A stretch of DNA of 64,000 nt from Cyanobium sp. NS01 (GTDB lineage Bacteria > Cyanobacteriota > Cyanobacteriia > PCC-6307 > Cyanobiaceae): assembly GCF_014280235.1 (NCBI RefSeq), contig NZ_CP047940.1, positions 2,294,001-2,358,000 on the forward strand, in the 5' to 3' direction. Made by a program: the position numbers and the translations under genes. Within the stretch, counting starts at the first letter, position 1; each line of letters starts with the position of its first letter. The notes beneath the pieces are model-generated. The model was given only the letters and a program-made list of their open reading frames with translations, did not search any database and was not told the origin of the DNA. Positions 1 through 64,000 of the stretch are shown here, one piece after another.

Positions 1-536
1 TTGGGGCTTTCGGCATCCAGGTTGAACACCGTGGCCTGGCCCTCGAAGCGGAAGATCGAGCCGTAGACATTGGGCTTGCCCAGGAGCACGCAGGCGTCGT
101 TCACCAGGTAGCGGGTGGGGAAGTTGTCGGTGCCGTCGCAGACCAGGTCGTAGGGCTCGATGATCGCCAGGGCGTTCTCGCTGCTGAGGGCCGTCTCGTA
201 GAGATCCACCTGGCAGTGCGGGTTGATCTCGAGGATGCGGGCCCTGGCCGACTCGATCTTGGGCTTGCCCACCCAGCTGGTGCCGTGGATCACCTGGCGC
301 TGCAGGTTGGAGTGGTCCACCACATCGAAATCGACGATGCCGATCCGGCCCACCCCGGCCGCAGCCAGGTAGAGCAGCAGGGGCGAGCCCAGGCCACCGG
401 TGCCCACGCAGAGCACGGCGGAGGCCTTGAGGCGCTTCTGGCCCTCCATGCCCACCTCCGGCAGGATCAGGTGGCGCGAAAAGCGCACCACCTCATCGGG
501 GCTGAGCTGGACTCCAGTGGTGTCGGGGGGGAGCAT
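1..536 (-). CDS. moeB: E1-like adenylyltransferase, MoeB/ThiF family (C-terminus outside window)
   Basis: The minus-strand frame from the ATG at 536 reads MLPPDTTGVQLSPDEVVRFS and then the ThiF-fold signature: a nucleotide-binding GTGGLG at residues 45-50, the IVDFDVVDHSNLQRQ segment around residues 68-82, and a CDGTDNFPTRYLVND stretch. The family adenylates the C-terminal glycine of a ubiquitin-like sulfur carrier (MoaD or ThiS). Cyanobacterial MoeB proteins often add a C-terminal rhodanese domain, but that part, with the catalytic cysteine region, lies beyond the window. It is the downstream neighbour (39 bp) of a JAMM peptidase on the same strand, which suggests a shared sulfur-carrier pathway. 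The choice between MoeB and a general sulfur-transfer E1 cannot be settled from this fragment. Confidence 0.85.
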   Translation of the reverse strand, partial: MLPPDTTGVQLSPDEVVRFSRHLILPEVGMEGQKRLKASAVLCVGTGGLGSPLLLYLAAAGVGRIGIVDFDVVDHSNLQRQVIHGTSWVGKPKIESARARILEINPHCQVDLYETALSSENALAIIEPYDLVCDGTDNFPTRYLVNDACVLLGKPNVYGSIFRFEGQATVFNLDAESP

Positions 537-575
537 CGGCGGCGAGGGGCCCGGGCCACACAGCCACGGACCAGG

Positions 576-1025
576 TCAATGCTCCATTCTCCACGGCAGC
601 GGCCTGGGCAGGGTGTTCCCCTCCTCCAGCCACCAGGCCAGCGCCTCGCCCTGGCGTCCCAGAATCACCATCAGGGCTGGCGCGCAGGTGAGGGCCAGGT
701 CGGTGGGGGATGGCTCTGCGGCAGCTTCCGGGTGACTGTGGGCAGCGCCCAGCACCTGCAGGCCCCGCTGCCGCGCCCAGCGCTGGGCCACCAGTTGCTC
801 CCTCGGATCAATGGCGAAACGGCGTTGGCGCTCCCCAGGCGGCGACCACACATTCAGGCAGGGCCAGAGCCGCTGCAGCTGCCAGAGCTGGTCAAGGCCG
901 AGGCCCCGGCGTGAGCCCAGCAACAGGCAGCAGCCCTCTTCCGGCGCGGCGGAGCGCAGGATGGCGCCCAGGGCGGTGAGCAAGCCGGGATCAACGCCCA
1001 GGCCGGTTGGCGCGTTGGAGGTCAC
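576..1025 (-). CDS. JAMM/Mov34/MPN-family metallopeptidase (M67, Mec+-like)
   Basis: A 149-residue protein, starting at a GTG, with a complete JAMM zinc site: an upstream glutamate in APEEG (residues 28-31) and H96-x-H98-x7-S106-x2-D109 in HSHPEAAAEPSPTD. Bacterial relatives such as Mec+ of Mycobacterium remove cysteine from a sulfur-carrier protein, and others trim ubiquitin-like carriers. Placement directly upstream of an E1-like MoeB/ThiF gene fits that role. No carrier gene is visible inside the window. The gene is divergent from the CAAD protein gene, with about 45 bp between starts. The family is clear from the motif; the substrate is inferred. Confidence 0.85.
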   Translation of the reverse strand: MTSNAPTGLGVDPGLLTALGAILRSAAPEEGCCLLLGSRRGLGLDQLWQLQRLWPCLNVWSPPGERQRRFAIDPREQLVAQRWARQRGLQVLGAAHSHPEAAAEPSPTDLALTCAPALMVILGRQGEALAWWLEEGNTLPRPLPWRMEH

Positions 1026-1070
1026 CCCGATACCTTATGGATCACTGTGATCCGGAGCCCGGCCCAGGCC

Positions 1071-1475
1071 ATGAGCGACACCCCTACCCCCACGGTTGAA
1101 ACCGAGCCCATGGCCGATGCTGATCCCACGCCGACCCCTGAAGCCTCTGCTGGCGAAGGCATCGACACCGCCGCGTTCAAGGAGCGCTACAAGGAGGTTC
1201 TCGGCAGCATCAACCAGACCCTGGGCCAGATCGACTGGAGCCAGATGGGCCGGATCGGCAAGGCCGGCGGCATTCTGCTCGTGGTGATCATCGCCCAGAT
1301 CCTGATCAAGGGCGTGCTCGACACCGTCAACCTGCTGCCCCTCGTGCCCGGCCTGCTGGAGCTGCTCGGCCTGGTGGTGGTGGGTCATTGGGGCTGGAAG
1401 AACCTCACCACCAGCGAAAAGCGCAGCGCCGTGGTCAACAAGCTGCAGACACTCCGCAACGAGTATCTGACCTGA
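1071..1475 (+). CDS. CAAD-domain (CURT1-like) thylakoid membrane protein
   Basis: A 134-residue protein from the ATG at 1071 (MSDTPTP); an in-frame GTG at 1047 is a less likely start. The N-terminal 40 residues are acidic and Pro/Thr-rich. An amphipathic segment (KERYKEVLGSINQTLGQIDW) follows, then two close hydrophobic spans (GGILLVVIIAQILIKGVL and LLPLVPGLLELLGLVVVGHW) and a basic C-terminal helix. This is the architecture of the cyanobacterial CAAD domain, found free or attached to aminoacyl-tRNA synthetases and related to plant CURT1 proteins that curve thylakoid membranes. Free-standing here. The exact role in this organism is inferred from the family. Confidence 0.85.
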   Translation: MSDTPTPTVETEPMADADPTPTPEASAGEGIDTAAFKERYKEVLGSINQTLGQIDWSQMGRIGKAGGILLVVIIAQILIKGVLDTVNLLPLVPGLLELLGLVVVGHWGWKNLTTSEKRSAVVNKLQTLRNEYLT

Positions 1476-1500
1476 CGGACTCCTGGCCAGCCCTCTGCCC

Positions 1501-2397
1501 TCAGGGGGTGTCCAGCAGGCTGAGCATCGACGCTTCGGCCTGGCTGCGGTAGCCACCGCCGAACAGGTTGGCGTGGTTGAGCAGGTGATAGAGGTTGTAG
1601 AGCTCCACACGGCCAGGCGCCCCGCTGGGCAGGGGCCAGGTGGCTTGATAGGCCGCAAAAAAGCTGGCGGGGAAGCCTCCGAACAACTGCGCCATGGCCA
1701 GATCCACTTCCCGGTCGCCCCAGTAGGCCGCAGGGTCGAACAGGGCCGCACCGCCGCCGCGGAGCAGCCCGGCATTGCCGCTCCAGAGGTCGCCGTGCAC
1801 GAGTACCGCTTCCGGCCCATGGGAGGCAAGCCGCTCCTGAGCCCGCTCCAGAACGGCGTCCGCGCTGGCAAAGGCCTCACCCCGCGCCGCCGCCATGGCC
1901 AGCTGGGGCTTCAGCCGACGCTGCACAAAGAAGCTGGCCCAACGGGGGAGCCAGCCATTGGCCTGGGGAGCTGAGCCAATGAAGTTGTCGGTCTCGAAGC
2001 CATAGCCCCTGCCGCCCTGCCCTCCCCTGCTGGCCCGATGCAGCTGCGCGAGGCCCTGACCCAGCTGCGACCAGCCCCCCGTGCCCCCGGGGGCCAGGTC
2101 CAGCCAGGGCAGCACCAGCACGGCCTGGTCGCCCACCAGCTCCAGGGCCAGGGGCTGGGGCACCCGCAGGCCGTCCGGCGGCCAGGCCCCCAGGGCGGCC
2201 AGCCCCGCGGCTTCGGCTTCCAGCAGCGCCATGGCGCCGCTGCCGCCGGTCTTGGCGAAGACGCTGGTGCCCTCCGCATCCACCAGCCGCCAGGCCCGAT
2301 GGATGCAGCCGCCCCCTACAGGGTTCTGGGCGATGGGGCGCAGGCCCAGCCGGGCTTCGCACCAGGCCGCCAGGGGCTCGGAGGGGACACTCACCAC
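1501..2397 (-). CDS. Fructosamine/ketosamine-3-kinase family protein
   Basis: 298 residues, GTG start. It has the aminoglycoside-phosphotransferase-like kinase fold of the FN3K family: an ATP-site lysine in VFAKTGG (K49), the catalytic loop HGDLWSGN at 201-208 and the metal-binding DPAAYWGDREVDLAM at 221-235. The length is typical. FN3K enzymes phosphorylate sugar adducts on protein amines so that they fall off, which is protein deglycation; bacterial substrates are poorly known. It is transcribed away from the crtD-like gene, with only 32 bp between the two start codons, so their promoters must overlap each other or the coding sequence. Confidence 0.9.
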   Translation of the reverse strand: MVSVPSEPLAAWCEARLGLRPIAQNPVGGGCIHRAWRLVDAEGTSVFAKTGGSGAMALLEAEAAGLAALGAWPPDGLRVPQPLALELVGDQAVLVLPWLDLAPGGTGGWSQLGQGLAQLHRASRGGQGGRGYGFETDNFIGSAPQANGWLPRWASFFVQRRLKPQLAMAAARGEAFASADAVLERAQERLASHGPEAVLVHGDLWSGNAGLLRGGGAALFDPAAYWGDREVDLAMAQLFGGFPASFFAAYQATWPLPSGAPGRVELYNLYHLLNHANLFGGGYRSQAEASMLSLLDTP

Positions 2398-2429
2398 GAC
2401 GCCGCAGACCTGCCTGCCAGCATGCCGCC

Positions 2430-3995
2430 ATGGCAGAGGTGCTCGACGTGGCGGTGGTGGGGGCCGGCATCGCCGGACTCACGGCCGCGGCGCTGCTGGC
2501 CGATGCGGGCCTGACGGTGGAGCTGCTCGAGGCCCACGACCAGTGCGGTGGCTGCGCCGGCACCTTCAAGCGCGGGCCGTACGTGTTTGACGTGGGGGCC
2601 ACCCAGGTGGCGGGCCTGGAGCCCGGCGGCAGCCATGCCCGCCTCTGCCAGCACCTGGGCATCGACCTGCCGGCCGCCAGGCCCCTCGATCCAGCCTGTG
2701 TGGTGCACCTGGGTGACGGCAGCGCCCCGGTGCGGCTGTGGCGCGACCCCGAGCGCTGGCGGCAGGAGCGGCTGAGCCAGTTTGCGGGCAGTGAACCCTT
2801 CTGGCGCCTCTGCGCGGCCCTGCACCGCGCCAACTGGGGCTTTGCGGCCCGGGACCCCGTGCTGCCGCCCCGCAATGGCTGGGATCTGGGCCAGCTGCTG
2901 GGCGCCCTGCGGCCCGCCAACCTGGCCAGCGGTCTGTTCGCCGCGGCCACTGTGGCCGATCTGCTGGCCCTGTGCGGCTGCGGGAACGACCAGCGGCTGC
3001 GCCGCTTTCTGGATCTGCAGCTGCGGCTCTACTCCCAGGAGCCCGCCGATCGCACCGCCGCCCTCTACGGGGCCACGGTGCTGGCCATGGCCCAGGAGCC
3101 CCTGGGGCTCTGGCATCTGGAGGGCTCGATGCAGAGCCTCAGCACGGCCCTGGAGCAGGCCCTGGGCCAAGCGGGTGGGCGCCTGCGCCTGGGGCACCGG
3201 GTGGAGCGGCTGCGGCGGCAGGATGGCTGCTGGCAGCTCCAGGGACAGCGCTGCGGGCAGCAGCGCGAAGGGCAGAGCTTTGAACGCAGGGCCCGCGATC
3301 TGGTGCTGGCGATCCCGCCCCAGGGCCTGCCCCAGCTCCTGGACACCCCCAGCCTGGGGGCGTCCTACCAACGCCGCCTCGACCAGCTGGCTGATCCCTC
3401 TGGGGCCCTGGTGCTCTACGGGGCGGTGGATCGCCAGGCCCTGCCCGCCGACTGTCCCTGCCACCTGCAGTTGGCGTGGGACGACCCCGGCGCTCTGTTC
3501 GTGTCGGTGAGTCAGCCCGGCGACGGCCGAGCCCCAGAGGGGCAGGCCACCGTGATCGCCAGCGTGTTCACCCCCGCCCGCCCCTGGTTCAGCCTTGAGC
3601 GGCAGGCCTACGGGGCGGCCAAGACCCGGGCCATGGCCGCCATCCAGCGGGGGTTGGAGCAGCTGCTCGGCCTGGACCCCTCCGCCTGGCGGCATCGCGA
3701 GCTCGCCACACCGCGGGGGTTTGCCCGCTGGACCGGCCGTCCCTTCGGCTTCGTGGGCGGACTGGGTCAGCGGCCGGGGACTTTCGGACCGTTCGGGCTG
3801 GCCAGCCGCACGCCGATCGAGGGCCTCTGGCTGTGTGGGGATGCGATCTACCCCGGCGAGGGCACCGCGGGCGTGAGCCTCTCGGCACTGATGGCCAGCC
3901 GCCAGCTGCTGGCGGCGCGGGGCCACCGGCTGGAGCTGCGGAGCGCAGCAGCTGAACTCACAGAAACTCCGGGCGCAGCCGCTGACAGGCACTGA
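2430..3995 (+). CDS. crtD: FAD-dependent carotenoid desaturase/isomerase family, probably C-3',4' desaturase CrtD
   Basis: 521 residues starting MAEVLDVAVVGAGIAGL, a Rossmann FAD-binding GxGxxG at residues 11-16, followed by the ELLEAHDQCGGCAGTF segment typical of the phytoene-desaturase/CrtISO superfamily. The C-terminal flavin-contact segment is GLWLCGDAIYPGEGTAGVSLSAL. Length and the glycine-cysteine-rich second motif fit the cyanobacterial CrtD/CrtH branch. CrtD introduces the 3',4' double bond in myxoxanthophyll-type carotenoids. The 3' end overlaps the convergent tyrA gene by 38 bp. Superfamily membership is secure; CrtD rather than another carotenoid oxidoreductase is a best guess. Confidence 0.75.
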   Translation: MAEVLDVAVVGAGIAGLTAAALLADAGLTVELLEAHDQCGGCAGTFKRGPYVFDVGATQVAGLEPGGSHARLCQHLGIDLPAARPLDPACVVHLGDGSAPVRLWRDPERWRQERLSQFAGSEPFWRLCAALHRANWGFAARDPVLPPRNGWDLGQLLGALRPANLASGLFAAATVADLLALCGCGNDQRLRRFLDLQLRLYSQEPADRTAALYGATVLAMAQEPLGLWHLEGSMQSLSTALEQALGQAGGRLRLGHRVERLRRQDGCWQLQGQRCGQQREGQSFERRARDLVLAIPPQGLPQLLDTPSLGASYQRRLDQLADPSGALVLYGAVDRQALPADCPCHLQLAWDDPGALFVSVSQPGDGRAPEGQATVIASVFTPARPWFSLERQAYGAAKTRAMAAIQRGLEQLLGLDPSAWRHRELATPRGFARWTGRPFGFVGGLGQRPGTFGPFGLASRTPIEGLWLCGDAIYPGEGTAGVSLSALMASRQLLAARGHRLELRSAAAELTETPGAAADRH

Positions 3996-4857
3996 GGTCG
4001 GCCTCGAGGGCGTCCCACTCGGACGAGGCCAGGCGGTGCTCCAGGGCCTCCAGGCTGAGCCGGTAAGCCGCCAGGGCCTCCTGGAGAGCCATCTGGTTGC
4101 CGCGGGCCATCAGGGTGCCCAACTGTGGATTGCCCCCTCCCACCCGGCTCGTGTCGGCGAAGCCGCTGGAGGCCAGGGCACGCACCAGATCCGGCAGCTC
4201 TCCCCCCTGGGCAGCGGCGGCGGCGTCGACGCTCTGCAGCAGGGCCGCACTCACCAGCACCGGCAGATGGGAGATGAGGGCGGCGGCGCGGTCGTGGGCC
4301 TCGGCCGGGCAGCTGATCGGCCGGGCTCCCACCAGCTCGGCCAGGGTCCACACCAGGGCCAACGCCTCCGGGTCGGTCGCCGCCCCTGGCGTCAGCACCC
4401 AGGGCCGACCGCGAAACAGCCCCGGTACGCCGGCCTCCACGCCGGCGGCCTCCGTGCCGGCCATGGGGTGGCTGGCCACGAAGCGCGGATGCAGCGCCGA
4501 CCAGCGCTCCAGCACCGGAGCCTTGACCGAGCCCACATCGGTGACCACCGCCGCTGCTGGCAGGGCCTGCACCAGCTGGGGCGGAGGATCCAGCAGGCCA
4601 TCGAGGGGCAAGGCCAGCACCACCAGGGAACAGTCCTGCAGCAGCGCCGGGTCATCGCTCACCGCTGTGGCCAGCTGCCGCTGCCGGGCACGCTCCGCCG
4701 TGGCTGGGCGCCGCACCAGGGCCCGTACCTCCACCCCCAGGGCCTGCAGATCCAGGCCGATGGAGCCGCCGATCAGGCCGAGCCCCACGATGCCGACAGG
4801 ACCCCGCAGGCTGCGTGGGGGCTCCCTCGGGGGCGTAGATGGCGGTGCTGTTGTCAT
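3958..4857 (-). CDS. tyrA: Prephenate/arogenate dehydrogenase
   Basis: 299 residues, ATG start. The dinucleotide-binding motif GLGLIGGS sits at residues 25-32, followed by ALVRRP where the cofactor ribose phosphate binds; an arginine here suits the NADP-dependent cyanobacterial arogenate dehydrogenases. The family signature SHPMAGTE and the DRAAALISHLP helix of the catalytic domain are present. The enzyme makes tyrosine, the precursor of tocopherol and plastoquinone head groups, from arogenate or prephenate. Its last 38 bp overlap the convergent crtD-like gene. pheA and a phytyl-quinone methyltransferase, in the same wider pathway, lie at the other end of the window. Confidence 0.95.
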   Translation of the reverse strand: MTTAPPSTPPREPPRSLRGPVGIVGLGLIGGSIGLDLQALGVEVRALVRRPATAERARQRQLATAVSDDPALLQDCSLVVLALPLDGLLDPPPQLVQALPAAAVVTDVGSVKAPVLERWSALHPRFVASHPMAGTEAAGVEAGVPGLFRGRPWVLTPGAATDPEALALVWTLAELVGARPISCPAEAHDRAAALISHLPVLVSAALLQSVDAAAAAQGGELPDLVRALASSGFADTSRVGGGNPQLGTLMARGNQMALQEALAAYRLSLEALEHRLASSEWDALEADLSACQRLRPEFL

Positions 4858-4884
4858 GGTTGCAGTGCCCTGCGCCCAGCTTCC

Positions 4885-4890
4885 TACGAT
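4885..4890 (+). promoter_or_regulatory. Possible -10 element for the DinG-like gene
   Basis: TACGAT, 23 bp upstream of the ATG at 4913, in the 55-bp divergent spacer with tyrA. It fits the TANNNT boxes in front of several genes here. No convincing -35 is seen. Confidence 0.25.
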
Positions 4891-4912
4891 TCAGGCCCCC
4901 GGCTGACGGCGG

Positions 4913-6421
4913 ATGCTTGAGGCCCAGGCCCACCACGAGCTGAAGGCGCTGCTGCGGCGGGAGGGGCGTGGCGCTCACGATGGCTGGCCGCACCAGCTCA
5001 GCCTCTGCCGGCTGGTGGCCCGCAGCCTGCGGCGGGGCGACCGCACCCTGGTGCGCCTGACTCCGGGCAGCGACCCCGGTTGGTTGCTGGGGCTGCTGGT
5101 GCCCCTGGCCCTGGGCGAGACCCCGGTGGTGCTGGTGCTGAGCCAGGGCCTGAAGCAGCGTCTGCTGCAGGTGGAGCTGGCCCGCCTCGGCAGGGCCGGC
5201 CTCAGCCTGCCCTGCTACGAGGGCGAGGATCCCGGCAACGCCAAGGTGTGGCTGCTGAGTGTGCCTGAGCTGGTGAGCGCCTGGCGAGGCGACAGGCTGA
5301 AGGGGCGTCAGCTGGTGATCCCGGAGGCCGAGCAGCTCGACGCCCGGCTGAGGGCCAGCCTGGCGCTGCGTCTTGACGCCGCGGACTGGGAACGACTGGC
5401 CCGGGCCCATCCCGCCCTGCGGACCGGCCTCGGTGAGCTGTACAGCCGCCTGAGCAGGCAGGTGATGGCCCATCCGGGTGGATCGAGGCGACCGCTGCTG
5501 CTGTCCCCGGAAGACGAAGCCCCCCTGCGCCAGCTGCTGGGGCTGCTCCATCCCCTGCCGGAGCCCTGGGCGACCTGGCGCTCCAGTGGCGGCGACGCCT
5601 GGGTGAGCTGGACGGAGCGGGAGCCCACCAGAGCGCAGCAGGCCCCCTCAGTCGAGGGGCTGCCGCCGGCCGAGCGGCTGCTGCAGTGGAGCCTGCACCG
5701 GCAACCGCTTGAGCCCCTGCGGGTGCTCGAGGGCCTGATGGACGGCCAGGGGGCCGTGGTGGTGGCCGAGCTCGCCAGCACGATGGGGCAACTGGGGCTC
5801 CCGGGTGGCCCGGCCCTCGGCCTCGAGCCCGACGTCGTGGTGGATCTGGGAGCGGAGCCCCTGGCCGATCCGCTGCCTCTGTATGCGCCGCTGCGCCAGC
5901 CCCTGCCCAACAGTCCCCGCTACGGCGAACACCTGCTGGAGCAGTGTCGCCGCCTGGTGCTTGGCCAGGGGGGCCTCACCCTGGTGCTGCTCGATGACGA
6001 GGGGCTGCGCCTCTCCCTGGCCAGTGGCCTGGCGGCCGAATTCGGCAGCCGGGTGGTGCACGAGCACACGGCGCCCGAGAGCCACGGTGTGGTGTGTGCC
6101 CGCTGGAGCTGGTGGCTGACGCACCAGGGCCGGATGCCCGATCCGTCCCAGATCGTGGTGGCCCTGCTACCGATCGCCAGCCTCGACGATCCCCTCACCG
6201 CCGCCCAGGTGCTGGCCCTGCGCCGGGAGGGACGCGACTGGTTCCGCGAACGCCTGCTGCCCGATGGCCTCACCCGCCTGCAGCTGGGCGTGGTGGGGTT
6301 GCGTCGCCAGGGGGGCCGGCTGGCCGTGCTGGACGGCCGCCTCAGGGGGCGAAGCTGGGGGCGTCAGGTGCTGCGTGCCCTGGAGCCCTGGGTGAACCTG
6401 AGCCGCCTCCTGCCCCACTAG
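4913..6421 (+). CDS. DinG/Rad3-type helicase-like protein with degenerate ATPase motifs
   Basis: A 502-residue soluble protein. Segments line up with a DinG/Rad3 helicase: LTPGSDPGWLLGLLVPLAL (about residues 49-67) sits where Walker A (AGTGSGKT followed by a Leu/Pro helix) is expected, VVLVLSQGLKQRLLQ resembles motif Ia, and QLVIPEAEQLDAR sits where the DEAH box belongs. The lysine-threonine of Walker A and the D-E-x-H residues are missing, so ATP hydrolysis is doubtful. The reading frame is intact and keeps the genomic GC3 bias, so the protein is maintained. Marine picocyanobacteria carry a comparable 'putative helicase' near tyrA (recalled, not searched). The helicase origin is inferred from motif positions. 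Confidence 0.5.
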   Translation: MLEAQAHHELKALLRREGRGAHDGWPHQLSLCRLVARSLRRGDRTLVRLTPGSDPGWLLGLLVPLALGETPVVLVLSQGLKQRLLQVELARLGRAGLSLPCYEGEDPGNAKVWLLSVPELVSAWRGDRLKGRQLVIPEAEQLDARLRASLALRLDAADWERLARAHPALRTGLGELYSRLSRQVMAHPGGSRRPLLLSPEDEAPLRQLLGLLHPLPEPWATWRSSGGDAWVSWTEREPTRAQQAPSVEGLPPAERLLQWSLHRQPLEPLRVLEGLMDGQGAVVVAELASTMGQLGLPGGPALGLEPDVVVDLGAEPLADPLPLYAPLRQPLPNSPRYGEHLLEQCRRLVLGQGGLTLVLLDDEGLRLSLASGLAAEFGSRVVHEHTAPESHGVVCARWSWWLTHQGRMPDPSQIVVALLPIASLDDPLTAAQVLALRREGRDWFRERLLPDGLTRLQLGVVGLRRQGGRLAVLDGRLRGRSWGRQVLRALEPWVNLSRLLPH

Positions 6422-6469
6422 TTCTGGCCGTAGCCTGATCGGGCGCGTCAACCACCAGGAGCTGCACCC

Positions 6470-6712
6470 ATGGGCGAGGCCCGCCGCCGCGAGAGTCAGG
6501 GACTGCCCCCGAGGGCCCCGAAGCGCACGGCCGCGCCCGATACGTCGCCCCGCCTGGCCCCCTGGCTGCCCCTCACCCGCAACCAGGCCAATCGCTTTGT
6601 CTCCCTCACCACCCGGGGGGCCTGGGTGGGGATCGGCGCCCTGGTGCTGTTCTGGCTCACGGTGCGCTTCATCGGCCCTGGCCTGGGTTGGTGGGCCCTG
6701 GCCGACGGCTGA
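6470..6712 (+). CDS. DUF2839 family small membrane protein
   Basis: 80 residues. The N-terminus MGEARRRESQGLPPR is the conserved DUF2839 opening. A PRLAPWLPLTRNQANRF linker follows, then one hydrophobic stretch (GAWVGIGALVLFWLTVRFIG) ending GWWALADG. The family is nearly restricted to cyanobacteria and plastid-bearing lineages and has no established function. A single membrane span with the N-terminus cytosolic is likely from the basic residues before it. TAGCCT at 6431-6436 could be its -10. Confidence 0.9.
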   Translation: MGEARRRESQGLPPRAPKRTAAPDTSPRLAPWLPLTRNQANRFVSLTTRGAWVGIGALVLFWLTVRFIGPGLGWWALADG

Positions 6713-6807
6713 GACGGCGTGTGCCGGGATGCTCGTCAGGAGGTGAGCATTCATACCCACGCGAATTGGAAGAAAAGCTTAGGGTTGGCCCACACTGTGA
6801 TGGCGCC

Positions 6808-7176
6808 ATGTTTCCCCGGCTCGCGGAGCAGTACCGCTCCGTTGTTCAAGATCTGGTGATGAGCCTGCAGGCCCTGGCCTCAAGCCTGCAGAGCCGCGGC
6901 ATGGCCGCTACCTGCTACAGCTGCGGAGACGGCCGCGATGGCCATGGCGCCTCTTTCGTCGCCAACCTCGGCACCAATCACATGGTGCGATTCCTGGTGT
7001 CCGATTTCGGCATCAGCTGGATTGAATCCCGCAACGGCCACGAGCTGGTCAAGCTGGAAGGCGCCGAGGCCATCCAGGAACTGCAGCGGGTCGCCCAGAT
7101 GCTGCAGAACGGCCCCGCCACCGAAGCCGCCCTGCTGGCCGGCGCTCAGCAGGCCGAGCCGCCGGCCCTGATCTGA
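6808..7176 (+). CDS. DUF1815 family protein
   Basis: 122 residues from the ATG at 6808 (MFPRLAEQYRSVVQDLVMSL). A longer in-frame extension to 6688 would run into the DUF2839 gene and is not favoured. It has the DUF1815 features: a leading amphipathic helix, CYSCGDG, and the core SFVANLGTNHMVRFLVSDFGISWIE. The C-terminal 20 residues are Ala/Pro-rich. DUF1815 is a cyanobacterial family without assigned function. The two cysteines three apart (CYSC) could bind metal, but only two are present. It converges on recA with a 37-bp spacer of short tandem repeats. Confidence 0.85.
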   Translation: MFPRLAEQYRSVVQDLVMSLQALASSLQSRGMAATCYSCGDGRDGHGASFVANLGTNHMVRFLVSDFGISWIESRNGHELVKLEGAEAIQELQRVAQMLQNGPATEAALLAGAQQAEPPALI

Positions 7177-7188
7177 AGCGTCCCCTGC

Positions 7189-7224
7189 GTCATCTGGTCC
7201 GTCATCCGGCCGGTCATCCGGCCA
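7189..7224. repeat. Three tandem 12-bp units at the recA stop codon
   Basis: gtcatctggtcc, gtcatccggccg and gtcatccggcca follow one another without gaps. The third unit contains the recA stop codon (minus strand) and its last codons. The copies differ at a few bases. Confidence 0.8.
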
Positions 7225-8407
7225 CCGGCAGCTTCCCTGCTGCTGGGGTTCCAGAGCCGTCCTCAGCACCCACGGGCTGAGCCACAACAGCTGCTTTGGC
7301 GGCGGCAGCCAGGGGCTTGAGCGAGTTGGCCGTCACCTCCGAGCCTTCCTTGAGCTTCTGACGGGTGCGTTGTTCGATCTCCACGGCCTGGTCGGGGTTC
7401 TGCTCCAGCCAGGTGATCGTGTTGTCGCGCCCCTGGCCGATGTTGTCGCCCTCGTAGCTGTACCAGGCGCCCTTGCGGATCACCACGGCGGTTTCCTCGG
7501 CCAGGTCCAGCAGGCAACCGAGGGTGCTGATGCCGCGGCCGAAGAGGATGTCGAACTCGGCGATCCGGAACGGCGGGGCCACCTTGTTTTTGGCCACCTT
7601 CACCTTGGCCCGGATGCCGTACTCCTCGGTGCCGCGCTTGAGGGTCTGGATGCGGCGGATGTCGAGACGCACCGAGGCATAGAACTTGAGCGCATTGCCA
7701 CCGGTGGTGGTTTCCGGGCTGCCATAGGTGACGCCGATCTTCTGGCGCAGCTGGTTCAGGAAGATCACCGTGCAGCCGGACTTGCCGATGTTGCCGGTGA
7801 TCTTGCGCATCGCCTGGCTCATCAGCCTGGCCTGGCTGCCCACGGCCAGATCACCCATCTCACCCTCAATCTCAGCCCTGGGGGTGAGGGCCGCCACGGA
7901 ATCGACCACCACGATGTCCACGGCGGCGGAGCGCACCAGCTGGTCGACGATCTCCAGGGCCATCTCGCCGGTGTCCGGCTGCGACACCAGCAGATTCTCG
8001 ATATCGACGCCAAGCGAAGCCGCGTAGACCGGATCGAGGGCGTGTTCCGCATCCACGAAGGCAGCCACCCCTCCGCGCTTCTGAACCTCGGCAATGGCAT
8101 GGAGGGTCAGGGTGGTCTTGCCGGAGCTCTCGGGCCCATACACCTCCACCACCCGGCCCTTGGGGTAGCCGCCGCCGAGGGCCAGGTCCAGGGTCAAGGC
8201 CCCGGTGGAGATGGTCTCCACCCGCATGCGGGAGGCGTCCCCCAGCCGCATGATCGAGCCCTTGCCGAAATTGCGCTCGATCTGGTTGAGCACCAGGCCG
8301 AGGGCCTTGTCTCGCTCCGCGGCGGCCCGGGCATCGGCAGGGGACGCCGCACCACCGGAGGAGGCAGCGGCAGAGACGTAGGAAGCGGCCTTGGAATCAG
8401 CAGGCAT
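7214..8407 (-). CDS. recA: Recombinase RecA
   Basis: 397 residues, ATG start. RecA has Walker [10 protein letters not shown] at 91-99, the MAW-type segment around [21 protein letters not shown], Walker [14 protein letters not shown]1 (IEGEMGD) and L2 ([20 protein letters not shown]). It forms ATP-dependent filaments on single-stranded DNA for recombination and for triggering LexA self-cleavage. The protein is longer than the usual 350 residues: about 30 extra Ala/Ser-rich residues at the N-terminus and an Ala-rich C-terminal tail. A perfect 14-bp palindrome of LexA type lies 95 bp upstream. The last codons lie inside a 12-bp tandem repeat. Confidence 0.98.
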
Positions 8408-8501
8408 GGAATCGGATCAACGATGGAACGGGCCGCGGAGCCATCCTGCGACCACTGGATTGTCAGTACCACCCGCAAAGGCCGGCGTCTCAATCGCGCC
8501 T

Positions 8502-8515
8502 AGTACGGACGTACT
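8502..8515 (-). promoter_or_regulatory. LexA/SOS-box-like palindrome upstream of recA
   Basis: AGTAC-GGAC-GTACT, a perfect inverted repeat with a four-base centre, between the HAD gene (ends 8524) and recA (starts 8407). The cyanobacterial LexA site is usually written RGTAC-NNN-DGTWCB; this site matches at all but one position (C where D is expected). Position and symmetry support SOS control of recA. Confidence 0.65.
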
Positions 8516-8523
8516 CTACCGGG

Positions 8524-9273
8524 TCAGGGCCAGGTTGCCAGGGGGGCCGCGAACCGCTCCGGCGTGAGCCAGTGAATCCTGGCCGGGAGCCCCAGGGCGT
8601 CCCGGGGGCCGAGATAACCCCAGCTCACCAGGAAGCAGCGCACCGCGTTGAGTTCAGGGTCAGCGGCCACCCGCTCGAGGGTGGGGCGTCGGTCTTCGAC
8701 GAACCAGAGCCGGGGGTGATCGGCCTGCAGGCGGCGCAGCACCTCAGGCTTGCTGCCCTGGTCATGGCCATAGAGCGCCTGGGGCTCCAGCCCCGCGCCG
8801 CGGAGGATCTCGCGGGCGAAGGCGGCGCCCTTGGTGGTGAGCACGGCCCAGGAGCTGCCTTCAGCTTCCAGCTGCCGCACACGCTCCACCACGTTGGGGT
8901 AGAAGCGATGCAGCGCCAGCCAGGCTGCGGGGTCGGTGGCGATCGCCTCGGTCCGCACCTGCTCCAGCACTCCCTGAAGCTGCGCTTCGCTCCAGCCCCA
9001 CCGGGCCAGGGCCTGGGGCACGGCCTCCCTGTAGCCGGCCACGAGACCCTCGAGGTCGAGGTCTGGGCGCGACAGCTCCGCGGCCATCAGCACCATCTCC
9101 CAGCCCTTGTGAATCAGGGGGCGCAGGCGGGCAAAGGCTGGGTGGGGGGGCTCTGGCCAGGCCAGGCCAGGAACCAGGCGCTCGGCGGCGGCGCTGGCCG
9201 CCCACCAGTACTCAGCCATCCCATCGACCAGGACGCCGTCGAAGTCGAACACCAGAAAGGGGGAGCCGGCCAT
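8524..9273 (-). CDS. HAD-superfamily hydrolase
   Basis: 249 residues with the HAD nucleophile motif FDFDGVLVDG (D10 and D12), a helical cap (about residues 20-120), motif II in WAVLTTKG, a lysine in GSKPEVLRRL and motif IV in LWFVEDRRPTLE. The catalytic set is complete, so it should be an active phosphatase or phosphoglucomutase-type enzyme; the substrate cannot be told. Similar proteins sit near recA in picocyanobacteria (recalled, not searched). The gene is oriented like recA, but the LexA-type site and a recA promoter lie between them. Confidence 0.85.
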   Translation of the reverse strand: MAGSPFLVFDFDGVLVDGMAEYWWAASAAAERLVPGLAWPEPPHPAFARLRPLIHKGWEMVLMAAELSRPDLDLEGLVAGYREAVPQALARWGWSEAQLQGVLEQVRTEAIATDPAAWLALHRFYPNVVERVRQLEAEGSSWAVLTTKGAAFAREILRGAGLEPQALYGHDQGSKPEVLRRLQADHPRLWFVEDRRPTLERVAADPELNAVRCFLVSWGYLGPRDALGLPARIHWLTPERFAAPLATWP

Positions 9274-9339
9274 GGAGGGCTGCCGCAGGGGTGGGCTGGG
9301 TCCTGGGCCAGGGCGGGCTGAGCCGGGGGAGTGTTGAAA

Positions 9340-9411
9340 CTGGGCCGCTAGGATTCGAACCTAGGAATGGCGGGACCAAAACCCGCTGCCTTACCACTTG
9401 GCGACGGCCCA
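9340..9411 (-). tRNA. tRNA-Gln (TTG anticodon)
   Basis: The minus strand folds into a cloverleaf. The acceptor TGGGCCG pairs with CGGCCCA, the D-arm is GCCAAGTGGTAAGGC, the anticodon stem is CGGG/CCCG with loop TTTTGGT (anticodon TTG), the T-arm is CTAGGTTCGAATCCTAG, and the discriminator is G. The 3' CCA is not encoded. Recognition of CAA and CAG by a single TTG tRNA is usual. Confidence 0.95.
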
Positions 9412-9625
9412 ATACTGGTCCCTTGACTGGCTTGCCGCTGAACCGACTGGCCGCTGAGGGAACATCCCGCAGGGACAGGGAGCTCTGCGCGGAAGCATCC
9501 CAGGAACGCTAAGCCACGCTGGAGGGAGATCCGGGCGGCTGTCACCCCAGAGTGATCTGGGCCTAGCTAGTTACCCACAACGGCCGGTCCTTCGTCAACG
9601 CCTGGGCGCCGATCGCTCCGCAGCA

Positions 9626-11338
9626 TCAGGCCGGGAACAGCCGCAGCCGCTGATCGCCGGCGGGGCCGAACACCGCGGAGCGCACCCGGTAGCGGCCCGC
9701 CAGCTCGCTCTGCAGCTGGCGCACGCGCCCACTGCGGGGCAGCAGCTCCACCGGCTGGCCCCGGGCCAGCACCACCTGCTCCAGCGCCAGTCGGCACTCC
9801 TCCAGGGCCGCATGGGCATCGTCCGCGGCGGCGGCGTCCAGGGCGGGCTCCCCGGCGGGGCGGCGGCGGGCCAGGAGGCGCTCGAGAGCTCGCTGCAGCT
9901 GGGGCAGGGCGGCGCTCTTGATCACCAGGATCGGCAGGCCCAGGTCCTGGGCCTGGCGGCGCACATGGGGATCGCGGCCGAGCTGCTGGCGGGCGCTGAG
10001 CACCACATCGGCCAGCTCCACGCTGCCCACCACCTCCACGGGCAACTGGCGGGCCCGCACCACCTGCTCCAGCAGGCTGCGGCTGACCCCGGCGCCGTAG
10101 ACGCGCAGCGGCGCCCTGCCGGCCGGACCGACCTCGGGCTGCGGCGACAGCGGATCGGGGCCGGCGGCGGCTGGCAGGGGATCCAGATCCAGGGGCGGCA
10201 GGGGGCGCTGGCTCAGCCGGGGCGCCGCCGGTGGGATCGGGCCACGCGTCGCCAGGGGCGGATCCCGCAGCTGCAGTCGCCCATCGGGTCCCAGTTCGCG
10301 CACCTGGGGGCGGGCCACCTGGCCCCGCAGCAGCAGGTCCACCGTGCCGGCCACCTCGTTGTGGATCAGCCAGCGATGGCGGCTGTGCATCTCCACCGCC
10401 AGGGGGAAGGTGGGCTCGGCGGCCCGCTCCAGCACGGTCTTCTGGGTGCGGCGCCGTCGCGCCTCCTCGTCTCCCAGGGTCACCGACTGGATGCCGCCCA
10501 CCAGGTCGCTGAGGGTGGGGTTCTTGATCAGGTTGGAGAGCTCATTGCCATGGGCCGTGGCCACCAGCATCACGCCCCGCTCGGCGATGGTGCGTGCCGC
10601 CTGGGCCTCCCGCTCCGTGCCGATCTCATCGATCACGATCACTTCGGGCATGTGGTTTTCCACCGCCTCGATCATCACTTCGTGCTGCAGCTCGGGGCGG
10701 GCCACCTGCATGCGCCGGGCCCGCCCGATGGCCGGATGGGGGATGTCGCCGTCGCCGGCGATCTCGTTGCTGGTGTCGATCACCACCACGCGCTTGCAGA
10801 GGTCGTCGGCCAGCACCCGGGCGATCTCCCGCAGGGCGGTGGTCTTGCCGACCCCAGGGCGCCCCATCAGCAGCAGCGACTGGCCTGAATCGAGCAGGTC
10901 GCGCACCATCACCACCGTGCCGAACACGGCGCGACCCACCCGGCAGGTGAGGCCCACGACGGTGCCGGTGCGGTTGCGGATGGCGCTGATGCGGTGCAGC
11001 GTGGAGGCGATACCGGCCCGGTTGTCGCTGCCGAACGCCCCCAGCTGACGCACCACCGCCTCCAGGTCGGCGCTCTGCACCGGTTGCGCTCCCAGCTCAA
11101 TGGCCCGCCCCGGGTAACGGGCTTCCGGCACCCGTCCCAGGTCGAGCACCACCTCGAGCAGCTGCTGGCGGCGCTCCTCGCTGGCCAGGGCCCGCTGCAC
11201 CGGCCCGGGCAGCACCGCGAGCATGCGGTCCAGATCATCGGTGACCCGCTGGCTGAACGGTGGGGCGGGCGGGGGCGGCCCTGCATCGGCGGCGGGGGTC
11301 AGGGGCTCGGAGAAAGGCACCGCAATGGCTGGGGGCAA
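9626..11338 (-). CDS. Ycf45/SpoIIIAA-like AAA ATPase with C-terminal R3H-like domain
   Basis: 570 residues from a TTG at 11338; an in-frame GTG at 11323 would remove most of the 40-bp overlap with ldpA. A Pro-rich N-terminus is followed by an ATPase core: Walker A GRPGVGKTT at 159-167, Walker B VIVIDEIGTE near 233-242 and the sensor-like TAHGNELSNLIKNP. This is the Ycf45 family, known from red algal plastids. After a Pro-rich linker (about 350-410) comes a second globular region and a terminal R3H-like segment (LPRSGRVRQLQSELAGRY...RLRLFP), where the signature His is replaced by Ser. Single-stranded nucleic acid binding is suggested by the family; the role is unknown. It is the last of three overlapping genes after ndhN and ldpA. 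Confidence 0.85.
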   Translation of the reverse strand: MPPAIAVPFSEPLTPAADAGPPPPAPPFSQRVTDDLDRMLAVLPGPVQRALASEERRQQLLEVVLDLGRVPEARYPGRAIELGAQPVQSADLEAVVRQLGAFGSDNRAGIASTLHRISAIRNRTGTVVGLTCRVGRAVFGTVVMVRDLLDSGQSLLLMGRPGVGKTTALREIARVLADDLCKRVVVIDTSNEIAGDGDIPHPAIGRARRMQVARPELQHEVMIEAVENHMPEVIVIDEIGTEREAQAARTIAERGVMLVATAHGNELSNLIKNPTLSDLVGGIQSVTLGDEEARRRRTQKTVLERAAEPTFPLAVEMHSRHRWLIHNEVAGTVDLLLRGQVARPQVRELGPDGRLQLRDPPLATRGPIPPAAPRLSQRPLPPLDLDPLPAAAGPDPLSPQPEVGPAGRAPLRVYGAGVSRSLLEQVVRARQLPVEVVGSVELADVVLSARQQLGRDPHVRRQAQDLGLPILVIKSAALPQLQRALERLLARRRPAGEPALDAAAADDAHAALEECRLALEQVVLARGQPVELLPRSGRVRQLQSELAGRYRVRSAVFGPAGDQRLRLFPA

Positions 11339-12405
11339 GGCTCTGGACCCGCTCGTTCTAGCCAGGGCCCCACCAGCGAGCGGGCCAGGTGCAGCGCTTC
11401 GGGCAGGAGTTCCGGCAGGGTCAGCAGCGAATGGCCGCGCCGCTGGGCCTCCTGCAGCAGGGGCTGCAGCCGTCGCCGCGCCACCCCGCCGAAGGCCACG
11501 CCGGCACAGCCGCGGGCCAGGGCCGGCTGCCGCTCCAGCAGGGGCAGGGTGGCAGCGTTGGTGCCGCCGGCCAGCTGCAGGGGGCCCGGGGGCAGATGCC
11601 CCTGCCTGCGCCGCAGCAAGGCCACGGCGGCATGGGCCGTGCCCTGGCCCAGATCACCGCTCATCGGGCGGCCATCCAGTTGCCAGAGGGGCGCAAAGCC
11701 GCAGGAGCGCAGGGCCCCATAGCGCTGCCACAGCTCCCGGGCGGTGAGGTCGCCGGCGGCACTCACCGCCAGCCGCCGCAGCGGCACACCGCTGGCCCTC
11801 AGCTGCTCCAGCCTCTCCTGAAAGCCCTGCAGGCGCCCCGGCTGGGTGTGGAGTTCCACGGCATCGGGCGCCAGCTGGCGCAGCAGGGGCGCCACCGCAG
11901 CGGCCTCCAGCACCTGGCTGCGTTCTTCGATCAGCCCATGGGGGCAGGCGGGCAGGCAGCGGCCGCAGCCGTAGCAGCGGGCGTCCAGCACCCCGGCGGC
12001 ACCGGTGGCCGCCTCGCCGATGGCCAGGGCCGGGCAGATCCGCTCGCAGGGACGGGGACAGTCAGCCGGGCAGGCGCCGGGATCGAACCAGGCCTTGCGG
12101 AAGTGGGGGTCGGCGCCGTCGCTGAGGCTCAGCATCAGCCAGGGACGCCGGGCGCCGTGGCGGTCGGCCCAGTCAAGCCCCCGACGGGCCGCCGCCACGA
12201 CGGCCGGGTCCGCGGCCACGTCGACGCAGTGGACCCCGGCCAGGGCGTAGAGCCCGGCCAGGTCTTCGATGGCAGCCAGATCGTGATTGCTGGCGCCGCC
12301 GATCCACTTCACCCAGCGCCCCTGGCGCAGGGCCGCGTCCGGGGTCAGGGCCAGACCTGGAGGGGAGCTCAGGCCGCCACCAGCAACTGCTCCAGGGGCT
12401 GCCAC
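11299..12405 (-). CDS. ldpA: LdpA, iron-sulfur protein of circadian light/redox input
   Basis: The recognisable protein begins around [21 protein letters not shown] and ends at 11299. Two Cys-rich clusters are visible: [14 protein letters not shown] and [14 protein letters not shown], the latter a standard CxxCxxCxxxCP 4Fe-4S site. In Synechococcus elongatus LdpA senses redox state and tunes circadian period. No ATG start is available; a GTG at 12405 gives 368 residues, close to the known length, but starts inside ndhN (37-bp overlap), so the start is uncertain. The 3' end overlaps the Ycf45-like gene. The overlaps imply translational coupling of ndhN-ldpA-ycf45-like. Confidence 0.85.
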
Positions 12406-12833
12406 TGCAGCTGCCGGGCACCACCCATCTCCACCACGATGCGCAGCCGCGACTCCCGGCGGGTGAGATCGATCAGGGAACTCAGCTCCCCTGTGGAAAG
12501 CACCTTGCCCTCCAGCAGCCACAGGAGGATGGGCCCGCCGCCCTCGAGCAGGCTGCCCAGCTGGGGCATCACCCGATGCACCTCACCCACAGCAGCCGTG
12601 CGGCCCACGCACTGGTGGCCGAGATGGGGTGGGCGCACGCCATGCAGCTGCATCAGAAAGGCCTCGGGATCGCCGAGGCCCCGGGCCGACGTGATCTGGG
12701 CGCGATAGCCCGCGGCGCGCAGCCGGCGCATCAGCCGGGTTTCGGCACCGCCTTCGAGGGGGGCGAACAGGGCAAGGGCCCCTGCTTTCTCAAGGTCCTG
12801 CCGGAATCCACGACCGGAGAGCAGCAGTGGCAT
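12369..12833 (-). CDS. ndhN: NAD(P)H-quinone oxidoreductase subunit N
   Basis: 154 residues from the ATG at 12833 ([20 protein letters not shown]); an extension of nine codons upstream is possible. The segments [35 protein letters not shown] and [10 protein letters not shown] are characteristic of NdhN, a hydrophilic subunit specific to the cyanobacterial/plastid NDH-1 complex that works in respiration, cyclic electron flow around PSI and carbon concentration at the thylakoid. It is the first gene of the minus-strand set with ldpA and the Ycf45-like gene. Confidence 0.9.
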
Positions 12834-13050
12834 GGTGAGGTCGGCTCGGTCTGCCGGCAAGTTTGACAGCCCCGGCCCCGTTTCGCTCCAGACGCCACCG
12901 CCCGGCAGGCCCGGAACCGCAGCCGCAGCACCTCACGAACACCGCCGCGCAGTCGCGGACACACCGCCGGGATCCGATCACCCTCCAGGCCGTGAGCCAG
13001 GAGGGGGTCAGGTCATGCGTTACATTTGATCGGTGTGCTTCGAATCCGCG
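12834..13050. other. Gene-free divergent spacer between ndhN and the rplC leader
   Basis: No ORF with the local codon bias. It must hold the promoters for ndhN (leftward) and the ribosomal operon (rightward). The stretch 13010-13045 (ggtcatgcgttacatttgatcggtg) is the only AT-richer patch and could include a -10 (TACATT at 13021-13026), but no matching -35 is seen. A TTGACA at 12863-12868 has no suitable partner downstream. Confidence 0.5.
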
Positions 13051-13457
13051 CCCGTCCGCTAGCCGGGCCTCCGGATCCCTGCACCCGATCACCAGTGGTG
13101 GTGATCGATCCGGCCCAAGCGGAGGGTCCAGATCTCGATGTCAGGCTCCGGCCTGAAGCGCGATCGCCGATCCACCGCCGGGAAACTTCCTGAACGCACC
13201 AGCCCCTCTACGGAGTGCGGCCAGTCCGGTCCAGGCCAGTCCCAGCCGCGCTGAACAGAGTCCGCTCTGTCTCGCTAGCGCCCTGAGCTTCGTGATCCAG
13301 GAATCCCATCGCTCGTCGGTGGTCGCCTGCGGGTGATCCAGCGACAGCCACCCGTCTGCTCCAGGCAGACGGATCAGTGCCGCTTCCTGACCAGAACGTT
13401 CAAGGCCCTGCCAGACCAACGCTTCCTCTGCCTCAGCTTCACCGGATGCGTCCGGTG
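13051..13457 (+). promoter_or_regulatory. Structured leader RNA region ahead of the rplC operon
   Basis: This 400-nt stretch in front of rplC has no credible gene but several perfect inverted repeats. (1) GATCACCA/TGGTGATC with loop GTGG at 13087-13106, enclosed by CCGGATC/GATCCGG (13071-13077 with 13107-13113), GGG/CCC and CCGCT/AGCGG (13056-13060 with 13118-13122). (2) TCAGGC-TCCG-GCCTGA at 13141-13156. (3) ACAGAG-TCCG-CTCTGT at 13255-13270. (4) CCGTCTGC-TCCAG-GCAGACGG at 13352-13372. (5) CACCGGA-TGCG-TCCGGTG at 13440-13457, 26 nt before the start codon. Loops 2, 3 and 5 are of the stable UNCG class. An autoregulatory or attenuating leader is inferred. Confidence 0.55.
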
Positions 13458-13483
13458 GTCCAGCTGGCGTTGACTCCCTACCT

Positions 13484-14131
13484 ATGTCCATCGGCATTCT
13501 TGGGAAGAAACTGGGCATGTCCCAGTTCTTCGACGAGGCAGGCAAGTCCATCCCGGTCACCGTGATCGAGGCTGGCCCCTGCCGCATCACCCAACTCAAA
13601 TCCAGCAGCACGGACGGCTACACCGCCGTGCAGCTCGGCTTCGGCGACATTCGCGAGAAGCTGGTCAACAAGCCCGCCAAGGGCCACCTGGCCAAATCCG
13701 GCGAGGAGGTGCTCCGCCATCTCAAGGAGTACCGAGTCGACAGTCTCGATGGGCTGGAGCTCGGCGCCGTCGTCTCTGTTTCGGCCTTTGAGGCTGGCCA
13801 GAAGGTCGATGTGAGTGGCGACACCATGGGCCGGGGCTTCTCCGGCTACCAGAAGCGCCACGGCTTCAGCCGCGGCCCGATGACCCACGGCTCCAAGAAC
13901 CACCGCGAGCCCGGCTCCACCGGTGCCGGCACCACGCCCGGCCGCGTCTACCCCGGCAAGCGGATGGCCGGCCGCTATGGCGGCAAACAGATCACCACCC
14001 GCGGCCTCGTGATCCTCAAGGTGGACACTGAGCGCAACCTGCTGGTGGTGAAGGGATCCGTGCCCGGCAAGCCCGGAGCCCTGCTGAACATCTGCCCGGC
14101 GAACCGGGTGGGCGCCAAGGCCGGGAACTGA
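13484..14131 (+). CDS. rplC: 50S ribosomal protein L3
   Basis: 215 residues beginning [20 protein letters not shown], the standard L3 opening, with the extended rRNA-penetrating loop [29 protein letters not shown] (about 117-145) and the C-terminal [14 protein letters not shown]3 nucleates 50S assembly near the peptidyl-transferase centre. It is the first gene of the cluster, because rpsJ is in the str operon at 58.9 kb, and it follows a long hairpin-rich leader. Confidence 0.98.
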
Positions 14132-14145
14132 GGAGAACCGAGAAC

Positions 14146-14781
14146 ATGGCTGATTGTGTGATTCGCGACTGGCAGGGCAAGGAAGCCGGCAAGGCTGCCC
14201 TCGACCTCAAAGTCGCCAAGAAGAGTTCCGCCACCGACCTGGTGCACCGCGCCGTGGTGCGCCAACTGGCCCACGCCCGCCAGGGCACGGCCAGCACCCT
14301 GACCCGGGCCGAGGTGGCCGGTGGTGGCCGCAAGCCCTACAAACAGAAGGGCACGGGCCGGGCCCGTCAGGGCTCGATCCGCACCCCACTGCGGCCCGGC
14401 GGCGGCGTGATCTTCGGACCCAAGCCCCGCAGCTACAACCTGGCGATGAACCGCAAGGAGCGGCGCCTGGCCCTGCGCACGGCCCTAATGAGCCGCGTGG
14501 CCGACATCACGGTGGTCAAGGGCTTCGGCTCTGACCTTGACACCCCCCGCACCAAGGAGATCACCGCGGCGCTGGGGCGATTCGGCATCGAGGCGGGCAC
14601 CAAGGTGCTCGTGATCCTCGACAACCCGTCTGAAGTCGTGCGCAAATCCGTGCGCAACCTCGAGACGGTGAAGCTGATCGCCGCGGATCAGCTCAACGTG
14701 TTCGACCTGCTCCACGCCAGCACGCTGGTGCTGAGCGAGGAGGCACTCGCGAAGATTCAGGAGGTCTACGGCGATGACTGA
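14146..14781 (+). CDS. rplD: 50S ribosomal protein L4
   Basis: 211 residues with the L4 core: [32 protein letters not shown] (about 44-76), the loop that reaches the exit tunnel, then [26 protein letters not shown]. In E. coli L4 also represses its own operon through the S10 leader. It starts 14 bp after rplC and overlaps rplW by 8 bp. Confidence 0.98.
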
Positions 14782-15076
14782 ACGTTTTGCAGGTCGGCTC
14801 GCGGATGTGATCCGTCGGCCCCTGATCACCGAGAAGGCCACCCGCGCCCTCGAGTTCAATCAGTACACCTTCGAGGTGGACCACCGGGCCGCCAAGCCCG
14901 ACATCAAAGCAGCGGTGGAAGCCCTGTTCGATGTGAAGGTGCTGGGCGTCAGCACCATGAATCCGCCACGCCGCTCGCGCCGCGTTGGCCGCTTCGCTGG
15001 CAAGCGTGCCCAGGTCAAGAAAGCGGTGGTGCGCCTGGCCGAGGGCAACGCCATCCAGCTGTTCCCTGAGTCCTGA
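14774..15076 (+). CDS. rplW: 50S ribosomal protein L23
   Basis: 100 residues: [22 protein letters not shown] and [24 protein letters not shown] are the L23 signatures. L23 sits at the tunnel exit and docks SRP and trigger factor. The start codon lies inside the end of rplD, which suggests translational coupling. The N-terminal [12 protein letters not shown] is a short extension usual in cyanobacteria. Confidence 0.98.
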
Positions 15077-15091
15077 GGGGTCTGAAACCAC

Positions 15092-15955
15092 ATGGCAATC
15101 CGTAACTACCGCCCCATCACCCCCGGCACCCGCACCCGCGTGGCCAGCGACTTCACCGAAGTCACCGGCCGCGGACGGGAACGGGGCCTGGTGGTGGCCA
15201 AGCACCGCCGCAAGGGCCGCAACAACCGCGGTGTGATCACCTGCCGCCACCGCGGCGGTGGCCACAAGCGCCTCTACCGGCTGGTGGACTTCCGCCGTGA
15301 CAAGCACGGTGTGACCGCCAAGGTGGCGGCCATCCACTACGACCCACACCGCAACGCGCGGCTGGCCCTGCTCTTCTACGCCGATGGCGAGAAGCGCTAC
15401 ATCCTGGCCCCGGCCGGGATCGAGATCGGCCAGCAGGTGGTGTCGGGCCCCGATGCCCCGATCGAAACCGGCAATGCCCTGCCGCTCTCGTCCATCCCCC
15501 TCGGCTCCAGCGTTCACAACGTGGAGCTGTATGCCGGTCGCGGCGGCCAGATGGTGCGCACCGCCGGCGCCAGCGCCCAGGTGATGGCCAAGGAAGGTGA
15601 GTACGTCGCCCTCAAGCTGCCCTCCACTGAGGTGCGGCTGGTGCGGCGTGAGTGCTACGCCACCCTCGGTGACGTGGGCAACTCCGAAGTGCGCAACACC
15701 AGCCTGGGCAAGGCCGGCCGCAAGCGCTGGCTGGGCCGCCGCCCGGAAGTGCGGGGTTCGGTGATGAACCCCTGCGACCACCCCCACGGTGGTGGTGAGG
15801 GCCGGGCGCCGATCGGCCGCTCAGGCCCTGTCACCCCCTGGGGCAAACCGGCCCTCGGCCTCAAGACCCGCAAGCGGAACAAGCCCAGCAATCGGTTTGT
15901 GCTGCGGAAACGTCGCCGCACCTCCAAGCGGAGCCGTGGCGGACGCGATTCCTGA
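15092..15955 (+). CDS. rplB: 50S ribosomal protein L2
   Basis: 287 residues, [21 protein letters not shown]. It contains the RNA-binding core [38 protein letters not shown], and the conserved C-terminal [18 protein letters not shown] with the His required for peptidyl-transferase activity. It is full length and 15 bp after rplW. Confidence 0.98.
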
Positions 15956-15990
15956 TGACCCACACCGCATTGCCCGCCTCCTGATCCGCT

Positions 15991-16266
15991 ATGGGACGTT
16001 CACTCAAAAAAGGTCCGTTTGTTGCCGACAGCCTGCTCAGCAAGGTTGAGAAGCAGAACGCTGCCAACGACAAAACCGTGATCAAAACCTGGTCACGCGC
16101 CTCCACGATTCTGCCGATGATGATCGGACACACGATTGCCGTGCACAACGGCAAATCCCATGTGCCTGTTTACGTGACCGAGCAGATGGTGGGGCACAAA
16201 CTCGGGGAATTCGCCCCCACCCGCACCTTCCGCGGCCACATCAAGGACAAAAAAGGAGGCCGTTGA
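15991..16266 (+). CDS. rpsS: 30S ribosomal protein S19
   Basis: 91 residues, [20 protein letters not shown], with [18 protein letters not shown] and the terminal [19 protein letters not shown]19 binds the head of 16S rRNA with S13. The gap of 35 bp from rplB is followed by only 3 bp to rplV. Confidence 0.98.
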
Positions 16267-16269
16267 TCC

Positions 16270-16638
16270 ATGGCTAACACTGCTCCCAACCAGGCAGCGC
16301 CCAACCAGGCCCTCGCTCACGGCCGCTACATCCGTGGCTCCGTGAGCAAGGTGCGGCGGGTGCTCGATCAGATCCGTGGCCAGAGCTACCGCGAGGCCCT
16401 GATCATGCTCGAGTTCATGCCCTTTCGCTCCACGGGCCCGATCACCAAGGTGCTCCGCAGCGCCGTGGCCAATGCCGAGCACAACCTCGGTCTCGATCCA
16501 GCCACGCTGGTGGTCACCGGGGCCACCGCTGACATGGGACCTTCCCTGAAGCGGTATCGCCCCCGTGCCCAGGGTCGCGCCTACGCGATCAAGAAACAGA
16601 CCTGCCACATCAGCATCGCTGTGGCCCCTTCCGCCTGA
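16270..16638 (+). CDS. rplV: 50S ribosomal protein L22
   Basis: 122 residues. The L22 core [27 protein letters not shown] and the beta-hairpin region [27 protein letters not shown] (tunnel constriction, site of macrolide-resistance changes in other bacteria) are intact. The N-terminus has a 12-residue Ala/Pro/Asn-rich leader ([13 protein letters not shown]). Confidence 0.98.
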
Positions 16639-16658
16639 CCCCCGAGGACACCGAACCG

Positions 16659-17387
16659 ATGGGACACAAAATCCATCCAACCGGCCTGCGCCTGGGGATC
16701 ACCCAGGATCACCGCTCCCGCTGGTACGCCCCAAGCAAGACCTACCCGACCCTCCTCCAGGAGGACGACCGGATCCGCAAATTCATCCACAAGAAGTACG
16801 GCTCCGCCGGCATCTCCGATGTCCTGATCGCCCGCAAGGCCGACCAGCTGGAAGTGGAACTGAAGACGGCCCGCCCCGGCGTGCTGGTGGGCCGCCAGGG
16901 CAGCGGCATTGAGGATCTGCGCACGGGCATCCAGAAAACCGTGGGTGATGCGAGCCGCAAGGTGCGCATCAACGTGGTGGAAGTGGAGCGTGTCGACGCC
17001 GATGCCTTCCTGCTGGCTGAGTACATCGCCCAGCAGCTCGAGAAGCGCGTGGCCTTCCGCCGCGTCATCCGGATGGCTGTGCAGCGGGCCCAACGGGCCG
17101 GCGTGCTCGGCCTCAAGATCCAGGTGAGCGGCCGCCTCAACGGCGCTGAGATCGCGCGCACCGAATGGACCCGGGAAGGCAGGGTGCCCCTGCACACCCT
17201 GCGGGCCGACATCGACTACGCCACCAAGCTGGCCAGCACCACCTATGGGGTGCTGGGCATCAAGGTGTGGGTCTTCAAAGGTGAAGTGTTGCCTGGGCAG
17301 AAGGAGCAACTGCCCGTTGGCGCCGCTCCCCGCCGCCGCACCAGTCGGCAGCCGCAACAGTTCGAAGACCGCTCGAACCAGGAGTGA
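16659..17387 (+). CDS. rpsC: 30S ribosomal protein S3
   Basis: 242 residues, [22 protein letters not shown]. It has a KH-type RNA-binding domain with [19 protein letters not shown] (about 72-92) and the C-terminal S3 domain [20 protein letters not shown]. The last 25 residues are basic and Arg/Gln-rich. S3 lines the mRNA entry channel. rplP follows after 16 bp. Confidence 0.98.
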
Positions 17388-17403
17388 TCAGGAGGCCTGA
17401 ACC

Positions 17404-17892
17404 ATGCTGAGTCCAAAACGCGTCAAATTCCGTAAGCAACAGCGAGGTCGCATGCGCGGCGTCGCCACGCGCGGCAACACCATCGCCTTCGGGGATTTCG
17501 CCCTGCAGGCCCAGGAGTGCGGCTGGATCACATCCCGCCAGATCGAAGCCAGCCGTCGGGCCATGACCCGCTACGTCAAGCGGGGCGGCCAGATCTGGAT
17601 CCGCATCTTCCCGGACAAGCCCGTGACCATGCGCCCTGCGGAAACCCGCATGGGATCCGGTAAGGGCAACCCGGAATTCTGGGTGGCCGTGATCAAGCCG
17701 GGCCGCATTCTCTTTGAGATGGGCGGCGCTGAGATCACCCCGGAAATTGCCCGGGAGGCGATGCGCCTGGCGCAGTACAAGCTGCCCCTCAAGACCAAGT
17801 TCCTCACCCTGGCCGACCAAGAGGCCGCGGCCGATGAGCCCGCAGCAGCCGCTGCGGCGGTGGCCGAACCCGCCCATTCCGTGGAGTCCTGA
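17404..17892 (+). CDS. rplP: 50S ribosomal protein L16
   Basis: 162 residues. [19 protein letters not shown] and [36 protein letters not shown] are the L16 signatures; the second is the segment near the A-site tRNA. The usual L16 is about 138 residues, so this one has an Ala/Glu-rich C-terminal extension of about 20 residues that looks unstructured. Confidence 0.97.
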
Positions 17893-17894
17893 CC

Positions 17895-18119
17895 ATGGCC
17901 CTTCCCGTTATCGCCGACGTGCGCAAGCTCAGCGACGGCGACCTCATCGAGCAGGTCAACGCCACCCGGCGCGAGCTGTTCGATCTGCGCTTCCAGCAGG
18001 CCACCCGCCGCCTGGAACATCCGCACCGCTTCAAGGCAGCCCGCATCAAGCTGGCTCACCTGCTCACGGTGCAGAACGAGCGCAAGGGCTCCACTGCCCC
18101 AGCTGATTCAGCCTCCTGA
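17895..18119 (+). CDS. rpmC: 50S ribosomal protein L29
   Basis: 74 residues, two helices typical of L29: [51 protein letters not shown], then a short polar tail. L29 lies beside L23 at the tunnel exit. It starts 2 bp after rplP. Confidence 0.96.
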
Positions 18120-18136
18120 TACCCCCCGTGATCCCC

Positions 18137-18388
18137 ATGGCACTCAAGGAAAGGGTCGGCACCGTCGTCAGCGACAAGATGGACAAGACGGTGGTGGTGG
18201 CGGTGGAAAACCGCTTCCCTCACCCCATCTATCAGAAGACGGTGAGCCGCACCAAACGCTACAAAGTCCACGACGAAGACAACAGCTGCAAGGTTGGCGA
18301 CAGGGTGCGGATCACCGAGACCCGCCCGCTCAGCCGCACCAAGCGCTGGACCGTGGCCGAGGTGTTCAACGCCTCTGCCCACTCCTGA
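18137..18388 (+). CDS. rpsQ: 30S ribosomal protein S17
   Basis: 83 residues from the ATG at 18137 ([20 protein letters not shown]). An in-frame GTG nine bases upstream is less likely. The OB-fold motifs KYKVHDE-like (YKVHDEDN), [21 protein letters not shown] are conserved. S17 is a primary 16S rRNA binder. Confidence 0.97.
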
Positions 18389-18401
18389 GGAGAAACGACC
18401 C

Positions 18402-18767
18402 ATGATTCAACAAGAGACGTTTCTCAATGTCGCTGACAACAGCGGCGCCAAGCGCATTCAGTGCATTCGGGTGCTCGGCACCAACCGTCGCTACGCCCAC
18501 GTCGGCGACGTGATTGTGGCCGCCGTCAAAGATGCCATGCCCAACATGGGCGTCAAGAAATCGGATGTGGTCAAGGCCGTGGTGGTGCGCACCAGGGCCA
18601 CCCTGCGTCGCGACACGGGCAACGCCATCCGCTTTGATGACAACGCTGCCGTGATCCTCGGCAACGAGAACAACCCGAAGGGCACACGGGTGTTCGGTCC
18701 GGTGGCCCGGGAGTTGCGTGAGCGCAACTTCACCAAGATTGTGTCCCTCGCTCCGGAGGTGATCTGA
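18402..18767 (+). CDS. rplN: 50S ribosomal protein L14
   Basis: 121 residues from the ATG at 18402 ([20 protein letters not shown]). [23 protein letters not shown] and [31 protein letters not shown] are intact. L14 forms a 30S-50S bridge and is the RsfS silencing-factor site in other bacteria. Confidence 0.98.
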
Positions 18768-18769
18768 CC

Positions 18770-19126
18770 ATGGCCACCGCAACGCCAAAATCCAAGCCCG
18801 CTGAGCGCATCAAGATGCGTCTCAAGAAGGGCGACACCGTGCAGGTGATCAGCGGCAAGGACAAGGGCAAAACCGGAGAGGTTCTGCGCACCCTGCCCTA
18901 CGACAATCGCGTGGTGGTTCAGGGAATCAACCTGCGCACCCGTCATGTCAAGCCCACCCAGGAGGGCGAGACCGGTCGCATCGTCACGGAGGAAGCCTCA
19001 CTGCATGCCTCCAACGTGATGCTGTATTCCACCACCAAGAACGTGGCCAGCCGCGTCGAAATCGTGGTCGAGAAAGACGGCACCAAGAAACGTCGCCTCA
19101 AGAAAACAGGCGAACTTCTCGACTGA
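18770..19126 (+). CDS. rplX: 50S ribosomal protein L24
   Basis: 118 residues. The KOW motif is in [25 protein letters not shown] (about 19-43), followed by [17 protein letters not shown] and SNVMLYS. The C-terminus is lysine-rich. L24 initiates 50S assembly. The following gap of 76 bp to rplE is the longest within this part of the operon. Confidence 0.97.
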
Positions 19127-19202
19127 CCCCCTTCAATCCACCCTGCTGCCGAGTTCCCCCTGCCTTCTGACCCAGCCCAGAAGCGCAACCTCTTCCCCCG
19201 CC

Positions 19203-19742
19203 ATGTCCCTCAAACAGCGCTACCGGGAGACGATTCAACCCAAGCTCCTCAAGGATCTGAGTCTCTCCAATGTCCACGAAGTCCCGAAGGTGGTGAAAGT
19301 CACCCTCAATCGGGGCCTGGGTGAAGCCGCCCAGAATGCCAAGGCCCTCGAGGCCTCGATCGCGGAACTGGCCACCATCACCGGCCAGAAAGTGGTGGTG
19401 ACCCGGGCCAAGAAGGCGATCGCCGGCTTCAAGATCCGCCAGGGCATGCCGATCGGCGTCGCCGTCACCCTCAGGGGCGAACGGATGTATGCCTTCCTGG
19501 AACGGCTGATCAACCTGGCCTTGCCCCGCATCCGCGACTTCCGTGGCGTGAGCCCGAAGAGTTTTGACGGCCGCGGCAACTACACCCTGGGAATTCGAGA
19601 GCAGATCATCTTCCCTGAAATCTCGTTCGAGAAGATCGATGCGATCCGTGGCATGGACGTGACGATCGTGACGAGCGCCCGTAACGACGAAGAGGGCCGG
19701 GCCCTTCTCCGCGAGATGGGAATGCCGTTCCGCAGCAACTGA
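19203..19742 (+). CDS. rplE: 50S ribosomal protein L5
   Basis: 179 residues, [19 protein letters not shown], with [44 protein letters not shown] and [20 protein letters not shown]5 binds 5S rRNA. In many bacteria rpsN follows; here rpsH begins only 20 bp later, so rpsN is absent at this site. Confidence 0.98.
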
Positions 19743-19762
19743 GCCCTCTTCGGACCTGACCC

Positions 19763-20164
19763 ATGGCCAATCACGACCCCATTTCCGACATGCTCACCCG
19801 CATCCGCAATGCGAGTGAGAAACGTCACGAGACCACCAAGATCCCGGCTTCCCGCCTGATCCGCAGCATTGCCAACGTGCTGCAGCAGGAAGGCTTCATC
19901 GCTGCCATCAGCGAAGAAGGCGAAGGGGTGCTGCGCCACATCGTGGTGGAACTCAAGTACAGCGGTAAGCACCGCCAGCCCACCATCCGCTCCGTCCAGC
20001 GGGTGAGCAAGCCGGGCCTGCGCATCTACAAGAACAATCGTCAGCTGCCCAAGGTGCTGGGCGGCCTCGGTGTGGCCATCATCTCCACCTCCAAGGGAGT
20101 GATGAGCGACCGTGACGCCCGCAAGCAGGGCGTGGGTGGCGAAGTGCTCTGCTACGTCTACTGA
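19763..20164 (+). CDS. rpsH: 30S ribosomal protein S8
   Basis: 133 residues, [20 protein letters not shown]. The C-terminal signature [23 protein letters not shown] is intact. S8 binds helix 21 of 16S rRNA; in E. coli it also represses the spc operon. Confidence 0.98.
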
Positions 20165-20180
20165 TCAGGGAGATCCACTC

Positions 20181-20720
20181 ATGTCACGTATTGGTAAAGC
20201 GCCCATCCCCGTGCCCGACAAGGTCACCGTCACCCTCCAGGGGCTCGAGGTGACCGTGAAGGGCCCCAAGGGGGAACTCAACCGCACCCTGCCCGAGGGG
20301 GTGTCGATCAGCCAGGACAGCGGCCTGATCGTGGTGAGCCCCAGCGGCGAGAACCGCCGCTGCCGCGAGCGCCACGGCCTCTGCCGCACCCTGGTGGCCA
20401 ACATGGTGGAAGGGGTGAGCCAGGGCTTCAGCCGCAAGCTCGAGATCGTCGGCGTGGGTTACCGCGCCGCCCTCCAGGGCAAAAAGCTGGTGGTCTCCGC
20501 CGGCTATAGCCACCAGATCGAGATGGTTCCCCCCGACGGGATCTCCTTCGCGGTCGAGGGCACCACCACCGTGGTGGTGTCTGGCGCCAACAAGGAGCTG
20601 GTGGGCAACGAGGCCGCCAAGGTCCGCGCCATCCGTCCTCCTGAGCCTTACAAGGGCAAGGGGATCAAGTACGCGGGCGAGCGCATCCTGCGCAAGGCCG
20701 GTAAGACCGGTAAGAAATGA
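20181..20720 (+). CDS. rplF: 50S ribosomal protein L6
   Basis: 179 residues from the ATG at 20181 ([19 protein letters not shown]). The C-terminal signature [28 protein letters not shown] is complete. L6 lies by the sarcin-ricin loop and factor site. An upstream in-frame extension reaches into rpsH and is not a credible start. Confidence 0.97.
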
Positions 20721-20752
20721 GGTCTGCCTGAGCATCGTTACTCTGTATTGCC

Positions 20753-21118
20753 ATGTCATCCCTCTCCCGCAAACAGCAGACCCAGAAGCGTCACCGCCGT
20801 CTGCGTCGCCTACTCAACGGCACCGCCGAGCGTCCGCGCCTGGCCGTGTTCCGCTCCAACAACCACATCTACGCCCAGGTCATCGACGACGGTGCCCAGA
20901 GCACCCTCTGTTCGGCCTCGACCGTGGACAAGGAGCTGCGCCCCAGCGTGACCACCGCCGCCACCTGCGAGGCCTCCGTTGCCGTGGGCCAGCTGGTGGC
21001 CAAGCGCGCCCTCGCCAAGGGCATCTCCCAGGTGGTCTTCGATCGCGGCGGCAACCTGTACCACGGCCGGGTCAAGGCCCTGGCTGACGCCGCCCGGGAA
21101 GCGGGCCTTCAGTTCTGA
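20753..21118 (+). CDS. rplR: 50S ribosomal protein L18
   Basis: 121 residues. [20 protein letters not shown] and [29 protein letters not shown] are the L18 signatures; it binds 5S rRNA with L5. The Arg-rich N-terminus is normal. The gap from rplF is 32 bp. Confidence 0.97.
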
Positions 21119-21132
21119 TCCCGACTTTCACC

Positions 21133-21780
21133 ATGACCCAAACCAACGAACAAGTTCAATCCAGCGGTGCCGTGCCCGCAGCAGCCGGGGTTCCGGCGGC
21201 TGCCGAGGGCCAGCAGGAGCGCCGTGGAGGCGGCGGCGGCCGCGGTGACCGCCGCGGCGGTGGCCGGGGGCGCGACAACCGTCGCGGCCAGGAGCGCGAC
21301 TCGGAATGGCAGGAGCGGGTGGTGCAGATCCGCCGTGTCTCCAAGACCGTGAAGGGCGGCAAGAAGATGAGCTTCCGGGCCATCGTCGTGGTGGGCAACG
21401 AAAAGGGCCAGGTGGGCGTCGGCGTCGGCAAGGCCGGCGACGTGATCGGCGCCGTCCGCAAGGGCGTGGCCGATGGCAAGAAGCACCTGGTGAAGGTGCC
21501 TCTCACCCGCGCCAACTCGATTCCCACCCTCAGCAACGGCCGCGATGGCGCTGCCAGCGTGCTGATCCGGCCCGCCGCTCCAGGCACCGGGGTGATCGCA
21601 GGCGGCTCGATTCGCACCGTGCTGGAGTTGGCTGGCATCAAGAACGTGCTGGCCAAGCGCCTCGGCTCCAAGACGCCGCTCAACAACGCCCGCGCCGCCA
21701 TGGAAGCCCTCTCGGGCCTCCGCACCCACAAGGAGACCGCCAAGGAGCGGGGCATCTCCCTTGAGCAGATCTACTCCTGA
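21133..21780 (+). CDS. rpsE: 30S ribosomal protein S5
   Basis: 215 residues, longer than the usual 165. The first 55 residues are low-complexity, rich in Gln/Ala and then Gly/Arg ([20 protein letters not shown]). The double-stranded-RNA-type domain starts at [30 protein letters not shown] and is complete through [16 protein letters not shown]. Cyanobacterial S5 proteins commonly carry a charged N-terminal extension; the RGG-like composition suggests extra RNA contact. Confidence 0.97.
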
Positions 21781-21790
21781 GGCCCTTCCG

Positions 21791-22240
21791 ATGAGCATCA
21801 CTCTCCAATCCCTCAAAGCCAACCCCGGCGCCCGGCGCCGCAAGCTCCGCAAGGGTCGGGGCATCGCCGCCGGTCAGGGCGCCAGCTGCGGCTTCGGCAT
21901 GAGGGGCCAGAAATCCCGCTCGGGCCGGCCCACCCGTCCCGGCTTCGAGGGCGGCCAGATGCCTCTCTACCGGCGGGTGCCCAAGCTCAAGCACTTCGAG
22001 CTGATCAACCGCAAGGAATTCACGGTGCTCAACGTGGCCCGGCTGGCCGACTGCGCCGCCGGCAGCACGGTGAACCTCGACACCCTGGTCAAGGCCGGCA
22101 TCGTCACCAGCCCCAAGCACCCGCTGAAGGTGCTCGGCCATGGTGATCTTGGCGTGAAGCTCACGGTGCAGGCCTCCGCCTTCACCGCCAGCGCCCGGGC
22201 CAAGATCGAGGCCGCCGGTGGCAGTTGCGAGATCATCTGA
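21791..22240 (+). CDS. rplO: 50S ribosomal protein L15
   Basis: 149 residues from the ATG at 21791 ([20 protein letters not shown]). The [26 protein letters not shown] stretch and the C-terminal domain are intact. rpmD (L30), which precedes rplO in many bacteria, is missing: only 10 bp separate rpsE and rplO. A strong terminator follows. Confidence 0.97.
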
Positions 22241-22295
22241 GCGCCCTGCCCGGCGGCGGCCCCACGGGTCGCACAAGCCTCCGCCCTAGGGTCTG

Positions 22296-22328
22296 AGCCG
22301 TCCACCGGAATGCGGTGGACGGCTTTTT
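22296..22328 (+). terminator. Rho-independent terminator between rplO and secY
   Basis: AGCCGTCCACCG (22296-22307), loop GAATG, and CGGTGGACGGCT (22313-22324): twelve perfect pairs, followed directly by TTTTG. It lies in the 151-bp rplO-secY spacer and so divides the ribosomal cluster into two transcription segments, or attenuates the second. Confidence 0.88.
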
Positions 22329-22391
22329 GATGATGACCCTCTGACCCCTGGCTTGCCCAGGCCGCCCAGCCCCCTTTTCCAGCCAACCACC

Positions 22392-23711
22392 ATGCTTCTC
22401 AGTCGGGGACGCAACCCCAGCGCCGGTGAGATCCTCACCCAGCTGATCCAGTCCAAAGGCCTGCGCGACAGGGTGCTCACCACCCTGGGTCTGCTGCTGC
22501 TGGTGCGGCTGGGGATCTACATCCCCGTGCCCGGCATCGACCGGGTGGCCTTTCAGGAGTTTCTGGCCCAGGGCGGCCAGCTGATCGGCTTCCTCGACAT
22601 CTTCACCGGCGGGGGACTCTCCACCCTGGGCATCTTCGCCCTGGGCATCCTGCCCTTCATCAACGCCTCGATCATCATTCAGCTGCTCACGGCAGCCTTG
22701 CCCCAGCTTGAAGACCTGCAGAAGAACGAGGGGGAGGCCGGGCGCCGCAAGATTGCCCAGATCACCCGTTACGTGGCCCTGGGCTGGGGCATTCTCCAGA
22801 GCACGGTGTTTGCCCTGATCCTGCGCCAGTACGCCACCGAAGGACTGTCGGAACCGGTGTTCGTGATCCAGACAGCCCTGGCCCTGGTGACCGGTTCGAT
22901 GATCGTGATGTGGATCAGCGAGGTGATCACCGAGCGGGGCATCGGCCAGGGGGCCTCCCTGGTGATCTTCGTGAACATCGTGGCCACCCTGCCGCGGGCC
23001 CTGGGCTCCACCATCGAGCTGGCCCAGAGCGGCGACCGCAGCACCGTGGGCGGCATTGTGGTGCTGGTGGTGGTGTTCCTGCTCACGATCGTGGGCATCA
23101 TCTTCGTGCAGGAGGGCAACAGGCGCATCCCGATCGTGAGCGCCAAGCGTCAGGTGGGGGGCACCAACCTGCTGGCGGCGCGCCAGAGCTACCTGCCCCT
23201 GAAGCTGAATGCCGGCGGCGTGATGCCGATCATCTTCGCCTCCGCCGTGGTGTTCCTTCCTCTCACCATTGCCAACCTCACCCGCAGCCCCTGGCTGATC
23301 CAGCTGGCCAGCTCGCTCAATCCCAACAGCAGCACACCGTGGCTCTACGCCCTGGTGTTCTTCGGGCTGATCGTGGGCTTCTCCTTCTTCTATGCCTCGC
23401 TCACGGTCAACCCGGTGGACATCGCCAGCAACCTGAAGCGCGGCGGCGTCGCCGTGCCGGGGGTGCGACCAGGCTCAGCCACCGCCACCTACCTCGGCGG
23501 CGTGCAGAATCGCCTCACTCTGCTCGGGGCCCTGTTCCTCGGGGCCGTGGCCATCATTCCCTCGGCCGTGGAGGGCGCCACCCAGGTGCGCACCTTCCAG
23601 GGGCTGGGCGCCACCTCGCTGTTGATCCTGGTGGGCGTGGCCATCGACACCGCCAAGCAGGTGCAGACCTACGTGATCTCCCAGCGCTACGAAGGGATGG
23701 TGCGTCAGTAG
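22392..23711 (+). CDS. secY: Protein translocase subunit SecY
   Basis: 439 residues from the ATG at 22392 (MLLSRGRNPSAGEILTQLIQ). Ten hydrophobic spans are visible. Diagnostic segments are RLGIYIPVPGID, the plug-region GGGLSTLGIFALGILPFINASIIIQLLTAALP, and the cytosolic loop RRIPIVSAKRQVGG. It forms the Sec channel with SecE and SecG in plasma and thylakoid membranes. It follows an intrinsic terminator, so it probably has its own promoter or depends on read-through. Confidence 0.98.
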   Translation: MLLSRGRNPSAGEILTQLIQSKGLRDRVLTTLGLLLLVRLGIYIPVPGIDRVAFQEFLAQGGQLIGFLDIFTGGGLSTLGIFALGILPFINASIIIQLLTAALPQLEDLQKNEGEAGRRKIAQITRYVALGWGILQSTVFALILRQYATEGLSEPVFVIQTALALVTGSMIVMWISEVITERGIGQGASLVIFVNIVATLPRALGSTIELAQSGDRSTVGGIVVLVVVFLLTIVGIIFVQEGNRRIPIVSAKRQVGGTNLLAARQSYLPLKLNAGGVMPIIFASAVVFLPLTIANLTRSPWLIQLASSLNPNSSTPWLYALVFFGLIVGFSFFYASLTVNPVDIASNLKRGGVAVPGVRPGSATATYLGGVQNRLTLLGALFLGAVAIIPSAVEGATQVRTFQGLGATSLLILVGVAIDTAKQVQTYVISQRYEGMVRQ

Positions 23712-23761
23712 GACCGGCCCCAGCTCCCCACATCCAGACCTTCCTCCCCACTTGTTCTGCC

Positions 23762-24322
23762 ATGAAGCAACGACTCCTGTTCCTGGGCCCCCCCGGTGCC
23801 GGCAAGGGCACCCAGGCCGAGCAGCTGGCCAAAGGCCGGCAGCTGCTCCACCTCTCCACAGGAGACCTCTTGCGGGCCGAGGTGAAAGCCGGCAGCGCCC
23901 TCGGCCAGCAGGCCGAGGCAGTGATGGCCCGGGGTGAACTGGTCAGCGATGCCCTGGTGCTGGCAATCGTGCGCAGCCGCCTGGAGCGCCAGGCCGAAGA
24001 GGGGGGCTCCGGTTGGCTGCTGGACGGCTTTCCCCGCAACCTGGCCCAGGCCGAAGCGCTGGAGCGCCTGCTGGCCGAGCTCGGCCAGCAGATCGAGATC
24101 GTGGTGTTGCTGGAGCTGGACGACAGCGTGCTGCTGCAGCGGCTGCTCAGCCGCGGGCGTGCCGATGACAACGAGGCGGTGATCCGCCATCGCCTTGAGG
24201 TCTACCGGGAGCAGACGGCGCCCCTGATCCGTTACTACCAAGAAAAAGGGCTGCTGCAGGGCGTCGATGCCAGCGGCCCGGTCGAGGCCATCGCCGCCCG
24301 CATCACCGCCCTGCTGGACTGA
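23762..24322 (+). CDS. adk: Adenylate kinase
   Basis: 186 residues. P-loop GPPGAGKGT at 9-17, NMP-binding [24 protein letters not shown] and a LID region reduced to [18 protein letters not shown]. This is the short-lid form without zinc cysteines. It interconverts ATP + AMP with 2 ADP. Position after secY is conserved across bacteria; map and infA, often next, are not present. Confidence 0.97.
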
Positions 24323-24402
24323 GCCCTCCGCCGGGCCATGGGATGGAGAGGTTGACCCATGTGATAGGTTGGCGGTTTGCAAATTCGGAGAGCACAACGC
24401 CC

Positions 24403-24516
24403 ATGAAGGTGCGTGCCTCAGTCAAGAAGATGTGCGACAAGTGCCGGGTGATCCGCCGCCACGGCCGGGTGATGGTGATCTGCACCAACCCCAAGCACAA
24501 GCAGCGCCAGGGCTGA
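24403..24516 (+). CDS. rpmJ: 50S ribosomal protein L36
   Basis: A 37-residue protein: [20 protein letters not shown] followed by [17 protein letters not shown]. The zinc ribbon is complete (C11, C14, C27, H32), so this is the zinc-bearing form. It begins 80 bp after adk and is followed by a 124-bp hairpin-containing spacer before rpsM. Confidence 0.97.
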
Positions 24517-24556
24517 TCAAGCCCTGGCAGGGCCTCAGCCGGGGCCACTGCACCAC

Positions 24557-24574
24557 GCCCGCCCAACGGCGGGC
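24557..24574 (+). repeat. Perfect GC hairpin in the rpmJ-rpsM spacer
   Basis: GCCCGCC (24557-24563), loop CAAC, GGCGGGC (24568-24574). No T-run follows, so it is not a classical terminator. A smaller hairpin GCCCT-GGC-AGGGC lies at 24521-24533. Both would be in the 5' region of rpsM. Confidence 0.6.
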
Positions 24575-24640
24575 AACCCTGGGCCTTCCCGGGGCCACCT
24601 GCCTCTGGCGGGTTCCTCTGACCCTTGAATCGTTTCCCAC

Positions 24641-25006
24641 GTGGCTCGGATTGCCGGCGTCGATATCCCTCGCGACAAGCGGGTTGAGATCGCTCTCACC
24701 TATGTGTATGGCATCGGGCTCACCCGTGCCCAGAAAATCCTCGCCAAGACCGGCGTGAGCCCGGATATCCGGGTCAAGGACCTCAGCGACGCCGATGTGC
24801 AGAAACTGCGCGGTGCCGCCGAGACCTTCACCCTCGAAGGCGACCTGCGCCGGCAGGAGGGCATGGCCCTCAAGCGCCTGCAGGACATCGGCTGCCTGCG
24901 GGGCCGCCGTCACCGCATGGGTCTGCCGGTGCGTGGACAGCGCACCCGCACCAATGCCCGCACCCGCCGGGGTGCCCGCAAGACCGTGGCCGGCAAGAAG
25001 AAGTAA
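24641..25006 (+). CDS. rpsM: 30S ribosomal protein S13
   Basis: 121 residues, GTG start at 24641 ([21 protein letters not shown]). The helix-hairpin-helix [20 protein letters not shown] and C-terminal [28 protein letters not shown] are conserved. S13 contacts the P-site tRNA and the B1 bridges. It is followed by an unusually long 193-bp spacer. Confidence 0.98.
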
Positions 25007-25033
25007 GCCCATCCGCCCGGTTCGAGGCCCTGC

Positions 25034-25155
25034 CGCCTGAGCTGAGCACCCAGACCCTGCCGCCGAGCATCGTCGCGAGCCTGCTTCCGAGAGGCTCATG
25101 GCCTTCCCAGCATCCAGCCGGGCCGGCTTCACCGCTCAGGCGTCACCAGGGTCTG
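25034..25155 (+). other. Complementary segments forming possible pseudoknot in rpsM-rpsK spacer
   Basis: GCCTGAGC (25035-25042) is the exact complement of GCTCAGGC (25134-25141), and CAGACCC (25051-25057) of GGGTCTG (25149-25155). The two pairings cross, so they make a pseudoknot or two alternative folds. Between them lies GAGCCT-g-CT-TCCG-AG-AGGCTC (25077-25097), a hairpin with a UUCG-class loop. Complementarity is seen; RNA folding and function are inferred. Confidence 0.4.
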
Positions 25156-25199
25156 CCCCCGTTCCCCGATCACCTCCTGCTGCAGCAGGCCTCTCCACC

Positions 25200-25592
25200 A
25201 TGGCAAAGCCAGCCAAGAAAACGGGCCCCAAGAAGGCCAAGCGCAACGTGCCCAACGGCGTTGCCCACATCCAGAGCACCTTCAACAACACCATCGTGTC
25301 GATCTCCGACACGGCCGGTGAGGTGATCTCCTGGAGCTCCGCCGGTGCCAGCGGCTTCAAGGGCGCCCGCAAAGGCACCCCCTTTGCCGCCCAGACCGCT
25401 GCCGAAGCCGCCGCTCGCCGCGCCCTGGAGCAGGGCATGCGCCAGATCGAGGTGCTGGTGCGCGGCCCGGGCTCCGGCCGCGAGACCGCCATCCGCGCCC
25501 TGCAGGTGGCTGGCCTGGAGATCACCCTGATCCGCGACGTGACCCCCCTTCCCCACAACGGCTGCCGGCGTGCCAAGCGCCGCCGCGTCTGA
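25200..25592 (+). CDS. rpsK: 30S ribosomal protein S11
   Basis: 130 residues from the ATG at 25200 ([20 protein letters not shown]). [33 protein letters not shown] and [18 protein letters not shown] are the family signatures. The frame is open for 34 more codons upstream to an ATG at 25098, but that part (Pro/Ser-rich) has no S11 character and would ignore the normal start. Confidence 0.98.
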
Positions 25593-25650
25593 TTCGTCGC
25601 CCCGTCCCTTCCCAGGGGCCCCTCCGCCCAACCTTCCGACTGTTCAGACC

Positions 25651-26589
25651 GTGCTGCACTACCAAATCGACCGGATCGAGCATCAGGTCTCCGACGACCG
25701 GGCTCAGACCGGCGTCTTCCTGATCGGCCCCCTGGACCGCGGCCAGGCCACCACCCTGGGCAACGCCCTGCGGCGGGTGCTGATTGCCGGCCTGGAGGGC
25801 AGCGCCATCACGGCGGTGCGCATCTCCGGCGTCAATCACGAGTACGCCACCGTGCCCGGCGTGCGTGAAGACGTGCTGGACATCCTGCTCAACTGCAAGC
25901 AGGTGGCGGTGAACAGCCGCAGCCGCGACCTGGAGATCGGCCGGCTGGTGGTGAACGGTCCCAGCACCGTGACAGCAGCCGACCTGCAGTTCTCCTCTCA
26001 GGTGCAGGTGATCGATCCCGACCGCCTGATCGCCACCGTGGCCGACGGCTTCAGCCTCGAGATGGAGGTGCACGTGGAACGGGGTGTGGGCTACCGCCCC
26101 GTCGACCGCCATAACGAGGACACCAGCGCCATCGATCTGCTGCAGATCGATGCGGTGTTCAAGCCGGTCAACCGCGTCAACTACAGCGTCGATGAGACGG
26201 CGGTGGGTGAGGGAGGCTCAGCCCGCGAGCGGCTGCGGCTCGAAATCGAGACCGACGGCAGCGTCACTCCAGACGACGCCATGGCCCAGGCGGCCAATCA
26301 GCTGATCGCCCTGTTCCAGCCGCTGGCCACCCTGAGTGTGGTGGAGGAGCCCGGCCATGAACCCGAACCTTCCCCCGAAGCCCAGATTCCGCTCGAAGAG
26401 CTCAACCTCTCCGTGCGGGCCTACAACTGCCTCAAGCGTGCCCAGGTCAACTCCGTGTCTGACCTGATGGGCTTCAGCTATGAAGACCTGCTGGAGATCA
26501 AGAACTTCGGCTCCAAGTCTGCCGATGAGGTGATCGAAGCGCTGGAGCGCATCGGCATCACCCTGCCCCAGAGCCGAACCAGCGCCTGA
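25651..26589 (+). CDS. rpoA: RNA polymerase subunit alpha
   Basis: 312 residues from the GTG at 25651 ([20 protein letters not shown]), the length expected in cyanobacteria. The N-terminal dimerisation domain contains [25 protein letters not shown]. The C-terminal domain ([27 protein letters not shown]) carries the UP-element and activator contact helix-hairpin-helix. The linker is Glu/Pro-rich. Confidence 0.98.
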
Positions 26590-26626
26590 ACGGCAGCGCC
26601 CGACCCTTTCCACGAGCCCACGAACG

Positions 26627-26977
26627 ATGCGCCACCAATGCCGAGTCCCCATGTTGGGACGCCCCGCCGACCAACGCAAAGCGATGCTGCGCGGACTCGC
26701 CACCCAGCTGATCCGCGAAGGGCGGGTCACCACCACCAAGGCCCGCGCCAAGGCGCTGCGCGATGAAACCGAGCGCATGATCACCCTGGCCAAGGCCGGA
26801 ACCCTGGCGGCCCGTCGTCGGGCCATGGGCTACATCTACGACAAGCAGCTCGTCCACGCCCTGTTCGAGAAGGCCCAGGAGCGCTATGGCGACCGCAATG
26901 GCGGCTACACCCGGATCTTCCGCACCGTGCCTCGCCGCGGCGACAATGCCGAGATGGCGATCATCGAGCTGGTCTGA
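26627..26977 (+). CDS. rplQ: 50S ribosomal protein L17
   Basis: 116 residues: [20 protein letters not shown], then [29 protein letters not shown] and the terminal [24 protein letters not shown]17 lies near the tunnel exit. It is 37 bp after rpoA, as in most bacterial alpha operons. Confidence 0.98.
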
Positions 26978-27052
26978 GCACCCAGCAGTCCAGGCGACGC
27001 TGTCGGCGCCCCCTCTGCCCGCCGCGGTGCTGATCCCACGGCGGCTGTTGGC

Positions 27053-28006
27053 ATGGAGCGCCTTCCCACCCCCCAGAGCGGCCCGGCCCTGAACCCTGCA
27101 GCCGGGCAGCGCATCGCCCTCTGCCTGCAGTACGACGGCGGGGCGTTCCACGGCTGGCAGCGCCAGCACAATGCAGTGAGCGTGCAGGAGACGCTGGACA
27201 GGGCCATCGCGGGCCTGGATCCACTCCCGGCAGCAGCCGCCAATCCTTCCTCGCGGCCCCGCAGCTGGGCCGCAGGCCGCACCGATGCCGGCGTGCACGC
27301 CGCCGCCCAGGTGGTGCATTTCGACAGCCACGGGCCGATCCCGGCTGAGCGCTGGGCCCGGGCCCTGAACGGACGGCTGCCCGCCTCGATCCGCGTCAGG
27401 GCCGCCTCCAGAGTTCCCGCCGACTGGCATGCCTGCTTCTCGGCCACCTACCGGCGCTACCGCTACACCCTGTTCAACGGCCGGGCCCCGAACCTCTTTC
27501 TGGCTCCCTGGAGCTGGCATCGCTACCAGTGCCGACTGGACGAGCAGCGCATGGACGAGGCACTCCAGGGCCTGCTCGGCAACCACGACTTCACGGCCTT
27601 CCAGAAGGCCGGCAGCCGGCGCCTGCACGCCCGCACCACCGTGCAGGAAGTGGCCCTGGATCGCCAGGGGGATCTGCTGCGGGTGGAACTGCAGGCCAGC
27701 GGCTTCCTCTACGGCATGGTGCGGCTCGTGCTGGGGCAGCTGGTGGCGGTGGGGGAAAGGCGGCTGAGCCCGGCGGCCTTTGAGCAGCGCTGGCGGCAGC
27801 AACAGCGCCAGGCGGTGAAAGAGGCCGCCCCACCCCACGGGCTGTGCCTGCTGCGAGTGGGCTACCCCAAACCCATCTTCCCAACAGCCGCCTGGTATGA
27901 TTGCCAGCCGCGGTATCAGCTCGACACCACCGATTCACCGGAGGTTACAGCTGGCCTATCCGTCGATCCGCAGGGCCCGCCGCGGCCAAGCGGTATGGTC
28001 GTTTGA
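27053..28006 (+). CDS. truA: tRNA pseudouridine(38-40) synthase TruA
   Basis: 317 residues. The catalytic aspartate lies in [20 protein letters not shown]; other conserved parts are [42 protein letters not shown] and [16 protein letters not shown]. It isomerises U38-40 in the anticodon arm of many tRNAs. The final 35-40 residues, after [10 protein letters not shown], are a Pro-rich extension of weak composition, running over what may be the rplM promoter (TGGTATGATT around 27893-27902). Confidence 0.95.
27893..27901 (+). promoter_or_regulatory. Possible extended -10 for rplM-rpsI
   Basis: TGGTATGAT, an extended -10 type element inside the last codons of truA, about 180 bp upstream of rplM. 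No good -35 is visible, so support is weak. Confidence 0.22.
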
Positions 28007-28080
28007 ACGGCTTGGTTTCCACCTGCCATCCCGACCACCTGCCCAGCCCTCTACGGCCTGCCGGTGCCTGACCAGGCGAT

Positions 28081-28533
28081 ATGAACAAGACTCCCCTGCC
28101 CTCCGTTGATTCCCTCGACCGCCAGTGGTTTGTGGTCGACGCTGAGAATCAGACCCTCGGTCGCCTGGCCAGCGAAGTGGCCTCGGTGCTGCGCGGCAAG
28201 AACAAGCCCTGCTACACCCCTCACCTCGATGCCGGTGACTTCGTCATCGTCATCAACGCCGACAAGGTGCGCGTGAGCGGCAACAAGGCCAGCCAGAAGC
28301 TCTATCGCCGCCACTCCGGGCGCCCCGGTGGCATGAAGACCGAAACCTTCGCCCACCTCCAGGCCCGCCTTCCCGAGCGGATCGTGGAGAAGGCGATCAA
28401 GGGCATGCTTCCCCACAACGCCCTCGGCCGTCAGCTGTTCCGCAAGCTGAAGGTGTACAAGGGCACCGAGCATCCCCACACCGCCCAGAAGCCCCAGCCC
28501 CTCGCCCTCGATCCTGCCGCCGCCGCCCAATGA
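28081..28533 (+). CDS. rplM: 50S ribosomal protein L13
   Basis: 150 residues. [66 protein letters not shown] and [21 protein letters not shown] are diagnostic. The stop codon overlaps the rpsI start (ATGA), indicating translational coupling of this universally paired couple. Confidence 0.98.
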
Positions 28534-28931
28534 GCACCTCCAACGTCGTCTACTGGGGCACCGGTCGCCGCAAGACCGCCGTGGCCCGTGTCCGTGTCGT
28601 GCCCGGCAGCGGCAGCGTCACGATCAACGGCCGTCCCGGCGATAACTACCTGAACTACAACCCCGTCTACCTGGCGGCGGTCAAAGCCCCCCTCAACACC
28701 CTGGGGCTCGCCACCGACTACGACCTGCTGGTGAACGTGCGCGGCGGTGGCCTCACCGGCCAGGCCGATGCCATCAAGCAGGGCGCTGCCCGGGCCCTGT
28801 GCGAGCTGTCCCCTGACAACCGCAAACCGCTCAAGACGGAGGGCCACCTCAGCCGCGACCCCCGGGCCAAGGAACGCCGCAAGTACGGCCTCAAGAAAGC
28901 CCGTAAGGCGCCCCAGTTCTCGAAGCGCTGA
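28530..28931 (+). CDS. rpsI: 30S ribosomal protein S9
   Basis: 133 residues. [46 protein letters not shown] and the C-terminal tail [16 protein letters not shown], whose terminal KR reaches the P-site tRNA, are all present. The start codon overlaps the rplM stop by 4 bp. Confidence 0.98.
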
Positions 28932-28980
28932 TCTTCAACTCGAAGCGCCGATCGTCGATCTCCTTCAGACTTTTCCAGCC

Positions 28981-29271
28981 ATGCCCAAGGCCGACATTCA
29001 TCCCACCTGGTACCCCGATGCCAAGGTGATCTGCAACGGAGAGGTGGTGATGACCACCGGCTCCACCTCACCTGAGCTCCATGTGGACGTGTGGAGCGGC
29101 AACCACCCCTTCTACACCGGAACCCAGAAGATCCTCGACACCGAGGGCCGGGTGGACCGCTTCATGCGCAAGTACGGCATGGCCAGCCTCGACAGCAGTG
29201 CTGGCGTCAAGACCGAACCAGAAGCGAAGCCCGAAGCCGGCACCACCGAAGCCAGCACCACCGAGGCCTGA
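28981..29271 (+). CDS. rpmE: 50S ribosomal protein L31, zinc-cysteine-free form
   Basis: 96 residues. MPKADIHPTWYPDAKVICNG and HPFYTGTQKILDTEGRVDRFMRKYG identify L31. The zinc-binding pairs of the classical protein (CxC and CxxC) are lost: only one cysteine remains, and WSGNHPF stands where a CxxCHPF is expected. This is the cyanobacterial zinc-independent type. The last 25 residues are a Glu/Thr/Ala low-complexity tail. Confidence 0.95.
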   Translation: MPKADIHPTWYPDAKVICNGEVVMTTGSTSPELHVDVWSGNHPFYTGTQKILDTEGRVDRFMRKYGMASLDSSAGVKTEPEAKPEAGTTEASTTEA

Positions 29272-29347
29272 GCCAACGGAGCCGCGCGGCCGGGAGAGCC
29301 ACTTCTGCCCGGTGCGCCCCTCCTGACAGCTCCGGAATCGCTGGCCC

Positions 29348-30445
29348 ATGGATCCCTCTCTCCTTCATGATCGGCTCACGGCCGCCAGGAGCACCTTTGA
29401 GACCCTGGAGCGCCAACTGGCGGATCCTGCCGTGGCCTCAAACCCCGAGCAGTTGCAGGCGATCGCCCGCGAGCGCTCACGCCTGGAACCGCTGGTGCGG
29501 AACCATGAGCGCTTCCAGAAGCTGAAGCAGGAAGAGGACGAAGCCCGGCAACTGCTGCGGGAGCACCGGGGTGACGCTGGCATGGAGCAACTGGCCAGCG
29601 AGGAACTGCAGCAGCTCGGCAAGGCCATCGCAGCCCTGGAACAGACGCTCACCGTGGCTCTGCTGCCGCAAGATCCCCGCGATGAGCGCAGCGTGATGCT
29701 CGAGGTGCGGGCCGGGGCCGGCGGCGACGAGGCCGCCATCTGGGCCGGAGACCTGGCCCGCATGTACGAGCGCTACGCCCAGAGCCTGGGCTGGCGGGTG
29801 GATCCGGTGTCGGCTTCGGAGGCGGAGCTGGGGGGCTACAAGGAGCTGATCCTGGCGATCCGGGGCGAGGGCGTGTTCAGCCAGCTGAAATTCGAGGCCG
29901 GCGTGCACCGGGTGCAGCGGGTGCCGGCCACGGAGTCCCAGGGGAGGGTGCACACCTCCACGGCCACGGTGGCCGTGATGCCGGAGGCCGATCCGGTGGA
30001 GGTGCAGATCGAGCCCGGCGACGTGGAGATCAGCACCGCCCGCTCCGGCGGGGCCGGCGGCCAGAACGTCAACAAGGTGGAAACGGCGGTGGACCTGATC
30101 CACCGACCCACCGGCATTCGCGTGTTCTGCACCCAGGAGCGCTCGCAGCTGCAGAACCGGGAGCGGGCCATGGAGATCCTGAGGGCCAAGCTCTACGAGC
30201 GCCAGCTCGCTGAGGCCAACGCCAGAGAGCGCTCCGACCGGCTGGCGCAGGTGGGCAGCGGCGACCGCAGTGAAAAGATCCGCACCTACAACTACAAGGA
30301 CAACCGCACCACCGACCACCGCCTGGGGCGCAACTTCTCGCTCGAGCCCATTCTCAATGGCCAGCTCCACGACCTGATCGGGGCCTGCATCACCGCCGAC
30401 CAGAACCGCCGCCTCGATGCCCTCGCCGCCCAGGTGAGCGCCTGA
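29348..30445 (+). CDS. prfA: Peptide chain release factor 1
   Basis: 365 residues. The GGQ motif for peptidyl-tRNA hydrolysis is at 237-239 ([20 protein letters not shown]). The tripeptide PAT at 193-195 is the stop-codon reader of RF1 (UAA/UAG), distinguishing it from RF2 (SPF). The long N-terminal coiled-coil domain is intact. It closes the translation cluster, 76 bp after rpmE, and converges on the HNH gene. Confidence 0.98.
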
Positions 30446-30459
30446 GCGGGCAGCCGCGC

Positions 30460-30984
30460 TCAGACGAGCAGCTCGGCGCCGGACTCCACGCCGATCAGGT
30501 ATTTGGCCCACTCGTGGTGGCGACCGGCCCGCAGGTGGCGCGTCGCCTCATAGCCGAGGCCGCTGGCGGGACGATGGGGTTGGCGGCGCAGGGCCATGCC
30601 GGCCTCCCGCGGCGTGCGGTTGCCCTTGCGCACGTTGCAGCTCAGGCAGGCGGTGGTCACGTTCTCCCAGCTGTCCAGCCCACCGCGGCTGCGGGGAACG
30701 ACGTGATCCACCGAGAGCTGATCTCCGCCATAGCCGCAGTACTGGCAGCAGTGGCCGTCCCGGTGGAAGAGATTGCGCCTGGTGAGCGGCAGTTGCCGGT
30801 AGGGCACGCGTACGAACTGCCGCAGGCGGATCACCGTGGGGAGCAGAGTATCCTCGCGGATCAGATGTGTCGGGTCGTGTTCCAGGCCTTCGGCTTTGCC
30901 CTTGAGAAGCATCACCATGGCGCGGCGCCAGGTGGTGATGTTGAGGGGTTCGTAGGAGGCGTTGAGGACGAGGACGTGGCCCAT
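30460..30984 (-). CDS. HNH endonuclease family protein
   Basis: 174 residues from an ATG at 30984 (MGHVLVLNASYEPLNITTWR); an extension of eight codons is possible. The N-terminal segment VLVLNASYEPLNITTWRRAMVMLLKGKAE is the usual lead of this cyanobacterial HNH family. The nuclease core has two zinc knuckles, C80-QY-C83 and C113-LS-C116, flanking D93-H94 (SVDHVVPRSRGG) with the final asparagine/lysine segment NVRKGN. A DNA nuclease is predicted; there is no sign of a partner methylase or mobile element, so the role is probably housekeeping. Confidence 0.88.
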   Translation of the reverse strand: MGHVLVLNASYEPLNITTWRRAMVMLLKGKAEGLEHDPTHLIREDTLLPTVIRLRQFVRVPYRQLPLTRRNLFHRDGHCCQYCGYGGDQLSVDHVVPRSRGGLDSWENVTTACLSCNVRKGNRTPREAGMALRRQPHRPASGLGYEATRHLRAGRHHEWAKYLIGVESGAELLV

Positions 30985-31034
30985 GCCAGAGCCGGGATTA
31001 CCCGGCATGCTAATTGCGCTGGATTGAGGAATCC

Positions 31035-32249
31035 GTGACGCAGGCCACGAACCAAGGCTGGCTGCCGAGCCTGCCCCTGGTGGAGGCCGGCCTGGAGCGG
31101 CGGCGAGCCTGGGTGGACGTGGAGGCCTGGGCGATCACCGCCAACGCCCGGGCGCTGAAGCGCGCCATCGGCCCCGCCTGCTCCCTGATGGCCGTGGTCA
31201 AGGCCGATGGCTATGGCCATGGTGCTGTGGTGGTGGCCCGGGCCGCCCTGGAGGGGGGAGCCAGCTGCTTCGGGGTCGCCACCCTCGGCGAGGGGATCCA
31301 GCTGCGCCAGGCCGGCATCGAGGCGCCGGTGCTGGTGCTGGGCGGGCTCGGCCATCCCGAGGAACTGCGCAGCTGCCAGCGCTGGCAGCTGATGCCCACG
31401 ATCAGCGGCATGCGGGAGGCCCTGCTCTGTCAGAACCTGGCCAGCGGCGGCGGCGCCCCGATGGCCGTGCAACTGAAGCTCGACACGGGCATGACCAGGC
31501 TGGGAGCGGCCTGGCAGGAGGGGCCGAGGCTGGTGAGAGCCATCCAGGAGCTGGATGCCGTGCACCTGGCAGGGGTTTACTCCCACCTCGCCAACGCTGA
31601 CGCCGAGCCGGAAGCCGCCGCGGCCGGGGATCTGGACCCCACCACGGCGGAGCAGAAACGCCGCTTCGACAACGTGCTGGCGAGCCTGAAGCAGCAGGGG
31701 CTCGAGCCGGGGATCCGCCACCTGGCCAATTCGGCCGCCACCCTGCGCAGCCCTGCGCTCCACTACGACATGGTGCGGGTGGGCCTGGCCCTGTATGGCC
31801 ACAGCCCCGCCCCCCATCTGCGCCGAGTGCTCGACCTGCAGCCGGCCCTGCACCTGCACGCCCGGGTCACCCTGGTGCGCGAGGTGCCTGAGGGCGTTGG
31901 GGTGAGCTACGGCCACCGCTTCCACACCGCGCGCCCCAGCCGCCTGGCGGTGGTGGGCATCGGCTATGCCGACGGGGTGCCCCGGCAACTCTCCAACCAG
32001 ATGGAGGTGCTGTTCGAGGGTCAGCGCCTGGCTCAAGTGGGGGCGATCACCATGGACCAGCTCGTGGTGGATGCCACCGATTGCGCCGATCTGGAGACGG
32101 GCTCGGTGGTGACCCTGCTGGGCAGCGATGGCGACCAGCAGATTCAGCCCACCGACTGGAGCGAGCGCTGCGGCACCATCCCGTGGGAAATCCTCTGCGG
32201 TTTCAAGCTGCGCCTGCCGAGGCTGGAGGCCCAACCCGCCAGAGCCTGA
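31035..32249 (+). CDS. alr: Alanine racemase
   Basis: 404 residues from a GTG at 31035; a TTG at 31014 is an alternative start. The PLP-binding lysine is in AVVKADGYGHGAVVVA (about residue 56), and the catalytic tyrosine in GVGVSYGHRFHTARPSRLAVVGIGYADGVPR. GLALYG and the C-terminal beta domain with DQLVVDATDC complete the fold. It makes D-alanine for peptidoglycan. It is divergent from the HNH gene (about 50 bp apart) and precedes tRNA-Ser and envelope genes. Confidence 0.95.
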   Translation: MTQATNQGWLPSLPLVEAGLERRRAWVDVEAWAITANARALKRAIGPACSLMAVVKADGYGHGAVVVARAALEGGASCFGVATLGEGIQLRQAGIEAPVLVLGGLGHPEELRSCQRWQLMPTISGMREALLCQNLASGGGAPMAVQLKLDTGMTRLGAAWQEGPRLVRAIQELDAVHLAGVYSHLANADAEPEAAAAGDLDPTTAEQKRRFDNVLASLKQQGLEPGIRHLANSAATLRSPALHYDMVRVGLALYGHSPAPHLRRVLDLQPALHLHARVTLVREVPEGVGVSYGHRFHTARPSRLAVVGIGYADGVPRQLSNQMEVLFEGQRLAQVGAITMDQLVVDATDCADLETGSVVTLLGSDGDQQIQPTDWSERCGTIPWEILCGFKLRLPRLEAQPARA

Positions 32250-32266
32250 GCCGATGGCCACGCTGA

Positions 32267-32272
32267 TAAGCT
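32267..32272 (+). promoter_or_regulatory. Possible -10 element for tRNA-Ser
   Basis: TAAGCT within CTGATAAGCTC, 13 bp before the mature tRNA 5' end. The distance suits a tRNA promoter; a -35 is not evident. Confidence 0.3.
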
Positions 32273-32284
32273 CATCGGGCCCCT

Positions 32285-32373
32285 GGAGAGGTGGCTGAGC
32301 GGTTGAAAGCGGCTCCCTGCTAAGGAGTTACAGGAGGCAACTTCTGTCGAGGGTTCGAATCCCTCCCTCTCCG
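32285..32373 (+). tRNA. tRNA-Ser (GCT anticodon)
   Basis: The 89-nt sequence has acceptor GGAGAGG / CCTCTCC, a D-arm TGGCTGAGCGGTTGAAAGCG, anticodon stem GCTCC/GGAGT with loop CTGCTAA (anticodon GCT), a long variable arm (TACAGGAGGCAACTTCTGT) and a T-arm GAGGGTTCGAATCCCTC. The long variable arm and the discriminator G are serine features. CCA is not encoded. Confidence 0.96.
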
Positions 32374-32424
32374 TTGAACTGCCCAAGCCCCCTGCCCTGA
32401 GCTGGTCGCTCCTGCCTTGGGCCC

Positions 32425-33354
32425 TCAGTGCCTGCAAGCCCTGCAGAGGTGGCTGGCGAGCGCCGGCAGCAGCCGTTCATCGAGGGCCCGCTCCCGACCC
32501 TCGCTGAACACCACCAGAAGGAAGGGGTCGTGGCCCTCAGCCTCCACATAGGCGGCGTCATGGCGCGCCTGACTCATCCAGCCGGCCTTGCTCCACAGCC
32601 TGGCCTGATCGGGCAGGCCGGCGCCGAGGAAACCGTCCACCTGGTTTTCCGGGTCGGCCGCGCGGCAGTCCGGCTCCAGACTGCGCTCCAGCAGTTGTCG
32701 CATGCGTGCACAGGCCGGCGGCGAGACCACAGCGGCGGCCATCACCGCCAGCAACAGCCTGGCCACCGCCTCGCTGCTGAGGCTGTTGCGGTTGTCCAGC
32801 TCCGGGCCGTAGAAGGCCCGCTCGCGGCCGTAGGGACCATCGCCCCAGGTTTTCTGGCAGGCGTTGCAGCCCTGCAACTCAGGCCACCCCAACCCTGCCA
32901 GCCAGTCGTTCACCAGCTGGCGCTGCCGCACCCAGGCCTCCATGCGCTCCGGGGGCAGGGCCGGACCGCTGGTGGTGCCGCTGAGCAGATCCACCACCAG
33001 GCCGGTGGCGTCATTGCTGGAGTCGCGGATCATGTCGGCCAGAGCCCGCCTCAGCTCAGGCCCGTCCTCGAGCCATTCCTCCTGCAGCCAGGCCTCAACG
33101 GCGATCAGATACACCAGCTTCACCACACTGGCGGGGTAGCGCTGGCGATCCCCCCCCCAGCTGGCCCCCCGTCCGGGGAGGCCCCAGAAGGCGCTGGGCC
33201 CCGCCTCCATGGCTCGCTCCCGCAGGGATGGAGCAAAGCGAACCCAGGTGATCGAGAGCTGCTGGCCCAGACCCGGGCGGCCCTCCAGCTCCAGCGCCTC
33301 GATCAGCTCAGCCAGGGTCTGCGCCATGCCCTGGTCCTGGCTGTAGAACGCCAT
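32425..33354 (-). CDS. Class A beta-lactamase-like serine hydrolase
   Basis: About 309 residues from the ATG at 33354; an ATG at 33327 is an alternative. The serine-hydrolase triad of class A enzymes can be placed: SVVK (S76-x-x-K79) in RYPASVVKLVYL, an SxN in RDSSNDATGLVVDLL (S112-S-N114) and KAG in LWSKAGWMSQARHDAAYVE instead of KTG. No signal peptide is apparent. Such proteins may be D,D-peptidases or esterases rather than resistance enzymes, so the substrate is open. The start is immediately head-to-head with an NlpC/P60 gene. Confidence 0.75.
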   Translation of the reverse strand: MAFYSQDQGMAQTLAELIEALELEGRPGLGQQLSITWVRFAPSLRERAMEAGPSAFWGLPGRGASWGGDRQRYPASVVKLVYLIAVEAWLQEEWLEDGPELRRALADMIRDSSNDATGLVVDLLSGTTSGPALPPERMEAWVRQRQLVNDWLAGLGWPELQGCNACQKTWGDGPYGRERAFYGPELDNRNSLSSEAVARLLLAVMAAAVVSPPACARMRQLLERSLEPDCRAADPENQVDGFLGAGLPDQARLWSKAGWMSQARHDAAYVEAEGHDPFLLVVFSEGRERALDERLLPALASHLCRACRH

Positions 33355-33356
33355 CA

Positions 33357-34136
33357 GTGCCGGCACAAGCTGTGACGACCCTAGGAACCCCCCAGTCGCC
33401 TCCCCTTGCGGAGGGCACGGCGGCTGCGCCGGAACTGCTCCTGCCCGGCAGCATCTGGCGGCTGGAGGCCCCCCTCGACCTGTTCAGCCGTCCGCAGGGA
33501 AGCGGGCTCGCCACCCAGGCGGCTGGCGGGCGCTGCCTGGAGATCTGCAGCGGCTTGAAGCAGGGCCGCCTGCGGGTGCGCCTGCTGGAGGACGGCTACC
33601 CGGGCTGGATCGTGGCCGATGCGCTGCTGGGGCAGGCGATGGCCAGCCGCGCTCCCAGGCCGTTGCTGCTGGCTCGCGCCGCCATCGAGGAACGGCTGGC
33701 GGCGGTGCTGGCCTTTGCCATGGCCGCCAACCAAAGGCCCAACACCTATCTGTGGGGCGGCAGCCTCGGGCCCGACTTCGACTGTTCCGGGCTGGTGCAG
33801 GCGGCCTACGCCAGCACCGGCATCTGGCTGCCGCGCGATGCCTACCTGCAGGAGCGCTTCTGCCAGCCCCTGGCGGTGCGCCCCGGCGTGTTCCACCAGC
33901 TCGAGCCCGCCGACCTGATCTTCTTCGGCAGCCCGCAGCGCTGCACCCACGTGGCCCTGCACCTGGGCAGCGGACGCTATCTGCACAGCTCCGGGCGCGA
34001 GCACGGCCGCAACGGCATCGGCATCGACGATCTCAACCCCAACAATGCTCACCCCGTGGCGGGCCACTACCGCGCCGAACTGCGCGGCGCCGGACGGGTG
34101 ATGCGCTGTCACGACGGCAGTCCCCTGCCCGCCTAG
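33357..34136 (+). CDS. NlpC/P60 family cell-wall peptidase
   Basis: 259 residues from a GTG at 33357 (GTG at 33372 is also possible). Residues 28-95 look like an SH3-type targeting domain (GSIWRLEAPLDLFSRPQ ... DGYPGWIVADALLG). The peptidase domain has the catalytic cysteine in FDCSGLVQ (C143) and histidine in THVALHLG (H198), with GSGRYLHSSGR downstream. The enzyme should cut D-Glu-dipeptide links in peptidoglycan, as cyanobacterial AvPCP does. No signal peptide is evident. Its start is head-to-head with the beta-lactamase-like gene. Confidence 0.88.
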   Translation: MPAQAVTTLGTPQSPPLAEGTAAAPELLLPGSIWRLEAPLDLFSRPQGSGLATQAAGGRCLEICSGLKQGRLRVRLLEDGYPGWIVADALLGQAMASRAPRPLLLARAAIEERLAAVLAFAMAANQRPNTYLWGGSLGPDFDCSGLVQAAYASTGIWLPRDAYLQERFCQPLAVRPGVFHQLEPADLIFFGSPQRCTHVALHLGSGRYLHSSGREHGRNGIGIDDLNPNNAHPVAGHYRAELRGAGRVMRCHDGSPLPA

Positions 34137-34161
34137 GTTCCTTGCCTGCGATCGGGCCGCG

Positions 34162-35127
34162 ATGGATCTCTCAGTGGTGGTGCCCCTCTACAACGAGGAG
34201 CAGAACGTGCCGCTGCTGGTGGAGCAGGTGCTGCGATCGATCCGCCCCCTGGGGCTGGAGCACGAGCTGGTGGTGGTGGATGACGGCTCCAGCGACGGCA
34301 CCGCCGAGGTGCTGCGCGGGCTGAGCAGCAGCCAGCCGGAGCTGGTGGTGGTGCTGCTGCGGCGCAACTACGGCCAGAGCGCCGCCATGGCCGCGGGCTT
34401 CGATGCCAGCTGCGGGCAGGTGATCGTCACTCTTGATGGCGACCTGCAGAACGATCCGGCCGACATTCCCATGCTGCTGGAGCGGCTGGAGCAGGGCTTC
34501 GATCTGGTGAGCGGCTGGCGCCACCAGCGGCAGGACCATGCCGTGTCGCGGCTGCTGCCCAGCCGCATCGCCAATCGTCTGATCGCCCGGGTCACCGGCG
34601 TACGCCTGCACGACTACGGCTGTTCTCTCAAGGCCTACCGCCGCGAGGTGGTGGACGACCTCAACCTCTACGGCGAGCTGCACCGGTTTCTGCCAGCCCT
34701 GGCCTTCATCGAGGGCGCCCGCATCAGCGAGGTGCAGGTCGGCCACCACGCCCGCCGCTATGGCCAGAGCAACTACGGCATCGATCGCACCTTCCGGGTG
34801 CTGATGGACCTGCTCACGGTGTGGTTCATGAAGCGATTCCTGACCCGGCCGATGCACGTGTTCGGTTCAGCCGGCCTGGCGGCCATGGCGGTGGGTCTGC
34901 TGCTGACTGTGGCCCTGGTGGTGGAAAAGCTGCTGCTGGGGGCCGAGATCGGCGATCGGCCGCTGTTGCTGGTGGCCCTGATCAGCGTTGTGGCGGGCGT
35001 GCAGCTGTTCTGCTTCGGGCTGCTGGCTGAACTGCAGATGCGCACCTACCACGAGAGTCAGGGGCGGCCCATCTACCGGGTGCGCGAGACGTTGCGGGGC
35101 AGCGCCACGACCGGTTCCCCCGCCTGA
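34162..35127 (+). CDS. GT2 glycosyltransferase, polyprenyl-phosphate sugar transferase type
   Basis: 321 residues. It has the GT-A opening SVVVPLYNEEQNVPLLVEQV, DDGSSDGT at 40-47 and DGDLQNDPADIP with the metal-binding DxD. Two membrane spans close the protein (AGLAAMAVGLLLTVALVVEKLL and LLLVALISVVAGVQLFCFGLLAEL). This is the DPM1/GtrB arrangement, which loads a sugar onto undecaprenyl or dolichyl phosphate for envelope glycosylation. It begins 25 bp after the NlpC/P60 gene. The 3' end overlaps the convergent HEAT-like gene by 55 bp. Confidence 0.9.
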   Translation: MDLSVVVPLYNEEQNVPLLVEQVLRSIRPLGLEHELVVVDDGSSDGTAEVLRGLSSSQPELVVVLLRRNYGQSAAMAAGFDASCGQVIVTLDGDLQNDPADIPMLLERLEQGFDLVSGWRHQRQDHAVSRLLPSRIANRLIARVTGVRLHDYGCSLKAYRREVVDDLNLYGELHRFLPALAFIEGARISEVQVGHHARRYGQSNYGIDRTFRVLMDLLTVWFMKRFLTRPMHVFGSAGLAAMAVGLLLTVALVVEKLLLGAEIGDRPLLLVALISVVAGVQLFCFGLLAELQMRTYHESQGRPIYRVRETLRGSATTGSPA

Positions 35128-35621
35128 GGCCGGGACTGCCGGCCCCGGAAGCGTTCCAGCGCCAGAGCTGCCTCCAGCACCACGCGGGGGTCGGGGTCGC
35201 GGCGGGCCCTGTGCAGCAGCGGCAGGGTGCAGCGGTGACCCCAGCGGCGGGCCACCTGCACGGCGACCAGACGGTTGGTGTGATCCGCCTCGAAATGGCG
35301 CTGCAGCGCCGTGAGCAGCAGCTGCTGATCGCGAGCACGGAGCGCCACACCGGCCGGCTGGCGAGCGAGGGGCGAGGCGGCAGCGAAGGCGGCGGCAGCC
35401 TCGTCGGCGCTGGGCGGCCCTGAGCGGGAGGGCTGCCCGGCAGGGGAGACGGAGTGGCCGGGGGGCTGCAGGGCCGTGGGCTGGTGCAGCTGGCTGCGGT
35501 TCAGGGCCGCCACCGCACTGGCATCGGTGGAGCGCAGCAGGCGGGCGGGGGGACGGCGACCGAGCCACCAGAGCGCCAGGGCCAGCAGACCGGCCAGGGC
35601 AGCGAGGCTGGAGGGAGGCAT
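35073..35621 (-). CDS. Membrane-anchored HEAT-like repeat protein
   Basis: 182 residues. A single N-terminal hydrophobic span (SLAALAGLLALALWWLG) is followed by a Ser/Pro-rich spacer and, from about residue 100, helical repeats of HEAT type (LLLTALQRHFEADHTNRLVAVQVARRWG; TLPLLHRARRDPDPRVVLEAALALERF). No catalytic motif is present, so it is probably a scaffolding protein. Its final 55 bp overlap the glycosyltransferase gene. Family assignment beyond HEAT-like is not possible here. Confidence 0.6.
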   Translation of the reverse strand: MPPSSLAALAGLLALALWWLGRRPPARLLRSTDASAVAALNRSQLHQPTALQPPGHSVSPAGQPSRSGPPSADEAAAAFAAASPLARQPAGVALRARDQQLLLTALQRHFEADHTNRLVAVQVARRWGHRCTLPLLHRARRDPDPRVVLEAALALERFRGRQSRPQAGEPVVALPRNVSRTR

Positions 35622-35689
35622 GGATTGAACTTTTATGTCGCCCAGCAGGGCCCAAGAAGGCTGTGCTGGAAACGATCCTTACAGTACCG

Positions 35690-35695
35690 GCGGTT
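35690..35695 (+). promoter_or_regulatory. Possible -10 element for psaI-psaL
   Basis: TACAGT, 17 bp before the psaI ATG. The same hexamer precedes lipA at 46248. Support is limited to the hexamer and position. Confidence 0.25.
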
Positions 35696-35711
35696 GCTAC
35701 TGGCCTGCGCC

Positions 35712-35828
35712 ATGACTGGAGAATTTGCTGCCGCCTGGATGCCCTCGGTGTTCGTGCCCCTCGTCGGGATCCTCGGCCCAGCCGTGGCGATGGCGCTGTT
35801 GTTCAACGTGATTGAAGCCCGCGACTGA
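35712..35828 (+). CDS. psaI: Photosystem I subunit VIII (PsaI)
   Basis: A 38-residue single-span protein, [20 protein letters not shown] then [18 protein letters not shown]. The N(E)xEA-type C-terminus and the central hydrophobic helix match PsaI. The subunit sits beside PsaL and PsaM at the PSI trimer interface and stabilises PsaL. psaL follows 55 bp downstream, the usual cyanobacterial pairing. Confidence 0.93.
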
Positions 35829-35883
35829 GCGCTCCGGGCCTCGGAGTGCCGACGCCCCTTTCAACACCCTCACATCCATCCCC

Positions 35884-36375
35884 ATGACCGTGACCCCCGT
35901 GGCCGACCCCTGTGTCGGCAATCTGGCCACTCCCGTCAACAGCAGCTATTTCAGCAAGGCGTTCCTGAATGCCCTGCCGGCCTATCGCCCCTCCCTGTCG
36001 CCCAACCGGCGCGGCCTGGAAGTGGGCATGGCCCATGGCTTCCTGCTGTACGGACCCTTCGCGTTCACGGGCCCCCTGCGGCTCACCGAGTACGCCAGCA
36101 CCAGTGGTCTGCTGGCTGCGATCGGTCTGGTGTCGATCCTCACGGTCTGCCTGTCGATCTACGGCACAGCGGGCACAGGCCCCAACGTGCAGCCTGCGGA
36201 CGCCACTGTGGACAATCCGCCTGCAGACCTGTTCACCAAGTCCGGCTGGGCTGAGTTCGCCAGCGGCTTCTGGCTGGGCGGTTGCGGTGGTGCGGCCTTC
36301 GCCTGGTTCCTGGCGACCACCGCCATGGTTTCCCCTCTGGGGAGCATTGCCGGTGGCGTCTGGAGCATGGGCTGA
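35884..36375 (+). CDS. psaL: Photosystem I subunit XI (PsaL)
   Basis: 163 residues from the ATG at 35884. Conserved parts are [40 protein letters not shown] (split over residues 12-50), [15 protein letters not shown], and two or three hydrophobic helices ending in [20 protein letters not shown]. PsaL connects PSI monomers into trimers and binds chlorophyll. A terminator follows 60 bp after the stop. Confidence 0.96.
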
Positions 36376-36436
36376 CCTCCAGCAGCTCTGCTGGCAGCCT
36401 TGCCGACCATCGCTGCTGCAGCAAGGTCCATCCAAG

Positions 36437-36458
36437 CCCCGCCGTTGGCGGGGTTTTT
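36437..36458 (+). terminator. Rho-independent terminator after psaL
   Basis: CCCCGCC (36437-36443), loop GTT, GGCGGGG (36447-36453) and then TTTTTG. It ends the psaI-psaL transcript just before the lipoprotein gene. Confidence 0.88.
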
Positions 36459-36473
36459 GTTTGGCGGGTGAGG

Positions 36474-36908
36474 ATGGAGAAGCAGTCGCTGGAGAGCTCC
36501 ATGGGCACGCAGGTTTCCCGCCCAAAGCGCACGCTGGCCTGCCCACGCCGCGGGTTGGCTCAGCAGGGCGTCTGGCCTGCAGGCCTGGCCCTGGCAGCCA
36601 GCGCCCTGCTGCTGCTTGGCGGCTGTCAGCCGCAGAACGCGCCCGAGCCGGAGCCACCCGCTGCCCCGGCGCTGCCACCGACCAGCGGCAGCGGCAGCCA
36701 AAGCAGCAGCGCCACTCCCAACAGCACCGAAGCGCCCACAGGCTCGGCGGCCGCGGACCTGCAGGAAAAGGGCAGAAGCAGTGGCCTGGTGCAGGGCCAC
36801 GCCGCCACGGTGGCCTGCCTGAGGGGCGAGCGTGCCCAGACCGATGGCAATGAACTCCGCTGCGAAGACTGGGCGTACGTGCGCCAGAACTACGCCAGCG
36901 CCCGCTGA
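36474..36908 (+). CDS. Small lipoprotein of unknown function
   Basis: 144 residues from the ATG at 36474; an ATG at 36501 is another possible start. A basic N-terminus precedes a hydrophobic core and the lipobox LLLLGGC, predicting a lipid-anchored protein. A Pro/Ser/Thr-rich linker of about 45 residues leads to a small conserved-looking C-terminal segment with two cysteines (ATVACLRGERAQTDGNELRCEDW), possibly a disulfide. I do not recognise the family. It is located after the psaL terminator and converges on crcB. Confidence 0.7.
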   Translation: MEKQSLESSMGTQVSRPKRTLACPRRGLAQQGVWPAGLALAASALLLLGGCQPQNAPEPEPPAAPALPPTSGSGSQSSSATPNSTEAPTGSAAADLQEKGRSSGLVQGHAATVACLRGERAQTDGNELRCEDWAYVRQNYASAR

Positions 36909-36928
36909 GGAATGCCGACGCGGCGACC

Positions 36929-37339
36929 TCAGGGCTGGTTGCGGTCCAGGAGTGCTGAGCCCAGCCAGGCGCCGCAGGCCACCAGCAGCAGGCCGCCCAA
37001 CAGATTCCCGGCCACGATGGCTGTCACCCCGAGCCAGTGCCCCAGGGTGAGCTGCTGGGCGATGGAGAGCATCCAGGAAGAAAACGTGGTGAGACTGCCA
37101 CAGAAACCCACACCAGCCCAGAGGTAGAGGCGGGCCCGGCTGGCGGGCTGAACGATCAGCAGGCCGATCAACAGGCAACCGCTCAGATTCGCCAACAGCG
37201 AAGCCTGCAACAGGGCTGCCCCAGGGCCGGCCTGAGCTGCCGCCGCCAGGTCGAGCTGCCAGCGGAGCAGCCCACCCGGCACGGCACCGAGCGTCAACAG
37301 CAGCAACTCCTTGGACTCCCGCTTCAGGGGTTCTCTCAT
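36929..37339 (-). CDS. crcB: CrcB/Fluc fluoride channel subunit (second copy)
   Basis: 136 residues from the ATG at 37339 (MREPLKRESKELLLLTLGAV). Four hydrophobic helices and the CrcB signatures GGLLRWQLD, LANLSGCLLIGLL and GFCGSLTTFSSW (the central FSS/TTFS motif of the fluoride path). Fluc channels are dual-topology or heterodimeric; adjacent paired genes usually encode a heterodimer. The start overlaps the stop of the upstream crcB by 4 bp. Confidence 0.93.
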   Translation of the reverse strand: MREPLKRESKELLLLTLGAVPGGLLRWQLDLAAAAQAGPGAALLQASLLANLSGCLLIGLLIVQPASRARLYLWAGVGFCGSLTTFSSWMLSIAQQLTLGHWLGVTAIVAGNLLGGLLLVACGAWLGSALLDRNQP

Positions 37340-37725
37340 CTCAGGGCACCGATCAGCAGACCGGCCTGCATGGCCAGCAGACCCGCCAGCAGCGAGCCGC
37401 CGGCCAGGGCACAGGCCTCGCCCCAATGGCGGCGCTGCAACACCTGGTGCAGCTCAGCCACGAAGGAGGAAAAGGTGCTGAAACCTCCGAAGAAGCCGGT
37501 GCCCAGCAACAGCATCGTGCTGCGGGCTCCCGGGCCGCCACCCTGCTGCAAGGCAGCCAGCAGACCGAGGGCAAAACAGGCCACCACATTCACCACAAAG
37601 GTGCCCCAGTGCTTGCGGGGCAGCGCCGGCTCCAGGTGGTTGACCACCCTGTAGCGCAGCCAGGCTCCTGGCACCACGCCAAGGGCCACCAACACCGACG
37701 AGGTGGCCGTGGACAGAGAACTCAT
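37336..37725 (-). CDS. crcB: CrcB/Fluc fluoride channel subunit (first copy)
   Basis: 129 residues from the ATG at 37725 (MSSLSTATSSVLVALGVVPG). Signatures are GAWLRYRVVNH, NVVACFALGLLAAL and GFFGGFSTFSSFVAEL. With the overlapping second copy it should form an asymmetric Fluc channel exporting fluoride. It lies just downstream of the psaB terminator on the same strand. No fluoride riboswitch is recognisable in the 100 bp upstream. Confidence 0.93.
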   Translation of the reverse strand: MSSLSTATSSVLVALGVVPGAWLRYRVVNHLEPALPRKHWGTFVVNVVACFALGLLAALQQGGGPGARSTMLLLGTGFFGGFSTFSSFVAELHQVLQRRHWGEACALAGGSLLAGLLAMQAGLLIGALR

Positions 37726-37761
37726 CACGGCGCGAGTGCCAACAGATGGAGCAATGACATG

Positions 37762-37786
37762 AAAAAAACCCCGGCCTGAGCCGGGG
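37762..37786 (-). terminator. Rho-independent terminator after psaB
   Basis: Read on the minus strand, CCCCGGC-TCAG-GCCGGGG is followed by seven T residues. On the plus strand the arms are 37769-37775 and 37780-37786 and the A-run is 37762-37768. It closes the psaA-psaB transcript before crcB. Confidence 0.92.
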
Positions 37787-37828
37787 TTGGATTGGTGGTC
37801 CCTCGAGCGAGGCAAGCGTCAGGCTGCG

Positions 37829-40051
37829 TCAGCCGAACTTGCCAGAGGTGGAGGCGATCAGGAACGCCGCGTAGGTGAGGAAGTAACCCACGGTGAAGTG
37901 GGCCAGACCAACCACACGGGCCTGAACGATGGACAGGGCCACGGGCTTGTCACGCCAGCCCACCAGGTTGGCGAGCGGGGTGCGCTGGTGGGCCCAGACG
38001 ATGGTCTCGATCAGCTCCTGCCAGTAACCACGCCAGGAGATCAGGAACATGAAGCCCGTTGCCCACACAAGGTGGCCGAACAGGAACATCCAGGCCCAGA
38101 CCGCCAGGTTATTGGAACCAGCGGGGTTGTAGCCGTTGATCAGCTGGGAGCTGTTGAGCCACAGGTAATCGCGGAACCAGCCCATCAGATAGGTGCTGGA
38201 TTCGTTGAACTGGGCCACGTTGCCCTGCCAGATGGCGAGGTGCTTCCAGTGCCAGTAGAAGGTGACCCAACCCACAGTGTTCAGGGCCCAGAAGACAGCC
38301 AGATAGAAGGCGTCCCAGGCGCTGATGTCGCAGGTGCCGCCACGGCCGGGGCCGTCGCAGGGGAAGGAATAACCGAAGTCCTTCTTGTCGGGCATCAGCT
38401 TGGAACCCCGGGCATCCAGGGCGCCCTTCACCAGGATCAAGGTGGTGGTGTGGAGACCAAGCGCGATGGCATGGTGCACCAGGAAGTCACCAGGACCGAT
38501 CTGGAGGAACAGGGAGTTGGTGCCGGAGTTGAGGCTGTCCAGCCAACCAGGCAGCCAGACGGCGCCGTAGTTGGGCCAGGCGGTGGACGCAATGCTCTCG
38601 GAATTGGAGAGCAGAATGTCCATGCCGTAGAGGGCCTTACCGGAGGAAGCCTGCACGAACTGGGCGAACACCGGCTCAATCAGGATCTGCTTCTCGGGAG
38701 TGCCGAAGGCCACGACCACGTCGTTGTGGACGTAGAGACCCAGGGTGTGGAAACCGAGGAACAGAGAGACCCAGCTCAGGTGGCTGATGATCGCTTCCTT
38801 GTGCTCCAACATCCGAGCAAGAACGTTGTTCCTGTTGGCCTCGGGGTCGTAGTCACGGATGAAGAAGATCGCACCGTGAGCGAAGGCACCGCACATCAGG
38901 AAGATGGCGATGTACTGGTGGTGGGTGTAAAGAGCAGCCTGCGTTGTGTAGTCCTTGGCGATGAACGCGTAGGACGGCAGGGCATACATGTGCTGAGCCA
39001 CCAGGCTCGTCACCACACCGAGGCTGGCCAGGGCCAGACCCAGCTGGAAGTGGAGCGAGTTGTTGATGGTGTCGTACAGACCCTTGTGGCCAGCGCCGAG
39101 GTCACCAGGGGTGCCCTTGGGTGGGTTGTGAGCCTCAAGGATCTCCCTGATCGAGTGACCGATACCGAAGTTCGTCCGGTACATGTGGCCAGCGATCACA
39201 AAAATACAGCCAATCGCCAGGTGGTGATGGGCAATATCCGTAAGCCAGAGAGCCTCGCTCTGGGGGTGGAAACCACCCAGGAAGGTGAGGATCGCGGTGC
39301 CCGCGCCTTCAGCGGTGCCGAACACCTGGTAAGCGGTGTCGGGGTTCTGGGCGTAAACGCCCCAGTTACCAGTGAAGAAGGGACCCAGACCTGCCGGGTG
39401 AGGCGACACGGAGAGGAAGTTGTCCCAACCGACGTGCTGACCACGGGATTCAGGAATGGCCACGTGAACCAGGTGTCCGGTCCAGGCGATCGAACTGAAG
39501 CCGAACAGCACAGCCAGGTGGTGGTTGAGCCGGGATTCAGCGTTCTTGAACCAGGCCAGGGAAGGCCTGAACTTGGGTTGAAGGTGAAGCCAGCCGGCGA
39601 ACAGAGCCCAGGCCGAGAGGATCATCATGAAGATGGCCCCTTGATAGAGCTCGGCGTTGGAGCGCATCCCGATCGTGTACCACCAGTGGTACAGACCGGA
39701 ATAGGCGATGTTCACCGGAGAAGAAGCGCCCGCCTGGGTGAAGGCAGCGATGGCGCCTTCACCGAAGTGGGGATCCCAGATCGCGTGAGCGATGGGACGG
39801 ACATGCAGAGGATCGGTGACCCACTGCTCAAAGTTGCCCTGCCAGGCGATATGGAACAGGTTGCCCGAAACCCAGAGGCCGATGATGGCCAGGTGACCGA
39901 AGTGGGTGGAGAACAGCTTTTGGTAAAGCCGCTCCTCGGTCATGCCGTCGTGGCTCTCGAAGTCGTGAGCCGTGGCAATGCCGTACCAAATACGGCGGGT
40001 TGTCGGGTCCTGTGCCAGACCCTGGCTGAACGAAGGAAATTTCGTTGCCAT
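37829..40051 (-). CDS. psaB: Photosystem I P700 apoprotein A2
   Basis: 740 residues, [20 protein letters not shown], eleven transmembrane helices. The FX-cluster loop has [21 protein letters not shown] with the two ligand cysteines, and the P700 helix near the C-terminus is in [18 protein letters not shown]. The length is standard. PsaB pairs with PsaA to bind P700, A0, A1 and FX. It starts 19 bp after the psaA stop and ends at a strong terminator. Confidence 0.99.
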
Positions 40052-40053
40052 TG

Positions 40054-40073
40054 GGAAAGGTCAGGAAAGGTCA
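40054..40073. repeat. Direct 10-bp repeat in the psaA-psaB junction
   Basis: GGAAAGGTCA occurs twice in tandem, filling the 19-bp spacer and reaching into the psaA stop codon. It occupies the place where the psaB ribosome-binding site would be; on the minus strand no purine-rich Shine-Dalgarno sequence is present. Confidence 0.7.
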
Positions 40074-42374
40074 GCCGACCGCAATCATGCGGGCCAGGAA
40101 GAAGGACCAAGTGGTCGCGATGCCGCCCAGCAGGTAATGGGCGACACCCACGGCACGGCCCTGGGTGATGGAAAGGGCGCGGGGCTGAATGGCCGGCGCC
40201 ACCTTCAGCTTGTTATGAGCCCAGACGATGGACTCAATCAGCTCTTGCCAGTAGCCGCGGCCACTGAACAGGAACATGAGGCTGAAGGCCCAGATGAAGT
40301 GGGCACCCAGGAACATCAGGCCGTAGGCACTGGAGCTCGAGCCATAGCTGTTGATCACCTGTGCGGCCTGGGCCCACAGGAAGTCACGCAGCCAACCATT
40401 GATGGTGATGGCGCTCTGGGCAAAATTGCCGTTGGTGATGTGCTGGACGCTGCCGTCAGCATTGACGGTGCCCCACACGTCGCTCTGCATCTTCCAGGAG
40501 AAGTGGAAGATCACGATTGACAGGGAGTTGTACATCCAGAACAGGCCGAGGAACACGTGGTCCCAAGCCGACACCTGGCAGGTACCGCCACGACCGGGGC
40601 CGTCGCAGGGGAAGCGGAAACCGAGGTTCGCCTTGTCGGGAACGAGGCGGGAGCTGCGGCTGTAGAGCACACCCTTCAGCAGGATCAGCACGGTGACGTG
40701 GATCGTGAAGGCGTGGATGTGGTGGACCATGAAGTCCGCCGTGCCCAGGGGGATCGGAGCAGCGGCGACCTTGCCACCCACCGCCACCACGGCGCCATTG
40801 AACACTTCACTCACGCCGGCGAGGGCGTTGGGAGCGGTGCTGCCGGCTGCAGCGGCGTGCAGACCCTGGATCCACTGCGCGAAGATGGGCTTCAGAGCAA
40901 TGGCGGAGTCGCTGAACATGTCCTGGGGACGGCCCAGGGCACGCATGGTGTCGTTGTGGATGTAGAGGCCGAAGCTGTGGAAGCCGAGCCAGATGCACAC
41001 CCAGTTCAGGTGGCTGATCAGGGCATCGCGGGCCTTGAGGACGCGATCCAGCACGTTATCGATGTGCTTGGCGGGGTCGTAGTCACGCACCATGGCAATG
41101 GCAGCGTGGGCACCGGCACCAACGATCAGGAAGCCTCCAATCCACATGTGGTGGGTGAAGAGTGAAAGCTGAGTGGCGTAATCAATCCCGATGTAGGGAT
41201 AGGGAGGCATCGCATACATGTGATGCGCCACGATGATGGTCAGCGAGCCGAACAAGGCCAGGTTCACGCCGAGCTGGGCATGCCAGCTGGTGGTCATGAA
41301 CTCGAACAGACCATCGTGGCCCTTGGGAGCCGGGAACAGCAGGGGGTCGCCCTTCTGACCTTCCAGGATTTCCTTGATGCTGTGGCCGATGCCCCAGTTG
41401 GTGCGGTACATGTGGCCCGCCACAATGAACAGCACGGCGATCGCCAGATGGTGATGCGCAATGTCTGTCATCCAGAGGCTGCCCGTCACAGGATTCAAAC
41501 CACCCTTGAAGGTGAGGAAATCGCTGTAGGCCGCCCAGTTACCGGTGAAGAAGGCGGAGATGCCAGCACCGAATCCGGGGTAGAGCTGCGAGATAACATC
41601 CTGGTTGATGAACTCGTGGGGCAGCGGGATGTCGGCATAGGAGGCGATGGTCTTGCCATTGATCGCCAGCGGCTGGCCGGCATCAATGGCATCCATCAGA
41701 GCCGTGGTGGGCAGGGACACGTGCAGGAGGTGCCCTGTCCAGGACAGGGAGCCCAGGCCAAGCAGTCCAGCCAGATGGTGGTTGAGCATCGACTCAACGT
41801 TCTGGAACCACTCGAGCTTGGGGGCTGCTTTGTGGTAGTGGAAGACGCCCGCGTTGAGCATCAGGCCGGCCATCACCAGAGCGCCGATTGCCGTGCAGAG
41901 CAATTGGAACTCATTGGTGAAGCCCCAGGCCCTCCACACGTGGAAGAGTCCGGAGGTGATCTGAATGCCGTGGAAGCCGGCACCCACATCACCATTGAGA
42001 ATTTCCTGGCCAAAAATGGGCCAGACCACCTGGGCTGAAGGCTTGACGTGCAGAGGGTCAGCCAGCCAGCCGGTGTAGTTGGAGAAGCGGGCTCCGTGGA
42101 AGAAGGCGCCGCTCAACCAGATGAAAATGACGGCCAGATGGCCGAAGTGAGCAGAGAAGATCTTGCGAGAGACCTCTTCGAGGTCGCTCGTGTGGCTGTC
42201 GAAATCGTGAGCGTTGGCGTGGAGGTTCCAAACCCAGGTGGTGGTTTTGGGACCTTTGGCCAAGGTTCTGTCGAAGTGTCCGGGCTTTTCAAAAAGCTCG
42301 AACGTGGCCGGAACGGGGTTCCGGTCGACCATGGCCTTGGCCTTTTCCCCACGCTCTGGTGGGCTGATGGTCAT
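40071..42374 (-). CDS. psaA: Photosystem I P700 apoprotein A1
   Basis: 767 residues from the ATG at 42374 ([20 protein letters not shown]). The frame is open upstream, but that part is not PsaA-like. The FX loop is [21 protein letters not shown]. Helices and histidines ([33 protein letters not shown] split at the N-side) follow the family. It is cotranscribed with psaB. A leader of roughly 200 nt, rich in inverted repeats, precedes it. Confidence 0.99.
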
Positions 42375-42590
42375 CGAGACGTTCCTCGAGGGACGGGGTC
42401 GAGGTGGTGATCCACCCCTGGAAGCCATCGCATCCGCGCGAGGCGGAGACGGATGACTGATGGGCCCCATGAACGGACCTGCCGGAGCCGGGCCTGTCAT
42501 GGGCTCCAGCCGGCAGGGGCCTCGCGAAGTGGCGAGATCCGTTGCCATGGCTGGGGCTTTGGGCCCCAGGTAGGGGACCGCTGGCGGCAC
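42375..42590 (-). promoter_or_regulatory. Structured psaA leader and candidate promoter
   Basis: No gene is seen between psaA (42374) and the divergent lipoprotein (42789). On the psaA strand a -10-like TATAGT maps to 42589-42594, implying a leader of about 200 nt. Exact inverted repeats in it are CTGGGGC/GCCCCAG (42551-42557, 42563-42569), CCTGCCGG/CCGGCAGG (42478-42485, 42510-42517), CCCATGA/TCATGGG (42466-42472, 42497-42503) and GGTGG/CCACC around 42410. The second and third cross, so they are alternatives or a pseudoknot. GTTACAAA at 42625-42632, upstream of the -10, resembles half of an RpaB (HLR1) site. A regulated leader is inferred. Confidence 0.45.
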
Positions 42591-42788
42591 TATAAGGGTC
42601 AAATCCATGCCCCTTGGGCGCCCAGTTACAAAGGTTCAATCCGGCGCCTTCCCAGGCCAGCACTGGGGTCTGCTGGGCAGTTAGAGATACGCCATTCCAA
42701 TACTTTCCATCTGCTTTGTTACATCGTCAGCCTGGAAAGAAGTCTGTCGGTGACACAGGCGGGTCTCCATCGCCTGCCTGCCAGCAGA

Positions 42789-44213
42789 ATGCAGGCAAGC
42801 TTGCGGGGACCAGACAGGGTGAGGGCGCAGCTGAGCGCAGAGGCGCAGCCCAGACCAGCCGCAAGGGGTCTGGCCAGGATCAGGCAGCGGTTGGGTCCGT
42901 TGACGGCTGCTCTGCTGCTGGTTGTCCTGCTGACCACAGCCTGTGGCAGCCGTGCCCTGCGGGCCGGCCCGAACCAGACGGATCCCGCTGGGCCGATCAG
43001 CCCGGTGGCCCCCGCGGGACGGCTGCAGGAGGTGCCGCCTCCGGGGGCCGTGGCCCAGTTGCAGAAGGCCCTGGCGAGTCACCACCCCGGGGTGAGGATT
43101 CAGGCCCCTGCCGACAACAGCCTGCTGAAGGCCGGGCCCTGGACCCTTGAGCTGGCCGTTCGCGACTGGCCCCTGGCCGATGCGGGCGAGCTGGGGCTGG
43201 GTGCCCATCTGGTGGTGCAGATCGACGACCAGGCTCCGATCCGGCTCAGCCAGGGTCCAGCCCCAGGGGCCACCAGCCTGCGGCTCGAGCTGCCGGAGCT
43301 GGGCGCCGGCAGCCACCGTGTGAGTGCCTATGCCGCCCGGCCCTGGGGCGAGGCCGTGAAGGATCCCGGCGCCTTCGACCAGATCCGGCTGGCCCGCGTC
43401 AACACCAACCCCCTGAGCCAGCCGGCCCCAGGCAGCCCCCAGCTGATTCCCTCGGCCAGCCTGGAGGGCGCCCGGCACCAACCGGTGCTGGTGGACTGGC
43501 TGCTGCGGGATGCCCCGCTGCAGGGGCTGCGGCCGGGCGATGGCAGCTGGCGGCTGCGCATCACAGTGAATGGTGACAGCTTTCTGGTGGACGACAGCAC
43601 CCCCCTCTGGCTCAGGGGCTGGCGCACTGGCTCCAACGCTGTGTTGCTGGAGCTGGTGGATGGCCAGGGGGCGCCCCTGAATCCACCCTTCAACAGCCTC
43701 GTGCGCGAGGTGTGGATCGACCCGCTGGCTCCAGCCGCCGCCTGGGAAGCTCCATCCCTGAGCGCCCAGCAACTGGCCCAGCTCCTGGGGGAGCAGCCCG
43801 TTGAGCCAGCCTCCGGCAACGCTGAGGAGAGCGGCGACCAGCAGAGGGGCGAACCCGAAGGCGACGACGCGGGCCTGACGGCGATGCCTGGGTCTGAGCC
43901 CACGCCCGCTCAGCAGAACCCCGCCGAACCGGCCCTCCCGGATGACACTGAGACCGCTGGCCAGCCTGAGCGAGCCAGCCACTCAGAACAGAGCAGGCAG
44001 CCAGAGCAGAGCGAGCAGCCCGAACCGGATGCCCAGCCAGCGGCGCAGCAAGAGCCGCAGCCGGCAGCAGTGGAGCCTGAGCTGGGCAGCGCTCCGATGG
44101 ACAGCAGGCCGACCGGTGCGTCCAGCCGCCAGGCGAGCCAGGCCGACGCCAGCCAGGCCACACCTGAGAGGCAGGGGCCCCTGGCCGGGTTGCGCCAACG
44201 GTGGGCCCCGTGA
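42789..44213 (+). CDS. Predicted lipoprotein with polar low-complexity tail
   Basis: 474 residues from an ATG at 42789; a GTG at 42750 is in frame. After a basic N-terminus, the span LTAALLLVVLLTTACGS gives a lipobox (TTAC). Residues 60-320 form a beta-rich globular part without a recognised domain (DNSLLKAGPWTLELAVRDWPLADAG; LELPELGAGSHRVSAYAARPWGEAVK), perhaps Ig-like. The last 140 residues are Gln/Pro/Glu/Ser repeats (SRQPEQSEQPEPDAQP). It is divergent from psaA and its stop overlaps the next start (GTGA), so it is translationally coupled to the CbiG-CobJ gene. Confidence 0.75.
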   Translation: MQASLRGPDRVRAQLSAEAQPRPAARGLARIRQRLGPLTAALLLVVLLTTACGSRALRAGPNQTDPAGPISPVAPAGRLQEVPPPGAVAQLQKALASHHPGVRIQAPADNSLLKAGPWTLELAVRDWPLADAGELGLGAHLVVQIDDQAPIRLSQGPAPGATSLRLELPELGAGSHRVSAYAARPWGEAVKDPGAFDQIRLARVNTNPLSQPAPGSPQLIPSASLEGARHQPVLVDWLLRDAPLQGLRPGDGSWRLRITVNGDSFLVDDSTPLWLRGWRTGSNAVLLELVDGQGAPLNPPFNSLVREVWIDPLAPAAAWEAPSLSAQQLAQLLGEQPVEPASGNAEESGDQQRGEPEGDDAGLTAMPGSEPTPAQQNPAEPALPDDTETAGQPERASHSEQSRQPEQSEQPEPDAQPAAQQEPQPAAVEPELGSAPMDSRPTGASSRQASQADASQATPERQGPLAGLRQRWAP

Positions 44214-46060
44214 GCACACCAGGCAGGGACCCGTTGATCGCGGCTCCACCGGTGGTCGTTGCAGCCCCTGAAGGGGTCTGGGGGCTGAGCTTCAGCCAGG
44301 ACGGGGATGGGCTGCTGGATCAGCTGCTGGCGGCGGGCCTGATTGCCCATCGCGTGGGCAGCAGCGACGCCGGCGGCCCGCGGGCCTGCCTGCAGCAGCA
44401 GTGGCCGCAGGCCCGCGGCTTTGTGGTGGTGGGGGCCTGTGGCCTGGTGTTGCGGCTGGTAGCGCCCCTGCTGGTGGACAAACAGCACGATCCCGCCGTG
44501 GTGGTGCTCGATCCGCGGGGCCAGTTCGCCATTCCCCTGCTGGGAGCCCACGCAGCCGGAGCCGAAGCCCTGGCCGAGCGGGTCGCCGCCCTGCTCGGAG
44601 GCCAGGTGGTGCGCACGGGCAGCAGCAGCGGCACGGGAAGCCTGGCCCTGGACCAGTTCGGGACGCGATGGGGCTGGCGGCGCGGCCCGGGGGGGGATTG
44701 GAGCGCGCTGATGCAACAAGCGGCCAGGGATTCTGGCCAGCTGGTGCTGCAGCAGAAGCAGGGCAGTCGCTGCTGGCTGGAGCTCGAGGCCAGCCGCAGG
44801 CTGCCGCCCGTTCAAGCCTTGGCCCCCAGCGACGCTGATCCGGCGACCCAGCTGCTGATCACCGTGCAGCGCGGCCCAGGCTGTCGCTGGCATCCACCGG
44901 GGCTGTGGCTCGGGATCGGCTGCGAACGCCACACCAGCCTGGCCCTGCTGGAGCGACTGGTGAACCAGCAGCTGCAGGGCCTCAACCTGGCGGAGGAGGC
45001 CATCGCCGGGCTGGCCAGCATCGACCGCAAGGCCGATGAACCGGCCCTTCTGGAGCTGGCCCGCCAACGCCACTGGCCGCTGCGCTGGCTGTCTGCCGCG
45101 GCCCTGAGCGCCGTAGCGGTGCCCACCCCATCGGCAGTGGTGGCCGCTGAGATGGGCACCGCCAGCGTGGCCGAAGCCGCTGCCCTGCTGGCCGCGGGGC
45201 CCGGCGCCCAGCTGCTGCAGGCCAAAGTGATCGAACGGGCCAACCCGGGGGAACAGGGTGCCGCCACCCTGGCCATTGCCCTGGCCAAGGAGCAGTGGGC
45301 TCCCCAGCGAGGCCAGCTGCACCTGGTGGGCAGCGGTCCGGGGCGGCTGGATCTGCTCACCCCGGATGGGCGCCGTGCCCTGGCCGAGGCCAGCGTGTGG
45401 GTGGGCTACGGGCTCTACCTCGATCTGCTTGAACCGCTGCGCCGGCCCGATCAGCTGCGCCTCGATGGCCGCCTCACGGAGGAGCGCCAGCGCTGCCGCC
45501 TGGCCCTGGACCTGGCCAACCAGGGGGTGAGCGTGGCCCTGGTGTCCTCGGGCGACAGCGGCATCTATGCCATGGCCGGCCTGGCCCTGGAGCTGTGGCT
45601 GGCCCAACCGGACGACGCCCGCCCGTCGTTCACGGTGCACCCTGGAATCTCGGCACTCCAGCTGGCGGCGGCCCGGGCGGGAGCCCCCTTGATGCACGAT
45701 TTCTGCACCGTGAGCCTCAGCGACCGGCTCACCCCATGGCCGGTGATTGAACAGCGCCTGCGGAGCGCGGCCGCAGGGGATTTCGTGGTGGCGCTCTACA
45801 ACCCCCGCTCCCGGGACCGCGACTGGCAGCTGGGGCAGGCCAGGGCGATCCTGCTGGCCGCCAGGCCCGCCAGCACCCCGGTGGTGATCGCCCGGCAGCT
45901 GGGGCGTGTGGATGAGCAGGTGAGCCTGCACAGCCTCGGCGAGCTGCCGATCGAGACTGTGGACATGCTGACCCTGGTGCTGGTGGGGAACAGCACCAGC
46001 TACTGCCGTGATGGCCGCATGGTGACCCCCAGGGGCTACCCGGGCGCCGAGCTGAGCTGA
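44210..46060 (+). CDS. cobJ: CbiG-CobJ fusion: cobalt-precorrin-5A hydrolase / precorrin-3B C17-methyltransferase
   Basis: 616 residues from the GTG at 44210, which overlaps the previous stop by 4 bp. The first 360 residues are CbiG-like: [21 protein letters not shown] (N-domain) and [24 protein letters not shown] (C-domain). From about 365 comes a tetrapyrrole methylase: [78 protein letters not shown] and [16 protein letters not shown]. It catalyses ring contraction and C17 methylation in corrin (pseudocobalamin) synthesis. The fusion is usual in cyanobacteria. Confidence 0.92.
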
Positions 46061-46067
46061 GCCAAAG

Positions 46068-46141
46068 TCGGGATGACAGGATTCGAACCTGCGGCCCCTT
46101 CGTCCCGAACGAAGTGCGCTACCAAGCTGCGCTACATCCCG
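46068..46141 (-). tRNA. tRNA-Pro (CGG anticodon)
   Basis: On the minus strand CGGGATG pairs with CATCCCG, the D-arm is GCGCAGCTTGGTAGCGC, the anticodon stem CTTCG/CGAAG holds loop TTCGGGA (anticodon CGG), the T-arm is GCAGGTTCGAATCCTGT, and the discriminator is A. CCA is not encoded. CCG is a frequent proline codon in this GC-rich genome. Confidence 0.95.
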
Positions 46142-46247
46142 ATGGTCTGGACTTTAGAGGACCGCCGATGGAGGAGCGCCGCCGGCGCAGCAGTTGGCGG
46201 CGGGGTGCCGACAGCGGCAGGCTGACCTGAAAGGCGGCCTGACTTTC

Positions 46248-46253
46248 TACAGT
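46248..46253 (+). promoter_or_regulatory. Possible -10 element for lipA
   Basis: TACAGT in TTTCTACAGTGAG, the only AT-richer patch between tRNA-Pro and lipA. If correct, the lipA start is downstream of about 46260. Confidence 0.25.
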
Positions 46254-46295
46254 GAGATCCCTCCGCTGCGGTCTGCTCCGGGCCGGTCTGCCCCC

Positions 46296-47165
46296 TTGCT
46301 GAAACCCGAGTGGCTGCGCGTGAAGGCCCCCCAGCGGGAGCGCATTGGCGAGGTGGCGGAACTGCTGCTGGATCTGAAGCTCAACACGGTCTGCCAGGAG
46401 GCCAGCTGCCCGAACATCGGCGAATGCTTCGCCGGGGGAACCGCCACCTTCTTGATCATGGGCCCGGGCTGCACCAGGGCCTGCCCCTACTGCGACATCG
46501 ACTTCGACAAGAGCGTGCGGGCCCTCGACCCCAGCGAGCCGGAGCGACTGGGCGAGGCGGTGCACCGGCTGGGCCTCAGCCACGTGGTGATCACCTCGGT
46601 GAACCGCGACGACCTGGCAGACGGCGGGGCAAGCCAGTTTGTCGCCTGCATGGCCGAGGTGCGCAAGCGCTCACCCCGCACCACGATCGAACTGCTGATC
46701 CCGGATTTCTGCGGCAACTGGCAGGCCCTGGCGACGGTGATGGACGCGGCACCTGATGTGCTGAACCACAACATCGAAACGGTGCCTCGCCTTTACAGGA
46801 CGGTGCGACCCCAAGGGCTGTACGGCAGGTCCCTGGAGCTGCTGCAGCGGGTGAGGCAAGGTTGGCCCCGCACTTACTCCAAGTCGGGGCTGATGGTGGG
46901 GCTGGGCGAGACCGATGCCGAAGTGCTGGAGGTGCTGGGTGATCTGCGGGCCAACGCCGTCGACATCGTGACGATTGGCCAGTACCTCTCCCCAGGACCG
47001 AAGCACCTACCGGTGGATCGTTTCGTGACCCCTGAGCAATTCAAGACGTATCAGCTCCACGGCGAAGCGTCTCTGGGCTTTCTCCAGGTGGTGAGCACAC
47101 CTCTGACGCGAAGCAGCTACCACGCCGGGGAGGTGAGGGCTCTGATGGTGCGTCACCCCCGCTGA
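46296..47165 (+). CDS. lipA: Lipoyl synthase
   Basis: About 289 residues from a TTG at 46296; no ATG is available, and a TTG at 46194 gives a longer protein of 323. Conservation begins at [19 protein letters not shown]. Both 4Fe-4S clusters are present: the auxiliary cluster in [12 protein letters not shown] and the radical-SAM cluster in [11 protein letters not shown] (CxxxCxxC). [15 protein letters not shown] and [15 protein letters not shown] are LipA signatures, and the terminal R-S-S-Y segment supplies the last auxiliary ligand. It inserts sulfur at C6 and C8 of octanoyl groups to form lipoyl cofactors. Confidence 0.93.
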
Positions 47166-47195
47166 GCCCAGGCCGCTGCAGGACTGCTCACTCAA

Positions 47196-51806
<4,611 letters not shown>

Positions 51807-51889
51807 AGCCCAGGGCTTCTGGAATGGGGTGTCAGCCGGCCAACCGGTGGGCCAACGTCCCCCGTGAGGGAACGTGCGGCAACCGAGCC

Positions 51890-51917
51890 TTGACAGCAGA
51901 GTCTTTGATCTTAGGGA
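51890..51917 (+). promoter_or_regulatory. Candidate promoter for the phosphodiester glycosidase-like gene
   Basis: TTGACA at 51890-51895, a 16-bp spacer and TAGGGA at 51912-51917, about 75 bp before the ATG at 51992. It is the clearest -35/-10 pair in the window. Confidence 0.45.
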
Positions 51918-51991
51918 TCCCTGTCCTCCAGAAAGGTTGAGGCAGCACAGTTGGGCGGCAGGGCTAGCTTCGGCTGGCATGCACGGCCTGG

Positions 51992-53860
51992 ATGGATTCC
52001 GTCAGAGCGAGCCGGCCGCCCCAGCAACCCGCGCGCCGCCCCCGGGGGGCGGAACAGGCCGCGGCGTGGGCCGAGGTCTCCCGCCTGGCGGGAGCCTGCT
52101 GCGGCGCCATCGCTGCGGGCGCCCTGCTGCTGCCCCCCATCGCGGCGGGAAGCCCAGCCGCGCAGGCCGCCCCGCGCCAGCCCCCGCCGCCCCTGCCCAA
52201 GGCTCCGGCCGCCCGCCCCGCGCCAGCCACGGGTGCTGAGCGTGAGGGCAGGAGCATCAGCATCAATGGCCGGCCCCAGCAGGCCCTCTGGCGCTGGCTC
52301 GGGGCCGAGGCCGGCCCGCCGCAGCAGCTCTGGATTCCCCTGGAGGTGCTGGAGAACCAGCTGGGGGTGAGCAGCCGCAGCCGCCCGGACGGCAGCCTGG
52401 ACCTGGAGTGGTTCGGCCAGCCGCTGCTGGTGCCCCCCGCCCAGCAGCGCAGCCTCGAGGACGAAGTGGCCGTGGATGCCATGCCCCTGCTGCGGGCCGT
52501 CGGAGTCGGGGTGGCCCTGCAGCGGGGCCAGCTGTCCCTCACCTTGCCGGCGGCCCAGGTGCTGCGCGTGCGCGGCGGCAGCCAGCCCGGTGTGCGGCGG
52601 CTGGTGCTGGATCTGGGCGGACCGGCGCTGGTGCGCAGCAGCGGTGCCGAGCTGCTGCTGGATGTGGACCTGGGCCCGAGCCAGCTGCGCGAACTCCAGA
52701 ACCTCGGTGTCGTGGTGCGGCGTGCTGGCCGTGGCGTGGCCGTGCGGCCCCGCAGCGGCTCCGTGAACCGAACCTTCAGCCTTGGCGAACCCAACCGCCT
52801 GGTGATCGACATTCCCGCCAGCGGCACGGCGGGCAGCGGCGCCGCGCCGCCCGCGCCAATCGACCCGCAGGTGCTGGCGATGGTGGGGCGCAGCCTGCGC
52901 TGGGATCGGCTGGTGCGGAATGGCGTGCGCATCAATGCGGTGCGGATCGATCCGCGCACGGCCCCCCTGCAGCTGCGGCCGCTGGTGCGCCCCGGCCCGA
53001 TGGAGGGGCTGAGTTCCCTGACCCAGCTGGCCGGGCAGACCCAGGCGGTGGTGGCCATCAATGGCGGCTATTTCAACCGGGTGCGGCGCCTGCCCCTGGG
53101 GGCCCTCAAGCGCGATGGCCGCTGGCTTTCCGGGCCGATCCTCGGCCGCGGCGTCGCCGCCTGGAGCGGCCGGGAGCTGCCCAGCTTCGGCCGCCTGAGG
53201 CTGGAGGAGTGGGTGAGCGGCTCCGGTGGTCCGCGCCTGCCGATCGTGGTGGTGAACAGCGGCTTCGTGCAGCGCGGCGTCAGCCGCTACACGGCCGACT
53301 GGGGCCCGGTTTACCGGGCGCTGAGCGGCTCGGAGACCGCCCTGCTGCTCGGGGCTGACAACCAGGTGCTGCGGCGGATCGACAGCCCTGAACTGGCCCG
53401 GGGCGTGGCGATCCGGCCGGGCGAGACCCTGCTGGTGGGGCGCGGCGGCGTGACCCTGCCCTGGGCCCCCGGCAGCCGCCTGGCGCTCAGCAGCCGCCCC
53501 AGCGCGGCCCTGGGCGCCAAGCCCCAGGTGGTGGGTGGGGGGCCGCTGCTGCTGCAGGGCGGGCGGGTGGTGCTGAATGGGGCGGCCGAGACCTTCAGTG
53601 CCAGCTTTCTGCGCCAGGGGGCACCCCGCACGGTGCTGGGCAGCGATGGCCGCGAGGTGTGGCTGATCACCCTGGAAGGGGTGAATGACAGTGGCCCCAC
53701 CCTGGCCAAGGCCGCCCAGCTGCTGCTGGGCCTGGGCCTGCGCGACGCCCTCAACCTCGACGGCGGCAGCTCCACCGGCCTGGTGCTGGGCGGCAGCCAC
53801 CAGGTGAAGGGCCGCGGCGTGGCCGGTTCGGTGCACAACGGCGTGGGCCTGGTGCGCTGA
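51992..53860 (+). CDS. Phosphodiester glycosidase (NAGPA/DUF2233) family exported protein
   Basis: 622 residues. An N-terminal hydrophobic segment (LAGACCGAIAAGALLLPPIAAG) followed by APR looks like a signal peptide. Residues 85-180 resemble a copper-amine-oxidase-N-like domain, and 190-270 an AMIN-like beta domain (QPGVRRLVLDLGGPALV ... LVIDIPASG), both associated with peptidoglycan. The C-terminal half carries the NAGPA/DUF2233 pattern: AVVAINGGYFNRVRRLPLGA, TVLGSDGREVWLITLEG and DALNLDGGSSTGLV. Proteins of this type are often labelled exopolysaccharide biosynthesis proteins. The substrate is unknown. Confidence 0.82.
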   Translation: MDSVRASRPPQQPARRPRGAEQAAAWAEVSRLAGACCGAIAAGALLLPPIAAGSPAAQAAPRQPPPPLPKAPAARPAPATGAEREGRSISINGRPQQALWRWLGAEAGPPQQLWIPLEVLENQLGVSSRSRPDGSLDLEWFGQPLLVPPAQQRSLEDEVAVDAMPLLRAVGVGVALQRGQLSLTLPAAQVLRVRGGSQPGVRRLVLDLGGPALVRSSGAELLLDVDLGPSQLRELQNLGVVVRRAGRGVAVRPRSGSVNRTFSLGEPNRLVIDIPASGTAGSGAAPPAPIDPQVLAMVGRSLRWDRLVRNGVRINAVRIDPRTAPLQLRPLVRPGPMEGLSSLTQLAGQTQAVVAINGGYFNRVRRLPLGALKRDGRWLSGPILGRGVAAWSGRELPSFGRLRLEEWVSGSGGPRLPIVVVNSGFVQRGVSRYTADWGPVYRALSGSETALLLGADNQVLRRIDSPELARGVAIRPGETLLVGRGGVTLPWAPGSRLALSSRPSAALGAKPQVVGGGPLLLQGGRVVLNGAAETFSASFLRQGAPRTVLGSDGREVWLITLEGVNDSGPTLAKAAQLLLGLGLRDALNLDGGSSTGLVLGGSHQVKGRGVAGSVHNGVGLVR

Positions 53861-53910
53861 AACCGGGATCCACCCCTGTCAGAGTGGCTGTGATCGCCTC
53901 AACCGCTCCG

Positions 53911-54252
53911 ATGCCCAAGGGCCACAGCCTGCGCCTTTCGGCCAGGGCCGCCGCCGAGCTCGGGCGCCAGGCGGCCGTGGCCGGCACCCCCGGCCTGATC
54001 CATCTGGATCTGGTGGAGGGCGGCTGCGCCCGCTGGACGATCCGGGTGCGCCCTGGCCACCTGGCGGGTGTGCCGATTGCCCGGGCCGACGGGGTGACCC
54101 TCTACGCGCCGGCCGAGCAGCAGGAGCTGCTCACCGGCCTCACCCTCGATTACCGCGGCGACCTCAGCGGCGGCGGCTTCCTGGTGCGCCCCGGCGACGG
54201 GGTGGCGAGCTGCGCCTGCGGAGCCGCCTTCAGCCGCTCACCGGAGCGGTGA
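53911..54252 (+). CDS. HesB/IscA-type iron-sulfur carrier-like protein
   Basis: 113 residues from the ATG at 53911; an upstream GTG at 53884 is possible. The three A-type-carrier cysteines can be placed: C39 in EGGCARWTI, and C101 and C103 in SCACGAAF. The C-x-C is CAC rather than the common CGC, and the spacing between first and second cysteine (61) is close to the usual 63. YRGDLSGGGFLV matches the segment before the C-terminal cysteines of IscA. It would bind or pass on Fe-S clusters. It sits just upstream of the str operon, with an independent -10 between. Confidence 0.75.
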   Translation: MPKGHSLRLSARAAAELGRQAAVAGTPGLIHLDLVEGGCARWTIRVRPGHLAGVPIARADGVTLYAPAEQQELLTGLTLDYRGDLSGGGFLVRPGDGVASCACGAAFSRSPER

Positions 54253-54264
54253 CGGACGACCCAG

Positions 54265-54270
54265 TAAGGT
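54265..54270 (+). promoter_or_regulatory. Possible -10 element for the str operon
   Basis: TAAGGT in CCCAGTAAGGTGG, 52 bp upstream of the rpsL ATG. No clear -35. Confidence 0.3.
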
Positions 54271-54321
54271 GGCGGATTGTCGCAATCGGTCGGACGTCCG
54301 ACCTGTGTTCTCCGGCCCTCG

Positions 54322-54696
54322 ATGCCCACTATCCAGCAACTGATCCGCACTGAACGGCAGCGTCTGACCCGCAAGACGAAGTCACCCGCCCTGCGCTCCT
54401 GCCCGGAACGCCGTGGGGTGTGCACCCGCGTGTACACGTCCACCCCCAAGAAGCCGAACTCGGCGCTCCGTAAGGTGGCCCGCGTGCGGCTCACCTCCGG
54501 GTTTGAGGTGACGGCCTACATCCCCGGCATCGGCCACAACCTCCAGGAGCACTCCGTGGTGCTGATCCGCGGCGGCCGGGTGAAAGACCTGCCCGGTGTC
54601 CGCTACCACATCATCCGCGGCACGCTGGACACCGCCGGTGTCAAGGACCGGCGTCAGTCTCGCTCCAAGTACGGCGCCAAGACGCCGAAGTCGTGA
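54322..54696 (+). CDS. rpsL: 30S ribosomal protein S12
   Basis: 124 residues from the ATG at 54322 ([20 protein letters not shown]). The decoding-centre segment [17 protein letters not shown], with the lysine at which streptomycin resistance arises, and [17 protein letters not shown] are intact; lysines at both classical positions predict the sensitive form. It is the first gene of rpsL-rpsG-fusA-tuf-rpsJ. Confidence 0.98.
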
Positions 54697-54781
54697 CCTG
54701 ACCCCAGCAGGCGGCAGGCTCGGCCCAGGGCCGCTGCCTCCTGAAGGCTCCCCTTGATTCTCTCAGCACCTCGCAATCCCG

Positions 54782-55252
54782 ATGTCCCGCCGTAACGCCG
54801 CCGAAAAGCGACCGATCCTGCCCGATCCCCAGTTCAACAGCCGACTGGCCTCGATGATCGTGGCCCGTCTGATGAAGCACGGCAAGAAGTCCACGGCCCA
54901 GCGCATCCTCTCCGATGCGTTCTCGATGATCAACGAGCGCACCGGCTCCGATCCCCTCGAGCTGTTTGAAACCGCCGTTCGCAACGCCACCCCGCTGGTG
55001 GAGGTGCGGGCCCGCCGCGTGGGTGGTGCCACCTATCAGGTGCCGATGGAAGTGCGGCAGGAGCGGGGCACCGCCATGGCCCTGCGCTGGCTGGTCAACT
55101 TCTCCCGGGCCCGCAACGGCCGCAGCATGGCCCAGAAGCTCGCCGGTGAGCTGATGGATGCCGCCAACGAGGCCGGCAGTGCCGTGCGCAAGCGCGAAGA
55201 GACCCACAAGATGGCCGAGGCCAACAAGGCCTTCGCCCACTACCGCTACTGA
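54782..55252 (+). CDS. rpsG: 30S ribosomal protein S7
   Basis: 156 residues, [53 protein letters not shown] and the C-terminal helix [15 protein letters not shown] are typical. S7 organises the 30S head at the E site. The gap from rpsL is 85 bp. Confidence 0.98.
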
Positions 55253-55295
55253 TCGCGACAGCGTGGTGTGGCCTCGGGGCCTGCAGGCTGATCAG

Positions 55296-55301
55296 TAGGA
55301 T
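55296..55301 (+). promoter_or_regulatory. Possible -10 element upstream of fusA
   Basis: TAGGAT in CAGTAGGATACC, 39 bp before the GTG start, in the 87-bp rpsG-fusA spacer. An internal promoter is possible; a T-run (gttttttg) at 55309-55316 follows. Confidence 0.28.
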
Positions 55302-55339
55302 ACCAACCGTTTTTTGTAGACCCTTCGGAGACATTCCTC

Positions 55340-57415
55340 GTGGCTCGCGCCTTTCCACTGGAACGCGTCAGAAATATCGGCATTGCCGCCCATATCGACG
55401 CGGGCAAGACAACCACCACCGAGCGGATCCTGTTCTATTCCGGGGTGGTCCACAAGATCGGCGAGGTGCATGACGGCGCCGCCGTCACCGACTGGATGGC
55501 CCAGGAGCGCGAGCGGGGCATCACGATCACGGCAGCGGCCATTTCCACCAGCTGGAAAGACCACCGCATCAACATCATCGACACCCCTGGTCACGTCGAC
55601 TTCACCATTGAGGTGGAGCGTTCGATGCGGGTGCTTGACGGCGTGATCGCCGTCTTCTGTGCCGTGGGCGGCGTGCAGCCCCAGTCCGAAACCGTGTGGC
55701 GCCAGGCGGATCGCTACAAAGTGCCCCGCATGGTGTTCGTCAACAAGATGGACCGCACCGGGGCCGACTTCCTCAAGGTCTACGAGCAGATCAAGGATCG
55801 CCTCAAGGCCAGCGCAGCCCCGATCCAATTGCCGATCGGCGCCGAGGGCGAACTGAGCGGCATCGTGGATCTGGTCAAGAACCGGGCTTTCATCTACAAG
55901 GATGAGCTCGGCAAGGACATCGAGGAGACCGACATCCCCGCCTCCATGGCCGAGGAAGCCGCCCACTGGCGCAACAAGCTGATGGAGTCGGTCGCTGAAA
56001 CCGACGAAGACCTGGTGGAGGTGTTCCTCGAAACCGGCGAGCTCAGTGATGAGCAGCTGCGCCAGGGCATCCGCACCGGCGTGCTCAAGCACGGCCTGGT
56101 GCCCATGCTGTGTGGCTCGGCCTTCAAGAACAAAGGCGTGCAGCTGTTGCTGGATGCGGTGGTCGACTACCTCCCCGCCCCGATTGACGTGCCGCCGATC
56201 CAGGGCCTGCTGCCCGATGGCACGGAGGCCCTCCGGCCTGCAGAGGATGGTGCCCCCTTCAGCGCCCTGGCCTTCAAGGTGATGGCCGATCCCTTCGGCA
56301 AGCTCACTTTTGTGCGGATTTACTCCGGTGCGCTTAAGAAGGGCAGCTATGTGCTGAACTCAACGAAAGACAAGAAGGAACGCATCTCACGCCTGATCAT
56401 CCTCAAAGCCGATGATCGAGAAGAGGTGGATGAACTTCGCGCTGGCGATCTTGGCGCCGTCCTCGGCCTCAAGGACACCACCACTGGAGATACCCTCTGC
56501 GTAGAAAGCGATCCGATCATTCTCGAATCGCTTTACATCCCCGAGCCCGTGATATCGGTGGCCGTGGAGCCCAAGACCAAAGGTGACATGGACAAACTGT
56601 CCAAGGCCCTGCAGTCGTTGTCGGAAGAGGATCCCACCTTCAGGGTGTCCACTGACCCGGAAACCAACCAGACCGTGATCGCCGGCATGGGTGAACTCCA
56701 CCTGGAGATTCTGGTGGATCGGATGCTGCGTGAGTTCAAAGTGGAGGCCAACATCGGCGCTCCCCAGGTGTCTTACCGGGAAACGATCCGTGCCAAGGCC
56801 AAGGGCGAAGGCAAATTCGCCCGGCAAACGGGCGGCAAGGGCCAATATGGTCACGTCGTGATCGAGATGGAGCCGGGCGAGCCGGGCACAGGGTTCGAGT
56901 TCGTCAACAAGATTGTTGGCGGCATTGTGCCCAAGGAGTACATCGGCCCGGCTGAATCCGGCATGAAGGAAACCTGCGAATCCGGCGTGATCGCGGGCTA
57001 CCCGATGATCGACGTGAGGGTCACCATGGTGGATGGCTCCTATCACGACGTCGACTCCTCGGAGATGGCGTTCAAGATCGCCGGCTCCATGGCCTTCAAG
57101 GACGGCGTCAAGAAGTGCAATCCTGTGCTGCTTGAACCGATGATGAAGGTTGAGGTCGAGATCCCCGAGGACTTCCTCGGATCCGTGATCGGCGACCTTT
57201 CCTCCCGCCGCGGCCAGGTCGAAGGACAGTCCATCGATGATGGACGGTCCAAGGTCCAGTCCAAGGTGCCCCTGGCCGAGATGTTCGGCTACGCCACCCA
57301 GCTCCGATCCATGACCCAGGGTCGGGGTATCTTCTCGATGGAGTTCAGCCATTACGAGGAAGTTCCTCGCAATGTGGCCGAGGCCATCATCTCCAAGAAT
57401 CAGGGCAAGTCCTGA
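55340..57415 (+). CDS. fusA: Elongation factor G
   Basis: 691 residues, GTG start at 55340 ([20 protein letters not shown]). GTPase motifs: AHIDAGKTT (G1), DTPGH (G3) and [10 protein letters not shown] (G4); domain IV carries the [17 protein letters not shown] and the tip region. It catalyses ribosomal translocation. Length matches a normal bacterial EF-G; no second copy is in the window. Confidence 0.98.
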
Positions 57416-57454
57416 TCTTCACCCTATCCAACAACCCCCCGATTCTTTCCTCCC

Positions 57455-58654
57455 ATGGCTCGCGAAAAGTTCGAAAGGAACAAACCCCACGTCAACATCG
57501 GCACCATCGGCCACGTTGACCACGGCAAGACCACCCTCACCGCCGCCATCACCAACGTGCTGGCCAAAAAGGGTTTCGCGAAGGCCCAGGCCTACGACAT
57601 GATCGACGGCGCCCCTGAGGAGCGCGAGCGCGGCATCACGATCAACACCGCCCACGTCGAGTACGAAACCGACAACCGTCACTACGCCCACGTCGACTGC
57701 CCTGGTCACGCGGACTACGTCAAAAACATGATCACCGGGGCCGCCCAGATGGACGGCGCCATCCTGGTGGTCGCCGCCACTGATGGCCCCATGGCCCAGA
57801 CCAAGGAGCACATCCTGCTGGCCAAGCAGGTGGGTGTGCCCGCCCTGGTGGTCGCCCTGAACAAGTGCGACATGGTGGATGACGAGGAGATTCTCGAGCT
57901 GGTGGAGCTGGAAGTGCGCGAGCTGCTGAGCAGCTATGACTTCCCCGGCGATGACATCCCCGTGATCAAAGTGTCTGGCCTCAAGGCCCTCGAAGGCGAT
58001 GCCGAGTGGGAGGCCAAGATCGGCGAACTGATGGAAGCCGTGGATGCCTCCATCCCCGAGCCGGAGCGCGAGATCGACAAGCCCTTCCTGATGGCTGTTG
58101 AAGACGTGTTCTCGATCACCGGTCGCGGCACCGTGGCCACCGGCCGGATCGAGCGCGGCAAGGTGAAGGTGGGCGAGGAAATCGAGATCGTGGGCATCAG
58201 GGACACCCGCAAGAGCACCGTGACCGGGGTGGAGATGTTCCGCAAGCTCCTCGACGAAGGCATGGCCGGTGACAACGTGGGCCTGCTGCTGCGCGGTATC
58301 CAGAAGGAGGACATCGAGCGCGGCATGGTGCTGATCAAGCCCGGTTCGATCACGCCCCACACTAAGTTCGAAGGTGAGGTGTACGTGCTCAAGAAGGAAG
58401 AGGGTGGTCGCCACACCCCCTTCTTCGCCGGCTACCGGCCGCAGTTCTACATCCGTACGACGGACGTGACTGGCCAGATCACCGCCTTCACCGCCGATGA
58501 CGGCTCCAACGTGGAAATGGTGATGCCGGGCGACCGCATCAAAATGACCGGTGAGCTGATCTGCCCTGTGGCCATCGAGCAGGGCATGCGCTTCGCCATC
58601 CGTGAGGGCGGTCGCACCATCGGTGCCGGCGTGGTGTCCAAGATCATCGCCTGA
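57455..58654 (+). CDS. tuf: Elongation factor Tu
   Basis: 399 residues, [30 protein letters not shown] (G1), [26 protein letters not shown] (G3) and [10 protein letters not shown] (G4) are complete, as are domains 2 and 3. It delivers aminoacyl-tRNA. The final 5-10 residues (GVVSKIIA) are standard. Hairpin structure follows the stop codon. Confidence 0.99.
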
Positions 58655-58662
58655 TGGCGACA

Positions 58663-58695
58663 GGGGCAGCCAGGCAGACACTGCCAGGCTGTCCC
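58663..58695 (+). repeat. Long imperfect hairpin after tuf
   Basis: GGGGCAGCC-A-GGCAG-ACA-CTGCC-A-GGCTGtCCCC folds back on itself with one bulged T. It starts 9 nt after the tuf stop. No T-tract follows, so it may be an RNA-processing or weak termination element between tuf and rpsJ. Confidence 0.6.
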
Positions 58696-58862
58696 CCAGC
58701 TCTTCAGCCTCGAATGACGCACTGAGTCAGCTCAGCGCCTTCGTGACCAGAACATCGACAATTCAGTGTGCAGATCCCTTAGGGGTCGACCCATCCACTG
58801 CCTAGCCATCCCCTCCGTCCAAGGACGTTTCCTCCTGGCCATCCGGCCAGCTTTTGATCTCC

Positions 58863-59183
58863 ATGTCCACCGCCATCCCCCAGCAGAAGATCCGCATTCG
58901 CCTGAAAGCGTTTGATCGGCGCATGCTTGATCTCTCCTGCGAAAAAATCATTGAAACGGCTGACCACACAGCTGCCACGGCGATCGGGCCGATCCCACTG
59001 CCCACCAAGCGCAAGATCTACTGCGTGCTGCGCTCGCCCCACGTCGACAAGGATTCCCGGGAGCACTTTGAAACCCGCACCCACCGGCGCATCATCGACA
59101 TCTACAGCCCTTCGGCCAAGACGATCGACGCTCTGATGAAGCTCGATCTGCCCAGTGGTGTGGACATCGAAGTGAAGCTCTGA
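58863..59183 (+). CDS. rpsJ: 30S ribosomal protein S10
   Basis: 106 residues from the ATG at 58863 ([20 protein letters not shown]). [56 protein letters not shown] and [11 protein letters not shown] are diagnostic. In most bacteria rpsJ heads the S10 operon; in cyanobacteria it closes the str operon, as here, after a 208-bp spacer. Confidence 0.98.
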
Positions 59184-59240
59184 GCCAGATCCTGCGGCCC
59201 CTGCCGCGCCTTCCAGGGCGCGGGCCCCGGACCTTCTTCC

Positions 59241-59246
59241 TAGGAT
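59241..59246 (+). promoter_or_regulatory. Possible -10 element for the Lon-N-domain gene
   Basis: TAGGAT, 25 bp upstream of the ATG at 59271. It is preceded by a GC hairpin, CCGCGCC-TTCCAG-GGCGCGG (59204-59223). Confidence 0.28.
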
Positions 59247-59270
59247 GGCTCGGCAACTCCTCAACTCGCC

Positions 59271-59918
59271 ATGGGTGAACTGGCCGTAAGGGAGCTGCCG
59301 CTCTTCCCCCTCCCTGACGTGGTGCTCTTCCCCCAGGAAGTTCTGCCTCTGCATATCTTCGAGCCCCGCTACCGGATGCTGCTGCGCACGGTGATGGCCG
59401 AAGACCGCCGCTTCGGGGTGGTGCGCTGGGATCCAAAATCTCAGGAGATGGCGGACATCGGCTGCTGTGCCGAGATCATCCACTGCCAGACCCAGGACGA
59501 CGACCGCAGCAACGTCGTGACCATGGGACAGCAGCGCTTCCGGGTGCTGGACATCGTGCGGGAAGCCCCGTTTCGGGTGGGCCTGGTGAGCTGGATCGAA
59601 GACGGAGACCCCGACTCCCCCGAAGCCCTCAAGACCCTGGCCGGCAGCGTGGACCAGGCCCTGCGCGACGTGGTGGAACTCACCGCCAAGCTGGTGGGCA
59701 AGCCGGCCAGCCTGCCCAGCGACCTGCCGGATCTGCCCCGCGAGCTCTCCTTCTGGATCGGCTCCCACCTGGGCGGCCCCGTCGCCGACCACCAGCAGGC
59801 CCTGCTGGAGCTCACCGACACGGGCGAACGCCTGCGCCAGGAGTACGACCTGCTGGATCAGACCCGTCGTCAGCTGGCAGCTCGCACGGTGCTGAAGGAC
59901 ACCTTTCAGCCCCAGTAG
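59271..59918 (+). CDS. Lon N-terminal (PUA-like) domain protein
   Basis: 215 residues, MGELAVRELPLFPLPDVVLF. The LPLFPLPDVVLFPQEVLPLHIFEPRYRMLL run is the substrate-binding N-domain of Lon, without ATPase or protease parts. VTMGQQRFRVLDI and RVGLVSWIED continue the domain, and the second half is helical. Free-standing Lon-N proteins are widespread in cyanobacteria and plants; the function is unclear. It follows rpsJ by 87 bp, a neighbourhood also seen in marine Synechococcus (recalled, not searched). Confidence 0.9.
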   Translation: MGELAVRELPLFPLPDVVLFPQEVLPLHIFEPRYRMLLRTVMAEDRRFGVVRWDPKSQEMADIGCCAEIIHCQTQDDDRSNVVTMGQQRFRVLDIVREAPFRVGLVSWIEDGDPDSPEALKTLAGSVDQALRDVVELTAKLVGKPASLPSDLPDLPRELSFWIGSHLGGPVADHQQALLELTDTGERLRQEYDLLDQTRRQLAARTVLKDTFQPQ

Positions 59919-59959
59919 CGCCTCTCCCCCCTGCCGCCCCCCATCCCTCTGCATCCGCG

Positions 59960-60991
59960 ATGCCCTTGATCAGTTGGCCTGTGGCAGCCGGCGTGGGCCT
60001 GGCCACAGCCGCCACGGCGGCTGCTATCTGGCTGCGCCGCAACCGCCGCTATCAGGATTCCGCCAGCGTGGCCGCGGCCTACGACCGCTGGACCCAGGAC
60101 GCCCTGCTCGAGAGGCTCTGGGGCGAGCACATCCACCTGGGCCACTACGGCGAACCGCCGGGCCGGCCCGGCAGCCGGGATTTCCGCCAGGCCAAGGCCG
60201 ACTTCGTGCATGCACTGGTGCGCTGGAGCGGCCTGGACCAGCTGCCGCCAGGCAGTCGGGTGCTCGATGTGGGCTGCGGCATCGGCGGCAGTGCCCGGAT
60301 CCTCGCCCGCGACTATGGCCTCGATGTTCTCGGCATCAGCATCAGCCCGCTGCAGATCGAGAGAGCGCGGCAACTCACGCCAGCCCCCCTCAGCCAGCAC
60401 TGCCGCTTCGCGGTGATGGACGCCATGGCCCTGGAGGTGCAGGACGCCAGCTTTGACGCCGTGTGGAGTGTGGAGGCCTCACCCCACATGCCCGACAAGC
60501 AGGGCTACGCCGATGGGCTGCTGCGCAGCCTGCGCCCCGGAGGCCTGCTGGCCGTGGCCGACTGGAACCGGCGCGATGCCCGCGACGGGGCCATGAATCG
60601 GCGCGAGCGCTGGGTGATGCGGCAACTGCTGGAGCAGTGGGCCCATCCGGAGTTCGCCAGCATCCGCTCCCTGCGGGCCAATCTCGGCGGCAGCCCCTGG
60701 GCGGGCGGGATGGCCGTGGACAGCGCCGACTGGACGGCGGCCACCCTGCCCTCCTGGATCGACTCGATTCTGGAGGGCCTGCGCCGGCCTGGGGCCATCC
60801 TCGGCCTGGGGCCAGGAGCGGTGCTGCAGGGCCTGCGCGAGACGCCGACGATCCTGCTGATGGACTGGGCCTTTCGCAGCGGGCTGATGCAGTTCGGCGT
60901 CTTCCGCGGCCACAAGCCCCTGGAGCGGCCGGAGGGCAGCGCCCGGACAGCTGGTGCGACTACGACGACGACTCCGACACCCGGCTGGTGA
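59960..60991 (+). CDS. MPBQ/MSBQ methyltransferase (tocopherol and plastoquinone synthesis)
   Basis: 343 residues. An N-terminal membrane anchor (LISWPVAAGVGLATAATAAAIWL) is followed by YQDSASVAAAYDRWTQDALLERLWGEHIHLGHYG (split, 31-64), SAM motif VLDVGCGIGGS at 101-111, and ASFDAVWSVEASPHMPDKQGY. The arrangement strongly recalls Synechocystis Sll0418, the 2-methyl-6-phytylbenzoquinone methyltransferase (comparison from memory). The last 20 residues (TTTTTPTPGW) look non-conserved and are encoded where the gene overlaps pheA by 32 bp. Confidence 0.85.
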   Translation: MPLISWPVAAGVGLATAATAAAIWLRRNRRYQDSASVAAAYDRWTQDALLERLWGEHIHLGHYGEPPGRPGSRDFRQAKADFVHALVRWSGLDQLPPGSRVLDVGCGIGGSARILARDYGLDVLGISISPLQIERARQLTPAPLSQHCRFAVMDAMALEVQDASFDAVWSVEASPHMPDKQGYADGLLRSLRPGGLLAVADWNRRDARDGAMNRRERWVMRQLLEQWAHPEFASIRSLRANLGGSPWAGGMAVDSADWTAATLPSWIDSILEGLRRPGAILGLGPGAVLQGLRETPTILLMDWAFRSGLMQFGVFRGHKPLERPEGSARTAGATTTTTPTPGW

Positions 60992-61802
60992 TCGGATAGG
61001 CGCCGAACAGGGCCAGGTGCTCGCAGAGGGGGCGCAGGTCGTTAAGGGCCGCCTCCAGCAGCTCAGGTCCCCCGGAGAGCTCCAGATCCACGAAAAAGAT
61101 GTACTCGCCCATCTCCCGCTTCGATGGGCGCGACTCGATCCGGCTCATGTTGAGACCGCGGCGGGCAAAACAGGCCAGGGCTTCCAGCAGGGCGCCGGGC
61201 TGGTTCGAGTGCAGCGAATAGGCCAGGCTGGCCAGGGCACCGGCATGGGAGCGGCTGCCGCGGCGCAGCAGCAGGAAGCGCGTGCAGTTGCCCGGAACGT
61301 CGTTCACCGGGTAGGCCAGCACCTGGAGGTTGTGCTCGGCGGCAGCCTGCTGCGAGGCGACCGCAGCCCGGAAGCGGCTGCCGGCCACCATCCTGGCGGC
61401 ATCGGCTGTGGAGCTGGTGGGCAGCTGCAGGGCCCGCGGCAGGTGCTCGGCCAGCCACTGGGCGCACTGGGCCAGGGCCTGGGGATGGGAGAGCACCTCA
61501 CTGATCCCCTCCAGGCTGCCCGACCCCAGCAGGGCATGGCGCACCGGCAGCACCAGGGCATGGGCAATGGTGAGGTCGGGATGCTCCCAGAGGGCATCGA
61601 GGCAGGTGGTGACCCCACCCTCCACGGAGTTCTCCACCGGCACCACCGCGGCGTCACAGTCGCCCTGGGCCAGGGCCTGCACCACCGCCCGAATCCCGGG
61701 CTGAGGCATCAGTTCCGCCTCCGTGAGAGCCTCCAGGGCCACCAGCTGCTGGGTGGCCTGCTCGGCATAGGTGCCGCTGGGACCCAGAAAGGCAACGCGC
61801 AT
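60960..61802 (-). CDS. pheA: Prephenate dehydratase
   Basis: 280 residues from the ATG at 61802; a GTG directly upstream is also in frame. MRVAFLGPSGTYAEQAT opens the catalytic domain, with VPVENSVEGGVTTCLDAL and the catalytic Thr in NCTRFLLLRR. A C-terminal ACT domain has GALLEALACFARRGLNMSRIESRP, the phenylalanine-binding ESRP motif, so feedback inhibition is expected. No chorismate mutase is fused. It shares the aromatic pathway with tyrA at 4.0-4.9 kb, and its last 32 bp overlap the convergent methyltransferase. Confidence 0.96.
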   Translation of the reverse strand: MRVAFLGPSGTYAEQATQQLVALEALTEAELMPQPGIRAVVQALAQGDCDAAVVPVENSVEGGVTTCLDALWEHPDLTIAHALVLPVRHALLGSGSLEGISEVLSHPQALAQCAQWLAEHLPRALQLPTSSTADAARMVAGSRFRAAVASQQAAAEHNLQVLAYPVNDVPGNCTRFLLLRRGSRSHAGALASLAYSLHSNQPGALLEALACFARRGLNMSRIESRPSKREMGEYIFFVDLELSGGPELLEAALNDLRPLCEHLALFGAYPITSRVSESSS

Positions 61803-61842
61803 CACAACCGTCAGGGGGACAGGAGCCCCGCGGGGCGACCGA

Positions 61843-61848
61843 TAAGAT
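61843..61848 (+). promoter_or_regulatory. Possible -10 element for the DUF1997 gene
   Basis: TAAGAT in CCGATAAGATC, 24 bp before the ATG at 61872, in the short divergent spacer with pheA. No convincing -35. Confidence 0.3.
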
Positions 61849-61871
61849 CATGCCGCGCCGGCCCTCAGGCC

Positions 61872-62396
61872 ATGCCCCTGGCCTTTCGAGCCAGTCAGCA
61901 ACTGCAACTTGGAGTACGGCAGGAGCAGCAGCGGCTCGCCGGATACCTGGCGGATGAAGACCGGGTCGTGAAGGCGCTGCTCGACCCCAGCCAGCTGGAG
62001 CGCCTGGGCCCGGGGCACTACCGCTATGCCGTGAGTCGGCTTGAGGTGTTCCAGCTCAAGGTTCAGCCGGTGGTGGACCTGCGCACCCAGCTCCAGCCCG
62101 GGCGGCTGGAGCTGGTGGCCAGCGACTGCCAGCTGGAGGGCCTCGGCCTGGTGGAGGACTTCCAGCTCAGGCTGGGCTCCTGGCTGGAGGCGGGTGACGA
62201 GGGGCTCGAGGGCGAGGCCAACCTGGCCGTGAGCGTGGGCCAGCCCCAGCTGCTGCGGCTGATTCCCCACAAGGTGCTGGAGGCCACGGGGCGCTCGATC
62301 CTCGCCAGCATCCTGCTGGGTATCAAGGCCCGGGTGGGCCAGCAGCTGGTGGCCGACTTCGAGAGCTGGTGCCTCGAGCATCAGCGGCTGCCCTGA
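61872..62396 (+). CDS. DUF1997 family protein
   Basis: 174 residues, [20 protein letters not shown]. The pattern [49 protein letters not shown] (split across residues 22-75) and the C-terminal [36 protein letters not shown] fit DUF1997, a cyanobacterial and plant family related to lipid-binding START-like folds. The function is unknown. The 3' end overlaps the convergent rnhB gene by 16 bp. Confidence 0.82.
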
Positions 62397-63013
62397 GGCC
62401 CGGCAGCCTGGCCTGGCCAGAGCTTGCGCAGGAAGCTGGTGCGGTGCAGGGGCGTGGGCCCCAGCTGCAGCAGGGCGGCCCGATGCTGCGGCGTGCCGTA
62501 GCCCACGTGGCGCTCCAGCCCGTAGCCCGGATAGGAGGCCGCCAGCTGGCGGATCAGCCCGTCGCGCGCCTGCTTGGCGAGCACGCTGGCCGCGGCGATC
62601 GCTGGCTGGCGACTGTCACCCCGCACCAGGCAGACCTGCTCTCCCGGCCAGCCCCGCAGGGGCAGCACCCCATCCACCAGCACCAGGCCAGGCACCGCAG
62701 GGAGCCGCTGCAGGGCCTGCAGCATGGCCGCCTCCGTGGCGTCACGAATGCCGTGCTGATCGATGCTGGCGGCCGAGGCCTGGCCCAGCCCCCAGGCCAG
62801 CGCAAGGCTCTCGATCTGAGGCACCAGGATGGCGCGGCGCCTGGGGGAGAGCTTCTTGCTGTCGGTGAGGCCCTGGGTCAGCAGGGTGTCCGCTGCAGTG
62901 GAGTCGAGCACCACGGCGGCGGCGAACACGGGGCCGAACAGGCAGCCCCGGCCCACTTCATCCACCCCGGCGCAACGGCCGGGGGGCCATCCCAGCCAGG
63001 GATCCTCGGCCAA
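62381..63013 (-). CDS. rnhB: Ribonuclease HII
   Basis: 210 residues. [23 protein letters not shown] holds the first catalytic D18-E19; [24 protein letters not shown] and the final metal-binding aspartate region ([40 protein letters not shown]) complete the site. It removes ribonucleotides from DNA:RNA hybrids. It starts 5 bp after the RNase E stop, so the two RNases form one minus-strand unit. Confidence 0.96.
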
Positions 63014-63018
63014 CGTGC

Positions 63019-64000
63019 CTAGACGGCAGCGGAGGAGCGGCGGCGGCGGCGGCGTGGTTCGCCCCCATCAGCAGCCGCTTCCGCCGTGGGCGTCAGCACG
63101 GCCGCAGCCTGGGGCGCCGCGGAGGCGTCAGCCGCTCTGCGGCGGCTGCGGCCACGGCTGGGAGCGGCCACCGGGGCGGTTGTGTCGGCTGGAGCTTCGC
63201 CGGCGGCGGCACTCGGAACCGACACGGTGAGCACGGTTTCCTCAGCCACCCCGGGCTCCGGCAGGGGGGTGATCTCCACGGGTGCGGGCACCGGAGCAGC
63301 CACAGGGGCCGCCGCCGTTGCCGTGCCTGCCTGGGCCGACTCCTCGGCTGAGCCCTGGCCGTCACGGCTGCCTCGGCCGCCCCGACCTCGCCGCCGCCGC
63401 GAGCCGCTGGCGGCCAGATCCTGGCGGGCCGCCTCCAGCACGGTGTTGGCATCTTCGCCGGGGCGCACCACCCGCACCACCGCTGCTTCAGCCGCTTCCG
63501 GGTTGTCCAGCAGCAGGGCTGGATTCAGGCCCAGCCAACCGTACACCTCCTCCTGGTCTTCGCTCATGGACACCACCAGCACCTCCGGTTCCGGGCGCCG
63601 CTGGCTCGCTTCCGTGGCGGGCCTGGGGCTGTCAGAGGTGTTGTGAGCGGTGGCGTAGGCGGCGTCCTGGTCGAGCAACGGGGCCACAGGCACGAACACC
63701 GTGGCATCGGAGGGCTCGCCCTGGCCGCGGCCGCCACCACGGCCGCCGCGGCGCCGCCGGCTGCCATGGCCGTTGCCGTTCTCCGAGGGCGCGGCCGTGG
63801 TGGCTGTCTCGCCGCGGGCCGCCGGTGCCGCCGCCCGCACCAGTCCAGCGGCACTGGCCAGGGGCTGCAGGCTGTCCCGGCCGGGCAGCACAGCCACATG
63901 GCCCAGTCCGCCACAGCTGGGGCAGGCGCGGCCGAACAGCTCGTAGACGTTCTGGCCCTGGCGCTTGCGGGTGAGCTCCACCAGGCCCAGTTCCGTGAGC
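63019..64000 (-). CDS. rne: Ribonuclease E/G, C-terminal part (start outside window)
   Basis: The frame is open at the window edge, reading [20 protein letters not shown] and then the zinc-link cysteines in [10 protein letters not shown], as in the RNase E small domain. After this the protein is non-catalytic and low-complexity: Ala/Pro-rich with Arg/Gly islands ([26 protein letters not shown]), and a short ordered segment [16 protein letters not shown]. It ends [14 protein letters not shown]. Cyanobacterial RNase E uses an arginine-rich C-terminal nonapeptide (RRRRRRSSA type) to bind polynucleotide phosphorylase, and that is present. The enzyme starts most mRNA decay. Confidence 0.93.

Follow-up and report, generated by a model that had tools for sequence, protein, structure and literature searches.

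The spacer between ndhN and rplC in Cyanobium sp. NS01 holds a predicted, structured mRNA leader that spans about 13033-13483 of the window, the 64,000-nucleotide stretch of DNA analyzed here, and covariation across the family, small cyanobacteria of oceans and lakes, shows three of its elements, P1/P2, P3 and P5, to be conserved as structures before rplC. We consider it probable, on comparative grounds, that this region forms the 5' UTR of the rplC operon mRNA and that it acts in cis as an autoregulatory element on translation.

The leader is flanked by ndhN on the minus strand (Pfam NdhN) and on the other side by the operon that it precedes:

13484-14131, plus strand: rplC (L3), first gene of the operon (NCBIfam).

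The gene order after rplC is rplD, rplW, rplB, rpsS, rplV, rpsC, rplP and rpmC (NCBIfam). The claim made from the letters of the window that rpsJ is located elsewhere is borne out, since rplC heads the operon and rpsJ was found at 58893-59177 of the window, 45 kb from the leader in the same genome; the leader is therefore not of the rpsJ-led S10 type.

Upstream regions were chosen by the position of rplC and not by motif, and comprised 112 family loci and 20 class-level loci that were kept separate. The block CGCUAGCCGGGCCUCC is present in 112 of the 112 family loci with at most three changes. The 5' core of the leader was aligned in 57 representatives of the 112 loci, picked by a similarity limit, and consists of the following helices, for which the percentages of paired cells refer to the 57 representatives:

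13035-13038 with 13081-13084, plus strand: P1, the weakest helix of the core, 66.2% of cells paired.
13045-13048 with 13072-13075, plus strand: lower part of P2, 93.0% of cells paired.
13050-13054 with 13064-13068, plus strand: upper part of P2, 99.3% of cells paired.
13086-13107, plus strand: P3, the first hairpin of the original prediction (9 bp, loop GUGG), 95.3% of cells paired, with nine of nine counted pairs double-changed.

Both sides are changed in 21 of the 24 pairs of P1-P3 (57 sequences), which was matched in none of 500 shuffles. The proportion of paired cells is 88.4% versus 72.7% in shuffled alignments, the number of double-changed cells is 261 versus 84, and on all five measures none of the 500 shuffles reached the observed value. 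When the alignment was slid by 1-3 columns, pairing fell to 31-46%. RNAalifold alone recovers P2 and P3, with both sides changed in 16 of 18 pairs (57 sequences), and a model of P1-P3 (R1) matches the window at 13035-13117 with 80.1 bits. Compensatory changes, the test that the original prediction had set for itself, are abundant in P1-P3 (57 sequences) as well as in P5 (67 sequences, described below), and this covariation supports its reading of the region as an RNA leader. The same prediction had nested the first hairpin in a single stem from 13056 to 13122; the arms of this stem exist (CCGGATC/GATCCGG and CCGCT/AGCGG), but the conserved pairing is a different one, the stem being outcompeted by P1/P2, in which CCGGA pairs with an upstream UCCG (57 sequences).

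Part of the P2 loop is complementary to a segment close to the rplC start, and a second copy of the loop motif lies between the two:

13057-13063, plus strand: A, CGCUAGC, on the 3' side within the P2 loop (9 nt), conserved and complementary to E.
13463-13469, plus strand: E, GCUGGCG, complementary to A and located at -21 to -15 relative to the rplC start.
13273-13279, plus strand: D, a second CGCUAGC found as a sequence copy, a possible alternative partner of A or E.

In 138 leaders the first position of A carries the same letter in 87% and the remaining six positions in at least 98%, while E starts 18-24 nt upstream of the rplC start codon across leaders. At least six contiguous A:E pairs are present in 128 of 139 leaders and missing in 11, namely nine of genus g9, L172 (genome G060) and L135; counts of 139 leaders omit L186, which is cut off, and the partial L195 and L196, and counts of 138 also omit L172. 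Variation in E was followed in 215 leaders, 177 of them distinct and 167 counted, after the ten without pairing (nine of g9 and L172) had been set aside beforehand. Positions 1, 3 and 5, which face C, A and C, vary in 0, 1 and 0 of the 167 distinct leaders, and positions 2, 4 and 6 in 2, 14 and 13, with pairing preserved by every change at these last three positions; these are counts of sequences and not of independent events, with 11 of the 14 changes at position 4 coming from one genus. Over the first six positions there is one exception to pairing-keeping change, and the seventh is free, being other than G in 22 of 167 and often unpaired. A change on both sides is found in one leader only, L083 (CGCCAAC/GUUGGC). 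This variation supports, without proving, a putative long-range pairing in which the P2 loop (A) spans about 400 nt to reach E, next to the start codon of rplC. The lowest-energy fold of the window's leader pairs A with E unaided, and it contains A:E at the cost of P1 and P2, suggesting that the local and the distant folds compete.

The D region holds GCUAGC in 104 of 139 leaders, a wobble variant in 5 and neither in 30. A:E is kept in leaders that lack D, those of g9 and L172 excepted, and A:E would therefore be the more general contact. Most leaders have a palindrome, GCUAGC, in A, and a kissing interaction between two such loops was considered as a conserved function; we think it unlikely, because L021, L083 and L101, in which A is altered, have lost the palindrome yet pair with E. 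Two genera deviate from the common arrangement. Leaders of genus g9 (L078, L181, L184, L185, L187, L189-L192) keep the P2 block, lack A:E complementarity and have a different start region. In genus g18, which has small genomes (L077, L174-L180, L182, L183, L188), A lies 194-205 nt from the start codon, D is absent and E reads GCUAGCC.

The region 13033-13510 as a whole has a folding energy 3.6 standard deviations under that of shuffles, with none of 100 as low. Taken in pieces, the z values are -1.87 for 13033-13120, -2.87 for 13112-13182 (0 of 200 shuffles), +0.24 for 13180-13255, -0.09 for 13250-13300, -1.58 for 13330-13400 and -1.49 for 13430-13500. Two further helices follow P3:

13119-13128 with 13169-13178, plus strand: P4, enclosing the hairpin at 13141-13156 (6 bp, loop UCCG), from fold energy.
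13180-13243, plus strand: P5, GGG-AA-ACU (13180-13187) with AGU-CCC (13238-13243), with an AA bulge and a variable apex, from covariation.

The region with the lowest z value is that of P4, whose outer 5-nt match is full in 67 of 139 leaders versus 28.6 with partners swapped, and is 4 of 5 in the window itself; P4 is found only in part of the family and is missing in some relatives. The local fold near P4 pairs CCC (13114-13116) with the GGG of P5 (13180-13182), and this modeled pairing possibly competes with P5. The P5 pattern is present in 132 leaders and missing in six, among which a model of P5 (R2) finds the element clearly in L009, L050 and L053 and weakly in L188 (E 0.07), and does not find it in L101 or L173. 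P5 was aligned in 67 representatives of the 105 leaders in which it is at most 62 nt long, a set that leaves out the window, whose P5 is too long. In these 67 sequences the lower helix is paired in 99.5% of cells with GC/AU exchanges, A-U replacing G-C at the second pair in 24 sequences; ACU/AGU is nearly invariant, the AA bulge is kept, and the upper helix is weaker, with 79% paired. Double-changed cells number 82 versus 27 in shuffled alignments, and the observed values were reached in 0 of 500 shuffles on four measures and in 18 of 500 on the fifth. With the window's genome excluded from the model, R2 finds 13177-13249 as its sole match in the whole genome at E up to 10 (35.6 bits). The energy of P5 is no better than that of shuffles, and its support is therefore comparative rather than energetic.

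As originally described, 13051-13457 contains five perfect inverted repeats with arms of at least 6, three of them with UNCG-class loops (UCCG at 13141-13156, UCCG at 13255-13270 and UGCG at 13440-13457), and the last ends 26 nt upstream of the rplC start. The three that lie outside P3 and P4 were taken from the inverted-repeat count:

13255-13270, plus strand: hairpin, 6 bp, loop UCCG, in a variable part.
13352-13372, plus strand: hairpin, 8 bp, 5-nt loop, in a variable part.
13440-13457, plus strand: P7, 7 bp, loop UGCG, just before E.

Dinucleotide-keeping shuffles hold a mean of 0.79 hairpins with arms of at least 6 and reach five in 0.2% (P=0.002), and of the 318 windows of equal length (407 nt) in the 64 kb, 0.6% reach five. 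When arms of 5 are allowed, the count is still five and the shuffle mean rises to 2.8 (P=0.154), which is not unusual, so that the asserted excess over composition stands for arms of at least 6 and lapses for arms of at least 5. Only the hairpin at 13086-13107 belongs to the family-conserved core, and the other four sit in variable parts. A hairpin at the position of P7 is common among leaders, though this part is variable, and in most of the 138 leaders the stretch from -75 to -23 has a lower folding energy than its base-shuffled copies (mean z -1.7; 69% below -1).

The original prediction also held that 13051-13457 contains no credible protein gene, and neither the antisense nor the small frames found support. 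An antisense gene at 13141-13611 was rejected, as it has only partial matches, with stops and gaps, in 29 other loci of the first set, and a 118-aa piece of this frame has no Pfam match. Small leader frames were rejected likewise: peptide-like similarity occurs in several frames and on both strands at once, in some cases with stops, with 33 hits for a 40-aa forward frame that covers P1-P3, 43 for a second one and 45 for a reverse frame, a distribution that fits nucleotide conservation. The idea that the region consists of chance hairpins of a GC-rich spacer, or of a misread gene, can appeal to a hairpin count that is unusual only for the longer arms, but it is hardly credible in the face of the covariation, the family-wide presence of the element, the lack of a conserved frame and the occurrence of the same structure in AT-rich genomes of the family as well.

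Mimicry of 23S rRNA was also considered and rejected. Local alignments of the conserved blocks with the genome's own 23S rRNA are not above shuffles, and short strings common to leader and 23S, such as GCUAGC, were judged to be chance; there is therefore no 23S mimicry that would point to a ligand, a result that speaks neither for nor against L4.

The two ends of the leader are marked by the following features:

13470-13483, plus strand: C/U-rich start region without a Shine-Dalgarno core, from the sequence of 138 leaders.
13021-13026, plus strand: -10-like box TACATT, with a predicted transcription start at about 13033-13035.

The last 14 nt before rplC have a mean pyrimidine content of 83% (138 leaders), and GGAG, GAGG or AGGA occurs between -20 and -4 of rplC in 0 of 138 leaders. 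In other cyanobacterial families, rplC has a Shine-Dalgarno core in 19 of 20 cases and a GTG start in 19 of 20 (L057-L076). Many of these 20 upstream regions fold below base-shuffled copies (8 shuffles each), so that rplC may be preceded by separate leaders in these families.

At the 5' end, 105 of 138 leaders carry a TAnnnT box whose offset from the P2-loop motif is -36 or -37 (77 and 28, other offsets reaching at most 13); the box begins 14-15 nt upstream of P1. Only 18 of 138 leaders have a -35-like hexamer, and a consensus scan yields no full sigma-70 site. Given this conserved box before P1, the predicted transcript includes the hairpins, and the RNA 5' end is predicted to lie at the base of P1. 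Terminator-like sites in 12800-13520 number 0. These features bear on two further explanations. A processing or stability element, in which the 5'-terminal stem and the hairpins would shield the long operon mRNA from ribonucleases, agrees with P1 beginning at the predicted 5' end and with the UNCG loops of the hairpins, but leaves the pairing-keeping variation of E and the near-invariant P2 loop unexplained, and we regard it as improbable. That the spacer between ndhN and rplC contains an independent small RNA gene and not a leader is very improbable: the spacer is divergent and has a promoter-like box of its own, yet it lacks a terminator-like site, and E keeps a nearly fixed position at -18 to -24 from the rplC start.

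We return to the autoregulatory leader as the preferred reading, for which the following mechanism is proposed. Excess ribosomal protein of the operon would bind the P2-P5 part of the leader, and the bound protein would stabilize the A:E contact; A:E would in turn block 30S entry at the start lacking a Shine-Dalgarno sequence, and the operon would be turned down. D, where present, could form an all-Watson-Crick helix with A, which would free E, or could bind E instead, and these alternatives would make the leader a two-state switch. By analogy, L4 would be the most likely ligand, because it is used by known leaders of rplC/rplD operons.

It is unlikely, though far from negligible, that the leader works without a ribosomal-protein ligand, its A/D/E switch following growth, light, temperature or ribosome traffic, or setting a low basal initiation. 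Few parts of the leader are as conserved as A and E, the A motif is a palindrome in most leaders and recurs in D, likeness to the genome's own 23S rRNA is lacking, and some such RNAs may bind no ribosomal protein, according to the accessible text of Eckert and Weinberg (PMC7247131). However, the constant bulge and near-invariant ACU/AGU within the covarying P5 helix resemble a binding site, and D is absent in 30 of 139 leaders. About as doubtful is a wider proposal according to which these leaders form a picocyanobacterial family whose 5'-terminal loop reaches across ~170-430 nt to a start without a Shine-Dalgarno sequence, with D as competitor in a two-state switch; the family would have arisen with the loss of the rplC Shine-Dalgarno sequence, and its ligand may be a ribosomal protein new as a regulator, for example L3.

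Searches with R1 delimit the distribution of the element. R1 matches 180 of 201 family genomes and 128 of the 131 of good quality, rplC itself being matched in 183 of 201 and unmatched in 18, and in a draw of 291 genomes from the class it matches 37, of which 36 are in the family and the one outside is weak (E 0.026); both searches used filters that lose weak matches. Three good genomes are negative for R1: the contig of G033 carries just the 3' part of rplC, G106 gives no match to rplC, and G060 has rplC together with a strongly altered element (L172). Second R1 matches occur in 6 of the 201 family genomes, two of them with E of about 0.02 in the class draw. In the 20 rplC upstream regions of other cyanobacterial families, R1 finds nothing and R2 gives weak matches only, the best at E 0.08. 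An exact pattern was matched in at least 80 contigs of a named genome collection, titled Synechococcus, Prochlorococcus, Cyanobium, Vulcanococcus, Aphanothece and others; among the 80 exact matches listed, 76 are followed by a correctly oriented rplC 256-420 nt downstream; the remaining 4 lie on contigs that break off ahead of rplC but carry ndhN. One of these 4 contigs, titled as a Bifidobacterium breve MAG, has the leader L215 (CALPNT020000113.1) along with ndhN and is most likely misbinned cyanobacterial DNA. No exact pattern match was found in viral contigs, and no blastn match in phages.

Leaders of ribosomal-protein operons are known from other bacteria. In Escherichia coli the S10 operon is led by rpsJ, and its leader, which is bound by L4, contains a terminator-type attenuation site. 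The present leader is like the S10 leader in that the operon holds rplC and rplD and translational control is plausible; unlike it, the operon is led by rplC with rpsJ 45 kb off, and the searched stretch around the leader has no terminator-like site. In the S15/rpsO and S4 alpha operon leaders, a pseudoknot traps or blocks the ribosome. The likeness lies in a distant pairing near the start that holds off the ribosome, as proposed here, whereas the folds are different ones; the comparison covered an Rfam scan of the present region. A search of 12834-13520 against Rfam 15 gives no match with an E of 5 or less, and in 7 relatives no family reaches its gathering score in the region.

The element had been called possibly not yet described, and this is not entirely accurate: an rplCD operon leader was predicted as cluster 5 by Axmann et al. 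in 2005, where it is listed as not tested (PMC1242208). According to the accessible text, cluster 5 comprises three sequences (columns SS1, MIT and WH8; 345 columns, Z -7.58, reverse -10.18) and is said to correspond to the E. coli S10 r-operon. Its place and lineage are the same, and the rplC leader is very probably this cluster 5 element; a structure is absent from the accessible part of that report (PMC1242208), and the family-wide P1-P5, the A:E contact and the covariance model go beyond it.

An L4 leader has also been predicted before rplC, rplD, rplW and rplB in Archaeoglobi, and is rated borderline by its authors (PMC7247131); it is archaeal, and it is likened to the present leader by gene order and was compared via the Rfam scan. 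The accessible text of the same work (Eckert and Weinberg 2020, PMC7247131) takes as the best guess a ligand already established for the same operon in other organisms, the rule by which L4 was chosen here; it regards the first gene as a poor guide to the ligand and has no mention of cyanobacteria. In the accessible part of a 2009 screen of model cyanobacteria (PMC2662882), rpl10 and rps2 leaders are named and an rplC leader is not, and the main text of a 2024 screen of 50 genomes (PMC11109978) names neither rplC nor cyanobacteria. In the open-licence literature searched, leaders of ribosomal-protein operons of picocyanobacteria were predicted in 2005, and no experimental test of the picocyanobacterial rplC leader was found there.

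With a defined structure and two predicted contacts (A:E and P5), control of the largest ribosomal-protein operon of picocyanobacteria becomes directly testable. Few phototrophs are as abundant as Prochlorococcus, marine Synechococcus and Cyanobium, and ribosome production is expensive for a cell. The P1-P5 models provide annotation for a region that is blank in Rfam, and the leader would be a naturally occurring example of how initiation is controlled where a Shine-Dalgarno sequence is lacking.

Two minor observations concern other parts of the window. A short block, AGTCTGACAGC (given in plus orientation, with variants), lies at ~12862-12873 just before the ndhN start and is conserved in a 30-genome alignment; it is possibly a promoter or start-site element of ndhN. 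The Rfam psaA RNA (RF01752), a known cis-regulatory family, matches 42371-42596 on the minus strand with 83.4 bits.
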